Assembly (NCBI RefSeq): GCF_012971745.1 | Contig: NZ_CP048834.1 | Location: forward strand, 930,001 to 994,000 | DNA from: Starkeya sp. ORNL1 | GTDB taxonomy: Bacteria; Pseudomonadota; Alphaproteobacteria; Rhizobiales; Xanthobacteraceae | DNA length: 64,000 nt | Direction of reading: 5' to 3' | In this document: in pieces, positions 1-64,000 of the stretch | Layout of the letters: every line of letters starts with the position of its first letter | Position numbering within the stretch: the first letter of the stretch is position 1 | Translations under genes and position numbers: made by a program | The notes under the pieces: generated by a model | The model's input: only the letters and a program-made list of their open reading frames with translations | What the model was told of the DNA's origin: nothing | The model's database searches: none

Positions 1-1942
1 CGGAGATGGGCGGCAGCCCGTTTTGCTGCCGGAAGCGCTGGCGCTCCTGCATGCGGCGATCGTAGAATCCCTGAGAGCCTCCTTCGGGCGGCGTGTAGGC
101 CGGATGATCTTGCCGGTACTTCTCGCCAAGCGGATCCGGGGCGCCGCTCTCCGTCGCCGTTGAGCTGTTCAGCCTGTCGAGGAGGGCCTCGATGCCCTGA
201 TACGCCGCAACGATGGCGGCAAGCCAGGTACCTATTTTTACTAGCCGCGTGGCGCCAGCCAGCAGGCCACCGCCTGCGGCAGCCGCGCCCGCGACGCCAG
301 CACCGGCCGCCGTGCCGATGCCAACGGCGCCGAGCAGCGCGCGGAGCACTGCGACGCCGGCGGAGGCGCCGGACAGGATCCATAACGCGCGGCCGATGAG
401 ACTGAGCGCCTTGCCGAAGGCGGCGAAGCCAAGTGCGGCGCCGCCGATGGTGGCGCCCCACCCGATGATGGTCCCCCAATCGGAACCGATGAAGCCCGGC
501 AGCGGGCCCATCACCGCACCGACGCCGTCCGCGAGCGCCCTTGCCGCGGACCCCATTTCACGGAAGCGACCGAAAATGACGGCGAGCTGATCCGTATCTC
601 GATCGAGTGTCCCGATGTTGCCGAGGACAAGGTTCATTAGGCCTTCAAGGCCGCCCTTCAGGTCCTTCACGCCGTCGAAGCCGAGCCCGGAGGCGAAGCC
701 GCCGATAGCCTTGCCGATGCGATCAAAGATCGACACCCGCTGGTCGAGGGTGTTGAGCCCCTGCGTGAAGCTGTCGAGGAACGTGGTCACCACCGGCATG
801 ACCTTGTTGCCGATGGCGATCTGAAGGTTCTCCGCCGACGCCCGGAAGCGATCGAACGCGGCCTGCGAGGTCTGGATGCGGCGCGCGAAGTCCGCTTCCA
901 CCATGCCCGACGCCGAAAGCGCCTGCTCCCGGATCTTGCGGTAGCGTTCCGTGTCCTGCAGCAGCGCCAGCATGCCGAGCTGCGCCTGGCGATCCTCAAA
1001 GAGATCGCCGATGGTGGCGCCCTTCGCCATCGCCTTGCGCGTGGTCTCGACCATCGCCTCGATCGGCGACATGCCTTTCTTCGTGAGCTTCTTCATTTCC
1101 TCGCGGAAATTGATGCCCATCTTCTTGAATGCCTTCTGCGTCGTCGGCGTGCCGGCTTTCTGGAGCACGTTGATTAGATTGGTGGCCGCCTCCTCGGCGT
1201 TTCCGGCGCCCTGGCGCACGACCTGCAGCGCCGCGGCGAGATCAGCCGCGCCCTTTACACCCTTGATGCCGAGGTTCTGACCAAGCGCGGTAATTGACGG
1301 GAAGTACCGCGCCATGTCGCGCAACTCAAAGGCACCTTCCTTGCCGCTGGCCGCCATCGCATCGAAGGCGCGGATGACCTCGTTCGACGGCACCTTCAGG
1401 TTGGCAAACACCGCCTGGCCGGCGCGGGCGATATCGTCCGAGGCCGCGCGATAGGCCGTCGCGGTCTTGTTGATCGCCGGCAGCATGCCCAGCGCGTTGC
1501 TGACGTCCTCTGCATTGGTCTTGCCGCCAAGACCAAGACCGAGCAGCGTGTCGAACGTTCCGGCGGTTTGCTGTGCAGCTTGGTTGCTGTCCCGGGCGAT
1601 CTTGCGGATGGTCTCGCCGAGATCCTGCAGCTGGCCGCCGGATAGGTCAGCTTTCTGGCCGATGTCTTCGAGAATCGTCCCGTAGGCCAGTGAGGCGTCG
1701 ACGGGCCCGTCGAAAGCCCTCTTCAGCGCGAAACCAACGATCGCCGCCGTACCGGCCACTCCGAGGAGCGTCCGACCGAACCGGGATGCTGAAGTTTCGC
1801 TCGCAGCCAGCACACCGCCAATGCCGCCACTGACGCCGCCGGCGACGCGGCGCAGACCCTGCAGCGAAGATGCCGCGACCTTGGCCGGGCCGCTCACGCC
1901 GTCGATGAGCTTCACCAGCAGAGAGGAAGTCAGCGTCGCCAT
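1..1942 (-). CDS. Phage tail tape measure protein (partial, C-terminus off left edge)
   Basis: The frame is open from the ATG at 1942 to the window edge, giving 647 residues without a stop. The protein sets tail length and is packed inside the tail tube. It starts MATLTSSLLVKLIDGVSGPA and then shows the usual tape-measure mixture of Gly/Ala-rich helical stretches and hydrophobic segments, including a Gly/Ala membrane-like stretch around residues 480-580. The middle part resembles the TP901/Mu-type core (GxKTNAEDV, REEMKKL, GMSPIEAM). The start overlaps the end of the frameshifted chaperone frame by 13 bases, the usual chaperone-tape measure arrangement. GAGGTG a few bases upstream serves as ribosome binding site. 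The family is clear; the exact phage type is not. Confidence 0.85.
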   Translation of the reverse strand, partial: MATLTSSLLVKLIDGVSGPAKVAASSLQGLRRVAGGVSGGIGGVLAASETSASRFGRTLLGVAGTAAIVGFALKRAFDGPVDASLAYGTILEDIGQKADLSGGQLQDLGETIRKIARDSNQAAQQTAGTFDTLLGLGLGGKTNAEDVSNALGMLPAINKTATAYRAASDDIARAGQAVFANLKVPSNEVIRAFDAMAASGKEGAFELRDMARYFPSITALGQNLGIKGVKGAADLAAALQVVRQGAGNAEEAATNLINVLQKAGTPTTQKAFKKMGINFREEMKKLTKKGMSPIEAMVETTRKAMAKGATIGDLFEDRQAQLGMLALLQDTERYRKIREQALSASGMVEADFARRIQTSQAAFDRFRASAENLQIAIGNKVMPVVTTFLDSFTQGLNTLDQRVSIFDRIGKAIGGFASGLGFDGVKDLKGGLEGLMNLVLGNIGTLDRDTDQLAVIFGRFREMGSAARALADGVGAVMGPLPGFIGSDWGTIIGWGATIGGAALGFAAFGKALSLIGRALWILSGASAGVAVLRALLGAVGIGTAAGAGVAGAAAAGGGLLAGATRLVKIGTWLAAIVAAYQGIEALLDRLNSSTATESGAPDPLGEKYRQDHPAYTPPEGGSQGFYDRRMQERQRFRQQNGLPPIS

Positions 1943-2378
1943 TTCCGCACCTCACGAACGGCGTCGAGCCAGGCCAGGATTTCTTCGGCGGGCATCTCAA
2001 GGACAGCGGTGACTGGCGTGCTTAACTCGCCCGCGACAATGGCAACGACGAGCCGCCACTCTTCGGCTCCGCCGACAGCGCCGGTTCCAAAAAACTCTGG
2101 CTGGCCATGACAATCGTGGTGATGTCAGAGAACGCCAATTCACCTGCAGCCTCGCTGCCGATGCCGGCGACGACACCAGCGACACAGACGAGCGCCTCTA
2201 TCACCGCGGCGTCCGGCATCACGTTCGCGCCCGCCTGGTTCTGCTCGGCGAGCTTTGTCAATGCTGGAAGGTGTCGAGAGAGTTCAATCATCCCGCGGCC
2301 AGTTGGCTGGCGGAGGTCGACCGACGTGATCTGCTTGCCGTCGATCTCGACGGGGCACTGCAGGGCGATAGTGGTCAT
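1930..2378 (-). CDS. Tail assembly chaperone, predicted -1 frameshift product (149 aa)
   Basis: Slippage by -1 at T TTT TTG (2094-2088) would join residues 1-97 of the chaperone to 52 further residues encoded down to the TGA at 1932-1930. The extension contains EEWRLVVAIVAGEL and ends with MPAEEILAWLDAVREVRKWRR, a short Trp/Arg-rich tail like that of GpE-type extensions in other phages. The extension frame has no start of its own in the right place except an internal ATG at 1995, and it runs into the tape measure start. This matches the G/GT (lambda) and E/E+E' (P2) recoding arrangement. The frameshift itself is a prediction. Confidence 0.7.
2022..2378 (-). CDS. Phage tail assembly chaperone, short (unshifted) product
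   Basis: This 118-residue protein resembles the Mu gp41-type tail assembly family: an N-terminal beta-rich segment (LQCPVEIDGKQITSVDLRQP) followed by helices. It lies directly before the tape measure gene, where chaperones of this class bind the tape measure during tail assembly. GAAGG sits upstream of the ATG. Codons 95-97 (AGT TTT TTG) contain the heptamer T TTT TTG. In the unshifted frame translation ends at 2022 after a short low-complexity Ser/Ala/Pro tail, which fits a frame that is merely read through after the slip site. Confidence 0.85.
   Translation of the reverse strand: MTTIALQCPVEIDGKQITSVDLRQPTGRGMIELSRHLPALTKLAEQNQAGANVMPDAAVIEALVCVAGVVAGIGSEAAGELAFSDITTIVMASQSFLEPALSAEPKSGGSSLPLSRAS
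2088..2094 (-). promoter_or_regulatory. -1 ribosomal frameshift slippery heptamer
   Basis: The minus strand reads T TTT TTG in the chaperone frame, a canonical X XXY YYZ heptamer. It sits 24 codons before the unshifted stop, and the -1 frame is open for 52 codons beyond it. No stimulatory pseudoknot was worked out. Confidence 0.7.
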
Positions 2379-2390
2379 GGAGGATTGCCT

Positions 2391-2831
2391 TCAAGGGTTG
2401 GACTGACCGAAGCCGCGGGCCCGTAAGCCGGCGACGACGCGTTTCGTGGTGGCGGATGGTTTCTGGCCAGGCGGTGTCTCGCCGCGATGGTTCGCGACGG
2501 CTCGTTTGGCGATTGTGTCGCTCTTCGCGCGAGCGTCCGTGGGAGCGGCCGCGAGCGCGGCGCGGATCTCGTCGACGCTTCGCTCGGACAAGAAGAGCTG
2601 TTCCGCAAGAACCTTCCGACCCTTGGCTTCGGGCAGCGACAGGATTTCTGTGTGACGCTTGCGGTCAGCGGCGAGTGCCTCGCGCACCGCCTTTTGGATA
2701 TTGGCCTCGCCCGCCGCCGCGTACGGCGTGGACGTGTTCGGCACGAAAGGACGCTGCATCGAGGGGCGTGCTATCTCCTCCATCATGTGGAGCGCAGCTT
2801 CCCGCGATATACCCAACATAGGAGATCGCAT
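2391..2831 (-). CDS. Phage protein resembling the C-terminal tail of ClpP-type prohead protease
   Basis: This 146-residue protein has GGAGGA nine bases before its ATG. Its centre (AVREALAADRKRHTEILSLP, then an EAKGRKVLAEQL-like run and a DEIRAALAAAP-like run) resembles the helical tail found after the catalytic domain of ClpP-like prohead proteases in many alphaproteobacterial phages. No Ser-His-Asp protease domain is present. It may be the remnant of a protease gene whose front was deleted, or a free-standing scaffold-like protein. It lies 12 bases before the tail chaperone gene. The resemblance is from memory of the family and is moderate. Confidence 0.5.
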   Translation of the reverse strand: MRSPMLGISREAALHMMEEIARPSMQRPFVPNTSTPYAAAGEANIQKAVREALAADRKRHTEILSLPEAKGRKVLAEQLFLSERSVDEIRAALAAAPTDARAKSDTIAKRAVANHRGETPPGQKPSATTKRVVAGLRARGFGQSNP

Positions 2832-2854
2832 CGACGTTGTTCCTCCGTTGGGTG

Positions 2855-3787
2855 TCAGCGGCGGAAGACGCTGACGCGCTCGACCTCGGTAGGATCCGCG
2901 GTGCGCGCTGGCCTGCCCGAAGTGAAGCCCGCGATTTGACGTTCCTCCCCCCGATACCCGGCCGGCGGCTGCGCGCTCTGCTCGACCGGAACGCCATCAT
3001 CTCCAAGCTCTGGCGCCCTAGCGCGGCCGATGTGGATCGTCTCCGGCGACGGAGACGCCGGCCTAATGATTAGAGCAGGTGTCGGAAATGGCGGTTGGAC
3101 GCCTACGGGCCGTTCCAGCTCCGGCGGAGCTACCCCCTGGATCGGAACTCCGTCCCGCTGGAGGTGGTGAATAAGATCCTCGACGGCCGAGATGTAGCCG
3201 GGGAAGAAGGCGTCTGTGCCGGACATGATTTCGGTGGGGATGCCTTGCGCTGCTGGGATCACAACTTTTCGTTGGCGCCGCCCTTCGCTACGCTCGCTGT
3301 TATGCCCTGCCGCGCGCAGACGGTCGCGGATCGTCCGTCCACGGTCGGTGATGGCTATGCCGTGCGCGGCGGCGATATGTCGTGCGGCGGCCATCCGCTG
3401 GAGAGGACCGACAACGCCGCGGAACGCGATGCTGAAGGCTTCGAAAGCTTCTTCCTCCGCGCGCCGGCACGCGGTGGCGATCATCTCCTTCTCGTCGGCC
3501 TTCGCCTCGGAGAGCGCCGCGGCCGCCGCGGAAATTCGCTCATCCAAGATCTCGAGAGCGGCTTCGGCCGTGTCGCGCTCCTCATCCAGCGCTGCGAGCC
3601 GGGCGCTGAAATCAGCGATCGCCTTCTTCGCCACCTGGTCGCCTAACGCGGCTTCGCCGCGCGCCCGCTTGAGCTGCGCGCGAATTCCGTCGCCTTCGGG
3701 ATCGATTGCCTCTAGACGCGCTCGGCGAGCCGTTCGATCAGCTTGCAGCCTGCTGAGCTGCCCCTCTAGTTTGTTGATGTCGGTCAT
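2855..3787 (-). CDS. Coiled-coil phage protein of unknown function
   Basis: The 310-residue protein starts at an ATG that overlaps the stop of the preceding Nu1-like gene (ATGA), so the two are translationally coupled. Residues 1-130 are a highly charged Ala/Glu/Arg-rich coiled coil (KLEGQLSRLQADRTARRARL and onwards). The middle (residues about 130-215) has mixed composition, and the C-terminal 90 residues are Pro-rich and probably disordered. I do not recognise the family. Its position after a small-terminase-like gene, where a large terminase would be expected, is odd because there is no Walker motif. Confidence 0.65.
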   Translation of the reverse strand: MTDINKLEGQLSRLQADRTARRARLEAIDPEGDGIRAQLKRARGEAALGDQVAKKAIADFSARLAALDEERDTAEAALEILDERISAAAAALSEAKADEKEMIATACRRAEEEAFEAFSIAFRGVVGPLQRMAAARHIAAAHGIAITDRGRTIRDRLRAAGHNSERSEGRRQRKVVIPAAQGIPTEIMSGTDAFFPGYISAVEDLIHHLQRDGVPIQGVAPPELERPVGVQPPFPTPALIIRPASPSPETIHIGRARAPELGDDGVPVEQSAQPPAGYRGEERQIAGFTSGRPARTADPTEVERVSVFRR

Positions 3788-4305
3788 GGTGTCTTTCCTT
3801 CAGGGATGGAGAGTGGATCCGCGCCAGCGCGGAGCGCCGCGGCCCGCTCGCGGAAGCGGCGCTCGCATCGAGCGAGTGCGGCGTCGATCGCGGCTTTGAC
3901 CGCAGCTCGCGCCGCGCGATCCCGGCTTGCCGCGGCGGGAACGCCGTCGAGCTCGACGCGAAAGGTCGCGATGGTGTCGCTGAAGGCAGCTTTCGCGTCG
4001 GCGAAATCCACCAATTTGCCTTCCTCGCGAGCCACGCGAAGTTCGATCTCCCGCGCGCGGGCATCCTGGACGCGGGATGCACTCGCGGCCTTGCTGGACC
4101 GGCGCTCCTCGTCGCGCTGGAAAGCCACCATCGCGACCAGGCCTTCGACGAGCGGGATCGCGTCGCGACCTTTCTTCGGCAGCACGCGATCGCGCTGCAA
4201 TTTCCTGACGTGCGACGGCGTCACGTCGATGCGCTCGGCGAACACCGCGGTGGAGACGATTTCGGGTGCGGGAGCGTCGACGGCAGCAGAGCTTTTTGCG
4301 GTCAT
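3784..4305 (-). CDS. Terminase small subunit-like (Nu1-type) HTH protein
   Basis: The 173-residue protein begins at the ATG at 4305, preceded by GGAG. Residues 18-55 form a winged-helix/MerR-like HTH (VSTAVFAERIDVTPSHVRKL) followed by KKGRDAIPLVEGL. A long charged helix follows, with the ARXREIELRVAREEGKLVDFADA pattern seen in Nu1/DUF1441-type small terminases, and then FSDTIATFRVEL. In phages this subunit binds pac/cos DNA and recruits the large terminase. No large subunit follows here, so a purely regulatory DNA-binding role is possible. Frames further upstream are extensions without a ribosome binding site. Confidence 0.7.
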   Translation of the reverse strand: MTAKSSAAVDAPAPEIVSTAVFAERIDVTPSHVRKLQRDRVLPKKGRDAIPLVEGLVAMVAFQRDEERRSSKAASASRVQDARAREIELRVAREEGKLVDFADAKAAFSDTIATFRVELDGVPAAASRDRAARAAVKAAIDAALARCERRFRERAAALRAGADPLSIPEGKTP

Positions 4306-4572
4306 GGGCGCCGCTCCAAACGAAACGAAAGTGGAAATCTGGAAACCTGAAAAACAGCGAAATCTCGGGCGGCAGCGCCCCCGCAACGCTCGCTCGGATT
4401 TAGACGGTCCCTAACCGGTCGGGCGTGCAGCGGGGGCTGCCGACGCCCGCGCCGAGCCGCCTCCGCACCGTGGATGCAGACCTGCGCCTGATGCCCGCCG
4501 ATGCCCATGTGCGGCGCGCTGCGCGCCCGCATTGCTGTGGCCCTGCTGCTGCGGATCATAGGCAGGCGACGA

Positions 4573-5199
4573 CTACCCGACATCGGTGTCCGCCTCTTCG
4601 CTGGAAGCGCATGCCGATCGGAGCCGATCGATCTCCGCCAGGGCCACGCGGAGCTCATCGAAAAGCTCTTTGGCTGCCCCTGACTTGAGCCGAAGCTCAA
4701 CGCTTTCCGAACCTGTAAGGTTGACCCTTATCGACACCACATAGCGCGGGCCGCCCCGACTGCGGGACACTCTCGGCCGTTCAACGACACGCGCAGATGC
4801 CCGGTTCGTACGCGACGCTTCGTGCGCCGTGACAACCTGGACGGCTGCGGCGGTCGTGCCATCCGGTTCGCGCTCCAAGCCAACGTACATGCCAACCATC
4901 TCCCCCTCGCCAGATGAGACATGACGCAACTCGGGGGTCGGCGCTTGGGATTTAATGGGAGAAAACTCCGCTTCCTCTTGGTGCAGTTCCCGGTACTTGC
5001 GGCGGAGGCGGTCTGCGGATGCTTCGTCCGAAGCGCCGACTACATTGACCCGCTCGACGATCTCGCGAGCGAGAGCTCTCGCGCCGCGGGGGACGCCGCC
5101 TTCCGCATAAATCCGTTCGAGCTTCGCCATGAGCTCGAGGGCGGCGAAGTCGGAGATGGCCGGCCGACCGCCGTGAGATCGCCTTGCGATCCCGCTCAT
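4573..5199 (-). CDS. Hypothetical protein in phage leader operon
   Basis: The 208-residue start at 5199 is chosen because its ATG overlaps the stop of the upstream gene (ATGA). An earlier in-frame start at 5217 would give a larger overlap. The N-terminus is Arg-rich (MSGIARRSHGGRPAISDFAA), followed by a helical region with ERIYAEGGVPRGARALAREI and a predicted strand-rich part around PRYVVSIRVNLTGSESVELR. The last 40 residues are acidic and helical. I do not recognise the family. Translational coupling suggests it works with the 331-residue protein upstream. Confidence 0.6.
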   Translation of the reverse strand: MSGIARRSHGGRPAISDFAALELMAKLERIYAEGGVPRGARALAREIVERVNVVGASDEASADRLRRKYRELHQEEAEFSPIKSQAPTPELRHVSSGEGEMVGMYVGLEREPDGTTAAAVQVVTAHEASRTNRASARVVERPRVSRSRGGPRYVVSIRVNLTGSESVELRLKSGAAKELFDELRVALAEIDRLRSACASSEEADTDVG

Positions 5200-6191
5200 T
5201 GCCGCCACCTCGACCATACAGGCGGTCTTGCCGCCGGCGAACCGGCCGCGCGTGTGGCCTTCGCAAAGAGCCGAATGATTTCGGCTCCGTCGATCCGGCG
5301 CAGGGCTCTCACGTCGATGATTGGCGGGGCGAGGCGGATGATCGCGGCGCGCTTGGCGCGCGCTCCCGGGGGCCCGATCGGTGGCGTGACACAGGTTGCG
5401 TGCGCAACATCATAAGACTCTTCTTTATGCTGCGCACGCAACCTGTCGCAGGCCTCTCGCGGCTCCGCCCTGGCGTCGCGCTGCCGGCGATAGTAGGTCG
5501 ACCGGGAGATGCCGAGACGCCGGCATTCGGCCGCCACGGAAGCCATCTCATAGGCCTCTCGCGTCTGACCGTCAGGATTGCGTTCCGCGGCGCGCCGCGC
5601 GCGCTGCGCTTCGGCATGGCGCTGCTTCCGCAGCCGCTCTCGCTCGTCGCGGTCGGCATCAATCGCGCCCATCGTCGTGATGTTCGCGGCCTGCCTTTCG
5701 GCCATCACGATGCGGAGCTGGTTTGCGGCGCTGTCGGCCCGCCAGATCCGCGGATCCTCGATGGCACGCTTCACAGCGCGCAGCACCCCGAGCTCGGTGA
5801 CGAGAGGCAGCCACCGGCTCGACCAGGCGATGACCGCCGCCCGCACTGCCCGCAGCGGATCCGGCCGGCCGGCGGCTCGCTCCAATTCGATGGGCACCAG
5901 CAGGTTCACTGCGATCGCGAGATAAGCTTCGCCGTCATCGGTATCGCAGGGGCCGCCATAGCGGAGCGTGATCAGGCGCTCGATTTCGTGCAGCCGACGG
6001 GCGCCGAAGCGCCAGCGGCCGGCGGTGCCAGGCTTGTGGCGGTAGCCAAGCTGCGCGGAACCGACCGTGACCCGATGGGCTCGGTCCGGCACGACGCGCG
6101 CCGCAGCCGCCACGACGTCAGGCGCGTGAAGCCGCGGGTCTATGACCGCGGCGGGGAGATGCGTCTCTCGCGCGATAGAGGCCGCTGTCAT
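5196..6191 (-). CDS. Hypothetical phage protein with an internal HTH-like segment
   Basis: The 331-residue protein is coupled by ATGA overlaps to genes on both sides. Residues 40-75 include GYRHKPGTAGRWRFGARRLH. A highly charged Arg-rich helix lies around residues 175-205, and EMASVAAECRRLGISRSTYYRRQRDA (about 215-240) looks like the recognition part of a helix-turn-helix. The remainder is Ala/Pro-rich. No catalytic motif of a transposase or replicase is visible. The coding sequence contains a perfect 16-base inverted repeat at 5391-5446. It may be an early regulatory or replication protein, but this is inference. Confidence 0.6.
   Translation of the reverse strand: MTAASIARETHLPAAVIDPRLHAPDVVAAAARVVPDRAHRVTVGSAQLGYRHKPGTAGRWRFGARRLHEIERLITLRYGGPCDTDDGEAYLAIAVNLLVPIELERAAGRPDPLRAVRAAVIAWSSRWLPLVTELGVLRAVKRAIEDPRIWRADSAANQLRIVMAERQAANITTMGAIDADRDERERLRKQRHAEAQRARRAAERNPDGQTREAYEMASVAAECRRLGISRSTYYRRQRDARAEPREACDRLRAQHKEESYDVAHATCVTPPIGPPGARAKRAAIIRLAPPIIDVRALRRIDGAEIIRLFAKATRAAGSPAARPPVWSRWRQ
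5391..5446. repeat. Perfect 16-bp inverted repeat inside a coding sequence
   Basis: The arms acaggttgcgtgcgca (5391-5406) and tgcgcacgcaacctgt (5431-5446) are exact reverse complements. They are separated by 24 bases that can extend the pairing imperfectly (acatcataaga against tctttatgc). Confidence 0.85.
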
Positions 6192-6493
6192 GCCGCACCT
6201 CCGGCACTCTCGTCCGCCAACACCACCGCGCGCATCGCGTCGCGCTGGCGATGGTAGGAGCCGATGAAGGCGCCCCCGAAGTTGAAGGCTCCGAAAGAGG
6301 CTGGACCGGCCTCTGCGATCGTGCCGATGCGACGACGGCCGTCATATACGGCGCGACCGACCACATTAAGAAAAACTTGCACATCTAGGGCAGCTAGATT
6401 AGATTTTCTTTCGGTCGCCTTGCCCAGATGACCATTTCGCTTTGCCCCGCTCGCGGTGTCCCCCGCGGCGGGGTTTCGCGTCTTAGGAGGCAA
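6188..6493 (-). CDS. Small hypothetical protein, first gene of the phage cluster; start uncertain
   Basis: The open frame ends at 6188 with an ATGA overlap onto the next gene, which supports it being translated. The only long start is a TTG at 6493 (101 residues) without a clear ribosome binding site; a GTG start near residue 39 would leave about 63 residues. The C-terminal part (VFLNVVGRAVYDGRRRIGTI, then GPASFGAFNFGGAFIG) is Gly/aromatic-rich and looks like a small folded domain. I do not recognise the family. Confidence 0.45.
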   Translation of the reverse strand: MPPKTRNPAAGDTASGAKRNGHLGKATERKSNLAALDVQVFLNVVGRAVYDGRRRIGTIAEAGPASFGAFNFGGAFIGSYHRQRDAMRAVVLADESAGGAA

Positions 6494-6535
6494 TCGCGGT
6501 GCGGGAGGCGGATCTAAAGTCCCTTGCGCGACAAA

Positions 6536-6642
6536 GCGGGCGTTTCGCCCGCACCTTTTCCCAAGGTATTGATTTTCCTTAACCTTGGCACTTCTCTCGA
6601 CCGCACCAGTTTTTCCTGGTGCAGAACCAGATCAGGCACCAG
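6536..6642. repeat. Cluster of three hairpins upstream of the phage operon
   Basis: Three consecutive perfect inverted repeats occur: gcgggcg/cgcccgc (6536-6552), ccaaggt/accttgg (6561-6588) and gcaccag/ctggtgc (6603-6622). A further gcaccag half-site lies at 6636-6642. They lie in the noncoding stretch between the phage cluster and the host gene to its right. They could be operators, terminators or end sequences; none has a proper T-tract. Confidence 0.6.
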
Positions 6643-6713
6643 CTTTGGTTTCCTGCTTGAGCGTGAGCTCGCAGAGCCACCGACAGGAACGCCGGCGCGG
6701 CGCAGGATTTTCC

Positions 6714-7478
6714 TCAATCAGTGCTGCGCTCAGCCGCATTCCAGGGCGCGGCAAGCCGTGAGCGGACACGCCGGTCGTACTCGTCCGCGAGGGCGCGCAG
6801 GGCAGCGGTGCCGTCACCGGTAAAGGACGGGCCATGCATGAGCGCCAGCGTGCGCGGTGCAAGCTCGGAGAGACCGCGGATCGTCGCGCCCATTCCGGGG
6901 TTCAGCGAAGAATATTTGAACATGTCCTCCGCGATGATCGCCGGCCCGACGACATCGCCCTCGGTCAATGCACGGTCATTGCCGAGCTGGGTGAACAGGT
7001 CGCCGCACAACAGCGTGCGCGTTGACTCCTCGTACAGCACGCCGGCGTCCCAACCATGCGGAGTGTGCGGGGTATCGATGAAGCGGACCCTCTTGCCGGC
7101 GCCGAGGTCGATGACTTCGCCGTCATTCAGCACACGAGGCGCACGGTCCGCGAAGTCGTTGAGCGACACCATGCAGCCGGTGCTTCCATGCGCGGGCGTT
7201 GCCTGAGGCGCAACGGCGAGCCATTCGTTCATCGCCCCGCACTCGTCGGCTTCGAAATGGCCGAAGGCGATCCAGCGCAGCCGTTCCGGCGGGATGATGC
7301 GGCGGAGAGCGTCATGGTTGAGCGGAAACATCCTGCGCAGACCGGTATGGAACATCAGCGGCTCGTCGCCCAGGACGAGAAACTGATTGAAGGTGAAGCC
7401 GGCGGGCGGCGCGATGTCCGGCACATAGGTCGACAGCCGATAGATGCCCTCGGCGATCTCGCTGATCTTCGTCTCCAT
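6714..7478 (-). CDS. Metallo-beta-lactamase-fold hydrolase of the ODP/flavodiiron-like type
   Basis: The start is the ATG at 7478 (254 residues) behind GGAGG; an upstream TTG is rejected. The protein carries the H-x-E-x-D metal motif (H74-E76-D78 in GHFEADECGAMNEW), the HTPHGWDAG segment and CGDLF, the pattern of diiron MBL domains in flavodiiron proteins and ODP oxygen sensors rather than the HxHxDH of classical lactamases. It has no flavodoxin domain. It is probably a soluble cytoplasmic redox- or O2/NO-related enzyme, or an orphan hydrolase. A truncated TetR reading frame is transcribed divergently right beside it. Confidence 0.75.
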   Translation of the reverse strand: METKISEIAEGIYRLSTYVPDIAPPAGFTFNQFLVLGDEPLMFHTGLRRMFPLNHDALRRIIPPERLRWIAFGHFEADECGAMNEWLAVAPQATPAHGSTGCMVSLNDFADRAPRVLNDGEVIDLGAGKRVRFIDTPHTPHGWDAGVLYEESTRTLLCGDLFTQLGNDRALTEGDVVGPAIIAEDMFKYSSLNPGMGATIRGLSELAPRTLALMHGPSFTGDGTAALRALADEYDRRVRSRLAAPWNAAERSTD

Positions 7479-7480
7479 GA

Positions 7481-7690
7481 ATGCCTCCAAATATCGATGT
7501 GCTGAGACAGCGCCGCAAAGCGGCCGGCGCTCCGACCTTCAGCATGATCGCAGAGCGTGCGGGCGTTCAGCGCCACACGCTCTATGCGCATTTTCCCGAT
7601 GAACGCAGCCTGAATCGCGCCTGCCCGGCACTGGTCGTGGAGCGCGCAGGGGCACCACAACCGCGAGACGTCGGGGCGCCCTCTCGCTAA
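7481..7690 (+). pseudogene. TetR-family regulator remnant
   Basis: The plus-strand frame contains FSMIAERAGVQRHTLYAHFP, which matches helices 2-3 of a TetR DNA-binding domain. Helix 1 is degenerate and the frame stops about 30 residues after the HTH. The ligand-binding domain is absent. It lies two bases from the start of the divergent metallo-hydrolase gene, the usual place for its regulator. The remaining sequence up to 7843 holds no recognisable gene. Confidence 0.6.
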
Positions 7691-7843
7691 TCTCGCCCCC
7701 GGAAAGATCGGCCGAGGCAGCGCCGCGCCAGGCGCCGGAGCCGTCTTCCGAACGTCGCATGACTGTCTCATTTTCCGCGCCGACGGTACAGTATGGCGGG
7801 ATTCGACCCGCGCGAGCGACCGGGCCATTTCGAGGAGGAAAGA

Positions 7844-8020
7844 ATGGAAAGCGGCAACATCGTCGAACGGCTGCGCGAACTGGCGACGCACCTGGACGAC
7901 GTCCCGCGCGAGAAGATCGAGGACGAACTGCTGGAAGCGGCCGAAGTCATCGAGCGGCTGCGCGCCGAGCTGGACAAGGTGGCGCCGATCGCCGCGGGCG
8001 AGGCGCCGGCGAAGATCTGA
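7844..8020 (+). CDS. Small acidic helical protein, unknown function
   Basis: The ATG at 7844 follows GAGGAGGAAAGA, an excellent ribosome binding site, so this 58-residue frame is probably translated even though it is short. The sequence is almost entirely amphipathic helix (IVERLRELATHLDDVPREKI, then LLEAAEVIERLRAELDKV), suggesting a short coiled coil. An in-frame extension back to 7793 lacks a binding site. I do not recognise the family. It is on the opposite strand from both neighbours' shadows and has no evident operon partner. Confidence 0.5.
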   Translation: MESGNIVERLRELATHLDDVPREKIEDELLEAAEVIERLRAELDKVAPIAAGEAPAKI

Positions 8021-8297
8021 GATATGGCGCGCGGAGCTTCCCGCTTCATGCGTCGGGAGCACCGCCGACCGCCGCGGCGATGGGCGAAGCGAAGCATCCT
8101 GGCCGCGACATCAGCGGAAGCCTCGAACATCTCTCGCCCTTTCGCGTGCATGACGTAACGCTCCAGCCTTCCTCGCCGAGAAATGCGAGCCGGCTAGCGG
8201 CATCTGAATTGTCGCCGCCGGTCGAAATTTGGATGGACAAGGCTGCGGCGTGCCGCGATACCTTCGCCCCGACTGTGATGTCTGGGGGGACTTGGTC

Positions 8298-8945
8298 GTG
8301 CACGCACCTCGCCGCGTATTCGCACTCGCGATCCTTACGGCACTTGCCGGAGTGTTTACCGGCCTGGCGGGCGCGCCGGCCGCCGCCAACCCGACGGCGC
8401 ATACCAACCACCCGCAGAAACTGCCGCCGCCGCCGAAGCGCTCCGAAACCCATGTCTATCTCATGCGCGGGCTGTTCGGCGTGTTCTCGCTCGGCATGGA
8501 CGACCTTGCCGGCAAGCTGAACGCCAAGGGCTATCGCTCCGATGTCTATGCCTGGGATACCTGGCCGCAGGTCACCGCGCTCGTCACCCAGCGCTATAGT
8601 GACGGGCACCGCGGGCCAGTGGTGATCATCGGCCATTCGCTGGGCGCCAATTCGGTGTTCAGCGTCGCCGATACCCTGCACAAGCAGAATATTCCGGTGC
8701 GGGTCGGCGTCACCTTCGATGCCACGCAGCCCGGCCAGGTGCCGTCGAACGTCGCCGTCTTCATCAATTTCTGGGCCCGCGACGGCTTCGGCCACCCGGT
8801 GCAGCCGGCGCCCGACTACACCGGCGATCTCGAGGATTACGACCTGTCGACGCAGCCCGGCATCGACCACACCAATATCGATGCGCTCGATCGCTTCCAC
8901 CAGTTCATCATCGGCAAGCTGGATGGGATGACGGCCCCGGACTGA
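8298..8945 (+). CDS. Secreted alpha/beta-hydrolase-like protein
   Basis: The GTG at 8298, with GGGGGA six bases upstream, gives 215 residues beginning with a signal peptide (HAPRRVFALAILTALAGVFT, cleavage likely after AAA). The core has IIGHSLGANSVF, a GxSxG nucleophile elbow, preceded by a strand-turn region (HVYLMRGLFGVFS) that could form the oxyanion side. The C-terminus has HTNIDAL, a candidate catalytic His. The protein is short for a lipase and lacks a clear lid. It is likely a periplasmic or exported thioesterase/lipase-like protein of unknown substrate. An upstream in-frame ATG at 8229 would bury the signal peptide. Confidence 0.65.
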   Translation: MHAPRRVFALAILTALAGVFTGLAGAPAAANPTAHTNHPQKLPPPPKRSETHVYLMRGLFGVFSLGMDDLAGKLNAKGYRSDVYAWDTWPQVTALVTQRYSDGHRGPVVIIGHSLGANSVFSVADTLHKQNIPVRVGVTFDATQPGQVPSNVAVFINFWARDGFGHPVQPAPDYTGDLEDYDLSTQPGIDHTNIDALDRFHQFIIGKLDGMTAPD

Positions 8946-8961
8946 GGCCGAGGCCCAGTCT

Positions 8962-9765
8962 TCACGGCCGGGGCGCGGTGGCGACCTCGCCGGCCGGCAC
9001 CACATGCACGATCTTGTAGCCGTGCTCCTTCAGCGCGGCGAGGAAGGCCGGCAGCATCTTCACCGTCTGGGCGCGCGTGTCATGCAGCAGCAGGATGCCG
9101 CGCTTGGCATGGTCAAGCCGCTCCATCACCAGCTTGAGTTCGACCTCGGGCGTCATCTCGTTCCAGTCGCTCGCCCAGAAATCGGCGCCGAACACGGCAA
9201 TGCCGCGCTTGCCGAGATAGTCCAGCAGCGCCGGTGAGGAGCCGAAGCCGGGGAAGCGGAAGAACGGCACGCGCGGCTTGGCGCCGACGCTGCCATAGGC
9301 CGCCTTGTCGTCGGCGGCTAGCCCGCGCTCGATATCGGCAACCGCCTTGTCGAACGGCATATCGGCCAGCGTCATCGGATGCGTCATGCTGTGGTGGCCG
9401 AGCGTGTGGCCCTCGGCGAGGATGCGCTTCATCAGCGCCGGATGCGCCGCCGAATTGCGCCCGACCGTGAAGAAGGTGGCGTGCACGCACTGGTCGGCCA
9501 GCGCCTTCAGCACCTGCGGCGTCGTGCCCGGCAGCGGGCCGTCATCGAACGTAAGTACCACCTCGCCGTCAGCGAGCGGCAAGGTCTGCGGGAAATGCTT
9601 GGTGCCGACCTGCAGCCCGGCGGGATCGACCGCCAGCACGCGTTCGGTGCCGAGCTTGCCGGCACAGCGGGGATCGGTCGGGGCCGCTTGAGCGGCAGCA
9701 GGAGAAGCGGCGCCGAGTGCGGCAGCGCCGACCAACGCAAGGCAAACCAGACGAATGACGGACAT
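8962..9765 (-). CDS. Polysaccharide deacetylase (NodB-type), exported
   Basis: The 267-residue protein has a signal peptide (MSVIRLVCLALVGAAALGAA, cleavage near residue 25) and a complete NodB domain: TFDDG at 72-76 supplies the catalytic base and metal Asp, HSMTH at 125-129 gives the two metal-binding His, and RFPGF and LLHD follow. The family removes acetyl groups from carbohydrates such as peptidoglycan or exopolysaccharide using Zn or Co. Periplasmic location is inferred. It is convergent with the upstream hydrolase-like gene; the exopolysaccharide sugar transferase 1.2 kb away may be a functional neighbour. Confidence 0.9.
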   Translation of the reverse strand: MSVIRLVCLALVGAAALGAASPAAAQAAPTDPRCAGKLGTERVLAVDPAGLQVGTKHFPQTLPLADGEVVLTFDDGPLPGTTPQVLKALADQCVHATFFTVGRNSAAHPALMKRILAEGHTLGHHSMTHPMTLADMPFDKAVADIERGLAADDKAAYGSVGAKPRVPFFRFPGFGSSPALLDYLGKRGIAVFGADFWASDWNEMTPEVELKLVMERLDHAKRGILLLHDTRAQTVKMLPAFLAALKEHGYKIVHVVPAGEVATAPRP

Positions 9766-9905
9766 GAAGCGGGGCTCGATGCTGACGCCGACCGCCCTTC
9801 CATAGGCCAGCCGCGAGCCTGCGGCCAGCGCGATGACAGATTTTGTTGCATCGCACTAACGTCAGCGTGGCGCGCAAGCCACGCTGACAGCGTCGAGGTA
9901 CCGCA

Positions 9906-10889
9906 TCAGGCGGCGCGGTCGACCAAAGCGCGCAGGGATGCCGGCATCGCGGCGGCGCGGTCGGCCAGCAGGCGCACCAGCGCCGCGCAGGCCGGACTGG
10001 TGCGGCCCTCCCGGGACAGCCGCTCGGTGAGCCACGCCGCGGGCTCGTCGGCGACGGCCACCGTCTCGACCAGGCTGTCGAGCTCCGGCCGATAGCCGGC
10101 GAGCGCCAGCATGTCGAGCGCCATATGGGCGCCGTTGCGGGTGTCGGCCGACGGCATAGAGAGGCTGGCGCGCGAACCGGCGTGGAGGCGCGAGGCCGAG
10201 CGCACATGCTGGACGACGGCGCGCACGAACAGCGTCTCGAACGCCGGATCGTTGGCGGCGCCGCAGGTGGCGTCATGAATGTCGAACAGCACGTCGGCCT
10301 CCTGCCGGGAGACCGCCCGCCCCTCGCCGCCACCGCCGGCCGTGAGCACGCGGCGCAGCAAAGCGACATCATGGGTATCGACGACGCGGCTGAAATGGAT
10401 GCGGCCGTTGGAAAGCGGTCCTTCGCCGGTGATGATGGCGGCGAGCACCTGACGCAGCGCGAAGGCCGGCAATGCGGGGGCGACGGAGCGTGCGCCTTCC
10501 ATCAGGCGCAGCAGCAGCGGCAGCGCGCGGGGGCTCTCGGCCATGCAGCCAGCGATGCTTGAAGCCTCGGAGCGCGGCTTGTCGACGTTACGGTTCTGCG
10601 CCTGCGGATCGGCAAGCTGTTCGGCGAGCCATTCGGCCTTTTCGCTGGTGACCATCTCGGCCGGCGCGGTGTGTTCGAGCAGATGCGCGGCAATGGCGTC
10701 GACGAAGAACACGGCCCAGTCATGGGCGCCGGCCACCACCAGCCGATCGAAGGCGATGAGATCGCAGGCATCGCGGGGATCGGTCACCCCGCCCGAGAAC
10801 ATCGCCGCGCTGAGATAGGCGACATCCGCCGCCGCCACCGCTCCAACCGACCCGCGACCCGCGCGCCTACTCAACTCACCGATCACCAC
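9906..10889 (-). CDS. Conserved hypothetical protein, unknown function
   Basis: The frame encodes about 327 residues if it starts at the GTG near 10889, behind GGGAGA; a TTG at 10907 adds six residues. The protein is Ala-rich and helical, with no signal peptide, membrane segment or catalytic motif that I can identify. A Gly-rich loop (LTAGGGGEGRAV) interrupts helices around residue 190, and a DIHDATCGAANDPAFE stretch follows. It could be a helical-repeat scaffold. It ends 140 bases from the deacetylase gene, so a common transcript is possible. I do not recognise it. Confidence 0.6.
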   Translation of the reverse strand: MVIGELSRRAGRGSVGAVAAADVAYLSAAMFSGGVTDPRDACDLIAFDRLVVAGAHDWAVFFVDAIAAHLLEHTAPAEMVTSEKAEWLAEQLADPQAQNRNVDKPRSEASSIAGCMAESPRALPLLLRLMEGARSVAPALPAFALRQVLAAIITGEGPLSNGRIHFSRVVDTHDVALLRRVLTAGGGGEGRAVSRQEADVLFDIHDATCGAANDPAFETLFVRAVVQHVRSASRLHAGSRASLSMPSADTRNGAHMALDMLALAGYRPELDSLVETVAVADEPAAWLTERLSREGRTSPACAALVRLLADRAAAMPASLRALVDRAA

Positions 10890-10990
10890 ACTCTCCCAAC
10901 GCAACACATTTAATCAAATGTGCATGGGCGAGGTTACCGGCTGGTTACTTGTCGCGTCGCAGCAAGAATATCGCTGGGGAAGACCGGCGC

Positions 10991-12469
10991 TCAATAAGCG
11001 TTGCGGTGGAAAACTACCATCATGGTGCGCACAACGATCTTGAGATCGAGCCAGAGCGACCAATTATTAATGTATTCGAGGTCGGCGGCGACGCGATGCT
11101 CGATGTCGGCGCGCACATGGGTGGCGCCGCGCAGTCCGCGCACCTGGGCAAGGCCGGTGACGCCGGGCTTCATGCTGTGGCGCGACCAGTAGGTCGGCAC
11201 CAGTTCCCAGAACAGCGCCCCTTCGGCCCGCGAGCCGAGCGCATGCGGGCGCGGACCGACGAGGCTCATGTCGCCGGTGAGCACATTGATGAGCTGCGGC
11301 AGCTCGTCAATGCTGCTCTGCCGCAGGAACTTGCCGAGCCGCGTCACCCGGCGGTCTTCGCGCGAGGCCGAGACGCCGCCATTGGCGTCGGCCAGGTCGG
11401 CACGCATGGTGCGCAGCTTGAAGCAGCGATAGGTGCGGTTATTGCGGCCGACACGGTCCTGCACGAAGAAGGCCGGGCCGCGGGAGTCGAGCTTCACCAG
11501 CACCGCGAACACCGCGATCACCGGGCCGAATATCGGCAGTAAAGCGAGCGTTACCGAAAGGTCGAAGACGCGCTTGGCCAGACGTTCGCCAAGCTTGAGC
11601 GGGCCACGCGAGACCACCAGGGTCGGGCGCCCCTGCCAGTCGGAGAGCGCCAGCGGCTGCACGTCACCGAGATCGGCGATGATCTCCGCATCGACGCCGC
11701 TGATGCGCATCACTTCCGCCCATTCGCGGCGCTCCTCGGCATCGGCGAGCGAGATCACCACGCGGTCGGCATCGCGGACCATATTGGCCATGCGATCGAA
11801 GAAGGCCGGATCGCTGAGCGACGGCTTCAGCCCGACGGCGCGAATGTCGACATGCCGGGTCAGGCTGTCAGCGACGCGGCCGGCATGGGCTTCCGCCCGG
11901 TCGGCGAGCACGATGATGGTGGGCTCGACCACGCTACGGAAGGCCTGACGGATCAGCTTCACGCCGATGGCCCGGGTGACGAACAGCAGGCCGACCGCGG
12001 CGAGCAGCATGTAGGCGGTCTCGAGGCGGGAGAATTGCGAGCCGACCTGCAGGGCGAACGCGGCGCAAAGGCCGAACGCCGTTGCAACGCCGAGCGCTGC
12101 CAGCGCGATGGCAAGGGAACGGCTGAAGGAGGACAGCCGGCGCATGCGATAGGCGCCGAACGTCATCGCCGCCAGCATATATGTCGGTGCCAGCACACCG
12201 AGGCTCTGCATCCAGTTATTGGAGCCGAGATCGCCCTGGCGGATCGCCGCGGCGAGCAGGGCGGCCGCGAAAATGACAAGCAGATCGATGACGCCGGCAC
12301 CGGTCATCAGGCCGAGGCGGATCAGATTGCGATGGCGCAGCAATGCATCGCGCCGCTGTGCGGCATCGGCGATGCGGTCTCCACCGACATATTCGGCAAC
12401 CTGACGATCCGCGACCCTACGGTCCAGACGGCGCACTTTTACGTCCAAGTAGCTACCCGCTTCGCTCAT
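10991..12469 (-). CDS. Polyprenyl-phosphate sugar phosphotransferase (WcaJ/ExoY superfamily)
   Basis: The 492-residue protein transfers a sugar-1-phosphate to undecaprenyl phosphate, the first step of exopolysaccharide repeat assembly. Four to five N-terminal membrane segments (residues about 50-170) are followed by a nucleotide-binding-like domain with the long form's central region (about 175-290). The catalytic bacterial sugar transferase domain comes last (about 295-492), with [20 protein letters not shown], the Asp-Glu motif in [24 protein letters not shown] and the final [14 protein letters not shown]. The length fits the full-size WcaJ class. The sugar cannot be told from sequence. No exopolysaccharide cluster is adjacent. 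Confidence 0.9.
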
Positions 12470-12742
12470 GGCGTTCGCATCCCGCTCTTGTCGCGGCCAG
12501 TGAAGGCCGATCCCCGGAGCCCCAGAGGGGCAGTCTCAATTCGACGGTATCTTCAAACCAAATCGCTGCGTCTGCTAAGTCGGGAAATGATCGCGATGAG
12601 CTTCCCCGTTGCAGCGCACACTAGCCGATCTTCCAGGCTCAGGCCATCCACGTGGCTAAAAAAAATATCTCATGCCAGATATTAACAAGATGATGCCGCA
12701 AGATAGCGGGCGAATACGCAGAACCATCTTTCTAAAACTGAA

Positions 12743-13840
12743 CTAATTCTCCGGGGAATCGACAATAGGGTCATATTGCGCTGCATCAAAACCGAGCACA
12801 TTCCAGCTTTGTGCCATATGCTGAGGCAGCGGTGCCGACACGTCGAGCAAAGGCTGGCCCTCGCGCGGATGCGGGATCACCAGCCGACGCGCCAGCAGGT
12901 GCAGGCGATTCTGCAGGCCGCCGGGCAGCGGCCAGTTCTCGATATCGAAATACTTCGGATCGCCGACGATCGGATGACCAATATGGGCGGTGTGCGCGCG
13001 CAGTTGATGGGTGCGCCCGGTCACCGGCTTCAGCGACAGCCAGGTAAGCTTCTGCCCCGCCTGGTCGACGACGGCGTAGTAGGTGACCGCATGGCTCGCC
13101 TCGTCCTCGCCATGGCGGGCGACCCGCATGCGCTCAGCAGCATCATCCTTGGCGAGATAGGTGGAAATACGGCCCTGCCGTGGCCTCGGCACGCCGGGCA
13201 CCAGCGCCCAATAGACCTTGCGCGCGGCGCGCGAGCGGAAGGTCTTGGCGAGTGTGGCGGCCGCCAGGCGCGAGCGCGCCACCAGCAGGATGCCCGAGGT
13301 GTCCTTGTCGATGCGGTGCACAAGACGGGGCTTCACCCCCTCTTCGGTACGCAGCGACTCCATCAGGCCGTCGACATGACGATAGGTGCCGGAGCCGCCC
13401 TGCACCGCGAGGCCATAGGGCTTGTTCAGCACCATGACGTCACGATCCTCATAGAGCGTGATCGACTTCAGGAAAGCGGCGTCCTTGTCGTCGTCCACCG
13501 GTCGCCGCACCGCAGGCGCCGCAATCGTGCGCTCGCCGGCCATGGGCGCGGGCCCACCCGCTTTGGCCGCAGGCGATTTCGCTGCAGCGCGGTCGAGCTT
13601 TTCCCAGTCGGTCTGCCCGGCAGCGCGCGAGACGCCGCCTTCGAGCGGGGGGATGCGCACGCTCTGGCCGCTGGCGAGCCGCGTATTGGTCTTGGCGCGC
13701 GCACCGTCGACCCGTACCTGCCCGGTACGCAGCAGCTTCTGCAGATGCCCGAAGGCAAGGTCCGGGTAATGGGTCTTGAACCAGCGGTCGAGGCGCATGC
13801 CCTCCTCGTCCCGGTCAACCTGATGCGTCTCGACGGCCAT
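12743..13840 (-). CDS. rluC: RluC/RluD-type 23S rRNA pseudouridine synthase
   Basis: The 365-residue enzyme isomerises uridines of 23S rRNA. An S4 RNA-binding domain occupies residues about 14-70. A basic Ala/Pro linker (about 75-120) follows, and then the catalytic domain with HRIDKDTSG, where D178 is the catalytic Asp, and the C-terminal GRTHQLRAHTAHIGHPIVGD motif. The length and S4 domain favour RluC over RluA. The gene is divergent from the fluoride operon, whose promoter and riboswitch lie in the 270 bases upstream. Confidence 0.85.
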   Translation of the reverse strand: MAVETHQVDRDEEGMRLDRWFKTHYPDLAFGHLQKLLRTGQVRVDGARAKTNTRLASGQSVRIPPLEGGVSRAAGQTDWEKLDRAAAKSPAAKAGGPAPMAGERTIAAPAVRRPVDDDKDAAFLKSITLYEDRDVMVLNKPYGLAVQGGSGTYRHVDGLMESLRTEEGVKPRLVHRIDKDTSGILLVARSRLAAATLAKTFRSRAARKVYWALVPGVPRPRQGRISTYLAKDDAAERMRVARHGEDEASHAVTYYAVVDQAGQKLTWLSLKPVTGRTHQLRAHTAHIGHPIVGDPKYFDIENWPLPGGLQNRLHLLARRLVIPHPREGQPLLDVSAPLPQHMAQSWNVLGFDAAQYDPIVDSPEN

Positions 13841-13917
13841 GTATGGAACTCCTCAGCATACCGACATAGACGAGGCGCAGGCATCCGTCACGTCAACGCG
13901 CACAACAGCTCAGATGG

Positions 13918-13946
13918 TTGACCATGCGTGCCAAGGCTCATAGTTT
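13918..13946 (+). promoter_or_regulatory. Sigma70-like promoter of the fluoride operon
   Basis: TTGACC (13918-13923) and TAGTTT (13941-13946) are separated by exactly 17 bases, and transcription would start just before the riboswitch aptamer. Confidence 0.55.
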
Positions 13947-13957
13947 TGTCGCCAGCG

Positions 13958-14010
13958 ATGGGGATGGGGTCCCCCGAAACCGCCGTAAAGGCTGATGACT
14001 CCTACCAGGC
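13958..14010 (+). ncRNA. Fluoride (crcB-type) riboswitch aptamer
   Basis: The segment contains the conserved fluoride aptamer blocks in order: GGGGATGG, GGTCCCCC, AAACCGCC, a short hairpin loop, GGCTGATGACTCCTACC. These match the consensus of the crcB motif, including the pseudoknot-forming CCGCC/GGC parts and the terminal GATGACTCCTA. It precedes two fluC/crcB genes, the classical targets. Fluoride binding turns on the genes in known members. Confidence 0.93.
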
Positions 14011-14040
14011 GTGTTCAGCGCGGTAGGAATCTATTATTCC
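14000..14040 (+). promoter_or_regulatory. Riboswitch expression platform (alternative hairpins)
   Basis: TCCTACC (14000-14006), the 3' strand of the aptamer, can pair perfectly with GGTAGGA (14022-14028), which would dismantle the aptamer. A second hairpin GGAAT/ATTCC (14026-14040) overlaps and competes with it. There is no clean T-tract, so the mode may not be simple termination. Confidence 0.6.
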
Positions 14041-14110
14041 CCACCTTCCAGATCATGCCTGTCCTGTTGATGCGATCCTCGCCCAGGGATCGCTTGCATG
14101 AGGAGAGGCC

Positions 14111-14230
14111 ATGAGACGATTCCCGACGATCCTGCCTGGGAGCTACGACGCCGACGGGCCTGGCCCCGATGAAGCGCGCCGTCTCCGGACGAACGCGATA
14201 CGCTTGCCCCGGGCCGGGCATGGAGGCTGA
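14111..14230 (+). CDS. Possible 39-residue ORF in the fluoride operon leader
   Basis: An ATG at 14111 follows GAGGAGAGG, a strong ribosome binding site. The frame encodes 39 residues (starting MRRFPTILPGSYDADG, with an Arg-rich second half) and stops three bases before the DUF190 start. The DUF190 ribosome binding site (GGAGG) is inside the end of this frame, so the two would be translationally coupled. A hairpin gcgatcc/ggatcgc (14072-14093) lies just upstream. It may be a leader peptide, a small protein or chance. I do not recognise the sequence. Confidence 0.45.
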   Translation: MRRFPTILPGSYDADGPGPDEARRLRTNAIRLPRAGHGG

Positions 14231-14233
14231 TCG

Positions 14234-14596
14234 ATGCAGATCCCGGAAAAGGCATCGCTGCTGCGGATCCTCATTGGCGAGGACGACCAGGCTGACGGCC
14301 GGCCACTTTATGAGGCGATCGTTCTCAAGGCGCGCGAGGCCCATCTTGCGGGGGCGACCGTCCTGCGCGGTCCGCTTGGCTTTGGTCGATCCAGCGTCCT
14401 GCACACGGCGAAGATGCTCCGCCTGTCGCAGGACCTGCCCATGGTGATCGAGATCATCGATACCGAGGAGAAGATCCAGGCCTTCCTGCCAGCACTGACA
14501 CGGCTCACCCAGAGCTGCCTGATCACCCTGGAGAAGGTTACCGTGCTTCGCTACGGCGCCGATGATTCCGGCATCATTCCCGATGACGGTGATTGA
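14234..14596 (+). CDS. DUF190 (PII-like) protein, first copy
   Basis: The 120-residue protein belongs to DUF190, a small ferredoxin-like/PII-like family frequently linked to crcB genes. It shows LRILIGEDDQADGRPLYEAI, then LAGATVLRGPLGFGRSSVLH and ITLEKVTVLRYG, the complete domain. GGAGG lies six bases before the ATG. A regulatory or accessory role for the FluC channels is inferred from the repeated genomic association. It is the first full-length gene behind the riboswitch and shares a nearly identical central block with the fourth gene of the operon. Confidence 0.88.
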   Translation: MQIPEKASLLRILIGEDDQADGRPLYEAIVLKAREAHLAGATVLRGPLGFGRSSVLHTAKMLRLSQDLPMVIEIIDTEEKIQAFLPALTRLTQSCLITLEKVTVLRYGADDSGIIPDDGD

Positions 14597-14648
14597 ATTC
14601 CCTCGCGCCGATGATGCCCTCTCCAACGCTCGCGAAGCTGGACGCTCC

Positions 14649-15041
14649 ATGAATCTGGAAGCCTGTGCCCTCGTATTGCTCGGCGGCTTTTTTGGCGGGA
14701 TCTCCCGCTTCTTCCTCTCGGGCGTGGTCGGTCGCCGGATCGGCGAGACATTCCCTTGGGGCACATTGGCCGTCAATGTCTCAGGCGCCCTGGCCATCGG
14801 TGCCTTCGCCGGAGCGGCGCGCTCGATCGGGGGGATCTTTGCCAGCGAAATGTTTCGCGACCTGATCGTCGTCGGCCTGTTCGGCGGCTACACGACGGTG
14901 TCTTCCTTCTGCCTGCAGACGCTGAACCTCGCCATCGACGGCGAACACCGGCGAGCCGTCTTCAATGTCGTCGCCTCGGCCGGTTTGTGCGTCCTCGCGG
15001 TCGCGATCGGCTTCTGGTCCGTCGTCCGGTTGGTCGGGTAA
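14649..15041 (+). CDS. fluC: Fluoride channel subunit FluC/CrcB, first copy
   Basis: FluC proteins form antiparallel dimers that let F- leave the cytoplasm. The start at 14649 gives 130 residues, the family size; an ATG at 14583 would overlap the DUF190 end. Four membrane helices are visible, with the TM2 Asn (N43 in LAVNVSG) and the GGYTTVSSF segment. In the Phe box the first Phe is replaced by Val (V84), while the second (F87) is kept. It overlaps nothing and is followed five bases later by a second fluC, suggesting a heterodimer. Confidence 0.9.
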
Positions 15042-15046
15042 CCGCG

Positions 15047-15463
15047 ATGCCGAGACATGAAAAGTGGACAGCCGTGTTGCGGTTCTATCTCGCAGTGGGA
15101 TGCGGGGCTGCAATCGGGTCACTGCTCCGGTACCTGTCCGCAGTGGTGATCGTGTCGATGCTGGGGCAGAGCGCCCTTCTGGCAACGGCCTTCGTCAATA
15201 TTGTCGGTTCGTTCGTGATCATGTCCTTCGCGACGCTGACCAACCCGGACGGACGCTTCCTTATCGGGCCGGTCGGCCGCCAGTTCGTGATGGGCGGTCT
15301 CTGTGGCGGCTTCACCACCTTCTCGGCAATGAGCCTCGACACATTCATTCTGCTGTTCGAAGGCGACTTAACCCTCGCGGCTACCTATCTCGTAACGGTG
15401 GTGGTCTTTTCGCTGGCGGCGGCCTGGATCGGCTACGTTCTGGCGGCCCGGCTCAACAGATAA
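15047..15463 (+). CDS. fluC: Fluoride channel subunit FluC/CrcB, second copy
   Basis: The 138-residue protein has four membrane helices, the conserved TM2 Asn (N51 in FVNIVGS) and GGFTTFSAM. Here the first Phe of the box is present (F92) but the second is Met (M95), the opposite of the upstream copy. The five-base spacing from the first fluC implies coupled translation and equal dosage. It differs widely from the first copy, as expected of dedicated heterodimer partners rather than a recent duplication. Confidence 0.9.
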
Positions 15464-15476
15464 TCCGGAGGCGCAG

Positions 15477-15815
15477 ATGAGCCTTCCCAGGGAATCCGTC
15501 CTCCTGCGGATATTCTTCGGCGAGGAGGACAGGGCACCGAATGGCAAGCCGCTCTACGAGGCCATCGTCACGAAGGCGCGCGAAATGAGCATGGCCGGCG
15601 CGACGGTCCTGCGAGGGCCGCTCGGCTTCGGACGATCGAGCGTCCTTCACACGGCGAAGATCCTGCGGCTGTCGCAAGACCTGCCCATCGTCGTCGAGAT
15701 CGTCGACGCGCCTGAGAAAATCGATGCGTTCGTCCCGGCGATCATGGAATTGACGAAGAGCTGCCTAATCACCACGGAAAAGATTCAGGTCATTCGCTAC
15801 GGCGCCGGTGACTAG
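15477..15815 (+). CDS. DUF190 (PII-like) protein, second copy
   Basis: The 112-residue paralogue of the first gene in the operon starts at ATG 15477 behind GGAGG. It keeps the block ATVLRGPLGFGRSSVLHTAK and LRLSQDLPIVVEIVD almost unchanged but differs at both ends. The two DUF190 genes bracket the two fluC genes. As for the first copy, the function is not established; a regulatory or scaffolding role with FluC is an inference from context. Confidence 0.88.
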   Translation: MSLPRESVLLRIFFGEEDRAPNGKPLYEAIVTKAREMSMAGATVLRGPLGFGRSSVLHTAKILRLSQDLPIVVEIVDAPEKIDAFVPAIMELTKSCLITTEKIQVIRYGAGD

Positions 15816-15861
15816 AGCATTTCCCGATCAGATGGGATCATCTGATCGAAGAGGAATTGCT
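15815..15861. repeat. Dispersed palindromic element between fluoride operon and rarA
   Basis: cgatcagat (15825-15833) and atctgatcg (15840-15848) form a nine-base stem, and outside it agagcatttcc and ggaattgctc pair imperfectly, making a long cruciform. The gagca...gctc framework recurs at 48122-48166. It lies between convergent genes and may also act as a bidirectional terminator. Confidence 0.6.
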
Positions 15862-15901
15862 CCACCTTATTAAATCTAGAGCACTCAGCGCGCCGCGCGC
15901 A

Positions 15902-17212
15902 TCACCGCTCGCCCCGCTCCGCTCGCAGCCGCGCCCAATAATCCAGGCGCTTCCGGATCTCGCGCTCGAAGCCGCGGTCGGGCGGATCGTAGAAGGTCTG
16001 GCGGCCGAGCTTCTCGGGGAAATAGTCCTGGCCGGAGAACGCGTCCGGCTCGTCATGATCGTAGCGATAGCCGCCGCCATAGCCCTCATTCTTCATCAGC
16101 TTGGTCGGGGCGTTGAGGATGTGCTTGGGCGGCACCAGCGAGCCGCCCTCCTTGGCCACCGCCAGCGCCTTCTTCCAGGCGGTATAGACCGCGTTCGATT
16201 TCGGCGCAGTGGCGAGATAGACCGCGGTCTGCGCCAGCATCAGTTCGCCCTCGGGCGTGCCCAGGAAATCGTAGGCGTCCTTGGCGGCTGTGGCGATGAC
16301 GAGGGCCTGCGGGTCGGCGTTGCCGATATCCTCCGCCGCCATCCGCACCAGGCGCCGGGCGAGGAAAAGTGGGTTTTCGCCGGCATCGATCATGCGCGCG
16401 AGATAATACAGCGCGGCATCGGGATCGGAGCCGCGTATCGATTTATGCAGCGCGGAGATGAGGTTGTAGTGGCCGTCCTCGCTCTTGTCGTAGATCGGGG
16501 CGCGGCGCTGCACGATCTCCTGCAACTCGTCGGTGTCGAACACCTCGCCAGGCCGGGCGGCGCGCCACACCTCCTCGGCCAGCGTCAGGGCGGCGCGGCC
16601 ATCGCCGTCGGCCATGCGGGCGAGCGCGGCGCGGGCCTCGTCGCCGAGCGGCAGCGCCTTGCCCTCCAGCGTCTCGGCGCGCACCAGCAGGCGCTCGATC
16701 GCGGCTTCGTCCAGCGCCCGGAACACCAGCACCCGGGCGCGCGACAGAAGCGCGGCGTTCAGTTCGAAGGACGGGTTCTCGGTGGTGGCGCCGACCAGCG
16801 TCACCGTGCCGTCCTCCATCACCGGCAGGAAGCTGTCCTGCTGAGCCTTGTTGAATCGGTGGATCTCGTCGACGAACAGCAGCGTGCCCTTGCCGATGGC
16901 GCGGCGGCCGCGCGCGGCGTCGAACACTTTCTTGAGATCGGCGACGCCGGTGAAGATGGCGGAGACCTGCTCGAAGTGCAGGTCGGTCTCGTGTGCCAGC
17001 AGGCGGGCCACCGTGGTCTTGCCGGTGCCGGGCGGGCCCCAGAACACCAGCGAGCCGAGCGAGCGCGCCTCCAGCATGCGGGTAAGCACGCCGTCGGGGC
17101 CGGTCAGGTGCTCCTGGCCGACCACTTCGTCGAGCTTGCGCGGCCGCAGCCGGTCGGCGAGCGGACGCGGCGCCTCGCGCTCCAGTCCGGCCGCCGTGAA
17201 CAGGTCGGCCAT
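15902..17212 (-). CDS. rarA: Replication-associated recombination protein A (RarA/MgsA)
   Basis: The 436-residue AAA+ ATPase acts at stalled replication forks together with SSB. Walker A is GPPGTGKT at residues 59-66, Walker B is [10 protein letters not shown] at 111-120, and the sensor region [18 protein letters not shown] follows. The C-terminal tetramerisation part ([20 protein letters not shown] and [14 protein letters not shown]) is characteristic of RarA and separates it from clamp loader subunits. It lies seven bases after the protease gene upstream, so the two are probably cotranscribed. Confidence 0.95.
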
Positions 17213-17219
17213 CGCCGCC

Positions 17220-18641
17220 TCAGCCCGGAAGCATGGCAGTGAGCTTGCGCCCGCCGCGCTGCAAGGTGACGCGCCACACCCGCGAGGGCTGGCGGGTGGC
17301 GCTTTCGAGATCGGCGGTCGTGGCGATGGTGACGCCGTTCACCTCGACGATGACGTCGCCCGCCTTGAGATTGGTGGCATCGGCCGGCGAGCCGTCGGCG
17401 ACGGCAGTGACGACGACGCCCTTGTCGACATCGACGGTGCGCATCTCCTCGACCACTGCGGGCGAGAGGTTCACCACGGTGGCGCCGGTCAGCGGCGAGC
17501 GGCCGGTGAGCGTGAGCTCGGCACGCGGCGTCGTCTCCGGCGCCGGCTCCAGTTGCACGCGCAGCTGCATCTCCTTGCCCTGCCGCACGATGCCGATGTT
17601 CGCCTGACCGCCGAGCGGACGGGTGACGAAGCGGTAGCCGAAGGCATCGGGATCATCGACCGCCTGGCTTTCCACGGCGACGATGAGATCTCCGGTCTTC
17701 ATGCCGGCGGTGGCTGCAGGGCTGCCCGGTGTGACCGTCTGCACCAGCGACCCGACGGGACGCGCGAGGCCGAGGCCCTCGGCGATGTCCGGCGTCACCT
17801 TCTGCAACTGGGCACCAAGCCACGGCCGCTTCACCGTCTTGCCGCCGCCCATGGCGGACTGCACGACGATGCGCACCATGTCGGCCGGAATGGCGAAGCC
17901 GATGCCCTGCGAGCCGCCGGAGCGCGAGAAGATCGCGGTATTGATGCCGACCACCCGCCCTGCCCCGTCGACCAGCGCACCGCCGGAATTGCCGGGATTG
18001 ATGGCCGCGTCGGTCTGGATGAAGAAGCCGTAATCGGTGATGCCGGTCTGGGTGCGGGCGAGCGCGGAGACGATGCCCTGCGTCACCGTCTGGCCGACGC
18101 CGAACGGATTGCCGATGGCGAGCACGATATCGCCGACCTGGAGATCGTCCGACGAGCCGAGCACCGCGGCCTGGAACGCCGTCTTGCCGTCCTTCAGCTT
18201 CAGCACGGCGAGATCGGTGCGGGGATCGCGCAGCAGCACGTCGGCATCGAATTCGCGCTTGTCGTTCAGCGAGACACGAACCTCGTCGGCGCCTTCGATG
18301 ACGTGGTTGTTGGTGACGACCACACCCGAGGCATCGACCATAACGCCAGAGCCGAGCGAGCGCTGCACGCGCTCGGACGGACCGCTGAACCCTGGCCCGC
18401 CCGGTGCGCCGAAGAAGCGGCGGAAGAACGGATCCTCCAGCAGCGGATTGCGACGCTGCTGCACCGTCTTCTGCGCATAGACATTGACGATGGCCGGCGC
18501 GGTGCGCGCCACGATCGGCGCGAAACTGAGCCCGATCTCGGCACGCGAGGTCGGCACCCGCGGCTGCTGGGCGTTGGCGGGAACCGCGGCGACAAGTGCC
18601 ACGGCTAGCGAGCAGACCAGGGTGCGGGCAAGATGCGTCAT
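17220..18641 (-). CDS. Periplasmic Deg/HtrA-family serine protease
   Basis: The protein starts at the ATG at 18641 because a normal signal peptide follows (MTHLARTLVCSLAVALVAAV, cleavage after ANA); an in-frame ATG at 18683 would extend it. The length is 473 residues. The trypsin-like domain carries the triad H113 (TNNHVIEG), D143 (TDLAVLKL) and S219 (PGNSGGAL). Two PDZ domains follow (about 295-375 and 390-470), the DegP/DegQ architecture. The role is envelope protein quality control. A dispersed palindrome lies upstream. Whether it is the DegP- or DegQ-type orthologue cannot be decided. Confidence 0.9.
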   Translation of the reverse strand: MTHLARTLVCSLAVALVAAVPANAQQPRVPTSRAEIGLSFAPIVARTAPAIVNVYAQKTVQQRRNPLLEDPFFRRFFGAPGGPGFSGPSERVQRSLGSGVMVDASGVVVTNNHVIEGADEVRVSLNDKREFDADVLLRDPRTDLAVLKLKDGKTAFQAAVLGSSDDLQVGDIVLAIGNPFGVGQTVTQGIVSALARTQTGITDYGFFIQTDAAINPGNSGGALVDGAGRVVGINTAIFSRSGGSQGIGFAIPADMVRIVVQSAMGGGKTVKRPWLGAQLQKVTPDIAEGLGLARPVGSLVQTVTPGSPAATAGMKTGDLIVAVESQAVDDPDAFGYRFVTRPLGGQANIGIVRQGKEMQLRVQLEPAPETTPRAELTLTGRSPLTGATVVNLSPAVVEEMRTVDVDKGVVVTAVADGSPADATNLKAGDVIVEVNGVTIATTADLESATRQPSRVWRVTLQRGGRKLTAMLPG

Positions 18642-18740
18642 GCCGGCAGATATAGCGGCGGCAAGGCGGCGGAGAAAGGGCATGGATGGGGAAAGCAACG
18701 GCGTTTCGGTTGCAGGCTGCACCGGACCACCCTCGTCGTC

Positions 18741-18763
18741 ATGGCCGGGCTCGTCCCGGCCAT
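18741..18763. repeat. Dispersed palindromic repeat upstream of the protease gene
   Basis: atggccggg and cccggccat are perfect arms around ctcgt. The surrounding cgtcatggccgggctcgtcc motif is a common intergenic repeat in Hyphomicrobiales genomes. Confidence 0.65.
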
Positions 18764-18806
18764 CCACGGTTGCCAACTGGGCAACGCGTGTCTGCGCCAT
18801 CCGGCA

Positions 18807-18838
18807 CAAACAAAAAGGGCAGCCCTGCGGCCGCCCTT
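18807..18838 (-). terminator. Rho-independent terminator after rplQ
   Basis: On the minus strand a GC-rich stem aagggc...gccctt with inner pairs ggc/gcc is followed by TTTTTGTTTG, about 30 bases beyond the rplQ stop. It closes the long ribosomal gene array. Confidence 0.8.
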
Positions 18839-18866
18839 CGAATGGTTCGCTGCTTAAAGCCGGCGG

Positions 18867-19289
18867 TCAGGCGGCTTCGGCGGTCTTGTTCGCCTCGTGG
18901 CGGGCGAGATCGGCGGCGCCCTTGGCCTCGACGTCGCGGTCGACCAGCTCGATCACGGCGACGGCAGCCGAATCACCATGGCGGAAACCGGCCTTGATGA
19001 TGCGGGTATATCCGCCATTGCGCTCCTTGTAGCGCGGGCCGATCACGTCGAACAGCTTGCGCACCACGGCGACGTCGCGGATCTCGGCGATGGCCTGGCG
19101 GCGGGCGTGCAGGCCGCCACGCTTGCCGAGGGTGATCAGCTTCTCGACCACGGGGCGAAGATCCTTCGCCTTGGGCAGCGTGGTGAGGATCTGCTCATGG
19201 GTGATGAGCGCCTGCGCCATGTTGGCGAACATGGCCTTGCGGTGCTCGGCGGAGCGATTGAAACGGCGATGCGCCTTGCCGTGGTTCAT
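18867..19289 (-). CDS. rplQ: 50S ribosomal protein L17
   Basis: The 140-residue L17 opens with [20 protein letters not shown], the invariant N-terminus of the family, and continues with [20 protein letters not shown]. It binds domain III of 23S rRNA near the exit tunnel. The C-terminal 25 residues are an Ala/Glu/Lys extension typical of alphaproteobacteria. It is the last gene of the alpha operon, directly behind rpoA, and is followed by a strong terminator. Confidence 0.98.
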
Positions 19290-19357
19290 GACGAAATTCC
19301 CAAAAGCGACGGCTTCGAGCCGGGGTTGAAGAGACGGCTCGAACGCCGTGCGGATGC

Positions 19358-20374
19358 TCAGTAATGATCTTCGAAGCGCTTGGCGAGGTCTTCGATGTTC
19401 TCGGGCGGCCAGCCCGGCACTTCCATGCCGAGATGCAGGCCCATGCTGGCGAGAACTTCCTTGATCTCGTTCAGCGACTTGCGGCCGAAGTTCGGGGTAC
19501 GGAGCATCTCCGCCTCGGTCTTCTGGATCAGGTCGCCGATATAGACGATGTTGTCGTTCTTCAGGCAGTTGGCGGAGCGCACGGAGAGCTCCAGCTCGTC
19601 CACCTTCTTGAGGAGCGCCGGGTTGAAGGGCAGCTCCTGCATGGCGGGGCTCTCGGCCTCGCGCTTCGGCTCCTCAAAGTTCACGAAGATCTCGAGCTGG
19701 TCCTGCAGGATGCGCGCGGCATAAGCGAGCGCGTCCTCGGGGCCGACCGAGCCGTTGGTCTCGATGGAGAGCGTCAGCTTGTCATAGTCGAGGATCTGGC
19801 CCTCGCGGGTGTTCTCGACCTTGTAGGAGACCTTCTTCACCGGCGAATAGAGGCTGTCGACCGGGATCAGGCCGATCGGCGCGTCTTCCGGGCGGTTGCG
19901 GTCAGCCGCGACATAGCCCTTGCCGGTGTCGACGGTGAATTCCATGCGGATCTCGGCGCCGTCGTCGAGCGTGCACAGCACGAGCTCGGGGTTCAGCACC
20001 TGCACGTCACCGACGGTCTGAATGTCACCGGCGGTGACGACGGCGGGACCCTGCTTCTTCACCACCATGCGCTTCGGGCCTTCGCCCTGCATCTTGATGG
20101 CGATGTCCTTGATGTTGAGGACGATGTCGGTCACGTCCTCGCGCACGCCGGGGATCGAGGAGAACTCGTGCAGCACGCCGTCAATGTGCACCGACGTCAC
20201 CGCTGCGCCCTGGAGGGACGACAGCAGGATGCGGCGCAGCGCGTTGCCGAGCGTCTGGCCGAAGCCCCGCTCCAGCGGTTCGGCGATCACGGTGGCGAGG
20301 CGCTTCGGATCGCTGCCGGCAGCGACCTCGAGCTTTTCCGGCTTGATGAGCTCTTGCCAGTTCTTCTGAATCAC
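19358..20374 (-). CDS. rpoA: RNA polymerase alpha subunit
   Basis: The 338-residue alpha subunit dimerises to nucleate RNA polymerase. The N-terminal assembly domain (about 1-235) includes [21 protein letters not shown] and [13 protein letters not shown] contacts. The C-terminal domain (about 255-325) has the helix-hairpin-helix that binds UP elements and activators, with [20 protein letters not shown] and [16 protein letters not shown]. The length is normal. It is separated from rpsK by 117 bases and from rplQ by 68 bases. Confidence 0.98.
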
Positions 20375-20491
20375 GACGTCACCCTTGCTTTCGACGGGCC
20401 CCGGCCTCCGGGCGCCCGCCCCGCGAGGAGCGGGAAGGAAATGCCAAACGCAGCGGCGGGCGCGGGGCCGGAGCCTCGCGCCCGAACAGCG

Positions 20492-20881
20492 TCAAACGCG
20501 GCGGCGCTTACGCGGGCGGCAACCATTGTGCGGGATCGGCGTCACGTCGCGGATCGACGTCACGGTGAAACCCGCAGCCTGGAAGGCGCGCAGAGCCGAT
20601 TCACGACCGGAACCAGGGCCCGAAACCTCGACTTCGAGGGTCCGCATGCCATGGTCGGACGCCTTGCGGGCGCAATCCTCCGCCGCGACCTGCGCGGCAT
20701 ACGGGGTCGACTTGCGCGACCCTTTGAAACCCATGGCACCGGCCGACGACCAGGCAATGGTGTTGCCCTGCGCGTCGGTGATGGTGATCATGGTATTGTT
20801 GAACGAGGCGTTCACATGCGCCACGCCGGAGGCAATGTTCTTGCGTTCGCGGCGTTTGACGCGGGCAGCTTCCTTAGCCAT
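20492..20881 (-). CDS. rpsK: 30S ribosomal protein S11
   Basis: The 129-residue S11 lies on the platform of the 30S subunit and contacts the Shine-Dalgarno/anti-Shine-Dalgarno helix. The family signature is clear: [19 protein letters not shown], then [20 protein letters not shown] and the C-terminal [18 protein letters not shown]. The N-terminus ([20 protein letters not shown]) is basic, as usual. It sits between rpsM and rpoA in the alpha operon. Confidence 0.98.
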
Positions 20882-20961
20882 AGGTCCTTTGATCCTTCAG
20901 GCGCGCCCGTATTGCCAGGCGCTCGGGATGAAACTCACGACGGGCGCGAAGGCCCGCCGCA

Positions 20962-21330
20962 TCACTTCTTCTTGCCGGCGATCGCCTTGGCCGGACCCTT
21001 GCGGGTACGGGCATTGGTGTGGGTGCGCTGGCCGCGCACCGGCAGACCGCGGCGATGACGCAGGCCGCGATAGCAGCCAAGGTCCATCAGACGCTTGATG
21101 TTCATCGAGACTTCGCGGCGCAGATCGCCCTCGACGATATAGTCGCGGTCAATGGTCTCGCGGATCTGCAGCACTTCCTGGTCGGTGAGCTGGTTCACCC
21201 GACGCTCGGACGGGATGCCGACCTTCTCCACGATCTCCTCGGCCTTCTTGGGGCCGATGCCGTGAATATACTGGAGCGCGATGATGACGCGCTTGTTGGT
21301 CGGGATGTTAACGCCTGCAATACGAGCCAC
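20962..21330 (-). CDS. rpsM: 30S ribosomal protein S13
   Basis: The start is the GTG at 21330 behind GGAGAAG, because the family begins (M)ARIAGVNIP; the upstream frame is not conserved. The 122-residue S13 bridges the 30S head to the 50S subunit and contacts the P-site tRNA. Motifs are [37 protein letters not shown] and the basic tail with [14 protein letters not shown]. It opens the alpha operon after a 330-base gap with repeats. Confidence 0.97.
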
Positions 21331-21661
21331 TTCGGCTTCTCCATCTGCGCCATGGCCGAGACCATGACAGGACATTCGCCCCGCGTCCGGTGGAGACCGG
21401 CCCTTGCGGGGCTACGCACGAACGCGCCCTTCGACATCCTCGGCGGACGTCGAAATGACGCAGTCGCTTGAGTGAAGCGCGGCACATAGAGGGAATCGGG
21501 CTCTATGTCAAGCCACGCGGCAGGATTTCCGAGGATGACCCTCTTTTCTCTCCCCGTTGGGGAGAGGTGGCCCGCGAAGCGCGTCGATGAGGGAGAGCCC
21601 GATTGCGGACCGGCGAAGGCCCTCACCCCATCCTCTCCCCGTCGGGGAGAGGGAGCTACCC
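21331..21661. repeat. Intergenic region with paired dispersed palindromes
   Basis: The gap between adk and rpsM contains no gene. It holds two related hairpins, ctctcccc/ggggagag at 21548-21566 and cctctcccc/ggggagagg at 21632-21652, separated by a gatgaggg-containing spacer, a composite intergenic repeat of a kind common in this order. The rpsM leader and promoter must also lie here, but no convincing promoter was seen. Confidence 0.65.
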
Positions 21662-22246
21662 TCAAACCGTCTCCAGCACCTCGGCGATGGCCTCGCTGAC
21701 CTCGTCGATCGGCCGCATGCCGTCGACAGGCACCAGGAGGCCGCGCTCGGCATAGTAAGGCGCCACCACCGCGGTATCGCGGTTGAACGCCTCCAGCCGG
21801 GTCTTGAAGACTTCCGGATCGTCGTCCTTGCGCACCGGCTCGCCGCGGGCCGCAGTTTCCTGCGCGCGGCGCATGATGCGCTCGACCAGCTTGGTCTGGT
21901 CGACCTTGAACTCGATCACGGCGTCGAGCTTCAGGCCCTTCTCGCGCAGCATGTCGTCGAGCGCCTCGGCCTGCGCCACGGTGCGCGGGAAGCCGTCGAG
22001 GATGAAACCCCGCGCGGCATCCGGCTGCTCGATGCGGTCGGCGACGATGCCGATGACGATATCGTCGGAGACGAGGCCACCGGCATCCATCACCGCCTTG
22101 GCCTTGAGGCCGACGGGCGTGCCGTTCTTCACCGCTTCGCGGAGCATGTCTCCGGTCGATAGCTGGACGATGCCATGGCGGGCAACCAAACGCGTTGCCT
22201 GCGTGCCCTTACCCGCCCCTGGCGGACCCAGCAGTATCAACCTCAT
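21662..22246 (-). CDS. adk: Adenylate kinase
   Basis: The 194-residue enzyme catalyses ATP + AMP to 2 ADP in the cytoplasm. The P-loop is [11 protein letters not shown] at residues 7-17. The AMP-binding part ([10 protein letters not shown]), [16 protein letters not shown] and [20 protein letters not shown] follow. The LID is of the short type without Zn cysteines, giving a length under 200, as in other alphaproteobacteria. The start overlaps the secY stop by four bases (ATGA), the standard spc-operon arrangement. Confidence 0.97.
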
Positions 22247-23574
22247 CGGCGCTTCCCCTTGAGCTTGGCCTTCTTGACCAGGCCTTCATATTGATGCGCC
22301 AGCAGATGCCCCTGGACCTGCGCCACCGTGTCCATCGTAACGCTAACCACGATGAGCAGCGAGGTGCCGCCGAAATAGAACGGCACCGCGGCGTAGGAGA
22401 TCAGGATCTCCGGGAACAGGCACACTATCGCAAGGTAACCAGCACCGATGACGGTAATGCGAGTCAACACATAGTCGATATATTCCGCCGTGCGCTCACC
22501 CGGGCGGATGCCGGGGATGAAGCCGCCGTGCTTCTTCAGGTTGTCCGCAGTCTCGGTCGGGTTGAACACGATCGCGGTGTAGAAGAAGCAGAAGAACACG
22601 ATCAGCAGCACATAGAGCAGCATGAACAGCGGACGGCCATGGCCGATCAGCGCCGTAACCGTGGTCAGCCACGGCGGGCCGGAGCCCTGCGTGAAGCTCG
22701 CTACCGTGGTCGGGATCAGCAGCAGCGAGGACGCGAAGATCGGCGGGATGACGCCCGATGAGTTCAGCTTCAGCGGCAGGTGAGACGACTGGCCTTCATA
22801 GACCTTGTTGCCGACCTGGCGCTTCGGATACTGGATCAGCAGCCGGCGCTGGGCGCGCTCCATGAACACGATGAACATGATCACGGCGACCGCCATCAGG
22901 ATCACCGCGATGATGATGCCGGTGGAAATCGCACCCTGGCGGCCGAGCTCCAGCGTGTTGGCGATCGCCGAAGGCAGCTCCGCCACGATGCCGGCGAAGA
23001 TGATCAGCGAGATGCCGTTGCCGATGCCGCGCGAGGTGATCTGCTCGCCGAGCCACATCAGGAACATCGTGCCGCCGGTCAGGGTGATGACCGTGGAGAT
23101 GCGGAAGAACCAGCCGGGATCCGAGACCACGGCGCCGGAGCCTTCAAGGCCGACCGAGATGCCGTAGGACTGGAACAGCGCCAGCACCACGGTGAGGTAG
23201 CGCGTGTACTGGTTGATCTGCTTGCGGCCGGACTCGCCTTCCTTCTTCAGCGCCTCGAGGGTCGGCGAGACCGTGGTGAGGAGCTGGATGATGATGGAGG
23301 CGGAGATGTACGGCATGATGTTCAGGGCGAAGATAGCCATGCGCGAGACCGCGCCGCCCGAGAACATGTTGAACAGGCCCAGGATACCGCTGGACGCCGT
23401 GCGGAACACGTCCGCCAGGGCGTCCGGGTTGATACCCGGCATAGGAATGTAGGTGCCGAGCCGATAGACGAGAAGCGCACCCAGTGTGAACCAGATGCGC
23501 TTCTTCAGTTCGTCGGCTTTCGCCAGAGCACCGAAATTGAGGTTAGCCGCGAGTTGTTCTGCTGCGGACGCCAT
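22243..23574 (-). CDS. secY: Protein translocase subunit SecY
   Basis: The 443-residue SecY forms the protein-conducting channel of the inner membrane with SecE and SecG. Ten membrane helices can be traced. The plug and TM1-2 region include [17 protein letters not shown] and [27 protein letters not shown]. The cytoplasmic loop 5 contains [16 protein letters not shown] and loop 4 carries [23 protein letters not shown], both family hallmarks. It lies between rplO and adk in the spc operon; the partner gene secE is at 50.2 kb. Confidence 0.98.
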
Positions 23575-23633
23575 GGTGGCTTCGCTCCTCGCCCGTGCCC
23601 TAGATCAAAGAATCGGAGTGCCTGAGGTAAGCC

Positions 23634-24125
23634 TCAGGCCGCCGTTTCGCCAGAGGCTTTCGCGGACGCCAGCAGCGTCACGGTGCCGCCGGCCTTCTCC
23701 ACCGCCGCAACGGCGGTCTTGGTGGCATGCGCCACTTCGAGCGTGACCTTCGCCTTCAGCTCGCCGGTGCCGAGCACGCGGACGCCCTGCTTGACGCGGC
23801 GCAGGGCGCCGGCCGCGACCAGGGCCGCCTCGGTGACGGGCTTGGAGGCATCGAGCTTGCCGGCGTCGATCGCGGTCTGGATGCGATCGAGCGAGACTTC
23901 GTTGAAGTCCAGGCGGAAGATGTTGTGGAAGCCGCGCTTCGGCAGACGCCGATGCAGCGGCATCTGACCGCCTTCGAAGCCCTTGACCGCGACGCCGGTG
24001 CGCGAGGTCTGACCCTTCACGCCACGACCGCCGGTCTTGCCCTTGCCGGAGCCGATGCCGCGGCCGACCCGCATGCGCTTCTTGCGCGAGCCTTCATTGT
24101 CACGAATATCGTTGAGGTTGCTCAT
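23634..24125 (-). CDS. rplO: 50S ribosomal protein L15
   Basis: The 163-residue L15 is a late assembly protein of the large subunit. The extended basic N-terminus is typical ([20 protein letters not shown], then [18 protein letters not shown]), followed by [18 protein letters not shown]. The globular C-terminal part carries [20 protein letters not shown]. It starts 12 bases after rpmD and precedes secY by 59 bases. Confidence 0.98.
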
Positions 24126-24137
24126 CGACCTATCCCC

Positions 24138-24326
24138 TCACGCTTCCACGACGCGCACGAGGTGGCGGACCTTGGCAACCATGCCACGGACAGCCGGCGT
24201 GTCTTCGAGCGTCGAACGACGCCCGAGCTTGTTCAGGCCGAGACCAATGAGCGTCGCCCGCTGGTCTTCCGGACGGCGGATCGGGGAGCCGATCTGCTCG
24301 ACCGTGATGGTTTTCGCGTTCGCCAT
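24138..24326 (-). CDS. rpmD: 50S ribosomal protein L30
   Basis: The 62-residue L30 consists of the short bacterial form: [20 protein letters not shown], then [20 protein letters not shown] and [14 protein letters not shown]. It binds 23S rRNA near the 5S-binding region. The gene lies between rpsE and rplO with 12-base gaps on both sides, so the three are one translation-coupled block. Confidence 0.97.
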
Positions 24327-24338
24327 GATGCGCTCCTA

Positions 24339-24890
24339 TCAGTCGGTCGCTTCGGCGTCGTCGACGCGGCGGCGGCTCTGCAGCTGCGACACCTTGAGGC
24401 TGCGGCGAGCAGCGACGAGGCGTGGGCTGTCCTGGTTCTTCAGCGCGTCGAACGTGGCGCGAACCATGTTGTACGGGTTGGACGAGCCGAACGACTTCGC
24501 CACCACGTCCTGCATGCCCAGCGTCTCGAACACGGCGCGCATCGGGCCGCCGGCGATGATGCCGGTACCGGCCGGGGCGGCGCGCAGCACCACCTTGCCG
24601 GCGCCGTGATGGCCGTGCACGTCATGATGCAAAGTGCGACCCTCGCGCAGCGGCACGCGGATCAGCGCGCGCTTGGCGGCATCCGTCGCCTTGCGGATGG
24701 CTTCCGGCACTTCGCGCGCCTTGCCATGGCCGAAGCCGACGCGGCCCTTCTGGTCGCCGACCACGACGAGCGCGGCAAAGCCGAAGCGCCGGCCGCCCTT
24801 CACCACCTTGGCGACGCGGTTGATGTGGACCAGCTTGTCCACGAAAGTATTGTCGCGATCCTCGCGTTCACGCTCACGTTCACGAGCCAT
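24339..24890 (-). CDS. rpsE: 30S ribosomal protein S5
   Basis: The 183-residue S5 takes part in mRNA unwinding at the entry site and in decoding fidelity. The double-stranded RNA-binding-like domain has [20 protein letters not shown] and [20 protein letters not shown]; the second domain has [20 protein letters not shown] and [16 protein letters not shown]. The N-terminus is very rich in Arg/Glu ([12 protein letters not shown]), and the C-terminal 25 residues are a basic extension. It is in the usual spc position between rplR and rpmD. Confidence 0.98.
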
Positions 24891-24927
24891 GATCTAATCC
24901 TCTTTCCGCGGTGACCCGCTCGTGTCG

Positions 24928-25290
24928 TCAGAAGTTGAGGCCGCCCTCGCGGGCAGCCTCCGCGAGCGCCTTGACGCGGCCGTGATAGATGAAGGCGCCG
25001 CGGTCGAACACCACGTCCTTCACCCCGGCCGCGACGGCGCGTTCCGCCACGAGCTTGCCGATCGCCTGCGCCGCAGCGATATCCGCGCCGGTCTTCAGGC
25101 TGCCCCGCAGATCCTTCTCCAGCGTCGATGCCGCGGCGACGGTGACGCCGTTCGCATCATCGATGACCTGCGCATAAATGTGCTTCGACGAGCGATGCAC
25201 GGAGAGGCGCGGCCGCCCGTTCGCCGCCGAGCGAAGCGCCCGACGGACACGCGCCTTACGGCGCTCAGTAGCGTCCTGATACTGTGCCAT
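24928..25290 (-). CDS. rplR: 50S ribosomal protein L18
   Basis: The 120-residue L18 binds 5S rRNA together with L5 and L25 in the central protuberance. The basic N-terminal arm ([20 protein letters not shown]) is followed by [19 protein letters not shown] and the C-terminal [22 protein letters not shown] motif. The length is normal for bacteria. It lies 12 bases after rplF and 37 bases before rpsE. Confidence 0.98.
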
Positions 25291-25302
25291 GGTTCGATTC
25301 CG

Positions 25303-25836
25303 TTACTTCTTCTTGCCTTCCTTGCGGAAGATGAATTCGCCGGCGTACTTCACGCCCTTGCCCTTGTAGGGCTCGGGACCGCGGAACTCGCGGATCTCGG
25401 CGGCGACCTGGCCAACCTTCTGGCGGTCGATGCCGGAAATGACGATTTCCGTGGGCTTCGGCGTGACGATCTGGATCCCTTCCGGAACCGGATAGATCAC
25501 GTCGTGGCTGTAGCCAAGCGCGAGGTTCAGGTTCTTGCCCTGCACCGCGGCCTTGTAGCCGACGCCGGTGATCTCGAGCTTCTTCTCGAAGCCCTTGGTC
25601 ACGCCTTCGACCAGGTTCGACACCAGGGTGCGGGACAGGCCCCACATCGCCTTGTGGCGGTTGGTCTCGCCGCGCGGCTTGAAGGAGATGACGTTCCCCT
25701 CCAGCGTGGCGCCGATTTCCTCGACGATCTCGACCTGAAGGGCGCCCTTGGGGCCCTTCACCTTGACGGTCTGGCCTTCCACGGCGGCGGTGACGCCGGC
25801 CGGGACGGTGATGGTGGCTTTGCCGATCTTGGACAT
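25303..25836 (-). CDS. rplF: 50S ribosomal protein L6
   Basis: The 177-residue L6 has two related domains and sits near the GTPase-associated region and the sarcin-ricin loop. The N-terminal half begins [20 protein letters not shown]. The C-terminal half carries the L6 signature ([20 protein letters not shown]). [16 protein letters not shown] is also conserved. It lies between rpsH and rplR with short gaps in the spc operon. Confidence 0.98.
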
Positions 25837-25853
25837 GTGCTCTGCTTCCCCGA

Positions 25854-26252
25854 TCAGAAGACGGTGAAGAGGACTTCGCCGCCCACGTTCTTCTCGCGGG
25901 CTTCGTGGTCCGCCATCACGCCCTGCGGCGTGGAGACGACAGCGACGCCGAGACCGTTGGCAACGCGCGGAAGCGTCTTGACCGACGAATAGACCCGCCG
26001 GCCTGGCTTGGAGACGCGGGAGATCTCGCGGATCACCGGCTCGCCGTCATAGTATTTCAGCTCGATCTCGAACTCGGTGCGGCCATTGACCGGCTCGCCC
26101 GCTGAGTAGCCGCGGATGAAGCCTTCCGCCTGGAGCACGTCGAGGACGCTGGCGCGCAGGCGCGAGCCCGGCGTCGAGATGCGTTCCTTGCGGCGCATCT
26201 GCGCGTTGCGGATGCGGGTGATGAGATCGCCGATGGGATCGGTTGTCGACAT
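25854..26252 (-). CDS. rpsH: 30S ribosomal protein S8
   Basis: The 132-residue S8 is a primary 16S rRNA binder of the platform and, in enteric bacteria, the translational repressor of the spc operon. Motifs are [19 protein letters not shown] at the N-terminus, [16 protein letters not shown] in the middle and the C-terminal signature [21 protein letters not shown] repressor site in this leader was not looked for in detail. It follows rpsN by 14 bases. Confidence 0.98.
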
Positions 26253-26266
26253 GGATCAGCCCTCCC

Positions 26267-26572
26267 TCACCAGCTGGACTTGACGAGGCCGGGGATCTGG
26301 CCCTGCGAGCCGAGCTCGCGGAGCGCGATACGGCTCATCTTCATCTTGCGGTAGAACGCACGCGGACGGCCGGTCACTTCGCACCGGTTACGGATGCGGA
26401 CCTTCGCCGAATTGCGCGGGAGCTGCGCGAGCTTGAGGACCGCGGCGAAGCGCTCCTCGATCGGCAGTTCCTTGTCACTGATCAGGGCCTTGAGACGCGA
26501 ACGCTTGCCGGAATAGTTCTTCACGAGCTTCCGGCGGTGTTCGTTCTTTTCGACCGCGCTCTTCTTCGCCAT
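26267..26572 (-). CDS. rpsN: 30S ribosomal protein S14, long form
   Basis: The 101-residue S14 is the long type without zinc-binding cysteines. It shows [20 protein letters not shown], then [20 protein letters not shown] and [20 protein letters not shown]. It assembles in the 30S head. The single Cys in RNRCEVTG is not part of a zinc motif. It is placed between rplE and rpsH, the normal spc order. Confidence 0.98.
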
Positions 26573-26631
26573 ATGCTTTTGCTCCTAGTCTCCGCGTTTG
26601 GGGCTCCCGCCCCACGGCCGGAAGGGGATGC

Positions 26632-27189
26632 TTACTGCCGGAACGGGAAGTTGAAGGCCTTCAGAAGCGCGCGCGCCTCTTCGTCCGTCTTCGCCGTCGT
26701 GCAGACGATGATGTCCATGCCCCACATCTGATCAACCTTGTCGTAGTTGATCTCGGGGAACACGATGTGCTCCTTGATGCCGAGCGCGAAATTGCCGCGC
26801 CCGTCGAAGCTCTTCGGGTTCAGGCCGCGAAAGTCGCGAACCCGCGGCAGCGCGATGTTCACGAGGCGGTCGACGAACTCGTACATGCGGGTCTTGCGAA
26901 GGGTAACCTTCGCGCCGACCGGCTGGTTCTCGCGCAGCTTGAAGTTGGAGATCGCCTGGCGGGCACGCGTCACCACCGGCTTCTGGCCGGCGATCAGCGC
27001 GAGGTCGCCCGCCGCGGTCTGCACCTTCTTGGTGTCGGCAGTGGCTTCGCCAACGCCCATATTGATGACGATCTTCTCGATGACCGGCACTTCCATGGCG
27101 TTCTTGTAGCCGAACTGCTCGATCATCTGCTTGCGGATGACGTCCTCGTACTGGGACTTCATCCGCGGGGTGTAATTGGCCTCAGCCAT
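26632..27189 (-). CDS. rplE: 50S ribosomal protein L5
   Basis: The start at 27189 gives 185 residues beginning [20 protein letters not shown]; the longer frame is not conserved. L5 binds 5S rRNA and contacts the P-site tRNA T-loop. Motifs are [40 protein letters not shown] and [19 protein letters not shown]. The start lies inside the end of rplX (8-base overlap), so translation is coupled. Confidence 0.97.
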
Positions 27190-27499
27190 CGATCTTCTCC
27201 CCCGAGCGCTTGGCGACGCGCACCTTGGTGCCGTCGGCCTGCACAAGGAAACCGACGCGGGTCGGCTTGCCGTCCTTCGGATCGGCGATCGCGATGTTCG
27301 ACAGGTGGATGGGACCCTCCTTGGAGATGATCCCGCCTTCCTGGTTCGCGCTCTGCCGCTGGTGGCGCTTCACGAGGTTCACGCCGCGAACCTTCGCGGT
27401 GCTCTCCTTCGGCAGCACTTCGATGACCTCGCCGCTGCGACCCTTGTCGCGGCCGGCGAGGACGACGACCTTGTCGCCCTTTTTAATCTTCGCCGCCAT
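27182..27499 (-). CDS. rplX: 50S ribosomal protein L24
   Basis: The 105-residue L24 initiates large-subunit assembly and lines the tunnel exit. It has the KOW motif ([20 protein letters not shown]), then [19 protein letters not shown] and [19 protein letters not shown]. The ATG at 27499 shares its A with the TGA of rplN (TGATG); a GTG three bases upstream is unlikely. It overlaps the rplE start by eight bases. Confidence 0.97.
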
Positions 27500-27867
27500 C
27501 ACAGCACCTCCGGCGCCAGCGAGATGATCTTCATGTGGTTCTTGGCGCGAAGCTCGCGCGGAACCGGCCCGAAGATACGGGTGCCGACCGGCTCCTTGTT
27601 GTTGTTGATCAGCACCGCAGCATTGCGGTCGAAGCGGATCACCGTGCCGTCGACGCGGCGGATGTCCTTGGCCGTGCGAACCACGACCGCCTTCATCACG
27701 TCGCCCTTCTTCACGCGGCCGCGCGGAATGGCTTCCTTCACCGACACCACGATGATGTCGCCGACATGGGCATACTTACGCTTCGACCCGCCCAGCACCT
27801 TGATGCACATGACGCGACGCGCGCCGGAATTGTCCGCCACGTCGAGATTGGTCTGCATCTGGATCAT
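27499..27867 (-). CDS. rplN: 50S ribosomal protein L14
   Basis: The 122-residue L14 lies at the intersubunit face and forms bridges with 16S rRNA. The sequence is highly conserved: [60 protein letters not shown] and [20 protein letters not shown]. It opens the spc operon after rpsQ, with an 89-base gap, and is coupled to rplX by a one-base stop-start overlap. Confidence 0.98.
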
Positions 27868-27956
27868 GACGCACCTTTTTCTCGTAACCTGCGCGCGACC
27901 AGTGGAACCTGGCGCACCTCACCCCGTTTCCGGGAAACTTGTCAGCGAAGCGAGGA

Positions 27957-28205
27957 TCAGACCTCGACGCGCTTCTCGCCCTGGACCACGGTCCAGTGCT
28001 TCAGCTTGGACAGAGGACGGCTTTCCTCGATCCAGACCGTGTCGCCTTCCTTCCAGGAGTTCGCCTCGTCATGGGCGTGGTACTTCTTGGAACGGCGGAC
28101 GGTCTTCTTCAGCAGCGGATGCGTGAAGCGACGCTCGACCCGGACCACGACGGTCTTGTCCTGCTTGTCGCTCACCACGACGCCCTGCAGCAAACGCTTC
28201 GGCAT
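27957..28205 (-). CDS. rpsQ: 30S ribosomal protein S17
   Basis: The start at 28205 gives 82 residues beginning [21 protein letters not shown]17 is a primary 16S rRNA-binding OB-fold protein. The signature [20 protein letters not shown] and [19 protein letters not shown] are present. It is the last gene of the S10 operon, 10 bases after rpmC, with the 89-base gap to rplN separating it from the spc genes. Confidence 0.97.
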
Positions 28206-28215
28206 CGTTATCTCC

Positions 28216-28425
28216 TCACTTCGCCTTGGCCGCAGTCGCGGCCTTCTGCGCCTGGATGGTCTTGATCCGCGCGATATCGCGGCGGATCTGACGCACCCGC
28301 GCCGTGTTCTCGAGCTGGCCGGTGGCACGCTGGAAGCGCAGGTTGAACTGCTCCTTCTTCAGCGACAGCACATCGTCGGAAAGCTCGTCCGGGGTCTTGG
28401 TCCGGAGATCGGAAGCCTTTGCCAT
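28216..28425 (-). CDS. rpmC: 50S ribosomal protein L29
   Basis: The 69-residue L29 begins [20 protein letters not shown] at 28425 and continues with [20 protein letters not shown] and [15 protein letters not shown], a helical hairpin. It sits at the exit tunnel where trigger factor and SRP dock. The C-terminus is a short Ala/Lys tail. It lies between rplP and rpsQ. Confidence 0.97.
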
Positions 28426-28436
28426 GATGATCCCCC

Positions 28437-28850
28437 TCACTCGGCGATGCGTTCGACGAAGCGCGTCTTGATCGGCAGCTTGGCAGCGGCCAGCGTCAGC
28501 GCTTCCTTGGCGACGTCCTGGCTGACGCCGTCGATCTCGAACATGATGCGGCCGGGCTTCACCTTGGCCGCCCAGAACTCCGGCGCGCCCTTGCCCTTAC
28601 CCATGCGGACTTCGGTCGGCTTCTTCGACACCGGCACGTCCGGGAAGACGCGGATCCACACCCGGCCCGCACGCTTCATGTGACGGGTGAGCGCGCGACG
28701 CGCGGCTTCGATCTGGCGCGCGGTAACGCGCTCCGGCTCCATCGCCTTCAGCCCGAACTGGCCGAAGTTGAGGTCAGTCCCGCCTTTCGCAGTGCCGTGG
28801 ATGCGGCCCTTGAACTGCTTGCGGAACTTGGTGCGCTTCGGTTGCAACAT
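28437..28850 (-). CDS. rplP: 50S ribosomal protein L16
   Basis: The 137-residue L16 organises the A-site tRNA binding region and the central protuberance. Motifs are [60 protein letters not shown] and [20 protein letters not shown] with the Arg that is hydroxylated in some bacteria. The gene follows rpsC by 32 bases and precedes rpmC by 11 bases. Confidence 0.98.
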
Positions 28851-28882
28851 GACTCGCGCCTCTCATTATTCTCGCAATTGAC

Positions 28883-29590
28883 TCACGCCGCGTCGCGGCG
28901 CGAGGAACGACCACCCGACGGCTCTGCATCCGCCTGACGCTTGTCCTGCGCCATCGGATCGTGCTCGAGGATTTCGCCCTTGAAGATCCAGACCTTGACA
29001 CCGCAGGTGCCGTAGGTCGTGAAGGCGGTGGCCGTACCGTAATCCACGTCCGCGCGCAAGGTGTGCAGCGGCACGCGGCCTTCACGATACCATTCCAGGC
29101 GCGCAATTTCGGCGCCGCCAAGACGGCCGGAGCAGTTGATGCGGATGCCTTCGGCGCCGAGACGGATCGCGGACTGCACGGCGCGCTTCATGGCGCGGCG
29201 GAAAGCCACGCGGCGCTCGAGCTGCTGGGCGATCGATTCGGCGACCAGGCGCGCGTCGATTTCCGGCTTGCGGATCTCGACGATGTTGATGAACACCTCG
29301 GAGGCGGTCATCTCGGCGACCTTCTTGCGCAGCTTGTCGATGTCCGCGCCCTTCTTGCCGATCACCACGCCCGGACGAGCCGAGTGGATGGTGACGCGGC
29401 ACTTCTTGTGCGGACGCTCGATCACGATCTTGCTGACCGCAGCCTGCTTGAGCAGCTTCTGCAGCATCTCGCGGATCTTGATGTCCTCGTGCAGCAGCTG
29501 GCCGTACTCGCCCTTGCTGGCGAACCAGCGCGAGTCCCAGGTACGGTTGATGCCGAGCCGCAGCCCGATCGGATTGACCTTCTGACCCAT
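28883..29590 (-). CDS. rpsC: 30S ribosomal protein S3
   Basis: The 235-residue S3 forms the mRNA entry helicase with S4 and S5. It begins [20 protein letters not shown]; the KH domain has [20 protein letters not shown] and the C-terminal domain has [20 protein letters not shown] and [20 protein letters not shown]. The Arg/Asp-rich C-terminal tail is typical. The ATG overlaps the rplV stop by one base (TGATG). Confidence 0.98.
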
Positions 29591-29970
29591 CAGGCCTTCT
29601 CCTCAACTTCACGCACCACGATGGTGATGTGCGAGAACGGCTTCTCGATACGGCTGGCGCGGCCGCGGGCGCGAGCGGCGAACCGCTTCATGACGATGCC
29701 CTTGCCGACATGGGCCTCGGCGACGACGAGATCGTCGACGTCCAGCTCATGGTTGTTCTCGGCATTGGCGATGGCCGATTCCAGGCACTTGCGAACATCG
29801 CCGGCGATGCGCTTGCGCGAGAATTCAAGGTCGGCGAGCGCGGTCGCGACCTTCTTGCCGCGGATCAGACCCGCGACGAGGTTGAGCTTCTGGGGGCTGA
29901 CGCGAAGATTGCGAGCAACCGCCTTGGCTTCCGTATCCGCGAGCGCGCGCGGACGAGCTGCCTTACCCAT
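29590..29970 (-). CDS. rplV: 50S ribosomal protein L22
   Basis: The 126-residue L22 has a beta-hairpin reaching into the exit tunnel constriction, the site linked to macrolide resistance. It shows [40 protein letters not shown] and [20 protein letters not shown], with HITIVVRE near the end. No deletion in the hairpin is apparent. It is coupled to rpsC. Confidence 0.98.
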
Positions 29971-29981
29971 GACTCTGACCT

Positions 29982-30260
29982 CTACTTGCGCTTGGCTTTC
30001 TTGTCCGCCGCGTGCCCGTAATAGGTACGGGTCGGGGCGAACTCGCCGAACTTGTGGCCGACCATGTCCTCGTTCACCGAGACCGGGACATGCTTGTTGC
30101 CGTTATAGACGCCGAACGTGATACCCACGAACTGCGGCAGGATCGTTGAGCGACGGCTCCAGATCTTGACCACGTCGTGACGCGTCGACGAGCGAGCGGC
30201 TTCCGCCTTCTTGAGGAGGTAGCCGTCGACGAACGGACCTTTCCAGACCGAACGAGACAT
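29982..30260 (-). CDS. rpsS: 30S ribosomal protein S19
   Basis: The 92-residue S19 pairs with S13 in the 30S head near the A site. Motifs are [40 protein letters not shown] and [20 protein letters not shown]. The C-terminal KKAKRK tail is basic. It follows rplB by 17 bases in the S10 operon. Confidence 0.98.
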
Positions 30261-30277
30261 TCTTCAGGTTCCCTCGC

Positions 30278-31111
30278 TCACTTCTTGCGGGCGTGACGGC
30301 TGGACACGATGAACTTACCGGTCGACTTGTTCTTCCGGGTCTTCTTGCCCTTGGTGGGGAAACCCCACGGGGTGACCGGATGACGGCCGCCCGAAGTGCG
30401 GCCTTCGCCGCCGCCGTGCGGATGGTCAACCGGGTTCATCGTGACGCCGCGGTTGTGCGGCTTGCGGCCAAGCCAGCGTTGACGGCCGGCCTTGCCAAGA
30501 TTGATGTTCATGTGGTCGGGGTTCGAGACCGCGCCCACCGTGCCGAAGCACTCGCCATGCACCAGGCGCTGCTCGCCCGAGTTCAGGCGAACGATGACGT
30601 AGCCCTGGTCGCGGCCCACGATCTGCGCATAGGAGCCGGCAGAGCGAGCGATCTGCCCACCCTTGCCGATCTTCATCTCGACATTGTGGACGATGGTGCC
30701 GACCGGCAGGTTGCCGAGCGGAGCCGCATTGCCGGGCTTCACGTCGACGCTCTTGCCGGCGATCACCTGATCACCCACCGCGAGACGCTGCGGCGCGAGA
30801 ATGTAGGCCAGCTCGCCGTCCTGGTACTTCAGGAGCGCGATGAAGGCGGTGCGGTTCGGATCATATTCGATCCGCTCCACCACGGCCGGCATGTCACGCT
30901 TGGCGCGCTTGAAGTCGACCAGGCGATAAGCCTGCTTGTGCCCACCGCCGCGGAAACGGACGGTGATGCGACCATGATTGTTGCGGCCGCCGGCCGAACT
31001 CTTGCCTTCGGTCAGCGTCTTGACCGGCTTGCCCTTGTAGAGGGCCGAGCGGTCGACGATGACGAGCTGGCGAAGGCTCGGCGTTACCGGCTTGAAGGTT
31101 TTGAGCGCCAT
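30278..31111 (-). CDS. rplB: 50S ribosomal protein L2
   Basis: The 277-residue L2 is required for subunit association and peptidyl transfer. The N-terminal OB domain and the central SH3-like domain are complete. The signature region near the C-terminus is [20 protein letters not shown], containing the conserved His of the peptidyl-transferase neighbourhood. It opens [20 protein letters not shown]. It lies between rplW and rpsS. Confidence 0.98.
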
Positions 31112-31136
31112 TGTCTGCGTTCCCCTAATGCCCGGC

Positions 31137-31433
31137 TCACAGACCCGTCGTGATGTCGATGGTGTGGCCCTCGACGAGGGTCACGACCGCCTTCTTCACG
31201 TCGTTCTGTACGCCCTTGCGGCCCTTGAAGAACTTCGTCTTCCCCTTGCGGACCAGCGTGTTGACGCTCTTCACCTTGACGTCGAAGAGCTTCTCGACCG
31301 CCTCCTTGATCTGCGGCTTGGTAGCCGTCAGAGCAACCTTGAAGACGACCTGGTTGTGCTCGGACGCGGTCGTGGCCTTCTCGGTGATCACCGGGGACAC
31401 GATCACGTCGTAGTGGCGCGGATCGATGCTCAT
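31137..31433 (-). CDS. rplW: 50S ribosomal protein L23
   Basis: The 98-residue L23 is the main docking site for trigger factor and SRP at the tunnel exit. It has [40 protein letters not shown] and [20 protein letters not shown]. The start overlaps the rplD stop by four bases. The start [10 protein letters not shown] is supported by that overlap. Confidence 0.97.
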
Positions 31434-32050
31434 TTGAAGCGCGCCTCCAGCGCATCGACAGCCGCCTTCGTCAGGACCAGGGTCTGACGGCGCAGGATGT
31501 CGTAGACGTTGATGCCCTGGACGGGCAGCACGTCGAAATGGCCGATATTGCGCGAGGCGAGGCCGAAATTAGCATCCACCTCGGCGCCCGAAATCACGAG
31601 CGCGTTCGACAGGCCGAGACCCGCCAGCCGCTCCTTGAGCAGCTTGGTCTTCGGCTCGGCGAGCACCGCCTCGTCGAGGACGACGATCTGCTGATCCTTC
31701 GCCTTCACCGAGAGCGCATGCTTCAGAGCGAGCGCACGGACCTTCTTGGGAAGGTCGGACGCGTGGCTGCGCTGCACCGGACCGAATGCCCGACCGCCGC
31801 CGCGGAACTGCGGAGCGGAAGCCGCACCGTGGCGAGCGCCGCCGGTGCCCTTCTGCTTGTACATCTTCCGCTTGGTGCGGTTGATGTCGGCGCGCGACAG
31901 CGTCTGATGCGTGCCGGCCTGGCGACGCGAGAGCTGCCACACCACGCAGCGGTGCAGGATGTCCTGGCGCGGCTCGAGGCCGAAGATCGCGTCGGACACG
32001 GTGACGGAGCCGGCGTCGGCACCTTCGAGAGTTTTGACCGCCAATTCCAT
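31430..32050 (-). CDS. rplD: 50S ribosomal protein L4
   Basis: The 206-residue L4 extends a loop into the exit tunnel and, in E. coli, represses the S10 operon. It shows [40 protein letters not shown] with the tunnel loop, [20 protein letters not shown] and [19 protein letters not shown]. The ATG at 32050 overlaps the rplC stop by one base, and four bases are shared with rplW. Confidence 0.97.
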
Positions 32051-32802
32051 CACACCGTCTCCTCGGCGCTGGCCTCGGCCGCGGGAGCGGCATCAGTCTG
32101 CGCATCAGCCGTCTCGGCCTCGGAGCCCGGGAGCCGGAACTTGCCCGGCTTCGGCGCTTCGGCCGGCAGCTTCTTCTTCACCGCGTCGGCGACCAGGATC
32201 CAGCCGCCCTTGTGGCCAGGAACCGCGCCCTCGACCGCGATCAGACCGCGCTCGACATCGGTCAGCACGACCTTGAGGTTCTGGGTGGTCACCGTCTCGA
32301 CGCCCATGTGACCGGGCATCTTCTTGTTCTTGAAGGTCTTGCCCGGGTCCTGACGGCCACCGGTCGAACCGATCGAACGGTGCGAGACCGACACGCCGTG
32401 GGTGGCGCGCAGGCCGCCGAAATTATGGCGCTTCATGCCGCCGGCAAAACCCTTACCGGTCGAGGTACCGGTGACGTCCACGAACTGGCCGACCACGAAA
32501 TGATCGACGGTCAGTTCGGCGCCGACCGGGATCAGCCCCTCTTCCTCGACGCGGAACTCCGCGAGCTTGCGCTTCGGCTCCACCTTCGCCACGGCGAAGT
32601 GGCCGCGCATGGCGCGCGGGGTGTTCTGCGGCTTCGCCTTCCCGACGCCGAGCTGAACGGCGACATAGCCGTTCTGATCCAGCGTGCGGTGAGCAACCAC
32701 CTGGCAATTATCGACTTTCAGCACAGTGACCGGAACATGTTCACCTGCATCGGTAAAGATGCGGGTCATGCCGACCTTCTGGGCGATGACGCCTGACCGC
32801 AT
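32050..32802 (-). CDS. rplC: 50S ribosomal protein L3
   Basis: The 250-residue L3 reaches toward the peptidyl-transferase centre. It begins [20 protein letters not shown]. The loop [20 protein letters not shown] contains the Gln that PrmB methylates in other bacteria. [20 protein letters not shown] is also conserved. The last 40 residues are an Ala/Glu-rich extension seen in alphaproteobacteria. It starts 21 bases after rpsJ. Confidence 0.98.
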
Positions 32803-32823
32803 GGCCGTGTCCCCTCGCCTTTC

Positions 32824-33132
32824 TCAGAGCTTGATCTCGACGTCGACGCCGGCGGCGAGGTCGAGCTTCATCAGCGCGTCCACGGTCTGCGGCGTCGGGT
32901 CGACGATGTCCAGGAGGCGCTTATGGGTGCGCATCTCGAACTGTTCACGGGATTTCTTGTCGACGTGCGGCGAGCGGTTGACGGTGAACCTCTCGATCCG
33001 GGTCGGCAGCGGAATCGGACCGCGAACCTGCGCACCAGTGCGCTTCGCGGTGTTGACGATCTCGCGGGTCGAAGCGTCCAAGATTCGATGGTCGAACGCT
33101 TTGAGGCGGATCCGGATGTTCTGGCCGTTCAT
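32824..33132 (-). CDS. rpsJ: 30S ribosomal protein S10 (NusE)
   Basis: The 102-residue S10 acts in the 30S head and as NusE in transcription antitermination with NusG and NusB. It carries [40 protein letters not shown] and [20 protein letters not shown]. It opens the S10 operon, 127 bases after tufA. The NusG partner is at 49.7 kb. Confidence 0.98.
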
Positions 33133-33259
33133 TTACTTCAGGCTCCCAGAGGGCTCGCCACTGCTTGGGCTATATTCGTTTGGCTCGTCATTCGGCTCGA
33201 CTGTCGAGCTCAACGAAGTGGGGCGCGCCGGCGGACCGGGGCGCCCCGGTAGTAATCGC

Positions 33260-34450
<1,191 letters not shown>

Positions 34451-34513
34451 GGGACTCTCCGTCGGTCGGTCTTAAATCTGGTTACAGCTGCTCAGTCGGT
34501 TCAGGCCGGACGC

Positions 34514-36589
34514 TTACGCGTACTTGGCCTGGACTTCCTGCGCGACGTTCGACGGCACCTGCTCGTAGTGGTCGAACTGCATGGTGAAGGTCGCGCGGCC
34601 CTGGCTGAAGGACCGCAGCGTGTTGACGTAGCCGAACATGTTGGCCAGCGGCACCATCGCGTTCACGACGTTCGCATTGCCACGCATGTCCTGGCCCTGG
34701 ATCTGGCCACGCCGCGAGTTCAGGTCGCCGATGACCGAACCGGTATAGTCTTCCGGGGTCACCACCTCGACCTTCATGATCGGCTCGAGCAACACCGGGC
34801 TGCCCTTCTGCAGGGCTTCACGGAACGCCGCACGGGACGCGATTTCGAAGGCCAGGGCCGACGAGTCGACTTCGTGGTAGGCACCGTCGGTCAGCGTCAC
34901 CTTGACGTCGACCACCGGGAAGCCCGCCAGCACGCCGGAACCCAGCACGCTCTCGAGGCCCTTGTTGACGCCCGGGATGTATTCCTTGGGCACCGCGCCA
35001 CCGACGATCGCGCTGTCGAAGGCGAAGCCCTTGCCGACTTCGTTCGGCTCGACCGTGAACTTCACCCGCGCGAACTGGCCGGTACCACCGGTCTGCTTCT
35101 TGTGGGTGTAGTCGACTTCGGTCTTGCGGGTGATCGTCTCGCGATAGGCCACCTGCGGCTGGCCGATATTGGCATCGACCTTGTAGGTGCGCTTCAGGAT
35201 GTCGACCTTGATGTCGAGGTGCAGTTCGCCCATCCCCTTGAGGATGGTCTGGCCGCTCTCGTGATCGGTCGACACGCGGAAGGACGGATCCTCCGCGGCG
35301 AGCTTGGCAAGCGCAATGCCCAGCTTCTCCTGGTCGGCCTTCGACTTCGGCTCGATCGCGATCTCGATGACGGGTTCCGGGAACTCCATCTTCTCGAGGA
35401 TCACGGGCTTGGCCGGGTCGCACAGCGTGTCACCGGTGCGCACATCCTTGAGGCCGGCGAGAGCGACGATGTCGCCCGCATAGGCTTCCTTGATGTCTTC
35501 GCGGTTGTTGGCATGCATCAGCAGCATCCGCCCGACGCGCTCACGCTTGTCGCGGGTGGAGTTCAGCAGGCCCATGCCGGTTTCGAGCTTGCCCGAATAG
35601 ATACGGCAGAAGGTGATGGTGCCGACGAAGGGGTCGTCCATGATCTTGAAGGCGAGGACCGACAGCGGCTCGCTGTCCGACGGCTTGCGATCGGTCTCTT
35701 CTTCGGTGTTGAAGTCGATGCCCTTGATCGCGCCGCGGTCGAGCGGGTTCGGCAGATAGTCCACCACGCCGTCGAGCAGCGGCTGCACGCCCTTGTTCTT
35801 GAAGGCCGAGCCACAGAACACCGGGGTGAAGACGCGGCGGACAACCGCCTTGCGGATCAGGCCCTTCAGGACCTCCTCGGACGGCTCCTGGCCGTCGAGA
35901 TAGGCGGCAAGCGCGTCGTCGTCGAGCTCGACCGAGGCCTCGAGCAGCTTGCCGCGATATTCGACAGCCTTGTCGAGGAGGTCAGCCGGGATCTCTTCGT
36001 CGTGGTACTTGGCGCCGAGCTCTTCATTGTCCCAAACGATCGCCTTCATGCGGACGAGATCGATCACGCCCTTGAAGTTGGCCTCGGAACCAATGGGGAG
36101 CTGCACGCACACCGGGTTGCCGGCGACGCGGTCGGCGATCATCTCGACGCAGTTGTTAAAGTCGGCGCCGATCTTGTCCATCTTGTTGACGAACACGATG
36201 CGCGGAACATTGTACTTGTCGGCCTGGCGCCACACCGTCTCGGTCTGCGGCTCCACGCCCTGGTTGCCGTCGAGCACGCACACCGCACCGTCGAGCACGC
36301 GCAGCGAACGCTCGACTTCGATGGTGAAATCGACGTGGCCGGGAGTGTCGATGATGTTCAGGCGCTTGCCATTCCAGAAAGCGGTCGTCGCGGCGGACGT
36401 GATGGTGATGCCGCGCTCCTGCTCCTGGGTCATCCAATCCATGGTGGCGGCGCCGTCATGGACTTCGCCGATCTTATGGCTCTTGCCGGTATAGTAGAGG
36501 ATCCGCTCGGTGGTCGTGGTCTTGCCGGCATCAATGTGGGCCATGATGCCGAAGTTGCGGTAGTCCTCGATGGCATGTATGCGCGACAT
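34514..36589 (-). CDS. fusA: Elongation factor G
   Basis: The 691-residue GTPase drives translocation and, with RRF, ribosome recycling. It has [20 protein letters not shown], the G3 motif [20 protein letters not shown] and G4 NKMDK. Domains II-V follow, with [20 protein letters not shown] (domain IV) and [20 protein letters not shown] at the tip. The length is standard. It starts 27 bases after rpsG and is followed by tufA. Confidence 0.98.
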
Positions 36590-36616
36590 GTCAGTTCCTC
36601 GTCCCGGCTCTCTTCG

Positions 36617-37087
36617 TCACCAGCGGTAGTGAGAGAAGGCGCGGTTCGCCTCCGCCATACGGTGGGTGTCTTCACGCTTCTTCACGGCGGTACCGCGATT
36701 GTTCGAGGCGTCCAGCAGCTCGCCGGACAGGCGCTCGACCATGGTCTTCTCGTTGCGGGCACGGGCCGCAATGATGAGCCAGCGAATGGCCAGCGCCTGA
36801 CGGCGCTCCGGGCGAACTTCGACCGGCACCTGGTAGGTGGCGCCGCCGACGCGGCGCGAGCGCACCTCGATGGAGGGGCTCACATTGTCCAGCGCCTGCG
36901 TGAACACGCCGAGCGGCTCGGACTTGGCGCGATTCTCGACCAGGTCGAGCGCGCCATAGACGATCGTTTCCGCAACCGACTTCTTGCCGTCATACATGAC
37001 GGCGTTCATGAAGCGGCTCAGCACTTCGCTGCCGAACTTCGGGTCCGGGGTGACTTCGCGGCGTTCCGCGCGGTGACGACGGGACAT
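36617..37087 (-). CDS. rpsG: 30S ribosomal protein S7
   Basis: The 156-residue S7 initiates assembly of the 30S head and in E. coli represses the str operon. It starts [20 protein letters not shown] and contains [20 protein letters not shown] and [20 protein letters not shown], the beta-hairpin region, and [19 protein letters not shown]. It lies between rpsL (23-base gap) and fusA. Confidence 0.98.
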
Positions 37088-37110
37088 CGTTCAGATCCTC
37101 ACTTCAGCCA

Positions 37111-37482
37111 TCACTTGGGCCGCTTGGCGCCGTACTTCGAACGGCGCTGCTTACGGTTCTTGACACCCTGGGTATCAAGCACACCGCGCAGAATGTGGTA
37201 ACGCACGCCCGGAAGGTCCTTCACGCGGCCGCCGCGGATCATCACCACGGAGTGCTCTTGAAGGTTATGACCCTCACCGGGGATGTAGCCGATGACCTCG
37301 TAGCCATTGGTCAGACGGACCTTGGCCACCTTACGAAGCGCCGAGTTCGGCTTCTTCGGGGTCGTGGTGTAAACGCGGGTGCATACGCCGCGCTTCTGCG
37401 GGCTCGCCTGCAGGGCCGGAACCTTGTTCCGGGCCTTCTGGGCTTCCCGCGGCTTGCGGATTAGCTGGTTGATCGTCGGCAC
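37111..37482 (-). CDS. rpsL: 30S ribosomal protein S12
   Basis: The start is the GTG at 37482, giving (M)[19 protein letters not shown] and 123 residues, the family length. S12 checks codon-anticodon pairing. The streptomycin-determining lysines are wild type (PKKPNSAL and [13 protein letters not shown]), so no resistance change is evident at these positions. The Asp of GGRVKDLPG is the RimO methylthiolation target in E. coli. It opens the str operon. Confidence 0.96.
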
Positions 37483-37818
37483 GCTTCTCGCCTTCGTCTC
37501 GCTGGGCGGGGAGGAACCCCCGCGCATACCCATTTCCGCGGCAGCAACCGCATCTAGTTTTCACGGGTCGGAACGCGCATGAGCACCGGCAATGCCGGCA
37601 TAGCGAAACCCAGCCCACGAACGAAAAACGCGCCGCCGGCCGAATCTCGGCCGAGGGCGCTGCACGTTCAGAGGACCGCGCAGCAGCCAGATTGGCTATT
37701 GCGGCGCGGTCATGCGCCTGATTTGCTCATACTTCGATCCGGCAGCGTCTCGGATTTCTCCGTCCAGACAAGGCGTCCGAACGCGGTAAAACCGACCGCC
37801 TGCCGCGAAAGTCCGGGC

Positions 37819-37847
37819 CTTCTACGCGTCGACTCGGGTTTAGTCAA
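37819..37847 (-). promoter_or_regulatory. Candidate str operon promoter
   Basis: On the minus strand TTGACT (37847-37842) and TAGAAG (37824-37819) are separated by 17 bases. The -10 match is moderate. Confidence 0.4.
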
Positions 37848-38151
37848 CCCCGAACCGTGAAATTCAGATGACGGAGAGGGCGCGCGAAGCCCGACGATCA
37901 TTAGATTTCGTTCGACTCAGCCGCCACGCAAGATCGTAACGGAAGGACGGGTGGCCGAGACCCTTCAATCCAGGAATCGGTAGCGCCTGATTCTGCGGTA
38001 CTCGGCTGGAACATCCGTCCACCCTCCCCGCATTCGTCGTCCCGGACGGCCGCGGGTCGATCCGGGACGGCTGAAGGTATTGATCGGCACCTTCACGCAA
38101 TCCCGGCTCTCCGGCCGCGCCTGCGGCCGGGAGGACGACAAGCGGGCGCGT

Positions 38152-38184
38152 CAGAAAAGAAAAGGCCGCCCTCGCGGGCGACCC
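38152..38184 (-). terminator. Rho-independent terminator after rpoC
   Basis: On the minus strand GGTCGCCC and GGGCGGCC pair around GCGA and are followed by TTTTCTTTT, 35 bases beyond the rpoC stop. Confidence 0.85.
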
Positions 38185-38216
38185 TTCCCTCTGTTCCAAA
38201 CCACGCTGCCTGCGGA

Positions 38217-42401
<4,185 letters not shown>

Positions 42402-42525
42402 CGCCGTCTCCTTCGGCTCGGACCGGGCTGCCACCGCCATGGCCGCCTCGCGTCACTGAAAACGTCACTCATATGCAAAGCATAGGCGCGGGTGCGGACA
42501 CCGGAGCGTCCGCACCCTGTTGACC

Positions 42526-46656
<4,131 letters not shown>

Positions 46657-46913
46657 GTCGCTCCTCGCTCCGTCCGAGTATCCGTCCGCGCGTTCCATGC
46701 CCCGCCGCTGGGCCATGGAACCGCATGATTGCGAGAGTGCCGAAACACCGAAGGGCGCCTTGCCAGCGCCCATGCTCCGACCATCTGCGCACCTGACGGC
46801 TCGCCGGGCGATCCCGTCTGAGATCGCCGGGAGAGCCGTCACGCTCTCGTCGCGCTTCCGAAAGGCGGAAGCGCGGGGCCGCCGGCGAACCGGCGACCCC
46901 GAAATTCATGAGC

Positions 46914-47288
<375 letters not shown>

Positions 47289-47339
47289 TTTATCTAAGTC
47301 CTTGGATTTCGGTTCGAACCAGATTTTACCGGGAAAGCC

Positions 47340-47858
47340 TCACGCGGCTTCGTTCTCGCGGCCGTAAGCCCCGAACACGCGGGCGAGCTTCGCCGCCGGC
47401 GCGTTGACGACCTGTGCGATCTTGGTAGCCGGGGCGTTGATGAGCCCAATCAGCTTGGCGCGCAGTTCGTCCAGAGACGGCATCGTGGCCAGGGCCTTGA
47501 CACCGTCGGGGTTGAGGGCGGTCTTGCCGAATGCCCCGCCAAGGATGACGAACTTGTCATTGGTCTTGGCGAAGTCGACGGCAACCTTCGGCGCCGCAAC
47601 AGGATCGCTCGAATAAGCGATGATGGTCGGGCCCTTCAGCAGGGAGCCGACATGTGCGACGTCCGATCCTTCGAGAGCGATCTTCGCGAGGCGGTTCTTA
47701 GCCACTTTCACGGTCGCGCCGCTCGCCTTCATCTGCTGACGCAGCTTGGACATCTGAGCGACGGTGATACCGGAATAGTGGGCCACGACGACAACCGAAG
47801 TGCTCTTGAACACTTCGGAAAGCGACGCGACGAGCTCTTCTTTTTGCGCTCGATCCAC
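47340..47858 (-). CDS. rplJ: 50S ribosomal protein L10
   Basis: The start is the GTG at 47858 behind AAGAGAAG, giving 172 residues starting (M)[20 protein letters not shown]10 anchors the L7/L12 dimers and, in many bacteria, represses its own mRNA through the leader. [20 protein letters not shown] and [20 protein letters not shown] are family motifs. The C-terminal helix, which binds L12 dimers, ends [14 protein letters not shown] leader of about 400 bases precedes it. Confidence 0.96.
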
Positions 47859-48121
47859 TTCTCTTGCTCTCCGGTGGCGGATTGGGAGGATCCCGCTCCG
47901 CCGGTTTGCGCCTTGCCGGCCCATCTTCGAGAAGACGGGTCGACGCTTAGTTCCTGTCCCCCTGGGACCCGGAAATTCCGGCCAAGGCGCTGGTTCGAGC
48001 CGAAACCCAACGACCGGCAAGCCGGGCATCACGTCTCGGTCGTACCCCGTCTATGCAGGCCCCGGATTGGGATTACGCCGGGCTTTTGAGGGCGCGGCAC
48101 CTGCAGTCTCGGACAGGACTT

Positions 48122-48166
48122 AGAGCGTGTTCCCCTTCCGTCCTTGGACATCGCGGAACATGCTCT
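48122..48166. repeat. Palindromic element in the rplJ leader
   Basis: agagcgtgttcc (48122-48133) pairs with ggaacatgctct (48155-48166) with one G-T mismatch. It shares the tagagc...gctcta framework with the element at 15815-15861. Confidence 0.6.
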
Positions 48167-48268
48167 AGGCCGGCAGGGCGAGCCCCACCGGCCCCTTCGT
48201 CCGGGTTAATGGACGAAAGTCTGAAATTTCTTCGATATCGCCCCGAACGAGTCCGGAGCGAAACCTGC

Positions 48269-48297
48269 CATATAGAGGGTCGAAGTGGATTTGTCAC
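48269..48297 (-). promoter_or_regulatory. Candidate rplJL promoter
   Basis: On the minus strand GTGACA (48297-48292) and TATATG (48274-48269) are separated by 17 bases. Confidence 0.5.
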
Positions 48298-48359
48298 CCC
48301 CGATAGCATCAGGGGCTTGACATTTCCACATAGCGGCGATCACGCCACCGCGACCTCGA

Positions 48360-49070
<711 letters not shown>

Positions 49071-49074
49071 CGGT

Positions 49075-49521
49075 TCAGCCCACCACCTCGAGGCCCATGG
49101 AACGGGCGGAGCCTTCGATCATGCGCACGGCCGATTCGACGGTGTCGCAGTTCAGATCCTTCATCTTCTTCTCGGCGATCTCGCGCATCTGGGCGTTGGA
49201 GATCTTGCCGACGAAGCCCTTGCCGGGCGTCTTCGAGCCGGAGCCGGGCTTCTTCTTGGTCTCGAGACCCGCCGCCTTCTTCAGGAAGTAGGAGACCGGA
49301 GGGGTCTTGAGCTCGAAGGTGAAGGAACGGTCCTGGTACGCCGTGATGACGACCGGGATCGGCATGCCCTTTTCCAGCTGGCCGGTCTGCGCGTTGAACG
49401 CCTTGCAGAACTCCATGATGTTCAGGCCGCGCTGGCCGAGCGCGGGGCCGATCGGGGGGGCGGGATTCGCCGACCCGGCGGGCACTTGCAGTTTGATATA
49501 GCCGGTAATCTTCTTCGCCAT
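49075..49521 (-). CDS. rplK: 50S ribosomal protein L11
   Basis: The 148-residue L11 forms the GTPase-associated centre with 23S rRNA and controls RelA-dependent stringent signalling and thiopeptide sensitivity. Motifs are [40 protein letters not shown] and the C-terminal [20 protein letters not shown]. It follows nusG by about 130 bases and precedes rplA by four. Confidence 0.98.
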
Positions 49522-49649
49522 GTCTTACTCCCAATATGCGCCGGCGCTCCGCCGGCTTAGGGGTCCGTGGTGCGGGTTGAAGACGGTTGGCGACCGCCTT
49601 GCCCTCCCACGACCTGCCAGGGTGGCGCGAGCCGCCCCGGCGTGATCGC

Positions 49650-50180
49650 TCAGGTCTTTTCGACCTGCGCGAATTCCAGTTCGACCGGGGTGGCCCGGCC
49701 GAAGATCGACACCGCCACCTTGAGGCGCGAGCGGGCGTCGTCGACTTCCTCGACAATGCCGTTGAAGGAAGCGAACGGGCCGTCCGCGACCTTCACCGTC
49801 TCGCCCACCTCGAAGGTGATGGAGGGCTTCGGGCGCTCGATACCCTCCTGCACCTGCTGCAGGATGCGCATCGCCTCGCTCTCGGGGATCGGCATCGGCT
49901 TGTTGTCGGCGCCGAGGAAGCCGGTCACCTTCGGGGTATTCTTGATCAGATGGAACGCCTCGTCGGTGAGGTCCATCTTCACCAGCACATAGCCCGGGAA
50001 GAACTTCCGCTCGGCATCGACCTTGCGGCCGCGGCGTACCTCGACGACCTTCTCGGTCGGCACCAGCACCTGCTCGAACAGGTCGGTGAGGCCACGCTGC
50101 CCGGCCTGCTCCTTGATCGAGTCCGCGACCTTCTTCTCGAAGTTCGAATAGGCGTGGACGATGTACCAGCGCTTCGTCAT
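49650..50180 (-). CDS. nusG: Transcription termination/antitermination protein NusG
   Basis: The start at 50180 (MTKRWYIVHAYSNFEKKVAD) gives 176 residues. The NGN domain binds RNA polymerase, and the C-terminal KOW domain (about 118-176, FEVGETVKVADGPFASFNGI) contacts Rho or S10. PGYVLVKMDLTDEAFHLIKN is a family hallmark. It follows secE by 11 bases, the universal secE-nusG pair. Confidence 0.98.
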   Translation of the reverse strand: MTKRWYIVHAYSNFEKKVADSIKEQAGQRGLTDLFEQVLVPTEKVVEVRRGRKVDAERKFFPGYVLVKMDLTDEAFHLIKNTPKVTGFLGADNKPMPIPESEAMRILQQVQEGIERPKPSITFEVGETVKVADGPFASFNGIVEEVDDARSRLKVAVSIFGRATPVELEFAQVEKT

Positions 50181-50191
50181 CTCGCCTTCCC

Positions 50192-50389
50192 TCAACGGCC
50201 GATCTGCAGGAGCTGCGCCACGGCGAAGCTCAGGATCTGGTCCGCGACCAGGAAGAAGAGGGACGCCAGCACCACCATGACGAACACCATCGCCGTGGTG
50301 ATGAGCGTCTCGCGACGGGTCGGCCAGGTGACCTTGCGGGTTTCCGCGCGGACCTGCTGAAAGAACTCGACGGGGTTCGTCTTCGCCAT
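50192..50389 (-). CDS. secE: Protein translocase subunit SecE
   Basis: The 65-residue SecE is the short single-membrane-span form that clamps SecY. The amphipathic helix (NPVEFFQQVRAETRKVTWPT) precedes the membrane segment (TTAMVFVMVVLASLFFLVAD). The WPTRRE motif is characteristic. A promoter at 50465-50493 lies upstream, and nusG follows. Confidence 0.96.
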   Translation of the reverse strand: MAKTNPVEFFQQVRAETRKVTWPTRRETLITTAMVFVMVVLASLFFLVADQILSFAVAQLLQIGR

Positions 50390-50464
50390 GCTCGTCTCGA
50401 AACGCCTCTAGCGCGGGGGAGTTATTCCCGCGCTGTCCACATCAAATCAAATGGGTAGAGCGGG

Positions 50465-50493
50465 CGTATAGCCTGTGCGGCGGGTTACGTCAA
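50465..50493 (-). promoter_or_regulatory. secE-nusG promoter
   Basis: On the minus strand TTGACG (50493-50488) and TATACG (50470-50465) are separated by 17 bases, with a leader of about 70 bases to secE. Confidence 0.65.
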
Positions 50494-50580
50494 AGGACAT
50501 GCTGAAGATTTGTACGCGCCACCGAATCCGCAAGTATGGGGAGCGCTGCAATCCTTGTCCTGCCGCCGTCTTCTTGAAGG

Positions 50581-50657
50581 TGGCAGGAGTGGAGGGACTC
50601 GAACCCCCAACCCCCGGTTTTGGAGACCGGTGCTCTAACCAGTTGAGCTACACTCCT
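50581..50657 (-). tRNA. tRNA-Trp (anticodon CCA)
   Basis: The minus strand folds into a complete cloverleaf starting AGGAGTGTAGCTCAACTGGT, with anticodon loop CTCCAAA, GGTTCGAGTCC T arm, a matching acceptor CACTCCT and an encoded CCA. The place between tufB and secE is typical of many bacteria. Confidence 0.96.
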
Positions 50658-50780
50658 AAGCACGCCGAGGCGGCCCGGGCGCTGTTCCTAGTTGATCCGG
50701 CCCGCACCTGTAAAGGGGCAGACGGCCCCAATTCACGCATCACGCCGCGGCTACGAGCACACGCCTGCGGAATATAGCGC

Positions 50781-50810
50781 AAAACGAATCGGGCGCCCTT
50801 GGGGGCGCCC
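50781..50810 (-). terminator. Terminator-like hairpin after tufB
   Basis: On the minus strand GGGCGCCC is repeated as a self-complementary stem around CCAA and is followed by GATTCGTTTT, 32 bases after the tufB stop. The T-tract is weak. Confidence 0.55.
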
Positions 50811-50841
50811 GAAACATCTTCATTGCGAAGCAGAGCCTCGC

Positions 50842-52032
<1,191 letters not shown>

Positions 52033-52143
52033 TGCATCTTCCCTTGCGCGGCAACCGAGCCACGAAAAATCGGGCGTGAAATAGGTGGTTTCAACGGTTT
52101 CCGCAAGCGCTTCGCCCCTCCGGCGCCGACACGGGCAGGCAAG

Positions 52144-52758
52144 CTATTTCATCGCAAGCCACTCGGCGTATTTCGCGGCGTAGTTCTTTACCAGCGTACG
52201 GCCCGGATCGAGCGTCGCATTGGAGCTTTCGACCAATGCCGCCACAGGGCTGGACAGTCCTCCGAGCAGCGGCACGGCCACCGTAATCTCTGGCGAGGCG
52301 ACAAGCGTCGCTCCGCCGGGCTCGACCAGGGTGACGGTGGCGGCAAGGCTCGCAATCTGGTCGGTGAAGACGCGGCGCGCCAGCGAAGGAACGTCGAAGC
52401 GCTGAAGCCGCACTACCGCCTTCGCCGGCTTCGGCCCGGCGAGTTTCCCCGCCGTTGCCGCCTTCAAATCGCTCGTGAAGATTTCCGTGAGGAGCCGGCT
52501 GACATGGGAGGCAAGCTCGGGTTCCGCACTGACCGGATTGGTGCGAATGCGGCCTGCGGCCGTGGCGTCGAGGTTGCGGGCGCGGATGAACGCCTCCTCC
52601 TCCACCGGCCAGGAGCGAACCGTGCTGGCGCCATCAAGCTCGACGGAGGCGATGTGGAACTCCTCAAGCGGAGCGGAAGGGGACGGAGGTGGCAGTGTGG
52701 CGCACGACGCTACCATCATACCGCAAAGAGAAAGCACCGGTATCCACAGGCGACGCAT
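52144..52758 (-). CDS. Conserved lipoprotein of unknown function
   Basis: The 204-residue protein has a lipoprotein signal peptide: [20 protein letters not shown] with the lipobox VASC, Cys19 being the predicted lipidated residue. A Pro-rich linker ([11 protein letters not shown]) follows, then a single alpha/beta domain with [11 protein letters not shown] at the front, [20 protein letters not shown] and [17 protein letters not shown]. It is presumably in the envelope. No family is recognised. It lies between tRNA-Gly and tufB, where E. coli has only tRNA genes. Confidence 0.75.
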
Positions 52759-52822
52759 AACCGACCATCCGTTGGGGAAGATGGCGGACTGTGGACGAGG
52801 TAACCGGCGCTAGGCAAGGGGC

Positions 52823-52896
52823 TGGAGCGGGTGAAGGGAATCGAACCCTCGTATTCAGCTTGGAAGGCTGCTGCTCTACCATTGAGCTACACCCGC
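52823..52896 (-). tRNA. tRNA-Gly (anticodon TCC)
   Basis: The minus strand gives GCGGGTGTAGCTCAATGGTA, anticodon loop CTTCCAA, GGTTCGATTCC and acceptor CACCCGCTCCA including CCA. It is next to tRNA-Tyr, as upstream of tufB in many bacteria. Confidence 0.96.
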
Positions 52897-52929
52897 GGAG
52901 CCGGCACGAAACAGGGTCGAGGGGCGACG

Positions 52930-53014
52930 TGGTGGGGGAGGTAGGACTCGAACCTACGAAGGCGTAGCCAGCGGATTTACAGTCCGCCCCCTTTGCCGCT
53001 CGGGACACTCCCCC
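52930..53014 (-). tRNA. tRNA-Tyr (anticodon GTA)
   Basis: The minus strand begins GGGGGAGTGTCCCGAGCGGC, carries anticodon loop CTGTAAA, a long class II variable arm, GGTTCGAGTCC and acceptor CTCCCCCACCA. A strong promoter lies 90 bases upstream. Confidence 0.96.
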
Positions 53015-53110
53015 TCGCACGTCGGTCGTGCCCGGTACGCATAGTCTGAACCGGTCTTGCGACCACTCGGGGACCAGACGACGCAGTGCCGGGCCACCCG
53101 TGCGGCCGGC

Positions 53111-53139
53111 TTTATGGTGAGCGGCCCCTGCCCTGTCAA
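53111..53139 (-). promoter_or_regulatory. Promoter of the tRNA-Tyr/tRNA-Gly transcript
   Basis: On the minus strand the consensus TTGACA (53139-53134) is 17 bases from CATAAA (53116-53111). This is the best sigma70-like match noticed in the window. Confidence 0.7.
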
Positions 53140-53243
53140 CCCCGCTCGGACCATGCGCCCACAGGCAGTGTCCAATCCGGCCGATCGAGCGGCCCGCACG
53201 GCGGAAATTGCAAAGCGGCGGCGACCGTGACAAGAACCGCGGC

Positions 53244-54062
53244 ATGACCGGCCGTCCTCCTCCTTTCAAACGCTCCCCGAGCCGTTCCGCGCCGCAGCGC
53301 CGGCGCGGCGAACGCCCAGCCGGGCGCCCTTTCGGCGAATGGCCGGAGGACGTGGCGATTCTCTATGGCTGGCACAGCGTCGCCGAGGCGCTGCGCAATC
53401 CGCAGCGGCGCATCCGCCGCCTGCTCGCCACGGAGAATGCCGCCAAGCGCCTGGTGGAAGAGGGAATCGAACCCTCGCCCGCCGCCGAGATCGTCCGCCC
53501 CGGCGAGATCGACCGGCTGCTGGAGCCGGACGCCGTGCACCAGGGCATCTATGCCGAGGCCGACGCCCTGCCCTCGCCTTCGCTCAAGCAGGCATCGAAG
53601 AGCGACCTGATCCTGGTGCTCGACCAGATCACCGACCCGCACAATGTCGGCGCCATCGTGCGCTCGGCGGCGGCGCTGGCGGTGGGCGCCATCGTGACGA
53701 CGGCGCGGCACAGCCCGGCGGCCACCGGCGTCCTGGCGAAAAGCGCCAGCGGCGGGCTGGAGCATGTGCCGTTCTGCTTCGTGCCGAATCTCGCCCGTGC
53801 CCTCGACGAGTTGAAATCGCTCGGCGTGCTGGTGGTCGGCCTCGACAGCGAAGGTCCGGCGGACCTGCTCGACACACCGTTGCGTGCACCGCTCGCACTG
53901 GTGCTGGGCGCCGAGGGCAAGGGGCTGCGACAGCTGACACGGCAGACCTGCGACGTGCTGGCGCGGATCGACCTGCCCGGCAAGATCGTCAGCCTGAATG
54001 TGTCGAACGCCGCCGTGCTGGCGCTGCACGCGGCCCGGCGCGCCATAAGCAAACCGCAGTGA
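53244..54062 (+). CDS. rlmB: RlmB-type 23S rRNA 2'-O-ribose methyltransferase
   Basis: The start at 53244 gives 272 residues with a basic Pro/Arg-rich N-terminus, a substrate-binding domain with LYGWHSVAEALRNPQRRIRR, and the SpoU/TrmH knotted methyltransferase domain. The SAM-binding motifs are visible: DQITDPHNVGAIVRSAAAL, LVLGAEGKGLRQL and KIVSLNVSNAAVLALHAARR. The enzyme methylates G2251 of 23S rRNA in E. coli. It is divergent from the tRNA-Tyr transcript. Confidence 0.88.
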   Translation: MTGRPPPFKRSPSRSAPQRRRGERPAGRPFGEWPEDVAILYGWHSVAEALRNPQRRIRRLLATENAAKRLVEEGIEPSPAAEIVRPGEIDRLLEPDAVHQGIYAEADALPSPSLKQASKSDLILVLDQITDPHNVGAIVRSAAALAVGAIVTTARHSPAATGVLAKSASGGLEHVPFCFVPNLARALDELKSLGVLVVGLDSEGPADLLDTPLRAPLALVLGAEGKGLRQLTRQTCDVLARIDLPGKIVSLNVSNAAVLALHAARRAISKPQ

Positions 54063-54384
54063 TTGCAACGTTGCACTGCACTTACGACCAATTACCAATC
54101 GTCAATTAACGGTTATTTCGACAAGCTCCGGCCTGGATGCGCGCGGATTCTGGATAGTTCGCGCGCGACGCAAGCCGGAGTTCGGCACCGCTGCATCGAG
54201 ACGGCGGACCTTCTCTGGAGGAGAAACGGCCCGAGCCGGGGTGTTCCTTTAGGGAATTCCCGCAACTCGACCTGAAGAACCGGAAGGCGCCGCCATCGGC
54301 GCCAGCGATGACGTGCATGCCCATGCGGGCGGCGCGCCCGTTGTCGCGCGCCATGACAATCAGCAGTGGGGAAGGGAAGCCACC
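54063..54384. other. Intergenic region upstream of the MHS transporter
   Basis: No gene was seen in these 322 bases. Near the downstream end ggcgcc/ggcgcc flank gccatc. A promoter for the transporter must lie here, but none is convincing. Confidence 0.4.
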
Positions 54385-56064
54385 ATGTCAGTCACGACCG
54401 CCGGGCCCGTCGGAAAGACGGCGCCCATGACCCGGGAGGAGCGGAAGGTCATCATCGCCTCCTCCGCGGGCACCGTCTTCGAATGGTATGATTTCTACCT
54501 GGCGGGCTCGCTTGCCGCCAACATCGCCGCCACCTTCGTGCCCGGCACCAACGACACCGCGAAATTCATCTTCGTGCTGTTCGGCTTTGCCGCCGGTTTC
54601 GCGGTGCGCCCGTTCGGTGCGCTGGTGTTCGGCCGCCTCGGCGACCTGATCGGCCGCAAATACACCTTCCTCATCACCATGACGCTGATGGGCATCGCCA
54701 CCTTCGTGGTCGGCCTTTTGCCCGGCTATGCCAGCATCGGCTATGCCGCCCCGGTGATCTTCATCATCTGCCGCCTGCTGCAGGGACTCGCGCTCGGTGG
54801 CGAGTATGGCGGCGCCGCGACCTATGTGGCCGAGCATGCGCCGCATGGCCGGCGCGGCTTCTACACCTCCTGGATCCAGACCACGGCGACGGTCGGCCTG
54901 TTCCTGTCGCTGCTGGTGATCCTGGTGCTGCGCCTCAACATGACGCCGGAAGACTTCGCCTCCTATGGCTGGCGCATCCCCTTCCTGCTGTCGATCATCC
55001 TGCTGGGCTTCTCGATCTGGATCCGGCTCTCGCTCAATGAATCGCCGGCGTTCAAGAAGATGAAGGAAGAGGGCCTGCGCTCGAAAGCGCCGCTCACCGA
55101 GGCCTTCGGCCGCTGGGACAACGCCAAGATCGCGCTGATCGCGCTGCTCGGCGGCACCGCCGGCCAGGCCGTGGTGTGGTATTGCGGGCAGTTCTACGCG
55201 CTGTTCTTCCTGACGCAGACGCTGAAGGTCGACGGCACCACGGCGAACCTGCTGATCGCGTTCAGCCTCCTGATCGGCACGCCGTTCTTCATCTTCTTCG
55301 GCTGGCTGTCGGACAAGATCGGCCGCAAGCCGATCCTGCTCGCCGGCTGCCTGATCGCGGCGGTGACCTATTTCCCGCTGTTCGAGATGATCGCCAAGAC
55401 CGCCAATCCGGCCCTCATCGCGGCCACCGAGAACGTGAAGATCGACATCACCGCCGATCCCGCGGGCTGCGGCACGCTGTTCGACCCAGTCGGCGTGCGC
55501 ACCTTCACCGCACCGTGCGACGTGATCCGCCGTACGCTGGCGACCAACTCGATGCACTATGAACTGAAGCCCGGCGCTGCCGGCTCTCCGGTGGCCGTGA
55601 CGGTTAACGGCACCGCGGTAACCGCGGCTGACGCCACCGGCGCTGCCGTCGGCACCGCCACTGTCGCGGCGGCGCAGGCCGCCGGCTATCCCAAGCCTGG
55701 CGATGCCTCGATCGTCAAGCAGCCCTCGGTCGGCGGCGTGCTGAGCGATCCGCGGACGCTGAGCCTGATCGGCCTGCTGTTCATCCTCGTGCTCTATGTG
55801 ACGATGGTGTACGGCCCGATCGCTGCGCTGCTGGTCGAACTGTTCCCGACCCGCATCCGCTACACCGGCATGTCGCTGCCCTACCACATCGGCAATGGCT
55901 GGTTCGGCGGCTTCCTGCCGCCCACCGCCTTCGCCATCGTGGCGGCCTCCGGCAACATCTTCTCCGGCCTGTGGTACCCGATCGTGATCGCCTTGATGAC
56001 CTTCGTGATCGGCCTGATCTTCCTGCCGGAGACCAAGGACCGCAATCTCGACAACTGGCACTAG
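54385..56064 (+). CDS. MHS-family major facilitator transporter with a periplasmic insert
   Basis: The 559-residue protein starts at ATG 54385 behind GGGAAGG. The MHS/ProP-type signatures are clear: SAGTVFEWYDFYLAGSLAAN in TM1, FGRLGDLIGRKYTFLITMTL in loop 2-3, the GGEYGGAATYVAEHAP motif in TM4-5 and GWLSDKIGRKP in loop 8-9. Family members are about 440 residues; this one has about 118 extra residues between TM9 and TM10 (residues 337-454), on the periplasmic side. The insert has two Cys and a Val/Thr/Ala-rich part. The substrate is likely an organic acid or osmolyte and cannot be told. Confidence 0.85.
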   Translation: MSVTTAGPVGKTAPMTREERKVIIASSAGTVFEWYDFYLAGSLAANIAATFVPGTNDTAKFIFVLFGFAAGFAVRPFGALVFGRLGDLIGRKYTFLITMTLMGIATFVVGLLPGYASIGYAAPVIFIICRLLQGLALGGEYGGAATYVAEHAPHGRRGFYTSWIQTTATVGLFLSLLVILVLRLNMTPEDFASYGWRIPFLLSIILLGFSIWIRLSLNESPAFKKMKEEGLRSKAPLTEAFGRWDNAKIALIALLGGTAGQAVVWYCGQFYALFFLTQTLKVDGTTANLLIAFSLLIGTPFFIFFGWLSDKIGRKPILLAGCLIAAVTYFPLFEMIAKTANPALIAATENVKIDITADPAGCGTLFDPVGVRTFTAPCDVIRRTLATNSMHYELKPGAAGSPVAVTVNGTAVTAADATGAAVGTATVAAAQAAGYPKPGDASIVKQPSVGGVLSDPRTLSLIGLLFILVLYVTMVYGPIAALLVELFPTRIRYTGMSLPYHIGNGWFGGFLPPTAFAIVAASGNIFSGLWYPIVIALMTFVIGLIFLPETKDRNLDNWH

Positions 56065-56090
56065 AGCCAGTCGTCAAATCTGCAAACGAA

Positions 56091-56125
56091 AACGGCCCCG
56101 CGCGAGCGGGGCCGTTCTGTTTTTC
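56091..56125 (+). terminator. Rho-independent terminator after the MHS transporter
   Basis: aacggccccg and cggggccgtt form a ten-base stem around cgcgag, followed by ctgtttttc, 27 bases after the stop. Confidence 0.9.
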
Positions 56126-56155
56126 AGGGAACGGACCGTTCCTTGACGCGCTCAT

Positions 56156-56231
56156 AGCCGGGCTTGACCCGGCTACCTAGACTTCCGCCGGTGCATGCGA
56201 CATGGCTGGATCCCCGGATCAAGTCCGGGGA
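56156..56231. repeat. Dispersed hairpin pair between convergent genes
   Basis: agccggg/cccggct (56156-56174) and tccccgga/tccgggga (56211-56231) lie within a region reading ctggatccccggatcaagtc, a frequent intergenic repeat type in this group. Confidence 0.6.
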
Positions 56232-56284
56232 TGAGGGCGTTGGGGTCTTCAGTCAGGCTATCGGGATGCTCGCTTCGAGCGCCG

Positions 56285-56626
56285 TCAGATCGCCGCGACG
56301 ACGACGATCTCGACCTTGTAGTCCGGGGTTGCCAGCGCCGCTTCGACGGTGGCACGCGCCGGGGTGTTGCCGGGCGAGACCCAGGACTCCCACACCGCGT
56401 TCATCTCGCCGAAGGTCGCCATATCAGTGAGGTAGATGGTGGCCGAGAGCAGCTTCGACTTGTCGCTGCCGGCGGCGGCCAGAAAATGATCGATCTGCGC
56501 GAGCACCGCGCCCGTCTGCTCGGTCACGCTGGAGCCGAGCGCCACCTGCCCGGCGAGATACACGACCGATCCATGGACCACCGCCTGGCTCATGCGCGGC
56601 CCGCCGTCGAAACGCTTAATGCTCAT
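56285..56626 (-). CDS. RidA/YjgF-family protein
   Basis: The 113-residue protein resembles RidA proteins, which hydrolyse reactive enamine/imine intermediates formed by PLP enzymes. It contains VVHGSVVYLAGQVAL, QTGAVLAQIDHFLAAAGSDK, the PARATVEAAL block with the Arg that binds the carboxylate, and a terminal VEIVVVAAI strand. The length is slightly short of the canonical 125-130. It might belong to a Rid subfamily other than RidA. It is convergent with the transporter gene. Confidence 0.85.
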   Translation of the reverse strand: MSIKRFDGGPRMSQAVVHGSVVYLAGQVALGSSVTEQTGAVLAQIDHFLAAAGSDKSKLLSATIYLTDMATFGEMNAVWESWVSPGNTPARATVEAALATPDYKVEIVVVAAI

Positions 56627-56713
56627 TGGTCCGTCTCCCTACGCTCGGCGCGGCGCGCGAGCTGTTGGGACGGGCGCCTAGCGCGCCCTGCCCCGTCAGG
56701 TCAAGCATTCAGC

Positions 56714-57334
56714 TCACTGCGCCGCCGGCATCGGCTTCACGGTGCCGATATTGTAGATCTGCACCCGCCGATTGACTGCCGCATCCGGCTTGCTCGGATC
56801 CTGCAGCGCCTCTTGGCCTAGACCGACCGCTTCCAGACGGTTCGGCGCGACGCGGAACAGCGTGACCAGCGCCTGCACGATGGCGTCGGCCCGTTCCTGG
56901 CTGAGCCGCAGATTATATTCGCGGGTGCCGGTGGCGTCGGTGTTACCGACCACCAGGAACTTGTAATTCCACAGCATCGGATGATGCATGGCGTCGGCGA
57001 TCGAGCCGAGCGTCGCGTAGGATTCCGGCCGGATGATCGGCGAATTCAGCGCGAACTGGATCTGCACGGTGATCTGCGCAAGCTGGTTGAGCTTCTGGAC
57101 GAGATTGGGTGTCTGCGTCGGGATGCCCGGATTCTGCGCGATGCTCTGCTGGGCCATCTGGCGCAGCAAGGCGGCACTGATGCCCGGATCGTCGGAGGTG
57201 ACGCTCTGTAGCCCCTGGATGATCTCCGCATCGGAGGTCACGGTCTGGGCACGGACTGCCGCGGGCGCGGCGACGAGGGCGAGTGCGGCGGCGAGCATGG
57301 CCGGGCCGGCGAGGCGGCGAAGATAGGTCGACAT
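56714..57334 (-). CDS. OmpA-family exported protein
   Basis: The 206-residue protein begins with a signal peptide (MSTYLRRLAGPAMLAAALAL, cleavage near ARAQ). The C-terminal half is an OmpA-like peptidoglycan-binding domain: SPIIRPESYATLGSIADAM, VVGNTDATGTREYNLRLSQE, RADAIVQAL and DAAVNRRVQIYNI contain the Asp and Arg that bind diaminopimelate. The N-terminal half is a helical region without a known fold. It starts 38 bases after the Cys-rich protein gene; GGGAAGATC serves as ribosome binding site. Confidence 0.82.
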   Translation of the reverse strand: MSTYLRRLAGPAMLAAALALVAAPAAVRAQTVTSDAEIIQGLQSVTSDDPGISAALLRQMAQQSIAQNPGIPTQTPNLVQKLNQLAQITVQIQFALNSPIIRPESYATLGSIADAMHHPMLWNYKFLVVGNTDATGTREYNLRLSQERADAIVQALVTLFRVAPNRLEAVGLGQEALQDPSKPDAAVNRRVQIYNIGTVKPMPAAQ

Positions 57335-57372
57335 GGCGGATGATCTTCCCTTGGGCGTTGCGTGGTCGGCCA

Positions 57373-57792
57373 TCATTGCCAGCCGGCGTCGATGAGGGTC
57401 TGCTTGCACACACCGCGCACCACCTTGCTGGAGCCCAGCAGGCAGTCGAGGATGTTGGCATCGCCCGGCTGCACGCCGCTGCAGAACTCGGCGACATCGG
57501 CGCTGCAGGCCTTGAAGGAGCCGGCCTGGGCCGCGGCGCGCTGCTGGATCGAGGCGACCACGCGCTGATAGTCGGCAAAGCACTGCGGCGGCACCTCGGC
57601 CTGGTGCTCATTGAGGCACTGCATCACCTGCCCGCTGCCGATATTGACCTTGCCGCAGTATTTCTCGATGGACGGCCCGCAGCTCTGCGCGATCAGTGCG
57701 CCGGCCTGCCGGTAGCTCATGGTCTGCGCCTCGGCGCTGCCGGCCCAGCCGGCGAACACCAGCGCAGCCAGTGCGATTGCGATGCGTGTCAT
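57373..57792 (-). CDS. Exported cysteine-rich repeat protein
   Basis: The 139-residue protein has a signal peptide (MTRIAIALAALVFAGWAGSA) and two copies of a Cys pattern resembling the Cys-rich repeat family: CGPSIEKYCGKVNIGSGQVM then CL, QCF, and CSADVAEFCSGVQPGDANIL then CL, C. Eight Cys in the mature part imply disulfide bonds in the periplasm. The function of bacterial members is unknown. The gene precedes the OmpA-like gene in the same direction, so the two are probably cotranscribed. Confidence 0.78.
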   Translation of the reverse strand: MTRIAIALAALVFAGWAGSAEAQTMSYRQAGALIAQSCGPSIEKYCGKVNIGSGQVMQCLNEHQAEVPPQCFADYQRVVASIQQRAAAQAGSFKACSADVAEFCSGVQPGDANILDCLLGSSKVVRGVCKQTLIDAGWQ

Positions 57793-57973
57793 TCTTCCCC
57801 CAGTTCAATAGAGCCTGTCTCAAGTCGCAGCACGGCAATACCAGCCGCGGCGCCGCGACTGGTAGCATTATCTCGCTGGATAGTCCGTCTTCACGCAACG
57901 GCGGTGACGAAACATGGTTATGCCGGTGTGCGGGTTGCGGCGCGCGCGGCCCGCTGCTACGGCTCTGCGCCAA

Positions 57974-58048
57974 GCCGGTTTAGCTCAGCGGTAGAGCAGC
58001 GGTTTTGTAAACCGAAGGTCGGGGGTTCAATCCCCTCAACCGGCACCA
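57974..58048 (+). tRNA. tRNA-Thr (anticodon TGT)
   Basis: The plus strand gives GCCGGTTTAGCTCAGCGGTA, anticodon loop TTTGTAA, GGTTCAATCCC and the acceptor end AACCGGCACCA. An integrase remnant follows directly, so its 3' end was probably an attachment site. Confidence 0.95.
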
Positions 58049-58098
58049 ACGCCCCGTCCACGCTGGGCGACAGACGTCCATAAAGCGTTTCTACCTAA

Positions 58099-58440
58099 CG
58101 GTTTCCGAGCGCTGAGCCGTCCACCGCCATCTGGCGGGGGCTCTGGCGGCTGGCATATCGGTTCGGCGGCATGCAGAAGCTCCTCGCGCTCGGTGTTTAT
58201 CCCTCAATTTCGCTCGCGGCGGCCCCGGAGGAGCGGGAGAGCGCGAAGCGTGGTTTGAAGCAGGGCATCGATCCCTCCGCCAGCAAAAAGGCGGCACGAG
58301 AGGCACCGTTCGCAACTGTCACAACCGCGGGCGTAGAGGACCGGCTTCCGGGCGCCGGGTCAAAGGCTGACGATGGCGATATCCAGATGATAGCTGATGC
58401 TAGTCCAGATCCTCCGGCGTCTCGCCGTACCGGCGGATGA
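58099..58440 (+). pseudogene. P4-type integrase remnant behind tRNA-Thr
   Basis: The frame contains LWRLAYRFGGMQKLLALGVY, then PSISLAAAPEERESAKRGLK and QGIDPSASKKAAREA. This corresponds to the arm-binding/DUF4102 region of P4-like tyrosine integrases, normally near residues 45-100 of a 400-residue protein. The preceding part is degenerate, and after about 65 recognisable residues the frame loses similarity. No catalytic domain follows. The remaining sequence between 58049 and 58399 holds nothing else. Confidence 0.75.
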
Positions 58441-58636
58441 TCACGGCGGGTTCGAACTCGCCGACGTCCGGATCGCCTGTCCTCGAGAATGCAATTACGC
58501 CAGCCTTGCTGTTGGCGAGGGCGAGCGCCGTCGCTTCGGCCTGGGCTTTGCTCTGCATCTCTCGCGCCTCCTCGCCGACGAGCTCGCCGTCTTCAGTGCG
58601 AACGAATGGGATGACGACGTAGTAGGTGATGCTCAT
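58400..58636 (-). CDS. Small conserved hypothetical protein
   Basis: The 78-residue frame has AAGGTGG ahead of its ATG. The sequence MSITYYVVIPFVRTEDGELV then GEEAREMQSKAQAEATALAL and AGVIAFSRTGDPDVGEFEPA looks like a compact alpha/beta domain (strand, long helix, two strands). It is similar to small proteins I recall from rhizobial accessory regions, with no known function. Its 3' end lies against the integrase remnant on the other strand. Confidence 0.6.
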   Translation of the reverse strand: MSITYYVVIPFVRTEDGELVGEEAREMQSKAQAEATALALANSKAGVIAFSRTGDPDVGEFEPAVIIRRYGETPEDLD

Positions 58637-58701
58637 ACTGCCACCTTATGGCCCGCCCGCAACGCACTCGGAAGCAGACGCTTCCGCAGGCCACTGAACG
58701 G

Positions 58702-59178
58702 TCACAGCTTGCCGTGCAGCCACATGATGGCCTCGGATGCAAAAGTTCGCATGTTCGCCAGACGATCCGCGGAGCCGGTTTCCATGGTCCGGACCGCCTC
58801 GATCGGACCAGACACGGCGATGCAGCTGTGCCCCGCCGCATCGCCATATCGATTGCCCGCCGGTCCCGCGGCGCCGGTTTCCGCCAGACCCCAGGTCGCT
58901 CTGAGCCGCTCACGGAGCCGACGCGCGACAAGCAGGGCGTAGGCTTCGGTCGCCGGCCTGATCCCTTGCATATCGGCCGGCGTGATCCCGAGCAGACCCT
59001 CGCGCGCATGGCCCGTATAGAGGACTGCGCCGCCGAGGAAGAAGGCGGATGCTCCGGCTTGTGCAAGCAATGAGGCAGCGATCAAGCCACCAGTGGACGA
59101 TTCTCCCACCGCAACAGTCTCACCGCGAGCGCGCAGGCGCTCGCTGAGCTTCGCGGCGTCGACCAGCAGCGTTTGCAT
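58702..59178 (-). CDS. CinA C-terminal-domain protein (nicotinamide-nucleotide amidase-like)
   Basis: The start at 59178 follows GGAGAGG and gives 158 residues. The protein is a stand-alone CinA C-terminal domain, related to NMN deamidase PncC: VAVGESSTGGLIAASLLAQA, ASAFFLGGAVLYTGHAREG and WGLAETGAAGPAGNRYGDAA. The usual AESCTGG motif reads GESSTGG here, with Ser in place of Cys, which leaves activity uncertain. A 79-residue orphan gene precedes it closely, so they may form a pair. Confidence 0.8.
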   Translation of the reverse strand: MQTLLVDAAKLSERLRARGETVAVGESSTGGLIAASLLAQAGASAFFLGGAVLYTGHAREGLLGITPADMQGIRPATEAYALLVARRLRERLRATWGLAETGAAGPAGNRYGDAAGHSCIAVSGPIEAVRTMETGSADRLANMRTFASEAIMWLHGKL

Positions 59179-59223
59179 GACCTCTCCGAAATTCAGCATG
59201 GCGAGGGTGGCGCCGATCGAGGA

Positions 59224-59463
59224 TCAATCCACCCACCACTGCCGAAACGTCTTGAATTCTCGGCCGACCGATTCCGACACATGCCATGGCGACGCGAGGG
59301 TCACGCCCTGCGGGCCTTCGACCGTGCGAAATCCCCTTGCTTCGAGGCTTCGGAAGAAGGATTCCGTCGCCTCACCTGCGTGCTCGAGCACCTGCATTTC
59401 GCTCATCGGAATTCTGCATTCGGCGTCGGCGACGCGCGCCGGCAATTCGCAATCGTTCCCCAT
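59224..59463 (-). CDS. Small hypothetical protein upstream of the CinA-like gene
   Basis: The 79-residue frame starts at an ATG behind GGGGAAGC. The sequence has RIPMSEMQVLEHAGEATESF followed by FRSLEARGFRTVEGPQGVTL and ends REFKTFRQWWVD. It has no membrane segment or known motif. It lies 45 bases upstream of the CinA-like start on the same strand. Confidence 0.5.
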   Translation of the reverse strand: MGNDCELPARVADAECRIPMSEMQVLEHAGEATESFFRSLEARGFRTVEGPQGVTLASPWHVSESVGREFKTFRQWWVD

Positions 59464-59570
59464 AGCTTCCCCTGTTTTCTTTCAAGCGGATGTGCCTCCG
59501 CCTCGCGAACATGATTCGTGCAAGATACCCCATGATGACCATGCAGCCAGCCAACCGCTGGTTCGGACGT

Positions 59571-59708
59571 TCATGCCCCGCTCGCGGTCTCTGCTCTGAT
59601 GCGCGTTCCGAACTGCTCAGCCAGATCGGCTGCGAAGCCGACCACCATCCTCTCGTACGGCGTCATCCGGTCGGCGAAGCGCCCCGCAGGGCGGCTCATG
59701 CCCGCCAT
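59571..59708 (-). CDS. Possible 45-residue ORF
   Basis: The minus-strand frame from ATG 59708 to TGA 59571 encodes MAGMSRPAGRFADRMTPYER and a helical remainder with FAADLAEQFGTRIR. There is no strong ribosome binding site. It may be a small protein or the degraded end of a longer gene. Confidence 0.25.
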   Translation of the reverse strand: MAGMSRPAGRFADRMTPYERMVVGFAADLAEQFGTRIRAETASGA

Positions 59709-59935
59709 CACTGCATCGCCACCTCGAACCCGCCCTGCCCTGCCGTCTCGCTTGGCCGCCGGGTGCGGCCACTCGTCGTCCCCTCTGCAGCCGTTCAGCC
59801 AGGTGGCGAGATGGCAGACCTCGATGTCCGGCGACTTCCCGGCGATGTACCCGGGCGAATCACGCTGGAGATAGAAGGCAAGCCTGTGCCGGCTGCCGGA
59901 ACGCTGTCGTTCGGCATGCTGATCTCGCGGTTGTT

Positions 59936-59979
59936 CAATTGGACCAGCATGATACGATTGTATTAACGCAATCCAATTG
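59936..59979. promoter_or_regulatory. Candidate operator for the XRE regulator
   Basis: caattgga (59936-59943) and tccaattg (59972-59979) are perfect inverted arms with centres 36 bases apart, located 29-72 bases before the XRE start in otherwise AT-rich DNA. Confidence 0.5.
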
Positions 59980-60007
59980 TCTGTACTTTTAGATAAATGT
60001 GAGCTAA

Positions 60008-60292
60008 ATGGACAATCGTCCTACTGGTCGACAACTCGCTGCAGCGAGAGTCCTGCTTGGGCTGTCTCAGCCGGAGTTATCGCAGTTGGCAAAAATCTCG
60101 ACCCCGACCCTGAAGCGCATGGAGGCAAGCGTCGGCGCGGCGGTCGGGATGGCAAACAACGTCGGCGCCGTTGTAGCCGCCCTCGAAGCCGCCGGGATCG
60201 AGTTCCTGAACCACAGCCAGCCGGGCGTGCGGATAAGGGCTCAATCCCTGGGATTGGCGCCGGAGCAGCTGAATGCCTCAAGCGACGATTGA
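60008..60292 (+). CDS. XRE-family helix-turn-helix regulator
   Basis: The 94-residue protein carries one XRE HTH at residues 8-45 (LAAARVLLGLSQPELSQLAK, ISTPTLKRME) and a short C-terminal helix ending LEAAGIEFLNHSQPG, the pattern of small regulators found in genomic islands of rhizobia. It has no ligand domain. An inverted repeat upstream suggests autoregulation, and the antiporter gene follows by 66 bases in the same direction, so it may be a target. Confidence 0.85.
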   Translation: MDNRPTGRQLAAARVLLGLSQPELSQLAKISTPTLKRMEASVGAAVGMANNVGAVVAALEAAGIEFLNHSQPGVRIRAQSLGLAPEQLNASSDD

Positions 60293-60358
60293 TCCTCCCG
60301 GGCGGTCGGCACAACTCGCCGCGCCGACGCGCGCACGTCACGGCCGCAGCGTGTCTCG

Positions 60359-62074
60359 ATGAACCACGATGTCTCGCTCATCGCCACTATCGCCATGGGC
60401 TTCGTCCTGGCTTTCTGCTTCGGTTATCTCGCCATACGCCTGCGGTTGCCGCCGCTGGTCGGCTATCTGGTCGCCGGTGTCGCGCTTGGCTCATCGACAC
60501 CCGGCTTCGTCGCCGACGCCGCCATCGCCGGCCAACTCGCCGAAGTTGGCGTTATCCTGCTGATGTTCGGGGTCGGCCTGCATTTTTCAGCCGCGGATCT
60601 CATGGCCGTGCGCTCGATCGCGATTCCTGGCGCGATTGGCCAAATCGTCATTGCCACCACCATGGGGATAGGGTTGGCCGCGGCATGGGGCTGGAGCTTC
60701 GGCACCGGCCTCGTCTTTGGTCTCAGCCTCTCGATCGCCAGCACCGTCGTGCTGCTGCGCGCGCTCGAGGATCGCAACGAGATGACCTCGACCGCCGGAC
60801 GCATCTCGATCGGCTGGCTCATCGTGGAAGACCTGGTGACGGTATTTGCCTTGGTGCTGCTGCCGACGCTGGCCGAGCTCCTCGGCGGCCATGTCAGCCC
60901 GCACGGCGACGGCGCACCGGCAGGTGGCCTCGCGGTCGCCTTCGCGCTCGTCGTCACGCTCTGCAAGGTCGGAGGCTTCGTTGCACTGGCGATGCTGCTT
61001 GGTCCGCGCCTGGTGCCCTGGCTGCTCAAGCAGGCGGCACGCACGGGCTCGCGCGAGTTGTTCACGCTCGCCGTCCTCGCCGTGGCGCTCGGCATCGCCT
61101 ATGGCTCGGCCGAAATATTCGGCGTTTCGTTCGCTCTCGGGGCGTTCTTTGCGGGCGTCGTTTTGAGCGAGTCCCACTTCAGTCACCGCGCCGCGGCCGA
61201 CTCCTTGCCGCTGCAGAATGCGTTCGCTGTACTGTTCTTCGTCTCCGTCGGGATGCTGTTCGACCCCTCGATCCTCATCTACCAGCCGCTTGCGGTCGTC
61301 ACCGTGCTAGCCGTCATCCTGTTCGGCAAGTCGCTCGCAGCCTTCGTGATCGTGCTTGGGCTGGGCTATCCGATACCGACCGCGCTCGCCATTTCCGCCT
61401 CGCTCGCGCAGATCGGCGAATTCTCCTTCATTCTGGCCGGACTCGGCATCGCCACCGGGCTGCTCACGGCGGAGGCGCGTGACCTGATTCTGGCAGGCTC
61501 GCTCCTGTCGATCATCCTGAACCCCTTCCTCTTCGCCACGGTCGACGCACTCGTGCCGAAGCTGCGAGCGGCAGGCGGGGCGAACGCCTACGGCCGGGAG
61601 CGTCTCGCCGTCCTGCTTCAGCGGCTGCAGGACACAAGCAAGCGGCAGTCCGAGCGCGAAGCCGAACACAGGCTGCAGGTCGAGCGACTGGTCGAGCGGT
61701 TCCCGATCTTTGCCGCCCTCGACGCGCAGGCACGCGAGAACCTGCTGCTACTCTTCAGCTCTCGCACCGCGATGCCGGGTGAGCGCCTCATCCGCAAGGG
61801 GGACCGGCCAGACGCCGCCTATTTCATTTCGACCGGAGCGGTGGAGGTTGCCATTCCCAAGCGCAACATCCGATTGAGCCACGGTGACTTCTTCGGCGAG
61901 ATGGCCCTGTTGAGCGGCGCGCGGCGCACCGCCGACGTGACCGCCATCGACTATTGCGAGTTCCTCGTGCTCACGCGGCGGGACTTCCAGTCCTTCGTCT
62001 CACGGCATCCCGAGTTGCGCGAGGGATTGAAGAAGGTCGCGGCGGAGCGCGAGGAAATGAACCGGGACGCCTGA
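60359..62074 (+). CDS. CPA2-type monovalent cation:proton antiporter with C-terminal cNMP-binding-like domain
   Basis: The 571-residue protein has about 12 membrane helices (residues 5-385) of the Kef/YbaL-type exchanger: LRLPPLVGYLVAGVALGSST, the helix-break GVILLMFGVGLHF, SIASTVVLLRAL, and GWLIVEDLVTVFAL with the E-D ion-binding pair, then GSAEIFGVSFALGAFFAGVV. Where relatives carry a TrkA-N (RCK) domain, this one has a helical linker (about 405-445) and a cyclic-nucleotide-binding-like domain (about 448-565; ERLIRKGDRPDAAYFISTGA, LSHGDFFGEMALLSGARRTA). Substrate ion and ligand are unknown. Confidence 0.85.
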   Translation: MNHDVSLIATIAMGFVLAFCFGYLAIRLRLPPLVGYLVAGVALGSSTPGFVADAAIAGQLAEVGVILLMFGVGLHFSAADLMAVRSIAIPGAIGQIVIATTMGIGLAAAWGWSFGTGLVFGLSLSIASTVVLLRALEDRNEMTSTAGRISIGWLIVEDLVTVFALVLLPTLAELLGGHVSPHGDGAPAGGLAVAFALVVTLCKVGGFVALAMLLGPRLVPWLLKQAARTGSRELFTLAVLAVALGIAYGSAEIFGVSFALGAFFAGVVLSESHFSHRAAADSLPLQNAFAVLFFVSVGMLFDPSILIYQPLAVVTVLAVILFGKSLAAFVIVLGLGYPIPTALAISASLAQIGEFSFILAGLGIATGLLTAEARDLILAGSLLSIILNPFLFATVDALVPKLRAAGGANAYGRERLAVLLQRLQDTSKRQSEREAEHRLQVERLVERFPIFAALDAQARENLLLLFSSRTAMPGERLIRKGDRPDAAYFISTGAVEVAIPKRNIRLSHGDFFGEMALLSGARRTADVTAIDYCEFLVLTRRDFQSFVSRHPELREGLKKVAAEREEMNRDA

Positions 62075-62159
62075 CCTGGCGCACCTGAGCCGAATGCCCC
62101 GACATCGTTTTGGCAGGCGTCACCAATTGCCGGGCTCGTATCGAGACCCGGCATGAGTG

Positions 62160-63176
62160 TCATCCATTTGCCTCGACGGTCAGGGTCAGCGACAGCAGTT
62201 CGGCCGCCCGCTTGCCGAGAATGATCTCCTCGTCGGAACGCGGGAGATTCAGCGCCTTGACGTGTGCCGCGCAATCGAACTCGCCCATGTCGAACGGATA
62301 GTCGGTGCCGAACAGCACATGGCCCGAACCGACCCACTCGATGAGCGATCGCAGCGTCGGCTGCGAATGGGTGAGCGTGTCGTAGAAGAAGCGGCCGAAA
62401 TCCTCTTCGGGCGAGACCTTGAGATGCACCTTCGCCTCCGCCCGCTCGTGCCAGCCATGGACGAAGCGGCCGACCTGGTAGGGCGTGAAGCCGCCGCCAT
62501 GCGAGAGCATCACCTTGAGGTTCGGGTGGCGCTGGAACACCCCGCCAAACACCAGGCTGGCCGCGGCGATCGTGGTGTCGAGCGGGTTTCCAATGAGGTT
62601 GGACAGATAGTAGGACTTGGTCCGGTCCGCGCCGGCCGGCTTCTGCGGATGGATGAAGATGAAGGCGCCGAGTTCGTCGGCGACCTCCCAGATCTCCTCG
62701 AGATCCGGGTCGTCGAGGTTCTTGCCTTCGATATGCGAGCCCAGCATCGCTCCCTTGAGCCCGAGTTGCTTCATCGCACGGCGCAATTCCTGGGCGGCGG
62801 CGGCCGGCGACTGCAGCGGCAGGGTCGCCAGGCCAGCGAAACGATCCGGCATGGCGCGCACCTGCGCGGCGATCTGCTCGTTCTGGATCTGCGCGAACGC
62901 CTGGGCGAGCTGCGGCTCGGCATTGTAGACGAGCGTGTGCGGCACGACCGAGAGCACCTGCATGTCGACGCCAGTATCGGCCATCGTCTTCAGGCGCAGA
63001 TCCACGTCCCAGGCGAGGCGCGGGAAGTTGCCGCGGGTCCGCCCCATCATCTCGAGGGTGGCGCCCTCGGCCCGCATATTGGAGAGCCGGGGCCCCATCT
63101 CCGACGATTCCGCGCACATCAGCCGCATCGTCTCCTCGGAGAGGATGTGGGCGTGGACATCGATTACCTGCGTCAT
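62160..63176 (-). CDS. Amidohydrolase of the ACMSD/amidohydrolase-2 type
   Basis: The start at 63176 gives 338 residues. The amidohydrolase-2 fold binds a single metal in a TIM barrel: DVHAHI near the N-terminus (H-x-H), FIFIHPQKPAG, MLSHGGGFTPYQ and the late Asp in LFGTDYPFDMGEF. Relatives decarboxylate aromatic or semialdehyde acids such as ACMS, uracil-5-carboxylate or gamma-resorcylate. It begins five bases after the TctA-type permease gene, so it probably acts on the imported carboxylate. The frame stays open far upstream, but that part is not protein-like. Confidence 0.88.
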   Translation of the reverse strand: MTQVIDVHAHILSEETMRLMCAESSEMGPRLSNMRAEGATLEMMGRTRGNFPRLAWDVDLRLKTMADTGVDMQVLSVVPHTLVYNAEPQLAQAFAQIQNEQIAAQVRAMPDRFAGLATLPLQSPAAAAQELRRAMKQLGLKGAMLGSHIEGKNLDDPDLEEIWEVADELGAFIFIHPQKPAGADRTKSYYLSNLIGNPLDTTIAAASLVFGGVFQRHPNLKVMLSHGGGFTPYQVGRFVHGWHERAEAKVHLKVSPEEDFGRFFYDTLTHSQPTLRSLIEWVGSGHVLFGTDYPFDMGEFDCAAHVKALNLPRSDEEIILGKRAAELLSLTLTVEANG

Positions 63177-63181
63177 GGAGC

Positions 63182-64000
63182 TTACCCTGCTTTGAGAGCC
63201 GTGCGGCGTGCGCGCCGCCTTTGAAGGGAGATCAGCAGCGGCCCGACGAGCGAGAAGATCACCGCGAACAGCAGGATCGCCGCGATCGGGCGCTGGATGA
63301 AGATCAGGAGCGATCCTTCGGAGAACATCAGCGACTGCCTGAGCGAGCTTTCCATGATGGGCGTGAGCACCATGGCCAGCACCAGCGGCGCGCGCGGAAA
63401 GTCCGTCTTGATCATGAAGTAGCCGATCACGCCGAACACGATCGCCACCACGACCGGGAAGATGGTGAGCGTCTGGGCGTAGGCGCCAACGAGCGAGAGC
63501 ACGATGATGCCCGGCGCCAGATAGACGTAGGGAACGCGCAGCACCGAGGCGAACAGCGGTGCCAGCGGCAGGTTCAGGATCAGCAGCATGAGGTTGCCGG
63601 TGAACATGCTGGCGATAAGGCCCCAGACGAGGGCCGGCTGCTCGGTCATCAGCGACGGGCCGGGCCGGATGCCCGCCAGGATGAGCGCGCCGAGCAGCAC
63701 CGCGGTGCCGGGACCACCGGGAATGCCGAGCGCCAGCATCGGCACATAGGCACCGTGTGCCGATGCGTTGTTGGCGGATTCGGCCGCCGCGATGCCGTCG
63801 AGTGCGCCGTGGCCGAACTGCTCCGGATGCTTGCTGAAGCGACGCTCGACGAAATAGGCCATCAGCGAAGACACCGCCGCGCCCGCCCCCGGCATGACGC
63901 CGATGATGAAGCCGATGATGCCGCCGCGCAGTATGGCGGCACGACACTTGATCCAGTCTGCCTTGGTCAGCCACAGCTCGCGCAGCCGCATCTTGGCGAC
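63182..64000 (-). CDS. tctA: Tripartite tricarboxylate transporter permease TctA (partial, cut by right edge)
   Basis: The visible 272 or so C-terminal residues contain FIIGVMPGAGAAVSSLMAYF with the conserved Gly/Ala motif, ESANNASAHGAYVPMLALGI with PGGPGTAVLLGAL, and then five to six membrane helices ending with the basic RRRARRTALKAG tail. These are hallmark features of the large TctA subunit, which works with TctB and a periplasmic TctC binding protein to import carboxylates. The N-terminal half lies outside the window, as do any TctB and TctC genes. Confidence 0.92.
   Translation of the reverse strand, partial: VAKMRLRELWLTKADWIKCRAAILRGGIIGFIIGVMPGAGAAVSSLMAYFVERRFSKHPEQFGHGALDGIAAAESANNASAHGAYVPMLALGIPGGPGTAVLLGALILAGIRPGPSLMTEQPALVWGLIASMFTGNLMLLILNLPLAPLFASVLRVPYVYLAPGIIVLSLVGAYAQTLTIFPVVVAIVFGVIGYFMIKTDFPRAPLVLAMVLTPIMESSLRQSLMFSEGSLLIFIQRPIAAILLFAVIFSLVGPLLISLQRRRARRTALKAG

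Follow-up and report, generated by a model that had tools for sequence, protein, structure and literature searches.

Homodimeric Fluc channels such as Bpe and Ec2 have two identical pores, and in Ec2 each pore takes F80 from one subunit and F83 from the other (PMC4969038), a geometry of one Phe from each subunit that is stated in PMC5417652 as well. Fused 'cis' double mutants of Ec2, in which both Phe are lost from one pore, still conduct, and the 'trans' combinations F80I/F80I and F83I/F83I, with one Phe lost per pore, show no conduction (PMC4969038). Replacement of F80 or F83 by Ile makes Ser84 and Ser110 of Ec2, the latter equivalent to Bpe S112, switch rotamers (PMC4969038). Furthermore, F80A, F80L, F80I, F83M and T114A are inactive and T114V is active, and every listed substitution of F80 other than Met is inactive, Val not being in the list (PMC5636608).

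In the tandem heterodimeric Flucs La1/La2 of Lactobacillus acidophilus, Sa1/2 and Mt1/2, the fluC genes are adjacent and divergent (about 25% identity), the subunits have unlike loop-charge bias, and the Phe-box is partly lost (PMC3755343, PMC5636608). La and Sa each retain three of the Phe, and in Mt both subunits lack the same one; a degraded or inactivated pore has already been proposed for such channels, and their non-canonical Phe-box residues have been read either as a disrupted pore or as novel coordination chemistry (PMC5636608). In FEX, one half carries F..M and the other I..F, which leaves one pore with both Phe; the N domain supplies Phe-1 of the live pore and the C domain its Phe-2, its TM2-like Thr and its TM9 (TM4-like) residues, while the dead pore lacks, in addition, the TM4 track and the Thr of the TM2 motif PxGTxxxN (PMC5417652). 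The one-pore principle is therefore already known, published for heterodimers and shown for FEX. Our literature search found no paper on the Candida FEX structure, and in the open-licence literature we came across no bacterial pair described as lacking both Phe in one pore, nor any account of the apparent single origin of such a pattern, its exceptions or selection on the changed pore.

Pore residues of the fluC pair

The window, that is, the whole stretch of 64,000 nucleotides that was analysed, contains an operon in the order fluoride riboswitch, DUF190, fluC-A, fluC-B, DUF190, with the following features:

13951..14011, + strand, fluoride riboswitch aptamer (RF01734) upstream of the operon, 57.9 bits (gathering threshold 34), E 1.9e-13
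14234..14596, + strand, DUF190 gene 1, 120 aa, the operon's first gene, PF02641 at 129.4 bits (cut-off 23.4)
14649..15041, + strand, fluC-A, 130 aa, Phe-box TTVSSF, pore string TNVFQNSCV
14892..14909, + strand, Phe-box of fluC-A by alignment, T82 T83 V84 S85 S86 F87
14898-14900, + strand, V84 codon of fluC-A, the first Phe replaced
14907-14909, + strand, F87 codon of fluC-A, the second Phe
15047..15463, + strand, fluC-B, 138 aa, Phe-box TTFSAM, pore string TNFMDYVSA
15314..15331, + strand, Phe-box of fluC-B by alignment, T90 T91 F92 S93 A94 M95
15320-15322, + strand, F92 codon of fluC-B, the first Phe
15329-15331, + strand, M95 codon of fluC-B, the second Phe replaced
15477..15815, + strand, DUF190 gene 2, 112 aa, the operon's last gene, PF02641 at 123.5 bits

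The flanking genes, which we take to be RluC-like and RarA-like, lie on the strand opposite to the operon, and a consensus scan returned 0 promoters and 0 terminators. fluC-A and fluC-B are two separate open reading frames (stop 15039-15041, start 15047, a 5-base gap) and the sole fluC genes found in the single-contig genome. A misread start or a frameshift was ruled out, as both frames are open and dN/dS is low (median 0.19 for fluC-A and 0.25 for fluC-B). There is an alternative upstream ATG for fluC-A at 14562, yet 130 aa is the commonest length, shared by 64 of its 120 best homologues.

Both proteins matched the Fluc/CrcB family PF02537 (79.2 bits for fluC-A and 70.8 for fluC-B, cut-off 32.9) and NCBIfam equivalogs above cut-off, and both have the four-helix fold with TM3 broken at a Ser/Thr pair. 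In this fold, in the broken TM3 and in Thr39 and Asn43 of TM2, retained in both subunits, they resemble homodimeric Flucs (Bpe, Ec2 and the QN-type singletons). The alignment, given here as a string of the Bpe positions T39 N43 F82 F85 E88 Y104 S108 S112 T116, places V84 of fluC-A at F82, the first Phe-box position (Phe-1), and M95 of fluC-B at F85, the second (Phe-2). The preliminary description had read TTVSSF as lacking the first Phe and TTFSAM as lacking the second, and this is confirmed, both replaced residues falling inside the Phe-box. Each subunit's Phe-box is thus incomplete (V/F in fluC-A, F/M in fluC-B), and both Phe are present only across the pair, a per-subunit shortfall that known heterodimers and FEX have as well. 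Among the 120 best homologues, Phe-1 of fluC-A is Val in all 120, and Phe-2 of fluC-B is Met in 116 and Leu in 4; Phe-2 of fluC-A is replaced by Leu in 2 and by Tyr in 2, one of the Leu proteins, P0084, matching locus L179 at 100%. Apart from Phe-1, fluC-A does not differ from the common singleton string TNFFQNSCV, and it keeps the QNSCV, including the TM4 string N-S-C-V, of most QN-type homodimers. The TM4 string of fluC-B is Y-V-S-A, a partly lost track that still has Y at Bpe 104 and S at Bpe 112, with V and A at the S108 and T116 positions; the Ec2 T114 position is accordingly Val in fluC-A and Ala in fluC-B, and the H106/S108 position is Val in fluC-B.

The statement in the preliminary description that a Fluc pore is lined by the first Phe of one subunit and the second of the other agrees with the published accounts (PMC4969038, PMC5417652). 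Given this geometry, an A:B heterodimer would have one complete pore, F92 of B with F87 of A, and one with neither Phe, V84 of A with M95 of B, as had been claimed; hereafter we call the two-Phe pore alpha and the V84/M95-type pore beta. Its two pores would be unlike each other, in contrast to those of a homodimer. The two genes, 27% identical, share with the La, Sa and Mt heterodimers their adjacency, divergence and partial Phe-box loss, and probably an unlike loop-charge bias. Unlike La and Sa, however, they leave one pore with no Phe and the other with its full two, and, unlike Mt, they have lost different positions in the two subunits. Their host is Gram-negative, a group in which heterodimers are described as considerably rarer (PMC11139923). 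The pattern is that of FEX, with Val here for its Ile, and the A-family profile found its best stretch in the FEX chain of PDB 11wr/9op1 at residues 210-322, in the second half. In FEX a linker helix joins both halves into a single chain and the dead pore has lost the TM2 Thr, whereas A and B are two genes and fluC-B keeps the TM2 T and N. The pair appears to be the bacterial equivalent, split over two genes, of the one-pore arrangement of FEX.

Survey and descent of adjacent fluC pairs

We surveyed adjacent fluC pairs at 71 named loci and in further genomes, Gram-positive pairs lying outside the survey, and obtained 145 distinct pairs among the matches listed. Pairs are written as Phe-1/Phe-2 of the first gene plus Phe-1/Phe-2 of the second; class 2 is defined by Trp112 in B and class 3 by Met85 in B, each with Val in A. 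As V-type profiles or proteins were used in part to find the pairs, the class counts are not frequencies: 70 pairs were VF+FF with Trp112 in B, 43 VF+FM, 11 YF+FF, 7 FF+FF, 4 FM+FF, 2 VL+FF and 2 FL+FF, with one each of VF+FA, FF+YF, FF+MF, VL+FM, VF+FF without Trp, and VV+FF. A Phe was lost in 138 of the 145 pairs compared with 1 of 100 singletons, 99 of which kept both. One two-Phe pore was retained in 141 of 145 pairs; the expectation that the losses are always complementary nevertheless fails, since four pairs have no two-Phe pore at all (VL+FF twice, VV+FF once and VL+FM once, at L097, L101, L251 and L179), A having lost its Phe-2 in all four. A family-model check found no other fluC in the three genomes of L097, L101 and L179. 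Where a V-type pair keeps Phe-2 in B, Trp stands at the Bpe S112 position of B in 73 of 74 cases. The five-base spacing of the window's genes had been taken to provide equal synthesis; 43 of 44 class-3 pairs, with start codons assigned mechanically, have gaps of -4 to +9 bases, which points to ordinary operon packing instead.

With regard to distribution, 29 of 30 pair-bearing genomes checked had two fluC matches and one had three. In a Mesorhizobium-like genus an A-type match was found in 41 of 146 genomes, and the 30 loci read from it were VF+FM in 29 cases and VL+FM in one, the latter being L179, where the sole fluC pair has one Phe of four left. In a sample of 110 genomes around that of L082, which members shared with other samples suggest to be Pseudomonadota, fluC was present in 104 and a tandem pair in 2. 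All YF+FF, FF+FF, FL+FF, FF+YF and FF+MF pairs came from a Halovivax genome and its phylum sample; these archaeal loci (L103, L148-L167) include 11 distinct pairs with Tyr at Phe-1 of the first gene. The FM+FF pairs (L137, L139, L141, L142), from the window's own genus, have a separate origin, with TTFSTM in the first gene and, in the second, both Phe and Gly for Glu88.

A quick tree of 163 rows, built with the pore columns masked, placed the A-type and B-type rows among the QN-type singletons, with support of 81 for the A clade and 85 for the B clade, and divided the A rows and the B rows alike, VF+FM grouping with VF+FA, and VF+FF with VL+FF. The tree is weakly resolved, 77 of its 160 inner branches being open and 21 starred, and in the free search two A rows (L144, L172) fell outside the A clade. 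When all Val-type A rows were constrained to group together, however, the resulting tree scored 22.9 log units above that of the free quick search, and with an AU p of 0.70 a single origin of Val-type A is not rejected. With the V/M pattern confined to one clade of the quick tree, convergent, repeated complementary loss is not supported. Given that the Val-type rows belong together, the double loss in one pore (VF+FM, VF+FA) would amount to one or two events. On this tree A and B probably go back to a homodimeric Fluc gene that was duplicated in tandem, the change of Phe-1 to Val in A would be common to the whole clade, and the changes in the beta half of B, which differ between branches, are probably later than the Val of A. 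Locus L237, with Val in A and neither Met nor Trp in B, is a possible intermediate.

In 6 of 10 same-genus regions (L209, L210, L211, L216, L217, L218) a single two-Phe fluC of DY or EY type lies between RarA-like and RluC-like genes; the remaining four, taken around tandem pairs elsewhere, are without these neighbours. In the window the same place is occupied by the pair operon, on the strand opposite to the two genes, and the most economical explanation is that a homodimer gene with two pores was replaced here by a heterodimer operon. The nearest named relatives of the pair in the quick tree are Mesorhizobium, which makes it likely that the operon was acquired from another rhizobial line. 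Close relatives with a two-Phe homodimer gene at the same place thereby offer a natural comparison of one barrel with two.

A probable single conducting pore

We compared ten sites of each pore with the average column. In the 44 class-3 pairs, a shallow set (mean 2.96 changes per column) that limits the drift test, we counted 2 changes at alpha and 5 at beta sites against 29.6 expected, and against 23.7 for beta without the two sites fixed by definition. Ala116 of B is present in 44 of 44 with 6 codon changes, and the Bpe-108 position of B is Val in 41, Leu in 2 and Ala in 1. For comparison, 73 QN-type homodimers, a set chosen for Gln at 88, had 12 changes at the alpha sites against 123.1 expected. 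Since the beta sites are conserved in class 3 too, conservation alone cannot single out alpha; it is, however, a sign that the beta pore is not drifting and appears to be held by selection.

Membrane orientation was judged from Arg and Lys in the loops, of which fluC-B has 6 in and 0 out and fluC-A 3 in and 4 out, suggesting that fluC-B probably inserts with its termini inside. The bias of B exceeded that of A in 28 of 28 class-3 pairs, the two having opposite sign in just 10 of 28, with A's own bias near zero. In the YF+FF pairs the TM4 of the two-Phe pore belongs to the first gene, and it is this gene that shows the bias for termini inside (exceeding the second in 11 of 11), the reverse of the bacterial V-type pairs, so that the complete pore seems to be kept in opposite directions between lineages.

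Taken together, a one-pore A:B heterodimer is the best reading and one we hold with somewhat better than even confidence; the sequences and their alignment, the operon, the sole copies and the conservation are direct findings, while its assembly, orientation and conducting pore are inferred. fluC-A and fluC-B would together form a single antiparallel Fluc channel, specific for fluoride and produced in response to it through the riboswitch, with B inserted termini-inside and A the other way up. Fluoride would exit via the alpha pore, formed by F92 of B together with F87, Thr39, Asn43 and the TM4 track N106, S110, C114 and V118 of A, and the beta pore (V84 of A; M95, Y114, V118, S122 and A126 of B) would probably be non-conducting for fluoride and kept in a fixed, closed form. 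The preliminary description had gone further, to an obligate heterodimer with exactly one working pore. Adjacency, the lack of other fluC genes and a probably unlike loop-charge bias speak for the heterodimer; 'exactly one' is drawn from the Ec2 mutants, and conservation does not mark the second pore as abandoned, so that we regard one working pore as likely. Against the reading stand the conservation of the class-3 beta sites, the near-zero charge bias of A, the Leu or Tyr at Phe-2 in four of the best A homologues, and L179, which retains a single Phe yet shows no other fluC.

A tentative and considerably less probable reading is that the changed pore of V-type heterodimers is no relic and that the sister clades settled on different barrels, class 2 with a functional Val/Trp/Phe pore and class 3 having closed it off, under selection, with Met/Val/Ala. 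The class 2 Trp in TM4 of B, beside the absent Phe-1, would then be an aromatic swap between subunits. The rotamer shifts of Ec2 Ser110 in the F80I and F83I mutants would put a Trp at this position close to the missing ring, whose place it may take. In 73 class-2 pairs the alpha sites had 34 changes and the beta sites 18 against 89.0 expected, or 18 against 71.2 at the eight free beta sites, with no sign of relaxing in the beta pore; B keeps Phe-2 and Ser108 in 73 of 73, and A has lost Phe-2 in 3 of 73. If this reading held, a count of Phe would point to the wrong pore as the working one in some members of the family. That the two-Phe pore is the relaxed one in class 2 was suggested by the first 25 pairs (alpha 27, beta 8 changes; p 0.002, or 0.010 corrected for sites fixed by definition) but was not repeated in 48 new ones (alpha 11, beta 10; p 0.83), all 73 together giving p 0.036, corrected 0.165.

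We think it unlikely that both pores conduct, with the V84/M95 pore using non-Phe coordination chemistry kept by selection, although such chemistry is the alternative named in PMC5636608. In 69 pairs, a set filtered on Val, the codon for Val at Phe-1 of A (Bpe 82) has changed at least 19 times and the amino acid 0 times, while across the same pairs 3 changes were counted at Phe-2 of A, which belongs to the pore presumed live; seen from the second gene the picture agrees, the first gene having Val in 73 of 73 pairs with Trp112 and in 44 of 44 with Met85. The few changes at the class-3 beta sites fit as well. However, Ec2 F83M and T114A and the listed F80 substitutions except Met are all inactive (PMC5636608), and the T114 and H106/S108 positions of B are occupied by Ala and Val, respectively. 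The fixed Val and the sister-clade Trp bear on the printed question of a disrupted pore as against another fluoride coordination (PMC5636608).

We consider it equally doubtful that the second pore is vestigial and drifting, as proposed for the La and Sa heterodimers and shown for FEX (PMC5636608, PMC5417652). The TM4 of B does depart from the homodimer track, with slight variation at its Bpe-108 position, but the replaced residues barely drift among the best homologues, and Val and Ala116 are kept through synonymous change. Moreover, the equivalent Ile and Met of FEX are reported not to be conserved among other eukaryotes (PMC5417652), unlike the residues here. That A and B form separate homodimers, or that one is a decaying copy, is very improbable even though physical A-B assembly is our inference, as A:A or B:B would miss one Phe per pore, the 'trans' state inactive in Ec2 (PMC4969038), and dN/dS is low in both genes, the A rows and the B rows divide in the same way in the tree, and the genome has no other fluC.

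DUF190 genes and riboswitches

The operon's two DUF190 genes are 70% identical to each other and are the only DUF190 found in the genome. DUF190 lay near class-3 pairs at 28 of 31 loci, near VF+FF pairs at 22 of 25, near QN-type singletons at 40 of 64 and near other singletons at 0 of 23, all with short flanks and near-copies counted. A DUF190 match above 80 bits was present in 7 of 61 relatives, and in each of the seven such a match lies no more than about 125 bases from one to fluC. We found no published link of DUF190 to fluoride, judged by title and abstract; DUF190 looks like a partner of the channel that tracks this fluC line. Fluoride riboswitch matches were found at 10 of 20 relative loci searched (L035, L036, L037, L054, L056, L057, L059, L061, L065, L071). 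L057 has three such matches, on both strands, in one 6.4 kb locus, and its organism carries two class-3 pairs, L055 and L057.
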